From positions 1 to 35,336 of the forward strand of contig NZ_ALWB01000012.1 of assembly GCF_000332215.1 (NCBI RefSeq): 35,336 bases of DNA, in the 5' to 3' direction. The notes beneath the pieces are model-generated. The model saw only the letters and a program-made list of their open reading frames with translations, made no database searches and was not told the DNA's origin. This document shows, in pieces, positions 1 to 35,336 of the stretch (positions within the stretch are counted from its first letter, which is position 1; each line of letters begins with the position of its first letter). The stretch comes from Pseudanabaena biceps PCC 7429 (GTDB lineage: Bacteria; Cyanobacteriota; Cyanobacteriia; Pseudanabaenales; Pseudanabaenaceae). The position numbers were made by a program, and so were the translations under genes.

Positions 1-25
1 AGTTGCGCCCCTACGGGGCGCAACT
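1..25. repeat. Perfect palindrome
   Basis: Two 11-base arms (1-11 and 15-25) pair perfectly around the loop TAC. The element is cut by the window edge, so it may be the inner part of a longer dispersed palindrome like the others in this window. There is no clean T-run on the side that would terminate the neighbouring minus-strand gene. Confidence 0.7.
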
Positions 26-104
26 TTATGGGTTTTAGTTTGTAATTAATCAATTAATCAACAATTAATCAAAAAGGAGGCAAATTTTATCGCTCAAGCC
101 AGAA

Positions 105-644
105 TTAGACAAGCATATCCTGAGCCAGTTTGTTGGCGATCGCTTCATCTTGCAAAACTTCAACTAATTTGAGAGCAAAGACCATAGCCGTTCCAGCACC
201 ACGACTGGTAATCGCATTGCCATCTACAACGACAGCATCTGTTAAATATTCGCCAACTTCTAATTGCTCTTTGACTGCGGGAAAGGATGTAGCGCGTTTC
301 CCCTTCAAGAGTCCTGCATCGGACAGAACCGTAGGAGCAGCACAGATAGCTGCAAAGAGCTTATTTACCTTTGCTTGAGCCTTGAGGATGGCGGCGATGC
401 GTGGATCCTCTCGCAAGCGGAAAGTACCAGCCCCACCCGCAAGGACGATCGCATCAAATTTACTCGGCTCGACGCGATCGAGAGTTGTATCAGCAATTAT
501 GGCGATCGCATGGGCTCCCATTACCGTTAATTGGTCTAAGCTAGCCGTAATAACCTCTATATTGGCTCGACGCAACACATCAATAATTGTGACTGCTTCT
601 ATTTCTTCAAAGCCTTCAAATAGGGGAACGAGTACGCTAGACAT
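105..644 (-). CDS. DJ-1/PfpI family protein (YajL-like)
   Basis: This 179-residue protein has the whole single-domain DJ-1/PfpI fold, at the usual length. The nucleophile-elbow cysteine is C101 in AAICAAP, and the conserved acidic residue that tunes it lies in the EEIE motif (E13-E16). Family members are called protein deglycases, chaperones or oxidative-stress sensors; which role applies here cannot be read from the sequence. The gene lies 46 bases downstream of a Fur-type regulator on the same strand, so co-transcription is likely and a stress role fits. The gap consists of three AT-rich repeats and shows no recognisable Shine-Dalgarno sequence before the ATG. The family call is secure; the specific activity is not. 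Confidence 0.9.
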   Translation of the reverse strand: MSSVLVPLFEGFEEIEAVTIIDVLRRANIEVITASLDQLTVMGAHAIAIIADTTLDRVEPSKFDAIVLAGGAGTFRLREDPRIAAILKAQAKVNKLFAAICAAPTVLSDAGLLKGKRATSFPAVKEQLEVGEYLTDAVVVDGNAITSRGAGTAMVFALKLVEVLQDEAIANKLAQDMLV

Positions 645-686
645 AGTTTCTAGATATAGTTTCTAGATATTATAGTTTCTAGATAT
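643..686. repeat. Three near-tandem 15-base repeats ATAGTTTCTAGATAT
   Basis: Copies lie at 643-657, 656-670 and 672-686 and are identical; neighbours share two bases or are separated by one. Each contains the palindrome TCTAGA. They fill the gap between the Fur-family gene and the DJ-1 gene, and the first overlaps the DJ-1 start codon. They could be an operator array or simple slippage repeats. Confidence 0.75.
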
Positions 687-690
687 TGTT

Positions 691-1122
691 TTATAGATTA
701 GCTGTTGTCTTTTGATTGGACTTTTGATTGGGTTCTTGATTGGGCTCTTGGCATTGAATACACAATCCAAAAAATTCAAGGGTGTGATAGTAAATTTGAA
801 AAGTATGCTTTTTGGCTAGTTGATTGCCGAGATCGTGAATGGGGCAGCTATCAATGGGCAAGGATTTACCGCAATTTAGGCAATTGAGATGGTGTCTGTC
901 CGTGGGTGTGACGCTATAAACGGTTTCACCATTGGGTAGGGTCAATGCTTTGATCATCCCTTGCATTTTTAAAGTATCGAGCGAACGATAGACCGTCGCC
1001 AGACCCACACTTTTTTCGCTGTTGCGTAATTCCGAGTGAATATCCTGCGCTGATATAGCGCGTTCGTGGTGTTGGAGGAGGTGGAGCACTCGTTCTTGAC
1101 TGCGAGTGAGTTTTTCTTTCAT
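691..1122 (-). CDS. Fur-family metalloregulator, possibly Zur (FurB)
   Basis: This 143-residue protein has the Fur layout. An N-terminal winged helix (about 1-75, with the recognition-helix segment GLATVYRSLDTL) is followed by a dimerisation/metal domain. The structural zinc site is two CxxC pairs, C81/C84 and C121/C124. The regulatory-site candidates are H77, H78, C93, H96 and H113. The extra Cys in the DSCPIH stretch and the overall pattern resemble cyanobacterial Zur/FurB more than PerR, but this is inferred from residues only. The C terminus carries a degenerate N-Q-x-P/S repeat tail encoded by a 12-base DNA repeat at about 711-760. It is followed on the same strand by the DJ-1 gene. Confidence 0.85.
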   Translation of the reverse strand: MKEKLTRSQERVLHLLQHHERAISAQDIHSELRNSEKSVGLATVYRSLDTLKMQGMIKALTLPNGETVYSVTPTDRHHLNCLNCGKSLPIDSCPIHDLGNQLAKKHTFQIYYHTLEFFGLCIQCQEPNQEPNQKSNQKTTANL

Positions 1123-1154
1123 GCTGTTAGATTTTGCCCAAGCAGATATTTTCT

Positions 1155-1242
1155 AAGTATAGCTATCGTCACTTGTAAGACGCTTCGCGTCGTCACTTGT
1201 CTTTTGGTTTTATGTCCGCACAAGACTAGCGAAAGCTATAGG
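1155..1242. repeat. Dispersed repeat family B, copy 1 (degenerate)
   Basis: It begins AAGTATAGCTATCGTCACTTG and ends near AGCTATAG, with an internal GACGC-TTC-GCGTC hairpin and a TTTATGTCC segment. The same ends and the ATGTCC segment recur at 3832-3944 and 3955-4054. It lies between the Fur-family gene and the Eis-like gene. Confidence 0.6.
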
Positions 1243-1271
1243 TTTTTACTTGAGAATTGTTTAGAAATTAA

Positions 1272-2498
1272 TTAGAACTTAAAAGGATTATAAATCAGAC
1301 ATGGTGTAAAGCATTTTTCTAGTCTTTCTCTGGTTGTGGCGGAGATTTCCGTAATCCATTGTTTGTGAATCGATTCGGCGATCGACTGCGTGCCATAAAT
1401 CAAAGCTGAGATACCCGCGATTGTGGCGCAAAAATCGATCGCTAAGTCCCAAACTTCGCCATTGCCATAGCGTTTTACGGATAGGCTACCGCGATCGCTA
1501 TGTACCCCAAATACGCCATCATTCCAATGGCAATGGGGATCACTAATGGCAAAGGTAAATGGCTCGCAGGCGATCGGCAAACCATGTAAAGCGCCCACGA
1601 TATCGACCACTCTGACCATCCAAGGTGCGGTTATCGAAGCTTCGAGTCTGCCTGCGTCGCAAAGCCAGCCGTGAATATTAGTATTTAGAGGCAATGGTAT
1701 TTTCACTTGATGAATTTGATCGCGATGGCTGGCAAAAAAATGGAGCAGCCGATCTCGGGATGCTAAATCCGTCCAAAATATTGATGAAATCTCGATCTGG
1801 CGATCGGCGATCGGCAAGTTTTCACCGCTATCAATGGCATAAATTGCCATGGCAACAGGCTGGCAATCGCGTTTTACCAATACACAAAGTTTTTGTCGAT
1901 GTAAATGCCACCATTGATCGTAGGTAAAATTCGTAATCGCCACCCCGTGACTATGGGGCAAAAGCAATGGCGATCGCAGGTTTTCGTAAAGGAAGTTAGA
2001 TAAAATGTCCTTGACTTCGGTGGCAGGAATTCGCTCACAGGTCAAGTGGGCGGAATTGGATAATTTTAAATAATGGGCTAAAGAAGCAATAGGAATCGTG
2101 ATTTCATGGGTGGGATTAGCGATCGCATAGCCTAAGGAAGCATAGAAACTCTCCTTAAACGGAGCCAGCATACTCACGCAAATTCCTTGCATCCGCATAT
2201 CTAAAAAAGCACTTTTCATCAAAGCTTTGACACAGCCTTGATTGCGATATTCAGGATAGGTCCACACGCCACCGATGCCCCCCATCGCTTTGAGACTACC
2301 CCTTATCGACTGTTGAAAACTGAAACATTGCAAAGCAGCGGCAATCTTGCCATCGATTTCTGCCACCAATACCTCTTCTGGATTAATAGCCGTCAAGTGC
2401 GATCGGGGGAGATCTTGATTCGTCCAACGAGAGTAGGCGTATAAATCCCCCTTGAGAATTTCTAATCGCTCGTTATTATTGATTTTACGGATTTTCAT
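1272..2498 (-). CDS. Eis-like GNAT acetyltransferase
   Basis: The 408 residues match the Eis family (enhanced intracellular survival) in length and layout: an N-terminal GNAT domain, a second GNAT-like region, and a C-terminal SCP2-type sterol-carrier-like domain. The acetyl-CoA loop is seen in GVWTYPEYRNQGCVKAL at about residues 78-94. The conserved tyrosine of the family sits in SFYASLGYA, and the protein ends in Phe, whose free carboxylate acts as catalytic base in Eis enzymes. Eis proteins acetylate amines, including aminoglycosides; the substrate here is unknown. It is divergent from psbE with 375 bases between them. There is no sign of truncation. Confidence 0.85.
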   Translation of the reverse strand: MKIRKINNNERLEILKGDLYAYSRWTNQDLPRSHLTAINPEEVLVAEIDGKIAAALQCFSFQQSIRGSLKAMGGIGGVWTYPEYRNQGCVKALMKSAFLDMRMQGICVSMLAPFKESFYASLGYAIANPTHEITIPIASLAHYLKLSNSAHLTCERIPATEVKDILSNFLYENLRSPLLLPHSHGVAITNFTYDQWWHLHRQKLCVLVKRDCQPVAMAIYAIDSGENLPIADRQIEISSIFWTDLASRDRLLHFFASHRDQIHQVKIPLPLNTNIHGWLCDAGRLEASITAPWMVRVVDIVGALHGLPIACEPFTFAISDPHCHWNDGVFGVHSDRGSLSVKRYGNGEVWDLAIDFCATIAGISALIYGTQSIAESIHKQWITEISATTRERLEKCFTPCLIYNPFKF

Positions 2499-2562
2499 TA
2501 AATTTTTATAAAATTAAAAATTAAGAGCATGAGGATTTTGGAAACCTACTCTCCATTAATAA

Positions 2563-2600
2563 GGTAAGGATGGCGGAGCACAGCCCAGTCCATCCTTACC
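2563..2600. repeat. Inverted repeat, 11-base arms
   Basis: GGTAAGGATGG at 2563-2573 pairs with CCATCCTTACC at 2590-2600 around a 16-base loop. It is the first of three inverted repeats that fill the 375-base gap between the Eis-like gene and psbE. Confidence 0.7.
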
Positions 2601-2610
2601 GATCTAGTAC

Positions 2611-2713
2611 TAAATAGCTGGGCATAATTAAAACCCAGAATCAAAACCTGTAGCGCACGCTGCGCTTGCGCTACAGGTTTTGGGGTTTGATATTTAATTG
2701 CGCCTAGCTACTT
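2611..2713. repeat. Dispersed repeat family A, copy 1 (MITE-like)
   Basis: The outer ends are inverted: TAGCTGGGCATAATT on the left and AATTGCGCCTAGCTA on the right. Inside is a 15-base perfect hairpin, AAAACCTGTAGCGCA (2643-2657) against TGCGCTACAGGTTTT (2667-2681). The same ends flank an unrelated internal hairpin at 27350-27451, and a half copy lies at 25290-25336. It encodes no protein, as expected for a non-autonomous element. Confidence 0.7.
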
Positions 2714-2723
2714 ACCAAAAATA

Positions 2724-2778
2724 AAAATTGATTTTGAGGAAAGTCTATTACAGGTAGGCTTTCCTTAAAATCAATTTT
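2724..2778. repeat. Inverted repeat, 20-base arms
   Basis: Arms at 2724-2743 and 2759-2778 pair with one mismatch around a 15-base loop. It lies upstream of psbE, close to where its promoter must be, so it could form an mRNA or DNA hairpin there. No function is visible. Confidence 0.7.
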
Positions 2779-2873
2779 CATAACTAGCAGCGTGGGATGG
2801 ATGGCAAGTAGGTACAATAGTAAATTATTATTTAAGATAAAGATTTTAAACATCACACATTTAGAGGACTGTT

Positions 2874-3116
2874 ATGGCAGGTACTACTGGAGAACGCCCA
2901 TTTTCCGACATTATTACTAGCGTTCGTTATTGGCTAATCCATAGCCTTACAATCCCTGCGCTATTTTTGGCAGGTTGGCTATTTGTAAGCACAGGCTTAG
3001 CCTATGACGTATTTGGAACCCCACGCCCCAATGAGTACTACGGTCAAGATCGTCAGACCGCTCCTCTTGTCACCGATCGCTATAATCCCGCTAAAGATAT
3101 CCAGTTGGGCAAATAA
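2874..3116 (+). CDS. psbE: Cytochrome b559 subunit alpha (photosystem II)
   Basis: At 80 residues it has the standard PsbE length. One membrane helix (about 20-40) follows a short cytoplasmic N terminus. H23 in [11 protein letters not shown] is the axial haem ligand, shared with the PsbF histidine. The lumenal tail has the usual [10 protein letters not shown] segment. It acts in the thylakoid membrane, where cytochrome b559 is needed for photosystem II assembly and photoprotection. The start is well supported by AGAGGA 6-11 bases upstream of the ATG. It leads the psbEFLJ operon. The upstream gene is a divergent acetyltransferase; rubA-ycf48, which precede psbEFLJ in many cyanobacteria, are not here. 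Confidence 0.98.
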
Positions 3117-3240
3117 TCCTTATTTATTCGTTTTTATTCGTTATTTTCCAGCTATTAACTAAAGCTCTAAATTAACGGTAAATTCTGTCAAATCTGTCAA
3201 ATTAACGCGCCCCATCAACGTATTTACTAAATTAATAACT

Positions 3241-3372
3241 ATGGCAAGCAACAACAACCAACCCGTTCAATATCCTGTATTCACCTTCCGTTGGCTAGCA
3301 GTCCACGGTTTGGGCGTTCCTACCGTATTTTTTATCGGTGCGATCGCAGCAATGCAGTTCATTAGCCGCTAA
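3241..3372 (+). CDS. psbF: Cytochrome b559 subunit beta (photosystem II)
   Basis: This 43-residue protein is the second haem-binding subunit of cytochrome b559. H22 in [11 protein letters not shown] is the axial ligand, followed by one membrane helix (about 18-40) ending in FISR, as in other PsbF proteins. It is second in the operon, 124 bases after psbE. That spacer has no other gene. The gene was found by reading the sequence; it is too short for most ORF cut-offs. Confidence 0.97.
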
Positions 3373-3427
3373 TATTTCTTTTCCCGATATCATCCAGAAA
3401 CAAACCCCAAAATAAGACTACTTAACT

Positions 3428-3544
3428 ATGGCTCCTAAAAATCCTAACAGCCAACCTGTAGAGTTGAATCGTACTTCTCTCTTCTTGGGACTATTGCTAA
3501 TTTTCGTAACTGTTTTACTTTTTTCCAGCTATTTCTTCAACTAA
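3428..3544 (+). CDS. psbL: Photosystem II protein L
   Basis: At 38 residues it has the standard PsbL length. A hydrophilic N-terminal stretch with [13 protein letters not shown] is followed by one membrane helix and ends FSSYFFN, all diagnostic for PsbL. It sits at the photosystem II monomer interface and helps keep electron flow on the acceptor side one-way. It is third in psbEFLJ, 55 bases after psbF and 111 before psbJ. Confidence 0.97.
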
Positions 3545-3655
3545 TTTCCTGTAGAGCCCGCTTAAAGGAATCTCAAGTTCTTGAATAATCTCTAATTTCT
3601 CCATTCAATTTGCAATTCATTTCATAAAAATTATTTTTATTTGGAGGTTTAATTC

Positions 3656-3775
3656 ATGCTTCAAAATGGACGTATTCCACTTTGGTTAGTAGCAACTGTT
3701 GCTGGTACTGGCGTACTAGTTGTTGTCGGTCTATTCTTCTATGGTTCTTACGTTGGTCTTGGCTCTGCTAGCTAG
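3656..3775 (+). CDS. psbJ: Photosystem II protein J
   Basis: This 39-residue single-helix protein has the PsbJ signature [13 protein letters not shown] near the N terminus and ends [11 protein letters not shown]. It lies near cytochrome b559 and the plastoquinone exchange channel of photosystem II. A strong ribosome binding site, GGAGG (3643-3647), lies 8 bases before the ATG. It is last in the operon and is followed directly by a strong intrinsic terminator. Confidence 0.97.
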
Positions 3776-3784
3776 ATATCAATT

Positions 3785-3832
3785 AAAAAGAAGAGGGGGG
3801 CGCTTTGCCTCCCCTCTTCTTTTTCTTTTTTT
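3785..3832 (+). terminator. Rho-independent terminator of psbEFLJ
   Basis: AAAAAGAAGAGGGG pairs with CCCCTCTTCTTTTT around a short GC loop and is followed by a T-rich run up to 3832. It starts 10 bases after the psbJ stop codon. Confidence 0.92.
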
Positions 3833-3944
3833 ATAGCTACAGTCACTTGACCAAATCTCAAGTATGAATGGCGGCGCTTTGCGCCGCCATTCATACTTGC
3901 CGTTTATGTCCTAATAAAGTTGACGGCAGCTATAGTTGATATAT
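3832..3944. repeat. Dispersed repeat family B, copy 2
   Basis: It starts TATAGCTACAGTCACTTG and ends AGCTATAG. Inside is a perfect 19-base-arm hairpin (3859-3877 and 3881-3899, loop TTT) with a GGCGGCGC core, followed by TTTATGTCCT. It abuts the psbEFLJ terminator. Confidence 0.75.
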
Positions 3945-3954
3945 CTATAGTCAG

Positions 3955-4054
3955 TAATGCTAGGACAAACATCAAACCCAATAGAGAGTTGCGGCGCGAA
4001 GCGCCGCAACTCTCTATCGGGTTTGATGTCCTGACTTAAGTGAATATAGCTATA
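3955..4054. repeat. Dispersed repeat family B, copy 3
   Basis: Ends are CTATAGTCA on the left and AAGTGAATATAGCTATA on the right. The internal arms are very long: 3962-3997 pairs with 4001-4032, with one small interruption, around the loop GAA. The AGGACA/TGTCCT segment near the arm ends matches copy 2. It lies between copy 2 and tRNA-Pro. Confidence 0.75.
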
Positions 4055-4120
4055 AAATTTCAAGCTCAAAAAATTATTTTGTAAATTTAACGCGCAATGT
4101 AGTATCATGGTTATTCGGAA

Positions 4121-4194
4121 CGGGATGTAGCGCAGCTTGGTAGCGCGCCTGCTTTGGGAGCAGGATGCCGTAGGTTCGAATCCTATCATCCCGA
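4121..4194 (+). tRNA. tRNA-Pro (anticodon TGG)
   Basis: The full cloverleaf is present. The acceptor arm CGGGATG (4121-4127) pairs with CATCCCG (4187-4193), with A4194 as discriminator. The D arm is GCGC/GCGC, the anticodon stem CCTGC/GCAGG encloses TTTGGGA, and the T arm encloses TTCGAAT. The 3' CCA is not encoded and must be added after transcription. An intrinsic terminator follows. Confidence 0.96.
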
Positions 4195-4214
4195 CTTAAA
4201 AAGAAAAAAATTTC

Positions 4215-4240
4215 AAAAGCGCCAAAACTGGCGCTTTTTT
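4215..4240. terminator. Terminator between tRNA-Pro and the rhodanese gene
   Basis: AAAAGCGCC pairs with GGCGCTTTT around AAAACT and is followed by further Ts. There is an A-run on the other side, so it can end the tRNA transcript on the plus strand and the convergent rhodanese gene on the minus strand. Its right edge touches the rhodanese stop codon. Confidence 0.8.
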
Positions 4241-4757
4241 ATTTTGTAGCTAAGACTGACAAATCCTGCGATCGCCCAAATTGCTTGCGCCATGCCGTAA
4301 TACCACCCGTCAACGTTAATGCTTGATAGCCGCGATCGCGAAGTTGTTTGTTCGCCTTAATCGATCGCATTCCTGAAGTACAGTACAAAATCACCATTGG
4401 CTTTTCTTGATGAGTTTTTTCATAAGTCTGCAAGATCGCCTTCAGTTGTAGAATCCCAGAACCTGACTCAATATCCACCAATGGCAATAGCGAGCTGTTG
4501 CCAATCCGATCTTCTTGATATTCTTCAGGCGATCGCACATCGATTAAAACTACAGATCTGAGTTTGCCACTAGCCAACTCCTCAACAGAAATTTGCGGCG
4601 TACTAAAGCTTTGCAAATACACTGGCAAACTCATTTGATGTTGGTATGCATCAATGCTCAAAATCCCCGCAGTAGCAAATAACAACGATCCAGCTAAGGC
4701 TAAGGGGATTAAATATCTACGCTTAGAGACAAATTCCTGAAAATCACTTGTCTGCAT
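4239..4757 (-). CDS. Membrane-anchored rhodanese-domain protein
   Basis: Of the 172 residues, the first 15 or so are polar and basic, followed by one hydrophobic helix (about 16-35) that should anchor the protein. A single rhodanese domain follows (about 55-165). The active-site loop is CTSGMRS with its catalytic cysteine, and the VLIDVRSPEEY and GGITAWRK motifs are typical. Single-domain rhodaneses transfer sulfane sulfur or act as redox sensors; the acceptor is unknown. The gene lies downstream of the hydroxylase gene on the same strand, separated by a long palindrome, so co-transcription is uncertain. Confidence 0.88.
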   Translation of the reverse strand: MQTSDFQEFVSKRRYLIPLALAGSLLFATAGILSIDAYQHQMSLPVYLQSFSTPQISVEELASGKLRSVVLIDVRSPEEYQEDRIGNSSLLPLVDIESGSGILQLKAILQTYEKTHQEKPMVILYCTSGMRSIKANKQLRDRGYQALTLTGGITAWRKQFGRSQDLSVLATK

Positions 4758-4781
4758 TTTTTACTCCAATTTTTGGTAGTG

Positions 4782-4834
4782 CTAAATAGGTAGGGATGGG
4801 CGGCGCGAAGCGCCGCCTATCCCTACCTATTTAG
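4782..4834. repeat. Long palindrome, 25-base arms
   Basis: Arms at 4782-4806 and 4810-4834 pair with one mismatch around GAA and share the GGCGGCGC core seen in other hairpins of the window. The right arm overlaps the last codons of the hydroxylase gene. A T-run follows on the plus strand only, which is the wrong side to terminate the minus-strand genes. Confidence 0.8.
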
Positions 4835-5619
4835 TTTTTTCTGTTTAGAACCACCCAATTTTTAAACGGATAAATTAAATGATTAAAATAATTTGTTGTG
4901 GTATTTAATTTGGTTCCATATTGTTTTGGTTGTTTATTCTCAGGCATATACAAAGTTCCAAATATATAATCAAGAATTGGTAACTGTACAGCTAGATTTT
5001 GAGCGCTTTTCTGTGGATAGCGATCATGATGCCAACTATGAAATTCTGGCGTAGCAATAATCCATTTTAAAATCGGAAACTTCACTCGAATATTGGCATG
5101 GATAAAAAAGGCGATCGCGCTCGAAAAAACTATATAAATTGCCAAAGCCTCTGATGAAAACCCTAGAAAGTAAAGGGGAATCATCTGACAAGCCTTCGTC
5201 AAAATCTGCTCGAAAGGATGGACACGTACTGTGGCAAGCCAATCAATATGAGTAGAGCTATGATGGATTGAGTGAAATCGCCATAACCAAGGCACAGTAT
5301 GCAATAGCCGATGCACAAAATAAAAACACAAATCGCCAATAAATATAGCGGCAATTACTTGTAAAACAAGAGGCTGTTGACAAACAAATTGAGACATTAT
5401 CGGTATTGATTTTTGACTCAACAGTACAAATACAATCAATAACTTTGTTGTGCCATGACCAATGAAATAGCCAGAAAAATAATAGCAAATATCTGTAAAC
5501 CAACCTTCACGGAATAGCTTTTGATGATGAATTGACAATACTTTTTCAATCGGTACGAATACAAAGATCAGGATTAGTATTCCTTTGATAACGTCAGGTA
5601 TTTCCATCATTCTAATCAC
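4831..5619 (-). CDS. Fatty acid hydroxylase/sterol desaturase family protein
   Basis: The 262 residues form a multi-span membrane protein with the three histidine boxes of the family: HRLLH, HSIHH and HSWHH, which bind a di-iron centre for O2-dependent hydroxylation or desaturation. The substrate (sterol-like lipid, carotenoid or fatty acid) cannot be told from the sequence. The start given is GTG; in-frame ATGs lie 9 and 12 bases further in (5610 and 5607), and none has a good ribosome binding site. It lies 15 bases downstream of the pentapeptide-repeat gene on the same strand, probably as one transcript. Confidence 0.85.
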   Translation of the reverse strand: MIRMMEIPDVIKGILILIFVFVPIEKVLSIHHQKLFREGWFTDICYYFSGYFIGHGTTKLLIVFVLLSQKSIPIMSQFVCQQPLVLQVIAAIFIGDLCFYFVHRLLHTVPWLWRFHSIHHSSTHIDWLATVRVHPFEQILTKACQMIPLYFLGFSSEALAIYIVFSSAIAFFIHANIRVKFPILKWIIATPEFHSWHHDRYPQKSAQNLAVQLPILDYIFGTLYMPENKQPKQYGTKLNTTTNYFNHLIYPFKNWVVLNRKN

Positions 5620-5634
5620 TAATTCTGCTCATAG

Positions 5635-6165
5635 TTAATTATGCACAGTCAACTTCTCAATCTCTGGATTTATTTCAGGATGTTTAGCGATCGCCTCATT
5701 TCCATCTGAAAAACCTTTAGGAAACTTGCAATTTTTAAAAGTTGCACCATACCAATCCACACCTTGCAGATTTGCATCTAAAAAATCACAATTTTCTAAA
5801 TTTGCATTTACAAATCGCGCATTTTCTAAATTTGCGCCACGAAAAGAAGTCATTGCAGCCATTTTGACTTTTGTAAAATGTAGATTAAAAGCCTTGGTTG
5901 CCAAAACAGCAGGCAAAAGTGCAAGTACGGCAAATAAGATTGCATAGTGAATTTCGTGATGTTCGAGCCAGCTATAGCCAGCCGAAATTGCGGACGAAAC
6001 TCCTACTGCCATCCATACCATGCCCACTGCGATCGCCCCTTTTGTATAGCCCAGATATAGCCCAAAAAGAGATATCACAAACGCGGCAAACATCACGACT
6101 GGGGCGACTAGCGCCAAAGCAGTAGAGTTAATAGCCGCGATCACCATTAACCCAATTAGCCCCAT
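5635..6165 (-). CDS. Membrane protein with pentapeptide repeats
   Basis: Of the 176 residues, about 1-92 form roughly four membrane helices. Residues about 105-150 carry pentapeptide repeats of the A(D/N)LxN type (GANLENARFVNANLENCDFLDANLQGV read as consecutive fives). Such proteins are common in cyanobacteria and mostly of unknown function. The start lies only four bases from the inverted end of the IS at 6170, and the same frame meets a stop codon inside the IS. The true N terminus and promoter may therefore have been removed by the insertion. The hydroxylase gene follows 15 bases downstream. Family call sure; completeness doubtful. Confidence 0.75.
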   Translation of the reverse strand: MGLIGLMVIAAINSTALALVAPVVMFAAFVISLFGLYLGYTKGAIAVGMVWMAVGVSSAISAGYSWLEHHEIHYAILFAVLALLPAVLATKAFNLHFTKVKMAAMTSFRGANLENARFVNANLENCDFLDANLQGVDWYGATFKNCKFPKGFSDGNEAIAKHPEINPEIEKLTVHN

Positions 6166-6169
6166 GCAT

Positions 6170-7320
6170 ATATAGAATAGAAGTTACGCATTGACAGAAG
6201 GGAGAAGATTTGCAGGTAGGAGATAATTGTAATCAGCTAAGTTTTCCATGACAAAAGAACGAATGACATCATTGAACAAATTACGCTTGAGGGCATAGCA
6301 ATTCGTAATTAAATTGTGAATACAACGCAACTGCAAATGGACAAAAGCGGAAATAGCAGCAAAGATATGATTGGAGATAGCCACAGTCTGTCTAACGAAG
6401 AAACGCTCAATATTGGCAACTTGTTTAACAGTTCTGTGGAAAGATTCAATCTGCCAATGCAGATCATGGATGTCCAAGAATTGAGCCCGAGTAATCTCAG
6501 CAATTTTGTCAGGGTCAGGTCGGTAGATGATGTAGTGACGGAACTCGTTTTTGAAAACCGTTCTAAACACCTTGACCAAACCAAACCCCTTAAGATGCAT
6601 CTCTATTCCAGTATAGGGAATTTCGCAGTTTGATACCGAAGAATATGCGGTTGCATCTGCACTCAAGGAGACTGAGCGATTTTTTTCAATGCCAAACAGA
6701 AACCCAAGTTCATAGTGTTTGATGTACTCAAGATTCTCGGCACTGGCATACCAACTATCACCTGTGACAAATGCTGGTTTCAGTCCCCATGCGATGACTT
6801 CGGCAAGCATCTCCCGAAAATATTCATTCTTGGTCTTGCCCTCTTCTTTGTTATAAATACGGTAATTGACAGGAAAAGCACGTCCGTCAATATCGGTGTA
6901 GTACAGGGTGATGAGATTAATCCCCTTCACCACTTTCTTGTGTTTACCTGACCAGAAATAGCTGATTAGCGGTGCTTTGCTGGTATTACTGTAGGGTTTA
7001 TCTAGCACTGTATCATCGACACTCAGTACTCCTCCCTCTTTCTTGATGTTTGGCTCTACGCTTTGGTAGAGGTCTTTTCCTGTATAGCTTTCCCGTAGCA
7101 AAAATCGGTTCACACTATCATGAGACACTTCTTTGAGGATCTCGCCTAACCTCACACAACTTACCTGTTTTGGTTCTGACAGTAAAAACAAGATGTACTT
7201 GTTCAAGTCACATTTTGCCGTTGATGGTTTGCTGATTTCCCTCATTTTTGCTATGGCTATTGCTGGCTAACTCAATGCCTATTTTCTCCCTTTTGTCAAT
7301 GCGTAACTTCTATACTATAT
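6170..7320. mobile_element. Complete insertion sequence, about 1.15 kb
   Basis: Perfect 19-base inverted ends, TAGAAGTTACGCATTGACA, lie at 6178-6196 and (complemented) 7294-7312. The match continues outward to 6170 and 7320 with one mismatch, giving 27 bases. One intact transposase gene fills the element. No clear target duplication is seen, although CATG flanks both sides (6163-6166 and 7324-7327). The size and transposase suggest the IS4/IS701 superfamily; the exact family was not established. Confidence 0.9.
6184..7245 (-). CDS. DDE transposase (IS4/IS701-like)
   Basis: The 353 residues are intact. The catalytic acids are visible: aspartate in SVDDTVLDK, aspartate in VTGDSWYAS, and glutamate in WQIESFHRTVKQ, the last being the usual W-x-x-E helix of DDE enzymes with an RNase H fold. 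It cuts and rejoins the inverted ends of its own element. The last four codons and the stop (SVNA) lie inside the left inverted repeat, so the gene fills the element completely. Assignment to IS701 rather than another IS4-superfamily group rests on general resemblance. Confidence 0.9.
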   Translation of the reverse strand: MREISKPSTAKCDLNKYILFLLSEPKQVSCVRLGEILKEVSHDSVNRFLLRESYTGKDLYQSVEPNIKKEGGVLSVDDTVLDKPYSNTSKAPLISYFWSGKHKKVVKGINLITLYYTDIDGRAFPVNYRIYNKEEGKTKNEYFREMLAEVIAWGLKPAFVTGDSWYASAENLEYIKHYELGFLFGIEKNRSVSLSADATAYSSVSNCEIPYTGIEMHLKGFGLVKVFRTVFKNEFRHYIIYRPDPDKIAEITRAQFLDIHDLHWQIESFHRTVKQVANIERFFVRQTVAISNHIFAAISAFVHLQLRCIHNLITNCYALKRNLFNDVIRSFVMENLADYNYLLPANLLPSVNA

Positions 7321-7324
7321 TCAC

Positions 7325-8371
7325 ATGATAATAAAAAAACTCATAATTCGAGCTGATGCTTCTATCCAAGTTGGGACAGGGCATGTGATGCGTTGCTTAG
7401 CACTAGCGCAGGCATGGCAGGATAAAGGAGGAGAGGTAATATTTATATTAGCCAATAAATCTACTGCCCTAGAAAATAGATTGCGATCAGAGGGAATGAA
7501 AGTTGTTCATTTATTGGTTAAAACTGGGAGTAATGAAGATGTAAATCAAACTGTAGATTTTGCTCAAAAATTTAATGCTCAATGGATAGTTGTAGATGGC
7601 TATCACTTTGGGGCAAAATATCAAAAATATATCAAAGATTTTGGTATTAATTTATTATTCATCGATGACTATGGTCATACGGATTATTACTATGCTGATC
7701 TAGTCTTAAACCAAAATATCTCGGCGCATAAAGATTTATATCAAAGCCGAGAAATATATACTCAATTATTATTAGGTACTCAGTATGTTTTACTCAGACG
7801 AGAGTTTTGGCAATGGCGGGATTGGCAAAGAGCAATCAACCCGATCGCTCGTAAGTTATTAATTACATTTGGGGGAAGTGACCCTGACAATGTGACACTT
7901 AAAGTAATTCAAGCTTTAGAGGGTTTAAATAGAGATGATTTAGCAGTCATTGTTGTAATTGGAGGCAGTAATCCTCATCATGAAGTTTTACAGAAAGAAA
8001 TTGCCAATTCAAGCCTAGCAATCTCCTTGCAACGCAATGTTAGCAATATGCCTGAGTTGATGGCTTGGGCTGATCTTGCGATCACAGCAGGTGGATCAAC
8101 TAATTGGGAACTTGCTTTTATGGGTTTGCCAAGTATTGTTATTACCGTTGCAGAGAATCAAAAAGAGATCGCTACTGAATTAGATACTCAAGGCATTATT
8201 ATTCATATAGGTTGGTATCAGCAAATCACGCTCGAAAAAATTGGGATAGCCTTACAAGAGTTCATATATGATCAATCTAAGAGAGCCGAAATGAGCCAAA
8301 AAGGGAAAAAATTAGTCAATGGATATGGGGCAGTCCACGTTACATCAAAGATTGCTAATATATTATCCTAG
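7325..8371 (+). CDS. pseG: UDP-2,4-diacetamido-2,4,6-trideoxy-altropyranose hydrolase
   Basis: The 348 residues form a GT-B-like fold. The N-terminal signature ADASIQVGTGHVMRCLALA contains the catalytic histidine H20. It removes UDP from the activated diacetamido sugar in pseudaminic acid synthesis, just before the PseI condensation. The later segments GGSDPDN and AGGSTNWEL match the UDP-binding C-terminal half. It is the first gene of the glycan cluster, and its ATG is only four bases from the IS end with no Shine-Dalgarno sequence. Transcription and translation may depend on the IS or be impaired. The genes pseB, pseC and pseF, usually found with it, are not upstream. Confidence 0.92.
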   Translation: MIIKKLIIRADASIQVGTGHVMRCLALAQAWQDKGGEVIFILANKSTALENRLRSEGMKVVHLLVKTGSNEDVNQTVDFAQKFNAQWIVVDGYHFGAKYQKYIKDFGINLLFIDDYGHTDYYYADLVLNQNISAHKDLYQSREIYTQLLLGTQYVLLRREFWQWRDWQRAINPIARKLLITFGGSDPDNVTLKVIQALEGLNRDDLAVIVVIGGSNPHHEVLQKEIANSSLAISLQRNVSNMPELMAWADLAITAGGSTNWELAFMGLPSIVITVAENQKEIATELDTQGIIIHIGWYQQITLEKIGIALQEFIYDQSKRAEMSQKGKKLVNGYGAVHVTSKIANILS

Positions 8372-8392
8372 TTTCAAAAGAATATAAGCCTG

Positions 8393-8887
8393 ATGTGTCT
8401 ACCAGAAGAATTTTTAAAATTAAGAAGAGTTAATGAGCAAGATTGTGAAATCCTGTGGAATTGGGTAAATGATCCAGCAGTTAGATCGTCTTCTTTTTTC
8501 TCAGATCTAATTTCATGGGAAGAGCATGTAAAGTGGTTTATAAATAAACTTGATTTAATAAACTGTTACTACTTCATTGCATTAAATAATCACGATAAAC
8601 CAATAGGTCAAATCCGTTTTGATGTTAATAGTCAGTTACAAGCAGAAGTAGATATTAGTATTGATATACAAGAAAGAGGTAAAGGCTATGCAAGTCATTT
8701 AATTAAATTATCAGTCGAACATTTATTTGCTCATACACTTGTCAAATCTATTAATGCATTTATTAAATCTGACAATCAAGCATCCATAAAATCATTTCAA
8801 AAAGCTGGTTTTAGGTATATTGGCATAGAGAAAATTCGAGAAAAGTATTTTGCATTACATTATATTGCGGTAAAAAACAATGAATAA
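8393..8887 (+). CDS. pseH: PseH-like N-acetyltransferase (GNAT)
   Basis: The 164-residue GNAT protein has the opening LRRVNEQDCEILWNWVND, typical of sugar-amine acetyltransferases, and the acetyl-CoA loop ERGKGYASHLIKL. PseH acetylates the 4-amino group of UDP-4-amino-4,6-dideoxy-AltNAc in pseudaminic acid synthesis. The assignment rests on the fold plus the position between pseG and pseI. If the neighbouring formyltransferase acts on the same amine, this enzyme could serve another position. It starts 21 bases after pseG and overlaps the next gene by 8 bases. Confidence 0.8.
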   Translation: MCLPEEFLKLRRVNEQDCEILWNWVNDPAVRSSSFFSDLISWEEHVKWFINKLDLINCYYFIALNNHDKPIGQIRFDVNSQLQAEVDISIDIQERGKGYASHLIKLSVEHLFAHTLVKSINAFIKSDNQASIKSFQKAGFRYIGIEKIREKYFALHYIAVKNNE

Positions 8888-9563
8888 TTATATAGTGGTT
8901 GGTAGCAAACCTTGGAATTATAGAATCTATAATGAAATCATTAAAAATTATCAAGGCAAATGGCATTTTATACAGCTACCAGAAATGCTAAATATTGATG
9001 AAATCAACAAAATAAATCCACGCTATATTTTCTTTCTCCACTGGTCTTGGAAAGTTCATGACGAGTTAATTAATAAGTATGAATGTGTCTGTTTTCACAT
9101 GACGGATGTTCCTTACGGGAGAGGAGGTAGTCCATTACAAAATTTAATTATTCAAGGTTATCAAAACACCAAATTAACTGCATTACAAATGACCCAAGAG
9201 TTTGATGCTGGTGCAATTTATTATCAAGAAAATTTATGTTTGGCTGGTAATGCAGAAGAAATTTATATTCGTGCCACTTATCTTTCTGCTCAGATGATTG
9301 AATATATTATTCAAAATGAACCATGTCCAGTGGAGCAAAAAGGCGAAGTGACACTTTTTAAACGCCGTGAACCTGCTGAAAGTGAAATCCCTGAAATGCA
9401 ATCTCTTCAGAATTTATATGATTTTGTTAGGATGTTAGATGCTGAAGGATATCCTCATGCATACATTCAGCATCAAGGCTTCCAATATAGTTTTAGAAGA
9501 GCAGCTTTATATGATGGTCATATTGTCGCAGATGTAGTTATTACTCCTTTACAGAAAATATAA
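8880..9563 (+). CDS. Sugar N-formyltransferase-like protein
   Basis: The 227 residues resemble the catalytic domain of methionyl-tRNA and sugar formyltransferases, which use 10-formyl-tetrahydrofolate. The central motif FHMTDVPYGRGGSPLQN (about 72-88) replaces the usual N-x-HPSLLPxxRG, and EFDAGAIYY (about 108-114) holds the catalytic aspartate D109. H73 is kept, but the Asn of the N-H-D triad is replaced by Cys (C71). The length is far below that of tRNA formyltransferase and there is no tRNA-binding C-terminal domain, so a small-molecule substrate is likely. Context between pseH and a deacetylase in a pseudaminate cluster suggests N-formylation of the nonulosonic acid or its precursor. That role is inferred. 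Confidence 0.75.
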   Translation: MNNYIVVGSKPWNYRIYNEIIKNYQGKWHFIQLPEMLNIDEINKINPRYIFFLHWSWKVHDELINKYECVCFHMTDVPYGRGGSPLQNLIIQGYQNTKLTALQMTQEFDAGAIYYQENLCLAGNAEEIYIRATYLSAQMIEYIIQNEPCPVEQKGEVTLFKRREPAESEIPEMQSLQNLYDFVRMLDAEGYPHAYIQHQGFQYSFRRAALYDGHIVADVVITPLQKI

Positions 9564-9565
9564 TA

Positions 9566-10252
9566 ATGAATATTTTAGTTGTTGCAGCTCATCCTGATGA
9601 TGAAGTGCTTGGATGTGGTGGCGCGATCGCAAAACATATTCAACAAGGTGATAAAGTTCATATTTTGATATTAGCGGAGGGTGTAACCAGTCGAAAATCA
9701 GAACGAAATAGAGATGATTTTCAAGCTGAGCTATCTGCCCTAGAAATTGTAGCAAATAAAGTTAGCCATTTATTAGGAGTAAGCTCTTTATCCATGCATG
9801 ATTTTCCTGATAATCGAATGGATAGTTGTGAGCTTTTAGATATCGTCAAATTTATTGAAAAATCAATTGAGCAATATCAGCCACAGATTATTTATACCCA
9901 TCATAGTGGAGATGTAAATATTGATCATCGTTGTATTCACCAAGCAGTTGTAACAGCTTGTCGTCCAATCCCAAATCATCCAGTTCATACATTGCTATTT
10001 TTTGAAATTCCTTCTAGTACAGAATGGCAAACGCCATCATCTGCGGTACCTTTCACACCTAACTGGTTTGTCGATATTTCAGAAACGCTTGTTCTCAAAC
10101 TTGAAGCCCTAGAAGCTTATGAATCGGAAATGCGTTCTTATCCTCATCCGCGATCACTAGAAGCTGTTGAATATTTAGCGCGTTGGCGAGGTGCTACTAT
10201 TGGGGTGAAGGCTGCAGAAGCATTTATGTTAGGTAGGCATTCAATAAGATGA
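9566..10252 (+). CDS. PIG-L/LmbE-family deacetylase
   Basis: The 228 residues have the zinc-binding motif AAHPDDE (H9, D11, D12) and a second metal-ligand segment THHSGDVNIDHRCIH (H112, H113, D116, D120, H121, H125). The family removes N-acetyl groups from sugars such as GlcNAc-PI, mycothiol precursors and antibiotics. Here it is two bases after the formyltransferase and overlaps pseI by 4 bases. A likely job is freeing an amine on the nonulosonic acid or its precursor, which the formyltransferase then modifies. The substrate is inferred only from the neighbours. Confidence 0.85.
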   Translation: MNILVVAAHPDDEVLGCGGAIAKHIQQGDKVHILILAEGVTSRKSERNRDDFQAELSALEIVANKVSHLLGVSSLSMHDFPDNRMDSCELLDIVKFIEKSIEQYQPQIIYTHHSGDVNIDHRCIHQAVVTACRPIPNHPVHTLLFFEIPSSTEWQTPSSAVPFTPNWFVDISETLVLKLEALEAYESEMRSYPHPRSLEAVEYLARWRGATIGVKAAEAFMLGRHSIR

Positions 10253-11301
10253 AAGCTATTGAAATTCAGGGACAAAAAATTGGGACAGATTATGCCCCTT
10301 TCATAATTGCGGAGATGTCAGGCAATCACAATCAATCCCTAGAAAGAGCCTTAGAAATTGTGGAAGCCGCAGCCAAAACTGGTGCTCATGGACTCAAAAT
10401 CCAAACCTACACTGCGGACACCATGACTTTAGATATCAATGAAGGTGAGTTTTTTATTAACGATCCTCAAAGTCTTTGGCAAGGCAATTCTCTCTATAAA
10501 CTCTATCAACAAGCCTACACACCTTGGGAATGGCATAAACCTATATTTGATCGCTGCAAAGAATTAGGAATTATTGGTTTCAGTACGCCCTTTGATGCTA
10601 CTGCCGTTGATTTCCTTGAATCCTTAGATGTGCCTTGTTACAAAATTGCTTCCTTTGAAAATACTGATATCCCACTCATCCGCAAAGTTGCCAGCACTGG
10701 TAAACCGATGATTATTTCTACAGGTCTGGCAACTGTTGCTGAGATAGATGAAACGGTAAGAATGGCTAGAAACTCAGGAGGTGAAGATCTGGTGCTGCTT
10801 AAATGTACAAGTACCTATCCTGCTGAGCCAGCAAATACAAACATTTTAACAATTCCTCATTTACGTGAATTGTTTGGTACTCAGGTGGGATTATCCGATC
10901 ACACTATGGGTATTGGTGTAGCTATTGCTAGTGTGGCATTGGGAGCAACGGTAATCGAAAAGCATTTTACGCTAAGTCGTGCTGATGGTGGCGTGGACTC
11001 AACTTTTTCGATGGAACCAGAAGAGATGCGCCAATTAGTGATTGAAACTGAGAGAGCATGGTTATCTTTGGGTAAGATTAGTTATGGGGTCACGGAAGCT
11101 GAGAAAAAATCCTCAATGTTTAGGCGATCGCTATACATTACTCAAGATATAAAAAAAGGCGATATATTAACATCCAAAAATCTCAAAGCTATCCGTCCAG
11201 GTCTAGGATTAACACCAAAATACTATGATGTTTTATTGGGGAAAATAGTCAATCAAGATATAAAAAAAGGAACTCCCGTGAGTTGGGAAATATTGGCTTA
11301 G
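10249..11301 (+). CDS. pseI: Pseudaminic acid synthase
   Basis: The 350 residues have the NeuB-type layout: a TIM barrel (about 1-265) that condenses phosphoenolpyruvate with a six-carbon amino sugar, and a C-terminal SAF/antifreeze-like domain (about 290-350). IIAEMSGNHNQS opens the barrel; KCTSTYPAE and LSDHTMGIG are active-site loops. The segment DGGVDSTFSMEP is the form seen in PseI rather than the GPDHxxSLEP form of sialic and legionaminic acid synthases. That supports pseudaminic acid or a close isomer as the product. The ATG overlaps the stop of the deacetylase gene. Confidence 0.92.
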   Translation: MKAIEIQGQKIGTDYAPFIIAEMSGNHNQSLERALEIVEAAAKTGAHGLKIQTYTADTMTLDINEGEFFINDPQSLWQGNSLYKLYQQAYTPWEWHKPIFDRCKELGIIGFSTPFDATAVDFLESLDVPCYKIASFENTDIPLIRKVASTGKPMIISTGLATVAEIDETVRMARNSGGEDLVLLKCTSTYPAEPANTNILTIPHLRELFGTQVGLSDHTMGIGVAIASVALGATVIEKHFTLSRADGGVDSTFSMEPEEMRQLVIETERAWLSLGKISYGVTEAEKKSSMFRRSLYITQDIKKGDILTSKNLKAIRPGLGLTPKYYDVLLGKIVNQDIKKGTPVSWEILA

Positions 11302-11304
11302 AGC

Positions 11305-13095
11305 ATGGATAAATTATTTAGAAAAACTCTTTACCTATTTAGCGATCACGAAAAAATCCAGATTGGACTGATATTTCTAATGATGCTTATCGGTGCGGGA
11401 TTGGAGACGCTGGGCGTTGGGCTGATTCCGCCATTTGTCGCGCTATTAGGTAATCCCGAAATTATCGGGCAGAAGCAAATCTTAAGTTGGCTTTATCACC
11501 AATTAGGAGCAAATTCTCATCAAATATTTCTGTTATGGGTGAGTATGGCACTTCTAGGTATTTATTTATTTAAAAATGCTTATCTTTCGATTCTGACCTA
11601 CTGGCAATATTACTTTCTATACAAAAAGCAGATTGCTCTGTCTAGTCGTCTCCTACAATCATATCTACATAGTCCTTACACATTTCATCTTCAAAGGAAC
11701 TCAGCCGATCTAGTTCGCAATGTTACTTCTGAAATACCATTAATTTTTTCAGGTGTAATTGTGCCAATGCTAATTTTAATTACTGAGATGATGGTAATGA
11801 GTTGTATTGTGCTTTTACTAGCGATCGCTGAACCTATATCATCAGCGATCGCTGCTGTATTTTTGGGGATATCGATATTTTGGTTAAATAGAACGATTCG
11901 TAAACAGATGCGTGGACAAGGATTGATTCGTCAAGAGCAAAGTGGGCAGATGGTGCAATGGGTTAATCAAAGTCTTGGTGGAATCAAGGAAACTAAGGTG
12001 TTAGGCCGAGAAAAATTTTTTCTGGATGCATTTACAAGAAGTACAGAAGCTTTTGGTAAAGCTAATTTCTTTGTGGGGCTTGCCACTCAATTACCAAATC
12101 TATTTATCGATACAGTACTAATCGCGGCTGTATTGTTAATTGTGATTTTTAGCCTCATCCAAGATAGAGAGATTCAGTCTATTTTACCAATGCTGTCTTT
12201 ATTTGCGATCGCGGCTTTACGTTTGATGCCATCAGCTAAGCGCATTATCTCTACAATTACGACTATTCGCTATTCTAAAGATGCTGTTGATGTGATCCAC
12301 CATGATCTCATATCTCTAGACACTCCATCAACTTCATCATTAGTCAAATCATCTCCAACATCATCACACCTATTTCAAAAGTCAATCGAACTAAAAGATA
12401 TCCATTATCAATACCCTAATGCTTCTAATCCATCATTGTTAGGTATTTCTCTGTCAATTACCAAGGGACAAGCAATCGCCTTTGTCGGAGCATCAGGTTC
12501 GGGTAAAACAACACTTATTGATGTTCTTTTAGGGTTGCTAACACCTAGCCAAGGTGAAATCCTAGTTGATGGTAAAAATATTCTTACTAATCTTGAAAGT
12601 TGGCAACAACAAATTGGGTATATTCCTCAAAGTATCTATCTTTCCGACGACACAATTCGTAATAATATCGCCTTTGGTTTAGTCACCGATGAAATTAAAG
12701 AAGAACAAGTATGGGATGCTCTCAAAGCGGCTCAATTAGAAGAATTAGTGCTTAGTTTACCTGATCAGCTAGATACTCTAGTTGGTGAGCGTGGAATTCG
12801 CTTATCGGGTGGTCAACGTCAGCGGATTGGCATCGCGAGGGCGCTATATCATAATCCAGAAGTGATTATCATGGACGAGGCTACTGCTGCTTTAGACAAT
12901 ACAACCGAGCGAGAGTTTATGCAGGCTTTAGAAGCAATGAGCGGACATAAAACGATGATTATGATTGCTCATCGCCTGACTACTGTCAAAAACTGCGATC
13001 AACTCTATTTGATTAAAGATGGTACCGTGGCGGATATGGGAACTTACGACTCGCTCTTATCAAAAAACAAAGAATTCCAAGTAATGTCTCAATAG
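11305..13095 (+). CDS. ABC exporter, fused membrane and ATPase domains
   Basis: The 596 residues begin with a six-helix type-I exporter domain (about 1-325), followed by an ATPase domain. The ATPase has Walker A GASGSGKT (395-402), the signature LSGGQ (500-504), Walker B VIIMDEAT (520-527) and the switch histidine H556. The layout resembles MsbA and the PglK lipid-linked oligosaccharide flippase. Three bases after pseI and inside the glycan operon, it probably flips the lipid-linked glycan across the inner membrane; lipid or peptide export cannot be excluded. It would work as a homodimer. Confidence 0.88.
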   Translation: MDKLFRKTLYLFSDHEKIQIGLIFLMMLIGAGLETLGVGLIPPFVALLGNPEIIGQKQILSWLYHQLGANSHQIFLLWVSMALLGIYLFKNAYLSILTYWQYYFLYKKQIALSSRLLQSYLHSPYTFHLQRNSADLVRNVTSEIPLIFSGVIVPMLILITEMMVMSCIVLLLAIAEPISSAIAAVFLGISIFWLNRTIRKQMRGQGLIRQEQSGQMVQWVNQSLGGIKETKVLGREKFFLDAFTRSTEAFGKANFFVGLATQLPNLFIDTVLIAAVLLIVIFSLIQDREIQSILPMLSLFAIAALRLMPSAKRIISTITTIRYSKDAVDVIHHDLISLDTPSTSSLVKSSPTSSHLFQKSIELKDIHYQYPNASNPSLLGISLSITKGQAIAFVGASGSGKTTLIDVLLGLLTPSQGEILVDGKNILTNLESWQQQIGYIPQSIYLSDDTIRNNIAFGLVTDEIKEEQVWDALKAAQLEELVLSLPDQLDTLVGERGIRLSGGQRQRIGIARALYHNPEVIIMDEATAALDNTTEREFMQALEAMSGHKTMIMIAHRLTTVKNCDQLYLIKDGTVADMGTYDSLLSKNKEFQVMSQ

Positions 13096-13118
13096 CACAT
13101 CGAGAAGGCTTCCTAAAA

Positions 13119-14936
13119 ATGAAAAATAGTCTCAAAATTATCTTTTTCGCTCCTCATACAGCGACTTGGGTCACAGCTTTTCCTGAAGCGCTCATAGCAG
13201 AAACTTTGCTACAAGAAGGACACGAAATCATTTACATAACCTGCGGCGAATTGTTCAACAACTATTGCGTTTGCATGAGTGCGTATGGACTGTCACAGGA
13301 CTCTCCTACTATAGATAAAAATGATATTTGTCTAACTTGTAATACAAATAAAAAGGTGATCAGACAAAACTTTAAATTTGAAGGATATGACTTAATAGAT
13401 AAATTAACTTTGGATGATGTTAGTTTAATTGAATCTACTATTAGCAAAGTTACAAAAGAAAATTTTTGGGATTTGTCAATAGCAAATCTAGAGATAGGAA
13501 AATTTGCTCTTTACGAAGTCTTATTGAAACACAAAAAATCCAACTTAGTCTTTTCAGATAATGAGTGGTCAAGTTACCTTTCAGCCTTAAAAAATACTCT
13601 AGCTTCATTTCTTGCATGTCGCCATATTTTAGATCAAGAAAAACCAGATCGGGTAATTACTTATAATTCACTTTACTCAGTCAACCGAGTTTTTCTGGGG
13701 CTAGCACAACTTCAAGGTATCTCAACTTATTTTTTACATGCTGGAGCAAATCTATCAGACAGACTCGAAACCATCTTGATTGGCAAGAATTCCACTTTTA
13801 GTTTTTATCAAGAACTTAAAAATTATTGGACTATATATCAGAATCAGGCTTGTTCCCAGAAACTAGTCAAAAAAGTAACAGATCATTTTTTGAGCTTATT
13901 TGATGGTCAGCATTTCTTAGTGTACTCGCTGCCTAGAAAGGGTAGTCCCATAGATATAAGATTACATTTTGGGATTCAAGAAAATCAAAAGATTCTTGTC
14001 GCGACGATGAGCAGTTATGATGAAATATTTGCAGCTGAGATGTCTGGAGTCATATCCAATGAACATGATTTAATATTTCCCAAACAAATTGATTGGATCA
14101 AATCATTAGTTGATTTTGCAGAAAGTCGTCCTGATTTATTTTTAATTGTTAGATTACATCCTAGAGAATTTCCTAACCGCAGAGATTCAGTTAAGGCGGC
14201 ACATGCCTTAGCCATACAAGAATTATTACAAAATTCGCCTAAAAATGTCAGAGCCAATTATCCCAGCGACAACATATCTCTCTATGACTTGGCTGAACAC
14301 ACAGATTTATGTCTTAATGCTTGGTCTAGTGCTGGTGAAGAAATGAGCTTTTTAGGAATTCCAGTAGTTATTTACTCACGCGAACTAATGTTTTATCCAC
14401 CTGACTTACATTATGTTGCTACTAGTAAAAATGACTTTTTCTCTAAAATTGATGAAGCTTTAGCTGATGGCTGGGATTTTGAAAGAATAAGAATGGGATA
14501 CCGTTGGCATGTCTTAAAACTAGAACGATGTGCATTTAATATTTCTGAAAGTTTTACTTCTGAAGAATCAAGCATTCAAAGTAGAAACAAACACATATCA
14601 CCATTAAGTATAGTTAAAAAGTTTTATACTAAGGCTAGAGCTAAGTTATCATCAAATTACAAGCTAAAATACAACTATAATAAGCGAACTAATGACTGTC
14701 ACAATCGAGCTAACTGTTTAAAATCTAGCAATCAAATAAACTCTTTGATTGCTGAAAGTAAAAATACAATGCTTGATTTACCTCAAACAGATCATGAAGT
14801 TGTTTCCTCTGAACAAGAAACTCTATATATAAAAGAAGAGATTATGCGTTTGATTAAGGTTCTTTACAGGTATTATCCTTCTTTAGTACAACCAAACACA
14901 TTAAGAGAAAAATTACTGAAACTAATCAATGAATAG
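13119..14936 (+). CDS. Capsule-type GT-B glycosyltransferase, long C-terminal tail
   Basis: The 605 residues form a GT-B-like protein of the capsule polysaccharide/CDP-glycerol transferase type. An N-terminal cysteine-rich stretch, C43-x7-C51-x-C53 followed by ICLTC near 70, is typical of one capsule-biosynthesis family. The second half has RLHPREFPNR and, about 25 residues before GIPVV, WSSAGEEMSFLG, both usual nucleotide-sugar binding features. Beyond about residue 480 there is a polar, low-conservation tail ending in a short helical segment. Being in a pseudaminate cluster, it is the best candidate here for the nonulosonate transferase, but this is inference. Confidence 0.65.
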   Translation: MKNSLKIIFFAPHTATWVTAFPEALIAETLLQEGHEIIYITCGELFNNYCVCMSAYGLSQDSPTIDKNDICLTCNTNKKVIRQNFKFEGYDLIDKLTLDDVSLIESTISKVTKENFWDLSIANLEIGKFALYEVLLKHKKSNLVFSDNEWSSYLSALKNTLASFLACRHILDQEKPDRVITYNSLYSVNRVFLGLAQLQGISTYFLHAGANLSDRLETILIGKNSTFSFYQELKNYWTIYQNQACSQKLVKKVTDHFLSLFDGQHFLVYSLPRKGSPIDIRLHFGIQENQKILVATMSSYDEIFAAEMSGVISNEHDLIFPKQIDWIKSLVDFAESRPDLFLIVRLHPREFPNRRDSVKAAHALAIQELLQNSPKNVRANYPSDNISLYDLAEHTDLCLNAWSSAGEEMSFLGIPVVIYSRELMFYPPDLHYVATSKNDFFSKIDEALADGWDFERIRMGYRWHVLKLERCAFNISESFTSEESSIQSRNKHISPLSIVKKFYTKARAKLSSNYKLKYNYNKRTNDCHNRANCLKSSNQINSLIAESKNTMLDLPQTDHEVVSSEQETLYIKEEIMRLIKVLYRYYPSLVQPNTLREKLLKLINE

Positions 14937-14938
14937 TT

Positions 14939-15979
14939 ATGTTGTTAAAGAAAAAGCTCAAATCATGGTTCAAACCACTTAAATCTTTAAGCAGTATCAT
15001 ATCGATACTTAAAGGGGCATTTGTTTATAAAATAACTGGTGTAACCCCTGAAAAAGCATATCTCAGCTTGATAAGCCTCTATTGTTTAACCAATGGATAC
15101 TCTAATGCTTTTCTATCATGGCTTTTGAAATTACAACGACATCGCTATATATTTCCTCACGCAAATGGTGTGTTAGGAGATCTGGATAGTACCCAAATAC
15201 ATAGGGTTGTTCAAGAAATTAGGGAAAATGGATATTATGTCTTTGATCGGCTTTTGTCAGTAGATATATGCGATACGCTTATTTCTCTTGCATTAACTAA
15301 AGAATGTAATCTAAGAAGCTCTTTAGACGCAGATATAAAGATGTCAATTTACGATCGCACTAATCCCATTGCCGTCACATACTGGTTAAAAGAAGAGGAT
15401 TTAATCGCTAATCCAGATGTTCAAGCGTTAATGGCGGATTTGTCCATTTTGGCGATCGCTCAAGCTTATCTAGAAACTCAACCAATTTTAGATATTGTAA
15501 CTATGTGGTGGAGTACCGCTTTGTCCAAGACAGCCTGTACTGACTCTGCTCAACTTTATCACTTTGACATGGATAGAATTAAATGGCTGAAGTTTTTTAT
15601 TTATTTGACTGATGTAACAAGCGATAATGGTCCACATTGTTATATTGCTGGTTCTCATCAAATTGGTGGTAAACCTAGAGAACTTTTAAATCTTGGCTAT
15701 ACGAGAATATCTGATGAGGACATGATCAAGTTTTATCCCCAAGAGAAATTTGTGGAAGTTACAGCTCCCAAAGGCACTATAGTCGCGGGCGATACTTTGT
15801 GTTTTCATAAGGGGAAGCCTCTACAGAAAGGCGATCGACTTGTACTCGAACTAGAATTTACGAATAGTTTATTTGGAGGAAGTTACCAAAAAGTCGAGTT
15901 AAAAGATATCAACAATAGTAATTTATCTGAATCGGTAAAAAATTATAGTCGAGCTTTTCAAAAATTTATTCTAAACTAA
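14939..15979 (+). CDS. Phytanoyl-CoA dioxygenase (PhyH)-like oxygenase
   Basis: The 346 residues contain the Fe(II)/2-oxoglutarate core. The facial triad is H208-x-D210 (in LYHFDMDR) with the distal H290 in DTLCFHKG, and R300 is the likely 2-oxoglutarate ligand. GPHCYIAGSHQ is a typical PhyH-family segment. The substrate is unknown; in a glycan operon it may hydroxylate a sugar or a lipid carrier. The first 80 or so residues are outside the core and unassigned. It starts two bases after the preceding gene ends. Confidence 0.75.
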   Translation: MLLKKKLKSWFKPLKSLSSIISILKGAFVYKITGVTPEKAYLSLISLYCLTNGYSNAFLSWLLKLQRHRYIFPHANGVLGDLDSTQIHRVVQEIRENGYYVFDRLLSVDICDTLISLALTKECNLRSSLDADIKMSIYDRTNPIAVTYWLKEEDLIANPDVQALMADLSILAIAQAYLETQPILDIVTMWWSTALSKTACTDSAQLYHFDMDRIKWLKFFIYLTDVTSDNGPHCYIAGSHQIGGKPRELLNLGYTRISDEDMIKFYPQEKFVEVTAPKGTIVAGDTLCFHKGKPLQKGDRLVLELEFTNSLFGGSYQKVELKDINNSNLSESVKNYSRAFQKFILN

Positions 15980-15983
15980 AACG

Positions 15984-17051
15984 ATGAGTAACTTAGAGCT
16001 AATTCCCTGTCCACTATGTGGAAACCATAGTGACTTTGAATCTTTAAATCTTAACTATAAAGATGAACATATCGCTAATTATGGAAGTCTATATGCAGGG
16101 AAACAAAAAAGTGAATGGAAAATCTGCTCTCAATGTGGATTTGTTCATCAGAATCCACGCCCATCTAAAGAGGATTTAAATCAGTTTTACCTAAATTCTA
16201 GTTATCATAGTAATAAAATCCCTCAATCCTATTTTTTGGAGAATGGTAAGCACTATGTTGATTTTGCTAGATGGTATTACTTAGATAAGATTCAATATGC
16301 GATTACCAATGCCAACCTAAAGGATTCAGGAAAAGTGTTTGATATTGGTGCTGGACATGGAGGCGTACTAAAGGTTTTTTATCAAGATTTGGGTTGGCAA
16401 GTATACGGTGTTGAACCTGATAAACACCTATTTGACTATGCAACTAATTATCTTGGGATAACATCTATTCAAAATACAATATTAGATAGTAATACTGAAA
16501 TTGGAGAGCAAGTAGATTTAGTCTTTAGTAATCATGCATTTGAACATTTTGCGGACTTAGATCAGGTAATGCTAGGTATCAAAAAAATACTTAAACCTGG
16601 TGGCTATGTATTTACAGCTATCCCAACCTACTACCAAAATCGTTCAGATTTATCTCTACAGTGGATGAATTCTTCTCATTACTCTATATTTACAGACAAA
16701 TCTCTCAATCAATTATTCTCTAAATATGGCTTTGAGGAAGTAACTCATACATATCGTGGTTGGAATAAAGAGATTGATGACTTGTGGCACCTAGCCAAGT
16801 TTACGGGAGCTTCAATAGAGCCAAATTCATTCCATGAAAATTATTCTAAAGTAAAAGATTACATTAATATTACTAATCCTATCAACTCTGTTATTAATTA
16901 TCCGATCTATTCTAATTATGCGAAGAGAATTGTGACTATTAACATTTTTAAGCGGAGATTACATTTCCTAAAACGCAATCTGAAGTTGTTGTTCACTTCG
17001 CCTAAGCTAGCGATCGCTAATATCAAAGAAAAATTATTCAACAAAAGTTAG
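15984..17051 (+). CDS. SAM methyltransferase with N-terminal zinc motif
   Basis: The 355 residues start with a probable zinc ribbon (C9/C12 in CPLCG and C48/C51 in CSQCG), then a class I methyltransferase domain whose SAM loop is VFDIGAGHGG (118-127), with SNHAFEHFAD as the post-II segment. This layout (zinc motif plus Methyltransf_23-like domain) is common in surface-glycan clusters and resembles sugar C-methyltransferases, though the acceptor is unknown. The C-terminal 100 residues are basic and helical. The frame continues past the stop into a decayed second methyltransferase. Confidence 0.8.
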   Translation: MSNLELIPCPLCGNHSDFESLNLNYKDEHIANYGSLYAGKQKSEWKICSQCGFVHQNPRPSKEDLNQFYLNSSYHSNKIPQSYFLENGKHYVDFARWYYLDKIQYAITNANLKDSGKVFDIGAGHGGVLKVFYQDLGWQVYGVEPDKHLFDYATNYLGITSIQNTILDSNTEIGEQVDLVFSNHAFEHFADLDQVMLGIKKILKPGGYVFTAIPTYYQNRSDLSLQWMNSSHYSIFTDKSLNQLFSKYGFEEVTHTYRGWNKEIDDLWHLAKFTGASIEPNSFHENYSKVKDYINITNPINSVINYPIYSNYAKRIVTINIFKRRLHFLKRNLKLLFTSPKLAIANIKEKLFNKS

Positions 17052-17324
17052 ATCGATGATAACAAGATTAAACGCAGGATTGGTAGTTACTGGCAAAATA
17101 TATGTCATTTAGATATTAAACTTCTTAAACAAGGTAAAGGATTTCAAGAAGGGCAATATTTTTATCAAAACCAGTACATAGACTTTCAAATTAAGCAAGG
17201 AGATAAAGTCTTGGATATGGAATGGGAACCCAGCGAAAGACGAGATATGGATACTATGGGTACTGATTATTTCTTTCATCAGTATCATTCCAAACAGAAA
17301 AATCTTTTTCAAGATTTGATGTAG
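17052..17324 (+). pseudogene. Decayed methyltransferase fragment
   Basis: The open frame runs 90 codons directly after the TAG of the preceding gene to a TAG at 17322-17324, with no proper start codon or ribosome binding site. It reads YWQNICHLDIKLL, then FQIKQGDKVLDMEWEPSE, where an intact methyltransferase would read VLDIGxGxxPF. The glycine-rich SAM loop has been lost. I see nothing else in 17325-17451. It is presumably a remnant of another methyltransferase gene between two intact ones. Confidence 0.6.
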
Positions 17325-17451
17325 AATAATCGCGATCTTATTGTAAAGTTGTTTGTATACAACTAGAGTTTGAATAGAAACCAATCGATTGTTTTTAGAT
17401 TTTCAACAAAGTAGAAGCCACAATGATTATCAATCCACATAAAGTTAATTT

Positions 17452-18042
17452 ATGAAACAGCAACTTCGTCTTATTAAAAATCTAATAGCTAAGAAAAAGC
17501 TCCAGCTTCAGATACTGTGTTCTCAAGAAATTAATTTAATTATAGGATCATCCCATACTTCCTATTCAAACTGGATTCCATCGGAACAAAGTAATTTGGA
17601 TATTAGTAAACATCATCAATTTCAAGAAGTTTTAAATGGTAAAAAAATTCACAGATTATTAGCTGAACATGTTCTTGAACATATAGATTTGGATGATTTA
17701 CAAAAGGCTTTGGATAACATCCATTATTTTTTAGTGTCTGGAGGGAGTTTTCGTATCGCCGTACCAGATGGATTACATCCAGATCCTAGCTACATTGAAA
17801 GGGTTAAAATAGGCTGTGATGATCACAAACAATTATTTAACTATCAACAACTTAGCAAGTTATTAAGTAATCATGGATTTAAGGATAATTTAATTGAGTA
17901 TTGGGATGAGCAAGGAGAATTTCACACAACATATCAGAATCATGACGGTTATGGATATATTAGAAGAAGTTTTATCAATGACCCCAGAAATCCTGACGGC
18001 TATCCGCATTACACCTCATTGATTATTGATGCAATCAAATAA
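17452..18042 (+). CDS. Methyltransferase-like protein, degenerate SAM loop
   Basis: The 196 residues match the short predicted methyltransferases of the COG4627 kind found in glycan clusters. LLAEHVLEHIDLDDL and GGSFRIAVPDGLHPDPSYI are the characteristic post-II and motif-III segments. The usual glycine-rich loop at the start (IGxGGTxxxGWI) is changed to IGSSHTSYSNWI, so SAM binding may be altered; many relatives share such changes. It lies 33 bases before the next glycosyltransferase gene. Confidence 0.65.
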   Translation: MKQQLRLIKNLIAKKKLQLQILCSQEINLIIGSSHTSYSNWIPSEQSNLDISKHHQFQEVLNGKKIHRLLAEHVLEHIDLDDLQKALDNIHYFLVSGGSFRIAVPDGLHPDPSYIERVKIGCDDHKQLFNYQQLSKLLSNHGFKDNLIEYWDEQGEFHTTYQNHDGYGYIRRSFINDPRNPDGYPHYTSLIIDAIK

Positions 18043-18074
18043 TATATCTTTTCAAATACACTTAAGCTTTAGCT

Positions 18075-18998
18075 ATGGATTCTCAATTATTAACTCCAGT
18101 AGTCTTTATAATATTTAATCGACCAGATACTACAAAAATTGTATTTGAGGCAATTCGTCAAGCAAAACCTCAAACTTTACTTGTTATAGCTGATGGTCCA
18201 CGTCCAAGTCACTTTAGTGATGTAGAAAAATGCGAGGCTACTCGTTCAATAATTGAAGGTGTGGATTGGGAATGTAATATTTTAAAAAATTACTCGGATA
18301 TTAATCTAGGCTGCAAGCAGAGAGTTTCTAGTGGATTAGATTGGGTATTTGATAGTTTTGAATCAGCAATTATTCTTGAAGATGATTGTTTGCCAGACCC
18401 AACATTCTTTCGTTTCTGCTCAGAACTCTTAAATCAATATGCAGATGATGAGCGCATTATGGTGATTTCTGGTAACAACTTTCAGTTTGGAAGAAGACGT
18501 ACAGAAAACAGTTACTATTTTTCTGCATTTACTCACTGTTGGGGTTGGGCTACCTGGCGTAGAGCATGGCAACATTACGATATTGAAATGAAGCTATGGC
18601 CCACGGTGAGAGATAATGGCTGGCTAAAAGACATTTTACACTTTAAATATGCCATAAGTTATTGGGAATATATCTTTCAGTCTGTTTTTGATGATTTGAT
18701 TAATAGTTGGGCTTATAGATGGCTTTTTACTTGCTGGATGCAGGGTGGATTGACTGTTATTCCTAATATCAATCTAGTATCTAATATTGGCTTTAATAAT
18801 GAAGCTACTCACACAAAAAGGGTTAATCACATTGCTAACATACCTACAGAAAGAATGGGCTTTCCACTTTTACACCCGCAATTTTTGATTCGCGACACTC
18901 AATCTGACAACTTGACACAAAAAAATATTTTTCGTTTAAGTATATTAAAATTCATCAAAATCAAAATCAAAAAAGCTCTAAATTCAATCACAAAATAA
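18075..18998 (+). CDS. GT-A glycosyltransferase (GT2-like)
   Basis: The 307 residues open with PVVFIIFNRPDTT, a typical GT-A nucleotide-sugar strand. The metal-binding acidic triplet is ILEDDCLPDP (E102-D104). HCWGWATWRRAW at about 153-164 is a hallmark of a glycan-cluster subfamily sometimes labelled HlpA or hemolytic-protein-like. It should transfer a sugar on the cytoplasmic side. Donor and acceptor are unknown. The C-terminal tail is very basic. Confidence 0.8.
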   Translation: MDSQLLTPVVFIIFNRPDTTKIVFEAIRQAKPQTLLVIADGPRPSHFSDVEKCEATRSIIEGVDWECNILKNYSDINLGCKQRVSSGLDWVFDSFESAIILEDDCLPDPTFFRFCSELLNQYADDERIMVISGNNFQFGRRRTENSYYFSAFTHCWGWATWRRAWQHYDIEMKLWPTVRDNGWLKDILHFKYAISYWEYIFQSVFDDLINSWAYRWLFTCWMQGGLTVIPNINLVSNIGFNNEATHTKRVNHIANIPTERMGFPLLHPQFLIRDTQSDNLTQKNIFRLSILKFIKIKIKKALNSITK

Positions 18999-19007
18999 AC
19001 ACTAAAA

Positions 19008-19787
19008 ATGACTGCTAACTTAACTGATCTTATTAAACAAATAACAAGAAATTTCGGCTTTGATATAGTCAGATATCACAAGTCTCTCTCTCATTCCAGC
19101 CTTCCTCCAGATTTTGATCAAGATACTATTGACACAATTTTTCGGGTAAACGGCTTTACTCAAACTTCACCCGAACGGCTTTTTACTCTTTGCGAAGCTG
19201 TTCGATACATTGTAACCCATAAAATATCTGGCGATATTGTTGAATGTGGTGTTTGGAAAGGTGGAAGCATTATGGCGATCGCTTATACATTAATGCAATT
19301 ATCTGAAAGTGATCGCAGTCTTTATTTGTTTGATACATTTGAAGGCATGACAGAGCCAACTGATAAGGACATTTCTAATGCTGGTGAGTACGCATCTGAT
19401 CTTCTAAAAAGAAGTAAGAAAGAAGATCAAAAATCAATATGGTGTTACTCAAACATAGAAGAAGTACGCGCATCTGTGTTGACTACTGGCTATAGTCGTG
19501 ACAAAATTCACTTTGTCAAGGGAAAGGTTGAAGATACTATTCCTGAACAAGCTCCACAACTGATTTCTTTACTTCGTTTAGATACTGATTGGTATGAGTC
19601 AACACGCCATGAACTTATCCATCTTTTTCCCCGTATAGCTCCTTTTGGGGTAATCATTATCGATGATTATGGGCATTGGCAAGGAGTTAGAAAAGCTGTA
19701 GATGAATATATTCAAGAAAACAACATTAAAATATTGCTTAACCGAGTTGATTACACGGGTAGAATTGGAGTAGTGAGTCCAAGATGA
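19008..19787 (+). CDS. TylF/MycF-family O-methyltransferase
   Basis: The 259 residues match TylF/MycF sugar O-methyltransferases. VECGVWKGGS (78-87) is the SAM loop, LYLFDTFEGM is typical, and LLRLDTDWYEST with IIIDDYGHWQG supplies the metal-binding aspartates. TylF and MycF methylate deoxysugars on macrolides; homologues in surface clusters cap glycan sugars. It overlaps the next methyltransferase gene by four bases. Confidence 0.85.
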   Translation: MTANLTDLIKQITRNFGFDIVRYHKSLSHSSLPPDFDQDTIDTIFRVNGFTQTSPERLFTLCEAVRYIVTHKISGDIVECGVWKGGSIMAIAYTLMQLSESDRSLYLFDTFEGMTEPTDKDISNAGEYASDLLKRSKKEDQKSIWCYSNIEEVRASVLTTGYSRDKIHFVKGKVEDTIPEQAPQLISLLRLDTDWYESTRHELIHLFPRIAPFGVIIIDDYGHWQGVRKAVDEYIQENNIKILLNRVDYTGRIGVVSPR

Positions 19788-20620
19788 AATATTTAAACAT
19801 TGGGTGTGGCGAACTTTTTGATTATTCTTGGACAAACATTGATATTACATCCAATTCTGCAATGGTACTATCCCATAATATTATCAAAGGATTACCATTT
19901 CAAAAATGTTCATTTGATATTTGTTACAGTTCTCATGTACTTGAGCATCTCACGCAAGATCAAGCTAAAAACCTTTTGATTGAATGTATGAGAGTTCTTA
20001 AACCAGATGGGATTATTAGATTGGTTGTGCCTGATTTGGAAGTGATCGCTAGAAATTATCTTTTAGCATTAGAGAGATCTCTATCGGGAAATATAGAAGC
20101 TCAGGCGGATTATAAATGGATGATGTTAGAGCTTTTTGATCAAATGGTGCGTGAATTTGACGGTGGTGAGATGGGGAAATATTTATCACGTTCTGACTTA
20201 TCAAATCGTGAATTTATTCTCTCTCGCATCGGTTATGAAGCTGAACAATTTTGGAAAAAGCAAGGAGAAAATTTAAGTAGTAAACCCAATTTAATCAAGA
20301 AGTTAAGTTCTAAAAATTTTGGGTTGTTAGTTCAGAAGCTAAGAATTGTGATTGCCAAGTTTTTGGTACTCATAATTGCAGGTAAAGAAAGTGCTAAAGC
20401 CTTTGATATAGGACTATTTCGTAACTCAGGAGAGGTTCACCAGTGGATGTATGATCGCTTTTCATTGGCTATATTGCTAGAAGAATGTGGATTTGTAAAT
20501 ATTAGGGTATGTCAAGCTCACGAAAGTCGCATCCCTGATTTTAATAGCTATGGCTTGGATGTAATCGATGGTAAGGTTCGGAAACCAGACTCACTTTTTA
20601 TAGAAGCTTGTAAACCATGA
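19784..20620 (+). CDS. Class I SAM methyltransferase
   Basis: The 278-residue protein opens MKYLNIGCGE, the SAM loop, then CYSSHVLEHLTQDQA and RVLKPDGIIRLVVPDLE, the standard Methyltransf_11 segments. The central region is longer than in minimal members. It overlaps both neighbours by four bases, so it is translated with them. The acceptor is probably a sugar or sugar-lipid of the glycan and is not determined. Confidence 0.82.
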   Translation: MKYLNIGCGELFDYSWTNIDITSNSAMVLSHNIIKGLPFQKCSFDICYSSHVLEHLTQDQAKNLLIECMRVLKPDGIIRLVVPDLEVIARNYLLALERSLSGNIEAQADYKWMMLELFDQMVREFDGGEMGKYLSRSDLSNREFILSRIGYEAEQFWKKQGENLSSKPNLIKKLSSKNFGLLVQKLRIVIAKFLVLIIAGKESAKAFDIGLFRNSGEVHQWMYDRFSLAILLEECGFVNIRVCQAHESRIPDFNSYGLDVIDGKVRKPDSLFIEACKP

Positions 20621-21885
20621 AAGTTTTGCTATGTAGTAGCTATGATATTGGAGGTGGCGCGGCACGTTCGGCCTATAGATTACATCGAGGTTTGCAGGGC
20701 TTGCAAATTAATAGCCAAGTATTGGTGCAAACTAAGTTGAGTGATGACTTTAAAGTTCTTTCAGGTAACAGCAAACTATCAAAAGGATTGGCTAAACTCA
20801 GACCAACTCTAGATCGATTGCCTTTACATCTATACCCTAAACGAGATCGCACCGTATTTTCTCCTCAATGGTTGCCCAACTCACTAGATTCCCTAATCAT
20901 TGAAACCTCCCCAGAAATAATTAACTTACATTGGATTTGCGATGGATTTATGCCAATTAAGTCCCTTCGCCAATTCAAGCAGCCGCTAGTCTGGACTTTA
21001 CATGATATGTGGGCTTTTACGGGGGGATGTCACTATAGTTATGACTGCGATCGCTATCAACAATCCTGTGGCAATTGTCCACAACTCTATAGCCACCGAG
21101 AAAATGATTTATCACATCAAATCTGGCAACAAAAGTTGAAATATTGGCGGGATATTGACTTCCATATCGTTACCCCCAGTCACTGGTTGGCTAAGTGTGC
21201 AGAATCTAGCCCTCTATTCACAAATCTAGCGATAGAAGTAATTCCTAATGGATTAGATTTAGGAATCTATAAGCCTATTAATCGTCAATTAGCCAGACAA
21301 ATTTTGAACTTGCCGCTAAACTCGAAGCTAATCCTGTTTGGGGCGATGAGCGCGACTAGTGATCGCCGCAAAGGATTACATTTGCTACAGCCTGCCCTAC
21401 AAAAACTACGACGATCGCTTGATATTACAGAATCTCTTACAGAAATATTGATTATGGGAGCCTCTCAGCCCAATTCACCCTTAGATTTTGGACTAAACTC
21501 TCATTATCTCGGTAAACTGAGTGATGATGTCTCCCTTGCTTTGGTTTACAGTGCCGCCGATGTATTCGTTGCCCCATCCCTACAGGACAACCTCGCAAAC
21601 ACCGTCCTTGAAGCGATCGCCTGTGGGATTCCTGTCGTCGCTTTTGACATAGGAGGGATGTCTGATATGATTACCCATCAACACAATGGCTATCTGGCAA
21701 AACCTTTTAATACAGATGACTTTACCAAAGGAATTAGCTGGATTTTAGAAGACGGCTCTCGTTATCTAAAACTATCGCATCAAGCCAGAGAGAAAGCAGA
21801 AAAAGAGTTTTCATTAGAACTACAAGCAAAGCGTTACTTGAATTTATTTGAAGGAGTTTTGGCTAATCGAGCTGTGAATATATGA
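20617..21885 (+). CDS. Glycosyltransferase family 4 protein (WcaC-like)
   Basis: The 422-residue GT-B protein opens MKVLLCSSYDIGGGAARSAYRL and has the segment WTLHDMWAFTGGCHYSYDC, typical of the WcaC-like branch of family 4. The C-terminal donor-binding motif is EAIACGIPVVAFDIGG, followed by DMITHQHNGYL. It retains the configuration of the donor sugar. It overlaps the genes on both sides by four bases. Confidence 0.88.
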   Translation: MKVLLCSSYDIGGGAARSAYRLHRGLQGLQINSQVLVQTKLSDDFKVLSGNSKLSKGLAKLRPTLDRLPLHLYPKRDRTVFSPQWLPNSLDSLIIETSPEIINLHWICDGFMPIKSLRQFKQPLVWTLHDMWAFTGGCHYSYDCDRYQQSCGNCPQLYSHRENDLSHQIWQQKLKYWRDIDFHIVTPSHWLAKCAESSPLFTNLAIEVIPNGLDLGIYKPINRQLARQILNLPLNSKLILFGAMSATSDRRKGLHLLQPALQKLRRSLDITESLTEILIMGASQPNSPLDFGLNSHYLGKLSDDVSLALVYSAADVFVAPSLQDNLANTVLEAIACGIPVVAFDIGGMSDMITHQHNGYLAKPFNTDDFTKGISWILEDGSRYLKLSHQAREKAEKEFSLELQAKRYLNLFEGVLANRAVNI

Positions 21886-22712
21886 AACAGTCAATTTATA
21901 TTATTATTCCCGTTTATAATCGTAAGTCTATTACTCTGACTTGTCTAGAGAACTTAAAAGCTAATGGCGATTTGCAAAAATATCATGTGATTGTTATTGA
22001 TGATGGCTCTAGCGATCGCACATCTGAAGAAGTTGGCGCAAACTATCCTGAAGTGATTATTCTCAAAGGTGATGGTAATTTGTGGTGGACGGGGGCTATG
22101 GCTTTAGGAATGACCTATGCCTATGAAAGAGGAGCCAAAAATTTTATCTGGTTAAATGACGATAGCTTACCTGCAATCAATACGTTAGATTTAATAGTAA
22201 ATTTTTTGCAAGAGTATCCCAATTCAATTGTTGGCGCAGCTTGTTACGTGGAAACAGGACAGCTAGTAGAGACAGGTTTTAAAGGACGACAAAGAATGAA
22301 AGCCTTAGCAAATGAAACAATAAAAGTTGATGGCTTAAGTGGTTATTGTGTTGGTATCGCTGCAAGTATATTTAAAGAAATTGGCGCACCCGATGCTATC
22401 AAATTTCGCCAATATGCAGGAGATGGGATGTATACTCTCAAAGCTACTAGGGCTGGATTTAAAGCTTATATCTTAGGGAGTGCAAAAGTAATATTAGCTG
22501 AGGAAAAAGATCCGATCCATAACTTTACCAATTACATCCAAAAAATCAAAGAATATAAAGAATATACTTTTAAATCTATTTTTTGGAACTATAAATCTCC
22601 CTATCATTTACCAACGCAGTTTTATTACCATATCTATAAATATGGTTATTTAACTGGCTTACCACTATTTATAATTAAAGCAACTTCTTGGGTAATTCGT
22701 TTCTATGTCTAA
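21882..22712 (+). CDS. Glycosyltransferase family 2 protein (rhamnosyltransferase-like)
   Basis: The 276-residue GT-A inverting enzyme opens IIIPVYNRKSITLTCL. DDGSSD (40-45) contacts the nucleotide and LNDD (91-94) is the metal-binding motif. GDGNLWWTGAM (about 63-73) is characteristic of the WbbL/rhamnosyltransferase-like branch. The donor is not proven. It overlaps the genes on both sides (4 and 8 bases). Confidence 0.85.
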   Translation: MKQSIYIIIPVYNRKSITLTCLENLKANGDLQKYHVIVIDDGSSDRTSEEVGANYPEVIILKGDGNLWWTGAMALGMTYAYERGAKNFIWLNDDSLPAINTLDLIVNFLQEYPNSIVGAACYVETGQLVETGFKGRQRMKALANETIKVDGLSGYCVGIAASIFKEIGAPDAIKFRQYAGDGMYTLKATRAGFKAYILGSAKVILAEEKDPIHNFTNYIQKIKEYKEYTFKSIFWNYKSPYHLPTQFYYHIYKYGYLTGLPLFIIKATSWVIRFYV

Positions 22713-23934
22713 ACCCCTCCATATTGTGATGGTTCACGATCGCTATCAATATGTTGGCGGTGAAGATGTCTCGACTGATGCTGATGTAGAACTATTGCGC
22801 GAATACGGTCATCAAGTGACGCTAATTGAAGTTCATAATGACATTATTAAGGCTTTTTCTCAATTCGAGAAACTTAAACTATTTGCTGAAACAGCTTGGA
22901 ATTTTAAGGTGTATCGCGAGATGCAATCGCAATTCCAAACACTCAAGCCAGATCTCGTTCATGTTCAGAACTTCTTTCCCCTATTTTCTCCTTCCGTCCA
23001 TGCGGCAGCGCGATCACTAAATATCCCCACAGTGCAACATCTCCATAACTTCCGTTTAGGCTGTTTAAATGGATATTTGCTCAAAGATGGCAAAATTTGT
23101 GAAGCCTGTGTTGGGCGAAATCCTTGGCGGGGAATAGTTTATGGCTGTTATCGCAAATCTCTGGTTGCTTCTGTTGCGGTTTGGACAATGGTGACAGTCA
23201 ATCGATGGCGACGCACTTGGACGCAGGATGTTAATGCATTTATTACTCCTAGCCATTTTGCAGCGCAAAAACTTATAGAAATTGGTATTCCTAGCGATCT
23301 CCTGTATGTGAAGCCTTATGTCATTAACCCTACCAATCATCTTAATAATCTCAATCATGCAGAGCATCAAGACATTCAAATAGAGCCAAGATCTGCTGAT
23401 ATGATTAATTTTCTCTTTGTGGGGCGATTATCCCCAGAAAAAGGCGTAATCACTTTATTAAAAGCATGGTCAGAATTGAATAGAACTGATTGGCAGTTAA
23501 AAATTGTTGGAGAAGGTGATCAGAAGCTTATTTTACAGAGCTTTGTGAAGGATTATGGTCTTACAAATGTTCAATTTTTAGGATACTTACCACCTTCCCA
23601 AATTGCAGAAGTTATGCAAACGGCAACCGCAATCGTTGTTCCTTCCCAATGGTATGAAACCTTTGGGCGGGTTGTAGTTGAGGCTTTTGCCTGTGGGAAA
23701 CCCGTTCTCGCTTCCGAAATGGGGGCTTTAGCAGAGTTAATTACTCCTGAGTATAATGGATTTCTGATTCCCAGCGATCGCCTGAGCGCATGGATTGAAA
23801 AACTATACTGGTGTGGCACAAATCCTGAAGCAATGCGCACTATCGGTAAGAATGCATATCAGACTTACCAAGAACTTTACACCCGTTCTACTAACTATCA
23901 GCAATTAATGGCAATATATGGTGCAGTTCTATAA
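22705..23934 (+). CDS. Glycosyltransferase family 4 protein
   Basis: The 409-residue GT-B protein has an N-terminal acceptor domain with VHDRYQYVGGEDV and VQHLHNFRLGCLNGY, and a C-terminal donor domain with FVGRLSPEKGV and EAFACGKPVLASEMGALAEL. It overlaps the previous gene by 8 bases and is the last gene of the cluster. No intrinsic terminator is seen in the 30 bases before the convergent CobT-like gene. Confidence 0.88.
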   Translation: MSKPLHIVMVHDRYQYVGGEDVSTDADVELLREYGHQVTLIEVHNDIIKAFSQFEKLKLFAETAWNFKVYREMQSQFQTLKPDLVHVQNFFPLFSPSVHAAARSLNIPTVQHLHNFRLGCLNGYLLKDGKICEACVGRNPWRGIVYGCYRKSLVASVAVWTMVTVNRWRRTWTQDVNAFITPSHFAAQKLIEIGIPSDLLYVKPYVINPTNHLNNLNHAEHQDIQIEPRSADMINFLFVGRLSPEKGVITLLKAWSELNRTDWQLKIVGEGDQKLILQSFVKDYGLTNVQFLGYLPPSQIAEVMQTATAIVVPSQWYETFGRVVVEAFACGKPVLASEMGALAELITPEYNGFLIPSDRLSAWIEKLYWCGTNPEAMRTIGKNAYQTYQELYTRSTNYQQLMAIYGAVL

Positions 23935-23972
23935 CTATCGTCACCCAAGAGGAGCGAACCGCATTTATAGCT
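23931..23972. repeat. Possible decayed family B repeat
   Basis: TATAACTATCGTCACCC at the left resembles the family B left end, and TTATAGCTG at the right resembles its complement. The centre is short. It spans the end of the last glycosyltransferase gene and the end of the convergent CobT-like gene. Confidence 0.35.
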
Positions 23973-25029
23973 GAGATTCGATCGCTGCTAATAACTTTTC
24001 CTGTGACCAATTTTGATAGAGATGACTAGCGATCGCCGCGCCACCAGCACCAACCCCCTCTTTGACAAAGCCTTGCTCGTAGGCAAGTAGCTGAGGAAAT
24101 CGGGATTTAGCAAAACTTAACTGGGTTGCCATTAATGGAACATCCCGCACCGCTAAGGCAAGATCGACTGTATTTCCTGTGGGATCTTCGGCGACCCATC
24201 GGGTTGTACCGACAATAATGGTATTGGGGTTCCATAGGAGCCCTTGATAATTAGCGATCGCTCTAGTGAGGGCATAGATTGCTAACATTTGGGTTCCGCC
24301 TGCGAGTAATACACCACTATGTCGGCTAGCGGCGATCGCCATGCCTGCAACTGCGATTTGCATCGGATCGCCGACGGCGGCTACTACTTCAAAGGGAGTT
24401 GGGGCAGTGCGGAGATGTTCTAGACCTGCTTGGACGATTTCCCACTTTTGAGCATGATTGCAGGTGGGATGAGAACTGTTAACCTTATCTTTTGCCTCAA
24501 TTCCTAAAGCTGTTAAAACTGCTAGAGCCGTAGTCGTACCGCCAACTACGCATTCACTCAAAATTATATAGGCTCCTGACTGGGCTAGTTTTTCGCCCCA
24601 GACTAATCCCTGTACAAATAATTGCAATACTGTTTCTATGGGTAAGGCTTTGCCCGTACTCAGACATTGTGCAGGAGTTCCAGCAAGATCGATCGCTTGG
24701 GTCTCAGCAGTAGGAGCGATCGCTAAGCCTGCATTGAAAATGAAGAGAGGCAAGTTTTGCGTAGCGACGACAGCACGGGAAATGAAAACGGGAGAAGCGC
24801 CAGCAATGAGAGGTGGCAAAGGGAAATTGGGACTTGCTCCTGTGGCGAGAAATTCAGCATCGGCGATCGCTGTATATTTACGATCTTCGGGTGTCGCACC
24901 TGCGACGGAAATATTCGGGATTAGTCCTGTTTCGGTAAACCCCAGCACACAGGCAAATACGGGACGTTTACCACGATAGGTTTCGAGCCAAGTTTCGGCT
25001 TTTTCGCGTTCTGTGTAGATTTCGATCAT
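23965..25029 (-). CDS. UPF0284 / CobT-like phosphoribosyltransferase family protein
   Basis: The 354-residue protein belongs to the cyanobacterial and archaeal UPF0284 family (TIGR00303), related to nicotinate-nucleotide-dimethylbenzimidazole phosphoribosyltransferase (CobT). ACVLGFTETGLIPNISVAG and the glycine-rich VGAGGAAI near the C terminus are typical. A role in cobamide lower-ligand activation is possible but unproven for this branch. I start it at the ATG at 25029 (MIEIYTEREKAE). The frame stays open further upstream, but that stretch lies in a palindrome (25063-25105) and matches no family sequence. Confidence 0.85.
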   Translation of the reverse strand: MIEIYTEREKAETWLETYRGKRPVFACVLGFTETGLIPNISVAGATPEDRKYTAIADAEFLATGASPNFPLPPLIAGASPVFISRAVVATQNLPLFIFNAGLAIAPTAETQAIDLAGTPAQCLSTGKALPIETVLQLFVQGLVWGEKLAQSGAYIILSECVVGGTTTALAVLTALGIEAKDKVNSSHPTCNHAQKWEIVQAGLEHLRTAPTPFEVVAAVGDPMQIAVAGMAIAASRHSGVLLAGGTQMLAIYALTRAIANYQGLLWNPNTIIVGTTRWVAEDPTGNTVDLALAVRDVPLMATQLSFAKSRFPQLLAYEQGFVKEGVGAGGAAIASHLYQNWSQEKLLAAIESQL

Positions 25030-25062
25030 TAATCTTTTGCTATATCTATTCAAAATCCATTC

Positions 25063-25105
25063 AAAGCCGAAGAAAGATTTGCGGAGCAAATCTTTCTTCG
25101 GCTTT
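25063..25105. repeat. Perfect palindrome, 20-base arms
   Basis: Arms at 25063-25082 and 25086-25105 pair around GGA. It lies between the UPF0284 gene and the DUF2256 gene on the minus strand, and it artificially extends the open frame of the former. Confidence 0.85.
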
Positions 25106-25127
25106 GCTCGGCAACCTTAACTACTTA

Positions 25128-25271
25128 TTACTTTTTCGCTTGGCGACAGCGATCGCTACAGTACTTCACTTCATCCCAGCATTTTTCCCATTTCTTGCGC
25201 CATGAGAAAGGTTTACCGCAAACTATACAATCTTTGCTAGGTAAAAAAGATTTATTGCCTTTGTAAGCCAT
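25128..25271 (-). CDS. DUF2256 small zinc-binding protein
   Basis: This 47-residue protein, too short for routine ORF calling, matches the DUF2256 family. Four cysteines form a probable zinc site: C15 and C18 (CIVCGKPF), C38 and C42 (YCSDRC), with C31 nearby. The [16 protein letters not shown] segment is characteristic. The function of the family is unknown. It lies between the UPF0284 gene and xseB on the same strand. Its ATG is at 25269-25271, just beside a half copy of repeat family A. Confidence 0.85.
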
Positions 25272-25289
25272 ATTTTTGAAAACGTTATA

Positions 25290-25336
25290 GGCGGTATGTT
25301 CTCTGGTTTTGGTTTTTAATTACGCCGAACTAGTTA
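25290..25336. repeat. Repeat family A, right half only
   Basis: GGCGGTATGTTCTCTGGTTT and ATTACGCCGAACTA match the right half of the copy at 27350-27451; the left half is missing. Its right end reaches the stop codon of xseB (25334-25336). Confidence 0.65.
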
Positions 25337-25549
25337 GATATTATTTTGAATCAGCGTTACTTTCTGTTCGGCTTTTTCCAGATACTCTCGGCAATGGTGC
25401 GATCGCTTCATTCCTTCTTCATAGAGAGCCAGCATCTCATCAAGAGGTGCTTCCCCATCATCGAGAATTTCAACAATTTCTTCGAGACGTTGTAATTGTT
25501 CCTCAAAGGAGAGATCTTCTAGATTTTTTTTAACATCATTCTTAGTCAT
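25334..25549 (-). CDS. xseB: Exodeoxyribonuclease VII small subunit
   Basis: The 71 residues have the XseB hallmark LSFEEQLQRLEEIVEILDDGEAPLDE and a continuous helical hairpin, at the family's usual length. It binds XseA to form the single-strand-specific exonuclease VII. It overlaps the xseA stop by 8 bases, so translation is coupled. The last codons and stop lie at the edge of a family A repeat, which may have altered the C terminus. Confidence 0.93.
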   Translation of the reverse strand: MTKNDVKKNLEDLSFEEQLQRLEEIVEILDDGEAPLDEMLALYEEGMKRSHHCREYLEKAEQKVTLIQNNI

Positions 25550-26759
25550 ATACTTTCCTGATTACTTTCTCGATGCTAACTTGGGCGGTTTCAGAACTTC
25601 TCACAACTTCCACTTTAGCAAATGTCCCTGCAAATTCTGAGAGAGATTCATCATTAGTCAGTAGGCGATCGCCTACTTTTAAGAGGGCAAAACCTCGCTG
25701 TAACGGGGATAAAGGATGCAGCGATCGCAAATGGGCGGCGATCCTATCGAGTTTGGCAGTGGATTGGCGCAGATGACGGATTAAGGACTTTTGCATTGAT
25801 TGCTCGGCTTCGTCTAATTGTTGAGCGCGATCGTGTAGGCGATCGCCAAAGTTTTGCAGAGCATAGCTATTCGTTAGAGCATTTAACCTTTGGCGATAAT
25901 CTTGTATTGATTGCTGCAAGCTGCGCGTGAGGCGATTTTCCCAAAAGTCAATTTGCTGTAAAAGCGTATCGCGATCGCCTTGCGAGACGATTTCTGCGGC
26001 GGCGGTCGGTGTCGCGGCGCGTAAATCCGCAACAAAATCGGCGATCGTGAAATCCGTTTCATGCCCCACCGCCGAAATAATGGGAATGCGCGAATGATAG
26101 ATCGCTTCGGCAACAGGTAAAGTATTAAATGCCCAGAGATCCTCAATCGAACCACCACCGCGCCCAACGATCAGCACATCCGCATCGGTATTTTGGAGAG
26201 CCTTAATCGCGGCGGCAATCTCCTCAGGAGCCGTTTCGCCTTGCACGGTGGCAGGACTAAGATAAATTTGACAATGGGGCGATCGCCGTTGCAAAGTGCT
26301 CAAAATATCTTGGAGAACTGCGCCCGTTGGCGAGGTGACTACACCAATTTTTAGAGGCAATGCAGGGAGATCACGTTTGCGGTCGGGATCGAAATAGCCC
26401 CTCTCGGCAAGTTCTTCTTTCATAGCGGCAAAGGCAAGATACAAATCACCTTGTCCTGCGGCAGTCATGCGATCGCAATCGATCTGATATTTGCCACGGT
26501 TGGCATAGACTGTGAGCCGACCCTGTACCACGACCTGCATCCCACTTTTAGGACGAAATGCTAGGGTTTTGCTCGCCCACATTACACAATCGATCTGAGC
26601 CGATTCATCTTTGAGCGTAAAATAGCGATGCCCAGAGGCAGCCGTCGTAAAGCCAGAGATTTCCCCTGTCACCCGCACGATCCCAATTTCTTCTCGCAAC
26701 AAAAGCGTAATTGCTTGCGTCAATCCAGCAACAGTCATCGCTTCTTTAGAACCGCCCAT
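25542..26759 (-). CDS. xseA: Exodeoxyribonuclease VII large subunit
   Basis: The 405-residue protein has an N-terminal OB fold (about 1-100, with GEISGFTTAASGHRYFTLKD), then the catalytic domain with IGVVTSPTGAVLQDI, VGRGGGSIEDLWAFN and SAVGHETDFTIADFVAD, and a coiled-coil region (about 265-345). It degrades single-stranded DNA to short oligonucleotides. It is about 10% shorter than the E. coli enzyme, in the coiled coil and tail. A second in-frame ATG eight codons in is an alternative start. The divergent SH3-like gene begins only 22 bases away. Confidence 0.95.
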   Translation of the reverse strand: MGGSKEAMTVAGLTQAITLLLREEIGIVRVTGEISGFTTAASGHRYFTLKDESAQIDCVMWASKTLAFRPKSGMQVVVQGRLTVYANRGKYQIDCDRMTAAGQGDLYLAFAAMKEELAERGYFDPDRKRDLPALPLKIGVVTSPTGAVLQDILSTLQRRSPHCQIYLSPATVQGETAPEEIAAAIKALQNTDADVLIVGRGGGSIEDLWAFNTLPVAEAIYHSRIPIISAVGHETDFTIADFVADLRAATPTAAAEIVSQGDRDTLLQQIDFWENRLTRSLQQSIQDYRQRLNALTNSYALQNFGDRLHDRAQQLDEAEQSMQKSLIRHLRQSTAKLDRIAAHLRSLHPLSPLQRGFALLKVGDRLLTNDESLSEFAGTFAKVEVVRSSETAQVSIEKVIRKVYD

Positions 26760-26781
26760 AACACCTTCTGCAAGCCAATCT

Positions 26782-27186
26782 ATGAATACTTTTTTTCGAG
26801 CACTGCCCTATTCTATGCTGCTGCTTGCGGTCTTGCCAGTTGCCATGCAAGCACAAACATCCGACGAGCTAGGCAATTACTACAAAAATGAAACACCAGT
26901 CCAATCTACCCGAAACTCGCAGAATGGCTCAGGTTCATTGTGGCGAGTGGTAGTTGCTGATGGTTTGAACTGTAGGCGAGCCGCGAGTTTACAGAGCCCC
27001 GTACTACGCACTTATCTGCGAGATGCTTTGTTGGAGGTAGAGGTTTATCGGGGTGGTTCCGATGAGGTTTTAGTTAATGCTGTCGATGAGAATGGTAAAC
27101 CTTGGATGCCAGTACGAGGCAAAGACTTTAGTGATGTTTGCTATGTCAGGGCAAATAGTCGATATATTCAGCCAGTGCTGCGTTAA
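26782..27186 (+). CDS. Secreted SH3-like domain protein
   Basis: The 134-residue protein begins with a signal peptide (hydrophobic 9-20, probable cleavage after AMQA at about 24). The rest forms one bacterial SH3-type (SH3b) domain. WRVVVADGLNCRRAASLQSPVLRTY matches the usual V-x-A-x-x-LNVRxxPSxxxxV opening when read in two parts. Such domains often bind cell wall in the periplasm. Two cysteines (in LNCRR and DVCYV) could form a disulfide. It is divergent from xseA with almost no gap. Confidence 0.75.
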   Translation: MNTFFRALPYSMLLLAVLPVAMQAQTSDELGNYYKNETPVQSTRNSQNGSGSLWRVVVADGLNCRRAASLQSPVLRTYLRDALLEVEVYRGGSDEVLVNAVDENGKPWMPVRGKDFSDVCYVRANSRYIQPVLR

Positions 27187-27251
27187 TCCCCTAGATTGAA
27201 ATATTGAGAATCGTGCTGGGAAGCCCTCCTATGCTCTTGGGAATTATACCC

Positions 27252-27282
27252 AAACTAAAAATGGCGTAGCCATTTTTAGTTT
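27252..27282. repeat. Perfect inverted repeat, 14-base arms
   Basis: AAACTAAAAATGGC and GCCATTTTTAGTTT pair around GTA. It is the first of four inverted repeats filling the 457-base gap between the SH3-like gene and the Rrf2 gene. A T-run follows it, so it may end the SH3-like gene transcript. Confidence 0.75.
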
Positions 27283-27309
27283 TTCAAACCCTTACTAGGT
27301 TTGATTTTT

Positions 27310-27343
27310 AATTCACAAAAGTGTGATAACACTTTTGTGAATT
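27310..27343. repeat. Perfect inverted repeat, 15-base arms
   Basis: AATTCACAAAAGTGT and ACACTTTTGTGAATT pair around GATA. It lies between the hairpin at 27252 and the family A repeat, and no gene is visible around it. Confidence 0.8.
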
Positions 27344-27349
27344 GGTATT

Positions 27350-27451
27350 AAGTAGCTAGGCATAAGTAAACCTAAAACCGAGAAGAGCATACCGCCCGCG
27401 CAGCGGACGGTATGCTCTCTGGTTTTGTTTTTTAATTATGCCGAACTACTT
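27350..27451. repeat. Dispersed repeat family A, copy 2 (MITE-like)
   Basis: Ends are AAGTAGCTAGGCATAAGT on the left and AATTATGCCGAACTACTT on the right. The internal hairpin centres on AGAGCATACCG/CGGTATGCTCT. It shares its ends with the copy at 2611-2713, although the internal hairpins differ, and shares its right half with 25290-25336. Confidence 0.75.
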
Positions 27452-27554
27452 ACAGCAATTATCGATCAAACGAATCACAAGGAAATTTTGAAAGCGTTGC
27501 TTTGCAACGCTTTCAAAATTTCCTTGGGTTGGGTTTAAGCGTAAAGCGCTGTAA
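27450..27554. repeat. Inverted-repeat element with TTACAGC/GCTGTAA ends
   Basis: TTACAGC (27450-27456) is mirrored by GCTGTAA (27548-27554). Inside is a perfect hairpin with 22-base arms (27479-27500 and 27504-27525, loop TTT). It abuts the family A copy and lies about 90 bases before the Rrf2-type gene. No second copy is seen in the window. Confidence 0.7.
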
Positions 27555-27643
27555 TATATTTACTCTAAATTTACAGTGACATACCGTAGTATCATAGAAT
27601 GCAATAGGATAAAATATCTTTAAAATAAGAAATACGGTCTGTT

Positions 27644-28084
27644 GTGGAACTTTCTTTAAAGAGTGAATATGCAATTTTAGCTATGCTTGAGCTAGCTAAT
27701 AATACCGCGATCAATCAGCCTCTCCAGATTCGTCAAATTGCTCATCAACAAAATATCCCCGATCGCTATTTAGAGCAGTTGCTAGCGACATTAAAACGAC
27801 AGGGATTGGTCAAAAGCCAACGTGGAGCCAAAGGTGGCTACGTTCTCGCTCGCGATCCTTGGGAAATTAGCTTGTTAGAAATCATTCGGGGCATAGAAGG
27901 TTACGACCCCATCTCTGAAAAAAGCAGTAAATCAGGCAGTGAGAGCGCATCTCTTGCGGTAATTCGGGAAGCTTGGGAATTAGCTCAAAAGGCAGCTTCT
28001 AATGTGTTAGATGACTGTACGCTCAAGGATCTCTGCGATCGGCAACGGCAGCGTCAAATCGCAACAACTATGTATTACATCTAA
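27644..28084 (+). CDS. Rrf2-family transcriptional regulator
   Basis: The 146 residues have the Rrf2 winged helix (about 1-75): MELSLKSEYAI start, IRQIAHQQNIPDRYLEQLL recognition region and RGAKGGYVLAR wing. Only two cysteines are present, C125 and C131, spaced as in the Fe-S cluster members, while the first cysteine of the IscR trio is absent. It may still bind a cluster in the way of cyanobacterial Rrf2 regulators, or have lost it. The start codon is GTG, set by the conserved MELSLK opening. Its targets are unknown. A strong palindrome follows the stop. Confidence 0.88.
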   Translation: MELSLKSEYAILAMLELANNTAINQPLQIRQIAHQQNIPDRYLEQLLATLKRQGLVKSQRGAKGGYVLARDPWEISLLEIIRGIEGYDPISEKSSKSGSESASLAVIREAWELAQKAASNVLDDCTLKDLCDRQRQRQIATTMYYI

Positions 28085-28088
28085 AACG

Positions 28089-28129
28089 CTAAAGAGAGTG
28101 GCGGCGCAAAGCGCCGCCACTCTCTTTAG
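28089..28129. repeat. Perfect palindrome, 19-base arms
   Basis: CTAAAGAGAGTGGCGGCGC and its complement pair around AAA, with the GGCGGCGC core shared with the hairpins near 3870, 4000 and 4807. It starts four bases after the Rrf2 gene and could stall transcription, but no T-run follows. Confidence 0.85.
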
Positions 28130-28249
28130 ATAGCAAAATAAAATCACGCTAAAGATCTATTAAGTAAAACTACTTAGTTGCGATAATCTAGATGTAGATT
28201 TGTTAAGCAATTAGTCTATTTACGTCTATTTACTCAGAGCGCATTTTTG

Positions 28250-28954
28250 ATGACGACCTTAAACCTCCTGAGAACTCCTACTCTATTCTCCTGTTCCCAA
28301 ACACTTAGGGTCACTGCATTTGGTGATAGTTTAATCTATGGCTATGGTGATCTTCTAAATGGTGGCTGGGTCGAGCAACTAAGACGACAATGGATGGCTA
28401 CATCTCCTAACCATGTCCTCTATAACTTAGGCGTAAGGGGCGATACGGTAGCACAGGTCAATCAACGCATGGAGCAAGAATTTTTACTGCGGGGAGAGCT
28501 TCGCAATAATCGTCCCGATCTGATGATTTTATCGGTGGGGGTAAATGACTCGCCACGGGTTGGCAAGCGTCAAGGTCGAAATATGACAGATAGCGATCGC
28601 TTTACCCTCGAAATTATCAATTTACTAGACAAGGCCCAGAATCTCTGTCCAGTTATATTTGTGGGCATGGTTCCTGTGGATGAGTCGAAAATGCCTTTCT
28701 TAGGATGTATGTATTTCAATCATGAGGATCAGTTCCGCTATAAGGAAGCCACGAAATTAGCTTGCCGACTGCGGGATATCCCCTACTTAGATGTTTTCGA
28801 TCTATGGCAAGGTCGGGGACAAGATTGGATTAATAATCACTTAATTGAAGATGGATTGCATCCAAATTCTGAGGGTTATAATGCACTTTTCCAAGATATT
28901 CTCCATTGGCAATCCCAAATTCATTTGGAACAACTGATCTCTCAACCGATGTAA
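28250..28954 (+). CDS. GDSL/SGNH-family hydrolase
   Basis: The 234 residues (from the ATG) have all four SGNH blocks: FGDSLIYGYG with the nucleophile S27, GVRGDT (Gly), GVNDS (Asn), and DGLHPNSEGY with the catalytic Asp and His. It is an esterase or lipase with a broad possible substrate range. A TTG directly in front could extend it by one residue; the ATG is preferred. There is no clear signal peptide, so it is probably cytoplasmic. Confidence 0.88.
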   Translation: MTTLNLLRTPTLFSCSQTLRVTAFGDSLIYGYGDLLNGGWVEQLRRQWMATSPNHVLYNLGVRGDTVAQVNQRMEQEFLLRGELRNNRPDLMILSVGVNDSPRVGKRQGRNMTDSDRFTLEIINLLDKAQNLCPVIFVGMVPVDESKMPFLGCMYFNHEDQFRYKEATKLACRLRDIPYLDVFDLWQGRGQDWINNHLIEDGLHPNSEGYNALFQDILHWQSQIHLEQLISQPM

Positions 28955-28976
28955 CAGAATCCGCAGTGGAAAATTA

Positions 28977-29288
28977 TCAAAGATGTATTTCCTGCGGCAA
29001 AATCTGACCTAGAGCAAGGGAGAAAACGTACTTTTGCTTGGCTGTGTAAGCAAAAATACGTTTGAGTAAAGACGCTAATTCAAGGGATTCGAGAAGTTGA
29101 ATTGCGCCAGTTCTATATTTTTGTTTGGAAAGCGCATTGCCAATTTCTAACAAAATCGCCTGAGTATTTACTAGTATTATGTTTTGGGTTTCAATCTATT
29201 CAGCAAGTTCAACTGCTTTTGCATGATTTCGATCCGTAATTGCAGATAGAGCGATCGCAAAGGATGTATCTAAAAAGACTTCACGCAT
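28977..29288 (-). pseudogene. Broken VapC-like PIN-domain toxin
   Basis: Translation from the ATG at 29288, overlapping the antitoxin stop, gives MREVFLDTSFAIALSAITD, the usual PIN opening with its first catalytic Asp. It then meets TAG at codon 31 (29196-29198). The frame goes on with ILVNTQAILLEIGNALSK, which holds the conserved Glu. The C-terminal half is shorter than normal and lacks the late acidic residues (TDxxS segment). So both a nonsense mutation and a probable internal deletion have inactivated it. It fills what otherwise looks like an empty 330-base gap. Confidence 0.8.
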
Positions 29289-29517
29289 TTTCTGAAATAT
29301 TTTCTCCATACAAGTACTGGTCTATGTTTTCCGACCAGTCTGGTTGACCTTGCAATTTTAAAGATTTAGCAGTTTGTAAGAATGATTTTTTGGTTGGCTT
29401 GTTATCAGGCAATAGACTTTCAACAATAATCCTTACTCTCGTACCTGATTTGATGTTTAAGGGGACTTCAGGGACAAGGGTTTTACCATCGAATAGAGCA
29501 TCTAAGGTTTGAATCAT
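29281..29517 (-). CDS. Antitoxin of a VapBC-like pair (DUF104-like)
   Basis: The 78-residue protein opens MIQTLDALFDGKTLVPEVPL, the typical start of DUF104/AbrB-like antitoxins that precede PIN toxins. SGTRVRIIVE is the next conserved strand. I start it at the ATG at 29517; an ATG ten codons further upstream (29547) is possible but adds nothing recognisable. The stop overlaps the start of the broken toxin, so the antitoxin is now an orphan. Confidence 0.75.
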   Translation of the reverse strand: MIQTLDALFDGKTLVPEVPLNIKSGTRVRIIVESLLPDNKPTKKSFLQTAKSLKLQGQPDWSENIDQYLYGENISENA

Positions 29518-29709
29518 GGCTTTTTGCTTATGCTGCTTTGTTATCATTATATCGCTTGATCGCCTATCACCACATCTACAATGCGATCGCCAATTAATTC
29601 TTCAGATCATTGGTAATTTGTAGAAATATACGCCAATAGTTATGTATATGTATTCCATCTAAAAACAAAATTTGATACACTAATAAATAAACGGCATAGA
29701 GGTTTACAC

Positions 29710-31539
29710 TTGAATATTGTCATCGACACCATCAGAATCGCAGGTTTTCGGGGCATCAAAAATCTTGAGATGTCTCTGCCTCGCGTTACTTTGCTGATTG
29801 GGATGAATAATTCAGGAAAAACATCTGTACTAAAAGCACTTCAATTAGCTTTGGGTGATTACTCGCGCTATTTATCTGAAGAGGATTTTTATATTGGTAG
29901 TGACGATAAACGTGCGGCTGAGATAGTTGTAGATGTTAGGATTGTACCTGTAGATGAACAAGGCGATCGCATAGATACATTTGATGATGATTGGCAGGCT
30001 GAATTTCAAGATAGGATTCAATCTGAATCTAACTCTCGTCAATATGTAGCACTTCGTACTCGTAGTAAACCAGATGAAGTTAAGGGTGGTTTTGATACAT
30101 CTTACTTAGTGCTTAGGCAATGGGCAGATTATAGTAACTGGCTGACTGATAGCGTACAGGTTTCCACTAAAAATTTTTCCCGTCCTACAAGCATATTATT
30201 TATTCCAATTGATGCTCAAAGAGATATTCATCACGAAATTAGAGATAAGTCTTCACTGATACGGAAAGTTTTGTCATCTGTTAAATATGACAATGCAGAA
30301 GTTACTGCTCTAGAATCGTTGATTAAAGATGTTAATGATTTAGCAATTACTAAAAGTACCGAACTTACCAGTCTAAAGACAAATTTAGAAAAACTGAATC
30401 AGTCGATTGAGAGTTCTGGCAAAGCCGAAATCACTCCTTTTCCCAGAAAGATTCGCGATCTTTCTAAATATTTCTCGGCTCATTTTGGTGAAAGTGCAAG
30501 TAGTACCTTTTCTATGGAATATCACGGAATGGGTACACGTAGCTGGGCATCTATGTTAGTTGTCAAAGCTTTTACTGAATTACAAGATGAAAAACATGCG
30601 AAGGAAGCAAAGCCTTTCTTTACTATTCTTGCAGCCGAAGAGCCTGAAGCACATTTACATCCAAACGCTCAGAAAACCCTGTATAAACAACTTGATGATT
30701 CTAGAGGACAAGTGATCATCAGTACACATTCGCCCTATGTGGCGGCTATGGCTAAACAAAGTGAGCTAAGATATTTAAAGAAAGATGCGGACAACATAGT
30801 CGTCAAATATCTAAGTAATGAGCTTACTCATGAAGAAAGGCGTAAGTTACATCGTGAGGTCATCCATTCTAGAGGTGAAATCCTTTTTTCTAAAGCTATT
30901 GTTCTATGTGAAGGTGAAACAGAAGAGCAAGCATTACCATTGCTTTTTGAAAAATATTTTGGTAGTGAAGCATTTGTAAAGGGCATAAGTTTTATTGGAG
31001 TTAGAGGAGCAGGGAACTATCTTCCATTTTTACGATTTGCCTATGATTTCTCTATACCTGTTTATATTTTTGGTGATGGAGAAGATTCAGCAGTCAACGC
31101 ACTCAAAAAACACTACGAGAGCGTATATGGAAAGACAGAAATTTTAAATTGCTCAAATATTACTATCCTTGATGGTACTAATTTTGAAGGTTATCTGATT
31201 TCATCGGGATTTCAATCAATAGTTGAATCTGCCATTGAAGATCTTAACGGGAATGGAGCTATTCAAAAGTGGATAGATGATAACGATGGTAAGTGGGCTG
31301 GGAGAAAACCAACCAATCAGCCCACCTGTAAAACATGTAATCAGAAAATCTATATTGATGTTATTAAAGACTATCAATCATCTGGGGGTGCTAACAGAGT
31401 TTTGATGGATATTCTTAAGCCTGGTAAAACCAAATACGCTCCATTAATTGCGGAAAAGCTCTGTGAGCTTGAGAAAGAGCAGTTACCTCCAAAAATTCTT
31501 GAATTTTTTCAGAAGATTGAAAATGGAGGCATAATATGA
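29710..31539 (+). CDS. gajA: Gabija protein GajA (OLD-family nuclease)
   Basis: The 609 residues form an ABC-type ATPase domain with a C-terminal TOPRIM nuclease domain, the OLD layout. Walker A is GMNNSGKTS (31-39), Walker B LAAEEPEAHLHP (307-318), the switch histidine is in ISTHSPYV, and the TOPRIM acids are in LCEGETEEQ (399-407) and FGDGEDS (454-460). One CKTC pair lies near residue 540. In Gabija, GajA is a sequence-specific DNA-nicking enzyme controlled by nucleotide levels, acting with GajB against phages. The start is TTG, with AGAGG about 10 bases upstream. It overlaps gajB by four bases (ATGA). Size is close to known GajA. Confidence 0.9.
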   Translation: MNIVIDTIRIAGFRGIKNLEMSLPRVTLLIGMNNSGKTSVLKALQLALGDYSRYLSEEDFYIGSDDKRAAEIVVDVRIVPVDEQGDRIDTFDDDWQAEFQDRIQSESNSRQYVALRTRSKPDEVKGGFDTSYLVLRQWADYSNWLTDSVQVSTKNFSRPTSILFIPIDAQRDIHHEIRDKSSLIRKVLSSVKYDNAEVTALESLIKDVNDLAITKSTELTSLKTNLEKLNQSIESSGKAEITPFPRKIRDLSKYFSAHFGESASSTFSMEYHGMGTRSWASMLVVKAFTELQDEKHAKEAKPFFTILAAEEPEAHLHPNAQKTLYKQLDDSRGQVIISTHSPYVAAMAKQSELRYLKKDADNIVVKYLSNELTHEERRKLHREVIHSRGEILFSKAIVLCEGETEEQALPLLFEKYFGSEAFVKGISFIGVRGAGNYLPFLRFAYDFSIPVYIFGDGEDSAVNALKKHYESVYGKTEILNCSNITILDGTNFEGYLISSGFQSIVESAIEDLNGNGAIQKWIDDNDGKWAGRKPTNQPTCKTCNQKIYIDVIKDYQSSGGANRVLMDILKPGKTKYAPLIAEKLCELEKEQLPPKILEFFQKIENGGII

Positions 31540-33440
31540 TTGATTTATCTCCAGATAAAAGAAGTATAGTTTACGCTCCAACGGATCGAGCAATACAGGT
31601 ACTAGCTTCGGCTGGATCGGGAAAGACTCGTGTTTTGACAGAGCGTGTAAGGCATATCATTAACAGCACTAAAAAAGATGGAGTTATAGCATTAACTTTC
31701 ACAAACAAAGCTGCGGAAGAAATGCTCAATCGTCTAGAAGACCTTGAAGATGTTAATGAACGATGCTGGATAGCGACAATTCATTCTGTAGCTCAACGCA
31801 TACTTGAACAGTATGGACATACCCTTAAAGATGTTGCTTTGCCTTCTGAGTTACATATTTACGATCGTGATGAAGATCGCAAAACTATTTTTATTCAATC
31901 TCTGCGAAATGAGGGCATAGATATTGATAAATTTCTTGATGTGTCGGACAGTAAAACAAAAAGAGAGCGAGAAGCTAAAATTCAAACTCGATTGGGACAG
32001 TTTGCTACTGTTAAAAGAGAATTATTAGATGAACAAGAAATCATCAATAAATATTCTGAAAATACTAAATTTTTGTCAATCTATCGTTCGTACCAAAAAG
32101 CTCTATTTGAAGGTGGAGGTATTGATTTTGAGGATATCCTTGTTTACGCTCATAAAATACTTCTTGATAACTCATGGTGTGGTGATATCTATCGCGCAAA
32201 ATATAAGCATATTTGCGTTGATGAAGCCCAAGATCTCAATAAAGCTCAATATGAATTTATAAAGGTTTTATGTGGAGAAAAAATAAGGAGCGTTCTGATG
32301 GTTGGCGATCCTAATCAGATGATTTATGGTTTTAATGGTTCATCAAACAGATATCTCCTTCAAAATTTTCTTAATGACTTTAGTCCGATTCAGTATGTCC
32401 TTAATAAGAATTTTCGTAGCTCAAAAGCAGTTGTTAATCTGGCTAATAAGATAAAACAAGGTTCTCAATCAGAATATGATTTTGCTCTTGATGGACGTAG
32501 TGAAATTAAAATACTAGAAGATGAAAATTCTGAAGCAGTTTGGATTTGCAACAAAATTGATGAATTAATCCAAGAAAAATCAAGCCATGAAATTGAAGGT
32601 GATATTTCACTAGACAAAATGGTAGTTATTGCTAGAAATCGTTTTGTCTTTAAGACTCTTGAAGAACATCTTAAAGTTAAAGGAATTAATCCTTTATTTA
32701 ATAGGGGAGAACGACAAGTAGAAGCATCATCAACTTTTGGCAAGGTCTTAGATCTTGCAATTCGTGTACGCTTGAATAAAAAAGATTGGGTAGACGGCAA
32801 AAAACTGTGTACAGTTTTGAAGATTGACAGTCCTGATGTATGGGATGACGAATGTATATTGAGTAAATTTGCTGAAAACGTTCTAAACACAGATATTCCC
32901 ATCCCTGATATTCAGTCCAAACTTTTACTTGAGATTCAAAATTTAGATATAAACGATCCCAATATACCTAAACTCTGTAAATGTTTTGCCCAACTAATCG
33001 AGGAAAGAAAAAATGAAACATTAAATGAATTTGAAGAAAATGAACTTGAACGCTCTATCCAAGAGCTTCAGGAATTTAAAGAATGCTGGCAAAAATCTAA
33101 GATTTTAGGACTAGGTTCTCTTTCTTCTTTTCGCAATGCAATGGCGTTAGGACAGTTAAATGGAAATAATAGTAAAAATGGACTAACTTTGAGTACAGTT
33201 CATACTATGAAGGGATTAGAGAAAGATATCATTTTTTTGATGGGAATGTGTGAAGGAGTTTTTCCAGACTATCGCGCTCGTACTGAACAAGATATTGAGG
33301 AAGAACGAAATAGCGCTTTTGTTGCTGTAACTAGAGCTAAAAGATGGATTTATATAACATCCCCTCGGTTGCGAAAAATGTCTTCGGGAAATAGCAAAGT
33401 GCAGCGACCATCTAGATTTATTCGGGAGATGCAGGGATAG
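31536..33440 (+). CDS. gajB: Gabija protein GajB (UvrD-like helicase)
   Basis: The 634-residue superfamily 1 helicase has motif I ASAGSGKT (24-31), Ia LTFTNKAAEEM, II CVDEAQD (227-233), III VGDPNQMIYGF (256-266), IV LNKNFRSS, V STVHTMKGLEKD and VI VAVTRAKR (596-603). In Gabija it senses DNA ends produced during infection and works with GajA. It is longer than the roughly 500-residue reference GajB of Bacillus cereus, with an enlarged region between motifs IV and V. Translation is coupled to gajA. No other defence gene is fused to it. Confidence 0.9.
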   Translation: MIDLSPDKRSIVYAPTDRAIQVLASAGSGKTRVLTERVRHIINSTKKDGVIALTFTNKAAEEMLNRLEDLEDVNERCWIATIHSVAQRILEQYGHTLKDVALPSELHIYDRDEDRKTIFIQSLRNEGIDIDKFLDVSDSKTKREREAKIQTRLGQFATVKRELLDEQEIINKYSENTKFLSIYRSYQKALFEGGGIDFEDILVYAHKILLDNSWCGDIYRAKYKHICVDEAQDLNKAQYEFIKVLCGEKIRSVLMVGDPNQMIYGFNGSSNRYLLQNFLNDFSPIQYVLNKNFRSSKAVVNLANKIKQGSQSEYDFALDGRSEIKILEDENSEAVWICNKIDELIQEKSSHEIEGDISLDKMVVIARNRFVFKTLEEHLKVKGINPLFNRGERQVEASSTFGKVLDLAIRVRLNKKDWVDGKKLCTVLKIDSPDVWDDECILSKFAENVLNTDIPIPDIQSKLLLEIQNLDINDPNIPKLCKCFAQLIEERKNETLNEFEENELERSIQELQEFKECWQKSKILGLGSLSSFRNAMALGQLNGNNSKNGLTLSTVHTMKGLEKDIIFLMGMCEGVFPDYRARTEQDIEEERNSAFVAVTRAKRWIYITSPRLRKMSSGNSKVQRPSRFIREMQG

Positions 33441-33528
33441 ACATCAATTGGTGAAGGTTTTATAACCCAAGAAAAATATCGCGACTAAGCACAAATGAGA
33501 TCGCATTCTAAAAACAAAAGGCTAAAAA

Positions 33529-33780
33529 TTACGCACTCTCCCATGATTCCCCATGAATCTCCCTCATCAACTCCCGTACACCACCCTCCAAAGCCAAAAG
33601 CGCATCCTCCATAGATTCATATTCATCCTCACCTTCCCAAAATATTCCACCCGTCTCAAAAGCACGAACAAACGCACTGGAATAGCCATTATCTCTCCAA
33701 CCAATCTCAATTATTCCATTCTCTTGATTAACCCAACGAGAAATATTCGGATACTTGCTTTCAAAAAATTTTTTAGACAT
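33529..33780 (-). CDS. Small conserved-looking protein, unknown function
   Basis: The 83-residue acidic protein is not recognised. It has the aromatic-rich stretch IIEIGWRDNGYSSAFVRAF and an acidic helix EGEDEYESMEDALLALEGGV. There is no signal peptide, helix-turn-helix or metal motif. It lies opposite to gajAB and 40 bases before a repeat that flanks the toxin-antitoxin pair. Composition and a clean start (MSKKFFESKYP) suggest a real gene. Confidence 0.6.
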   Translation of the reverse strand: MSKKFFESKYPNISRWVNQENGIIEIGWRDNGYSSAFVRAFETGGIFWEGEDEYESMEDALLALEGGVRELMREIHGESWESA

Positions 33781-33820
33781 AGATTCATACTGGCGCTTGT
33801 CCCATTGTCTCAGATACTAA

Positions 33821-33910
33821 GGCGATCGCGCTACATCCTCGACCTCGTTAAGTGCGATCGTCCGTGCCAGCATCAAGTCAGTTAAAATAAGTAATAGCTT
33901 GCCCCCATTA
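33821..33910. repeat. Direct repeat flanking a toxin-antitoxin pair, copy 1
   Basis: Its first 40 bases (33821-33860) are identical to 34704-34743, and the next 50 bases are clearly related. On the minus strand both copies encode the peptide CNGGKLL-x-I-x-T, then IALNEVEDVARSP; here it stops straight after. It is probably the decayed 3' end of a gene duplicated around the pair. Confidence 0.8.
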
Positions 33911-33965
33911 CAGAAAAAGTAAACTCAACCTTGCATAATCTAGAATTTATTTGAGGTAAACCATT

Positions 33966-34280
33966 ATGTTGCAACTAGAAATCAAATCCGATGCACCCGA
34001 TCTCGAAATCGTCCAAAAACTGATCAGAGCCGCGATTGATGCAGAAATCAAAAACTTACAGCGATCGCTAGATAAAACTAATAAATTTTTAAAAGAATTT
34101 GAAACCAAATATCAAATCTCATCCGACCATTTTCTCAGCGATTGGACTGCTGAAGACCTCAAAGGCGGTGACGAAGAATATGTGAGTTGGGCAGGTGAAG
34201 CCAAAATCAAGAAGAGACTAACTACTTCTCTGCAAAAATTACAAGCAATCGAATATGTTACTCAACAACTATCAATCTAA
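33966..34280 (+). CDS. TumA-like antitoxin (coiled coil)
   Basis: The 104-residue protein has a long amphipathic helix (about 20-52) and a conserved stretch, FETKYQISSDHFLSDWTAEDL then YVSWAGEAKI, typical of antitoxins that pair with TumE/DUF6516 toxins. There is no DNA-binding motif. It overlaps the toxin gene by 26 bases, as expected for a coupled pair. The antitoxin assignment rests mainly on the toxin identity and gene order. Confidence 0.65.
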   Translation: MLQLEIKSDAPDLEIVQKLIRAAIDAEIKNLQRSLDKTNKFLKEFETKYQISSDHFLSDWTAEDLKGGDEEYVSWAGEAKIKKRLTTSLQKLQAIEYVTQQLSI

Positions 34281-34635
34281 CATCATCTCCATTATTCAAA
34301 AATATGTAAATGATGGATGGATTCTATCCTTTAACTTTTCTATTGATCCCAGATCGGATTATGTTGGATTTATTCAAGGAAGTTTAGAGTTTTTGCAAGG
34401 CTCACGTCTATTTTTTAAAGAATATGTTGACTTACAGGAATCCATTGAAAAACTTTCATATTCCTTCCATTACCAAGATTCTGATAACAATTTGATATTT
34501 CGTTATGACAATGCAAATCATCAGCCTAGACTAGACTACATAGATCATAAACATATCAAAGATAAAATCATTTCCTCTGAAATTCCAGATATTGAGCAAG
34601 TGATCCTAGAAATAATTACCGATTATTTAAGTTAA
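34255..34635 (+). CDS. TumE/DUF6516-family toxin
   Basis: The 126 residues have the pattern of the TumE family: YSFHYQDSDNNLIFRYDNA followed by H-x-P and DHKHIKDK. These His-, Arg- and Tyr-rich motifs suggest an RNase-type active site, though the mechanism for this branch is not established. It follows and overlaps a coiled-coil antitoxin. The pair lies between the direct repeats at 33821 and 34704. Confidence 0.7.
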   Translation: MLLNNYQSNIISIIQKYVNDGWILSFNFSIDPRSDYVGFIQGSLEFLQGSRLFFKEYVDLQESIEKLSYSFHYQDSDNNLIFRYDNANHQPRLDYIDHKHIKDKIISSEIPDIEQVILEIITDYLS

Positions 34636-34703
34636 ATTTCTTGAAAAATGCGATCACTTCACCCTTGATAAAGATAAATACCAATAATCCTAACGAATGA
34701 TCA

Positions 34704-34793
34704 GGCGATCGCGCTACATCCTCGACCTCGTTAAGTGCGATCGCGCGCGTAAGCATCGAGCCAGTTGGGATCGTCAACAGCTTACCACCATTG
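34704..34793. repeat. Direct repeat flanking a toxin-antitoxin pair, copy 2
   Basis: This is the second copy of the 90-base repeat at 33821; the first 40 bases are identical. On the minus strand it encodes the fuller version of the peptide, CNGGKLLTIPTGSML then IALNEVEDVARSP, continuing for a few residues. Confidence 0.8.
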
Positions 34794-34820
34794 CATGAGC
34801 GCACCATATAATCACCATGA

Positions 34821-35000
34821 TATAATGCAATTGGAAAGTATCAAAGTGTTGATTCTCTCTTAGCTTTTGCATTTCAGCTTTTAGAAGAATATGAAGCTAA
34901 ACAACAAAAATTGAACGAACTAAGGAAAAAGATCTCTGAAGGAACAGAGCAAATTAAACAAGGCGATGTCGTTGACGGTGAATTAGTATTTCAACAATAA
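34821..35000 (+). pseudogene. N-terminally truncated ParD-like antitoxin
   Basis: The 59-codon frame reads GKYQSVDSLLAFAFQLLEEYE then KISEGTEQIKQGDVVDGELVF, the C-terminal two-thirds of a ParD/CopG-type antitoxin. A TGA lies directly upstream in frame, and the ribbon-helix-helix start with an ATG is missing. No toxin gene is seen after it; an IS5-like end follows at about 35005. Confidence 0.7.
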
Positions 35001-35004
35001 CTAG

Positions 35005-35336
35005 GGCTTGCTGAAAAAGAGACTAAGCGGAAAGGAGTGTGCAAAGAGGAAGGGGATAATACTTTGACTGTCTACTAGGAAATTGCCAAGAAAAGAATTA
35101 AAGTTAAAGAGCGGTTTCCGCGAAGGAAGAACAAAGAGTTGCCAGCAAAACAAAAACCAAGAAAAACCGAAAAAACAATCCGCTTGAGCAGGGCTTCCAA
35201 ATTCATCACCAAGAAAGTGATAGCGATCGCTGTTTCCGAAGTATTTGCTAACTTGGTCATGACACGATTTAAACTGAACCGTCGTTTAGCCTGTCCAAAC
35301 TTACCTTCAATTCGATTGCGAACCTTAGCATCTTCG
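35005..35336 (-). mobile_element. IS5-type element, 3' end only (cut by window)
   Basis: The segment GGCTTGCTGAAAAA near 35005 looks like an IS terminal repeat, and the preceding CTAG fits the YTAR target type of IS5 relatives. The other end is outside the window, so neither the inverted repeat nor the duplication can be confirmed. Confidence 0.55.
35075..35336 (-). CDS. IS5-family transposase, C-terminal part
   Basis: The frame is open from the window edge to TAG at 35075-35077. It reads EDAKVRNRIEGKFGQAKRRF, which contains the last catalytic glutamate region of IS5 transposases (RNRIEGKFGQ), followed by LNRVMTKLANTSETAIAIT and a hydrophobic tail. An internal Met has been taken as a start in automated calls, but the true start is outside the window. 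Whether the element is complete cannot be judged. Confidence 0.8.
   Translation of the reverse strand, partial: EDAKVRNRIEGKFGQAKRRFSLNRVMTKLANTSETAIAITFLVMNLEALLKRIVFSVFLGFCFAGNSLFFLRGNRSLTLILFLAIS

Follow-up and report, generated by a model that had tools for sequence, protein, structure and literature searches.

The formyltransferase and the PIG-L deacetylase encoded side by side in a pseudaminate (Pse) gene cluster of the cyanobacterium Pseudanabaena biceps PCC 7429, as in bacteria of many other phyla, are paired enzymes that probably swap an acetyl for a formyl group on a sialic-acid-like sugar of the cell surface. Comparison across related loci makes it fairly likely that the formyltransferase, FT1, and the deacetylase work as a module within the pseudaminate pathway that exchanges one N-acyl group for another, with the formyl group placed at C5. 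In the window analyzed here (35,336 nucleotides, contig NZ_ALWB01000012.1), the two genes belong to a compact operon, preceded by the gene of a PseH-like acetyltransferase (a GNAT) and followed by pseI (Table 1): the first 8 bases of FT1 overlap the GNAT gene, 2 bases separate FT1 from the PIG-L gene, and the latter overlaps pseI by 4 bases. An earlier note on this DNA had reported the formyltransferase and PIG-L gene pair 5' of pseI, and the coordinates and the PF21553, PF02585 and TIGR03586 scores bear this out. The same note had named the flanking gene pseH; a GNAT gene is indeed there, but its score falls below the TIGR03585 cut-off and we therefore call it PseH-like. Its matches among solved structures include MJ1062 (3.4e-8) and PseH 4xpk (1.7e-5).

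Table 1. Features of the pseudaminate locus in the window.
Feature	Position	Strand	Evidence
Multicopy insertion sequence with transposase at 6184-7245, immediately 5' of pseG	6177..7313	-	
pseG, UDP-sugar hydrolase in pseudaminate synthesis	7325..8371	+	TIGR03590 257 bits, cut-off 153.55
Slot GNAT acyltransferase, PseH-like, predicted N-4 (C7 of Pse) acylation	8393..8887	+	TIGR03585 46.8 bits, cut-off 93.1
FT1, folate-type formyltransferase, 227 aa	8880..9563	+	PF21553 Formyl_trans_C_2 84.5 bits, cut-off 27
FT1 Cys71 codon (TGT), site of the superfamily's triad Asn	9090..9092	+	
PIG-L/LmbE-type de-N-acetylase, 228 aa	9566..10252	+	PF02585 95.5 bits, cut-off 28.2
pseI, pseudaminic acid synthase	10249..11301	+	TIGR03586 505.7 bits, cut-off 340.25
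ABC transporter, probable glycan exporter, directly 3' of pseI	11305..13095	+	PF00005 and PF00664

The predicted model of FT1 (pLDDT 93.3) has the fold of the formyltransferase superfamily, with Z scores of 29.6 against 1zgh and of 18-19 against Fmt and ArnA, the latter also recovered as a homologue in a search of solved structures. The closest solved relative (E 6.7e-58) is 1zgh of Clostridium thermocellum, which superimposes on the model at 2.0 A over 224 residues with 41% identity and whose name, "methionyl-tRNA formyltransferase", comes from annotation alone. This name, together with the annotation of a homologue in AP017960.1, is what speaks for FT1 being an ordinary methionyl-tRNA formyltransferase, a reading that we reject as close to untenable: FT1 scores 42.8 bits with TIGR00460, for which the cut-off is 201.5, it is just 227 aa long and sits in a pse context, and the genome has another reading frame, of 332 aa, with a weak formyltransferase match. 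Membership in PseJ is likewise rejected, PseJ being found only by profile (E 1e-5, versus 5e-85 for 1zgh).

The catalytic triad of folate-dependent formyltransferases is Asn-His-Asp, and window FT1 lacks the complete set, with Cys71 in place of the Asn. His73 and Asp109 are kept in all 81 sequences (window included), and 1zgh, which has Val at the Asn site, shares with FT1 the motif FHMTD.P.GRGGSPLQNLI. The earlier note had singled out this cysteine and proposed aligning cluster homologues for its conservation. The substitution is real and Cys prevails in the alignment (71 of 81 sequences), but V (5), N (3) and G (2) occupy the site in the remainder and more distant relatives carry I, L or M. 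Because the position varies in this manner, Cys71 is not special, and the alignment identifies it as a sign of a family-wide loss of Asn, not as a catalytic cysteine.

The partner enzyme falls within the PIG-L/LmbE zinc de-N-acetylases, in which the metal site reads H-x-D-D-E ... H, both by its PF02585 score and by this motif: H9, D11, D12 and E13 are present in 78 of 78 sequences, and H121 in 77 of 78 (window included). It has the domain and the metal site in common with BshB1, BshB2 and diacetylchitobiose deacetylase, and is set apart from BshB1 (TIGR04001 70.4 bits, cut-off 182.5) in a subfamily of its own. Members of this subfamily also occur in Pse clusters where WbqC, ATP-grasp or other formyltransferase genes replace FT1, and this suggests that the deacetylase unmasks an amine for varied substituents. 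Their occurrence also weighs against a protect-and-release scheme in the style of ArnA and ArnD, in which the formyl group added by FT1 would later be removed by PIG-L to leave a free amine. The near-constant pairing of the two genes and the homology of ArnA to FT1 would both fit such a scheme; ArnD, however, is not known as a PIG-L protein, and we regard protection and release as highly improbable.

The association of FT1 with PIG-L extends well beyond the window. Among the best 80 of 533 related loci (15 named phyla), picked for their likeness to the window, both genes are found in 77, and two of the three exceptions are cut by contig ends; L100 carries FT1 with no PIG-L within 19.4 kb. In the same best 80, the two genes are 50 bases apart or less in 56 loci and have pseI between them in 21, and pseB, pseC, pseG and pseI are all found in 57. 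A sample of 755 genomes, with two centres excluded, gives PIG-L in 10 of 10 genomes bearing FT1 and in 27 of 743 without it (Fisher p 2e-14, a value not corrected for relatedness), at thresholds of 1e-10 (single sequence) and 1e-12 (profile) for the formyltransferase and of 1e-30 and 1e-40 for PIG-L, with a cyanobacterial genome (G301) and most gamma matches below 60 bits counted as unclassified. These gamma matches are mostly frames of 310-365 aa, likely Fmt by length only. In one of the ten FT1 genomes (G611), FT1 is partial and the PIG-L reading frame is interrupted by two stop codons.

In nearly all loci with enough flank, the pair sits among pseG, the gene following it (hereafter the slot gene) and pseI, and two loci show fusions: GNAT and FT1 share a single open frame in L091, and PIG-L and a formyltransferase do so in L045. 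The position of the pair and the L091 frame both argue against its target being some other amino sugar in the glycan in place of the Pse precursor, a very unlikely alternative to which glycosyltransferase-like and methyltransferase-like genes downstream in the window (translations named by eye) lend some plausibility; moreover, no other sugar pathway was seen to recur with FT1 in a search with pse-related profiles. The earlier note had placed deacetylation followed by formylation within the pseudaminate pathway. The conservation of the pair in pse clusters across phyla sustains that placement, but the chemistry and the position of the formyl group are predictions.

A second line of evidence comes from the slot. 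In the 69 loci with pseG in reach (among the best 80 of 533), the slot is occupied by a GNAT in 46 and by a second formyltransferase in 16, of which 13 belong to one type and three are PseJ-like (L029, L038 and L050, the last matching the PDB entry "formyltransferase PseJ" 6ci2 at E 2.4e-30); FT1 and the second formyltransferase were told apart by the highest score among three models built here, L112 being taken as FT1 at only 152 bits. The formyltransferase of L218 is of a third kind. Cultured strains with FT1 and PIG-L include Dolichospermum sp. LEGE 00240 and Brevifollis gellanilyticus, where the slot enzyme is a GNAT, and Moorena bouillonii and Shewanella kaireitica, where it is the second formyltransferase. 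The two slot enzymes never occur together in the slot (0 of 69). A strict exclusivity was nonetheless rejected beyond the slot itself, since L111, L198, L045 and L074 break it at the level of the cluster; L074 also has a GNAT close to a pseF-like gene. FT1 does not stand in for PseH either, because a slot GNAT or second formyltransferase accompanies it in 62 of the 69 loci. Along the FT1 tree, in which L074 and L076 were scored by an enzyme located elsewhere in the cluster and 16 of 81 rows have no state, the slot enzyme was exchanged 12 times, with FT1 and PIG-L retained throughout; the starred branches force 7 for the GNAT and 6 for the second formyltransferase.

PseJ makes 7-formamido Pse, that is, it acts as an N-4 formyltransferase replacing PseH. 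Three of ten slot GNATs tested exceed the PseH cut-off, and in the nearest relative, L035, the slot GNAT scores 147.3 bits with TIGR03585 (cut-off 93.1). Since PseJ-like enzymes and GNATs passing as PseH are found in the slot, it probably represents the N-4 step, with FT1 acting elsewhere. The converse assignment would have FT1 formylate N-4 (C7), as PseJ does, while PIG-L unmasks N-2 (C5) and the slot enzyme re-acylates it. In its favor, the structurally documented formyl-Pse is a 7-formamido sugar (PMC3210612), and the slot GNATs may transfer an acyl group other than acetyl, because that of the window and 7 of the 10 tested fall below the PseH cut-off. It would, however, have the slot GNATs that do pass (3 of 10) exchange acetyl for acetyl, it sits poorly with PseJ-like enzymes in the slot of three loci, and PIG-L is missing from 5 of 8 clusters with a second formyltransferase and no FT1 (a count that excludes L146 and L147, found through PIG-L, and L199). 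On balance, we consider it unlikely. The five clusters (L118, L192, L193, L194 and L200) show neither PIG-L nor GNAT nor FT1 over the stretch covered, L118 also being without pseG, and none of the genomes found to carry PIG-L is one of theirs; formylation of N-4 would therefore need no deacetylase. L199 shows a weak PseJ-type match and neither pseG nor pseI.

Several loci fit the assignment of FT1 to C5 poorly. L111 and L198 carry a GNAT, a second formyltransferase and FT1; L045 combines GNAT and FT1 with its formyltransferase fused to PIG-L; and L116, L117, L146, L147 (cut by its contig end) and L195 have PIG-L and a second formyltransferase with no FT1 seen. No acyltransferase lies in the slot, or fused elsewhere, in 5 of the 69 loci with pseG (L043, L051, L071, L084 and L102), and L100, with FT1 but no PIG-L, is a further misfit.

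The conservation of the pair and the exchange at the slot are observed directly in the loci, and from them we infer the position of the formyl group, narrowed to N-2 (C5) because the slot at N-4 is interchangeable; the chemistry and the order of steps are predictions as well. PseB and PseC would yield UDP-4-amino-4,6-dideoxy-L-AltNAc, and the slot enzyme, a GNAT in the window and a formyltransferase in some relatives, would acylate N-4, the future C7. PIG-L would then strip the acetyl group off N-2, the future C5, and FT1 would formylate the freed amine with formyl-tetrahydrofolate as donor, after which PseG, PseI and PseF would lead to CMP-activated 5-N-formyl pseudaminic acid. If the divergent GNAT of the window transfers acetyl, thus acting as PseH, the product would be Pse5Fo7Ac. 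Characterized sugar N-formyltransferases act on nucleotide sugars, and for this reason the exchange most likely takes place before PseG.

Other genes of the pathway lie elsewhere in this genome. Both pseB and pseC are absent from the window and reside on another contig of the same assembly, C47 (PseB 504.5 bits, cut-off 407.75; PseC 553.4 bits, cut-off 423.5), so that PseB, PseC, PseG and PseI all exceed their curated cut-offs, the pseI of the window being the only one in the genome to do so. C47 carries as well a pseF-like gene, in which a cytidylyltransferase-like domain is fused to an aminotransferase-like domain (by eye) and which has counterparts in related loci, and it terminates in the same insertion sequence that lies upstream of pseG.

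N-formyl nonulosonic acids are already known, and one of the closest systems to the one described here is PseJ of Anoxybacillus kamchatkensis (PDB 6ci2, 6ci4, 6ci5 and 6edk), by its PDB molecule name a folate-type formyltransferase of pseudaminate synthesis like FT1. FT1 differs from this distant relative in lacking the triad Asn and in having two neighbors, a deacetylase and the acyltransferase of the slot. Halorubrum sp. PV6 produces 5-N-formyl-legionaminic acid and has a predicted formyltransferase in its cluster, but the sugar is Leg, not Pse, the formyltransferase gene gave a PCR product of 953 bp, longer than FT1, and the word "deacetylase" does not appear in the main text of the report (PMC6137143). 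Natural Pse5Ac7Fo, cited in PMC3210612, occurs in Pseudoalteromonas distincta KMM 638, with the formyl group at C7 as opposed to the C5 predicted for FT1 and PIG-L. Among the titles and abstract openings searched, we found no description of a PIG-L deacetylase in pseudaminate synthesis or of an FT1/PIG-L route to formyl nonulosonic acids.

More generally, we put forward, as a tentative idea with somewhat less than an even chance of being right, that the constant PIG-L/FT1 pair sets formyl at C5 and the exchangeable N-4 enzyme sets acetyl, formyl or another group at C7 (a few loci include WbqC, ATP-grasp or methyltransferase genes), in an N-acyl code spanning phyla that predicts Pse5Fo7Ac and 5,7-di-N-formyl Pse to be common and unrecognized. 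If this were true, sugars annotated as plain Pse5Ac7Ac would be mono- or di-formylated in many phyla, and phage receptors, lectins, antibodies and glycosyltransferases would meet an altered cell surface. A formyltransferase family recorded as methionyl-tRNA formyltransferase would gain a function, and the gene responsible for the C5 as against the C7 substituent could be told. The predicted mass for each cluster type would shift by -14.016 Da for one formyl replacing acetyl and by -28.031 Da for two, although the C5 and C7 isomers have equal masses. In 1H NMR, N-formyl groups are marked by a signal near 8.0 ppm (PMC9912281).

With regard to mobile elements, FT1 has no match at 1e-5 in phage records and two in plasmid records, one of them weak. 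In Synechococcus NIES-970 (AP017960.1), an annotated ABC-type transporter lies 3' of the NeuB gene, as the transporter of the window does with respect to pseI.

A PIG-L deacetylase accompanies the folate-type formyltransferase of the window (FT1) at nearly every locus analyzed here. A scan of genome contigs returned 533 FT1 relatives, and the flanks of the best 80 of these, which span 15 named phyla (five loci bear no phylum label), were annotated with profiles grown from the genes of the window and of C47, another contig of the same assembly. Among these best 80 loci, pseB, pseC, pseG and pseI all lie within reach in 57, and PIG-L is present in 77, either within 50 bases of FT1 (56 loci) or at 1.0 to 1.25 kb with pseI in between (21 loci). 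Two of the three exceptions (L069 and L088) end at contig edges; in the third (L100), no PIG-L was found across 19.4 kb of the FT1 locus. In two genome samples (386 from the window's phylum and 369 from the class of genome G386, the two centres being excluded from the count), this subfamily of PIG-L occurs in all 10 of the genomes that carry FT1, as opposed to 27 of 743 others; the ten include G611, whose PIG-L contains stops and whose FT1 is partial.

In the window, the starts and stops of the genes running from pseG to pseI overlap or almost abut. The earlier note had described a pseudaminate cluster with the formyltransferase and the deacetylase set between pseH and pseI. The cluster and the location of both genes ahead of pseI, the only PseI above cut-off in the whole genome, are borne out, but the upstream gene is, by its sequence, only PseH-like: its product falls short of the PseH cut-off, and its best PDB match is MJ1062, with PseH next.

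Features of the pse operon and the adjacent insertion sequence (window positions unless prefixed by C47)
Feature	Position	Strand	Remarks
Multicopy insertion sequence	6177-7313 and C47:20471-20529		directly before pseG; between the pseF-like gene (C47) and pseG
pseG	7325-8371	+	passes curated cut-off
GNAT, PseH-like	8393-8887	+	46.8 bits; PseH cut-off 93.1
FT1 formyltransferase	8880-9563	+	between GNAT and PIG-L
PIG-L deacetylase	9566-10252	+	passes curated cut-off
pseI	10249-11301	+	passes curated cut-off

The window is one complete contig of 35,336 bases in a 464-contig assembly of 5.47 Mb, and pseB and pseC, each above cut-off, are located on C47, together with a further GNAT (Pfam) and with genes named by eye as an aldo/keto reductase, a WbpG-type amidotransferase, HisH, HisF and a fusion of a pseF-like domain with an aminotransferase. 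The amidotransferase-like, HisH and HisF genes, beside pseB and pseC at positions 9691-12338 of L027 (the C47 locus), have counterparts in several related loci, and this set may further change an N-acyl group to an amidine in the organism. The end of C47 lies inside the same insertion sequence that precedes pseG (59 bases identical), an element matched 39 times in the genome, often at a contig end or close to one. The triplet ACT adjoins the element where it meets C47 and where it meets pseG but is absent from its left edge in the window, although three bases are weak evidence by themselves. Because C47 shares the element and the flanks match, the pseB-to-pseF and pseG-to-pseI segments were probably once a single operon that the insertion interrupted, and the sequence left of 6177 may not be a true neighbour, its flank being perhaps misjoined in assembly. 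The last 335 bases of the window (35002-35336) recur at C47:2325-2661 with 99.4% identity, and the contig therefore ends in another repeat. A Gabija-type defence pair of adjacent genes, GajA (PADLOC PDLC00067, 813 bits) and, after it, GajB (PDLC00132, 860 bits), occupies 29710-33440 on the + strand.

The closest solved relative of FT1 is 1zgh, named as a methionyl-tRNA formyltransferase (E 6.7e-58), and the predicted structure of FT1 (pLDDT 93.3) aligns to it with Z 29.6, and to Fmt and ArnA with Z 18 to 19. An identity of FT1 as methionyl-tRNA formyltransferase was rejected, since the protein fails the Fmt model; PseJ and linear gramicidin synthetase are both remote from it. His73 and Asp109 of the catalytic triad are unchanged in 81 of 81 FT1 sequences, while the Asn position is occupied by Cys (71 sequences), Val (5), Asn (3) or Gly (2), with Ile, Leu or Met in more distant members and Val in 1zgh. 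The three loci with Asn (L062, L072 and L077) are from Peribacteria. The replacement of the triad Asn by Cys noticed previously is thus confirmed by alignment, but Cys holds no special status: on these sequences, the family has lost the triad Asn and Cys is one among several replacements.

N-4 and N-2 of the UDP-altrose sugar end up as N-7 and N-5, respectively, of pseudaminic acid (Pse). PseJ, like PseH, acts at the C4 amine, and the usual substrates of PIG-L enzymes are 2-acetamido sugars. The pathway is summarized in a passage of PMC5109656, which has PseH working on the C4 amine. In the scheme proposed here, N-4 would be acylated by the enzyme in the slot after pseG, and PIG-L and FT1 are assigned to N-2 because N-4 is so occupied; N-2 would then be left to the deacetylase and FT1. 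The predicted product is 5-N-formyl Pse, 7-N-acetyl if the slot enzyme is a true PseH and 7-N-formyl if it is a formyltransferase.

With the slot defined as lying within 400 bases of pseG, fused to pseG, or within 400 bases of FT1, the 69 of 80 loci with pseG in reach hold there a GNAT (46), a second, non-FT1 formyltransferase (16) or neither (7), and never both. In two of the seven, L074 and L076, the enzyme is encoded at another place in the cluster; the other five have a WbqC-family protein (L051), ATP-grasp genes (L043 and L071) or a methyltransferase (L084 and L102). Thirteen of the 16 slot formyltransferases share an NLVVHES-like motif and form one type, the other three being PseJ-like. 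Of ten slot GNATs tested, three pass the PseH cut-off, six match PseH best below it and one has no match at 1e-8. On an FT1 tree built by a quick method, in which 65 of 81 rows have a slot state and 41 of 78 inner branches are weak, that state switches 12 times, against 15.9 with shuffled labels and a possible minimum of 2; starred branches force seven changes with the GNAT label and six with that of the second formyltransferase.

Formyltransferase searches also yielded eight clusters with a second formyltransferase and no FT1. Four (L192, L193, L194 and L200) follow the order pseB, pseC, pseF, pseG, second formyltransferase, pseI, and L118 has the same set, pseG not being found; the stretch read shows neither PIG-L nor GNAT in any of these five, whose genomes are absent from the PIG-L lists. 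PIG-L is present in the other three (L116, L117 and L195). Since five of the eight show no PIG-L, a formyltransferase in place of PseH requires no deacetylase, whereas FT1 nearly always has one alongside. PIG-L without FT1 occurs in Pse clusters beside WbqC (L219), ATP-grasp genes (L217, L220), or WbqC and a formyltransferase of a third kind (L218), which is consistent with a general unmasking role of PIG-L; these four loci are candidates for other C5 substituents. Some clusters depart from the scheme: L111 and L198 combine GNAT, second formyltransferase and FT1, L116 and L146 lack FT1 but carry GNAT, second formyltransferase and PIG-L, and L045 encodes a PIG-L fused to a second-type formyltransferase, plus GNAT and FT1. 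These must reflect either another division of labour or a third acyl group.

N-formyl nonulosonic acids and PseJ, by its PDB name a pseudaminate formyltransferase, are already known. As cited in a passage of PMC3210612, Pse5Ac7Fo of P. distincta carries its formyl group at C7, as opposed to the C5 proposed here; an excerpt of PMC6137143 gives 5-N-formyl-legionaminic acid in Halorubrum, with a formyltransferase that is only predicted; and flagellin glycosylation islands with formyltransferases appear in parts of PMC5109656 and PMC4875605. Among the matches listed from the open-licence PMC literature, no account was found of pseudaminate synthesis involving a formyltransferase with a PIG-L deacetylase as its partner. 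In other clusters (L154, L155, L157, L158, L224 and L225), some of which hold NeuB-like genes, a more distant PIG-L lies next to a weakly PseJ-like formyltransferase or no more than about 1.4 kb from one, and the deacetylase/formyltransferase pairing may extend beyond pseudaminate.
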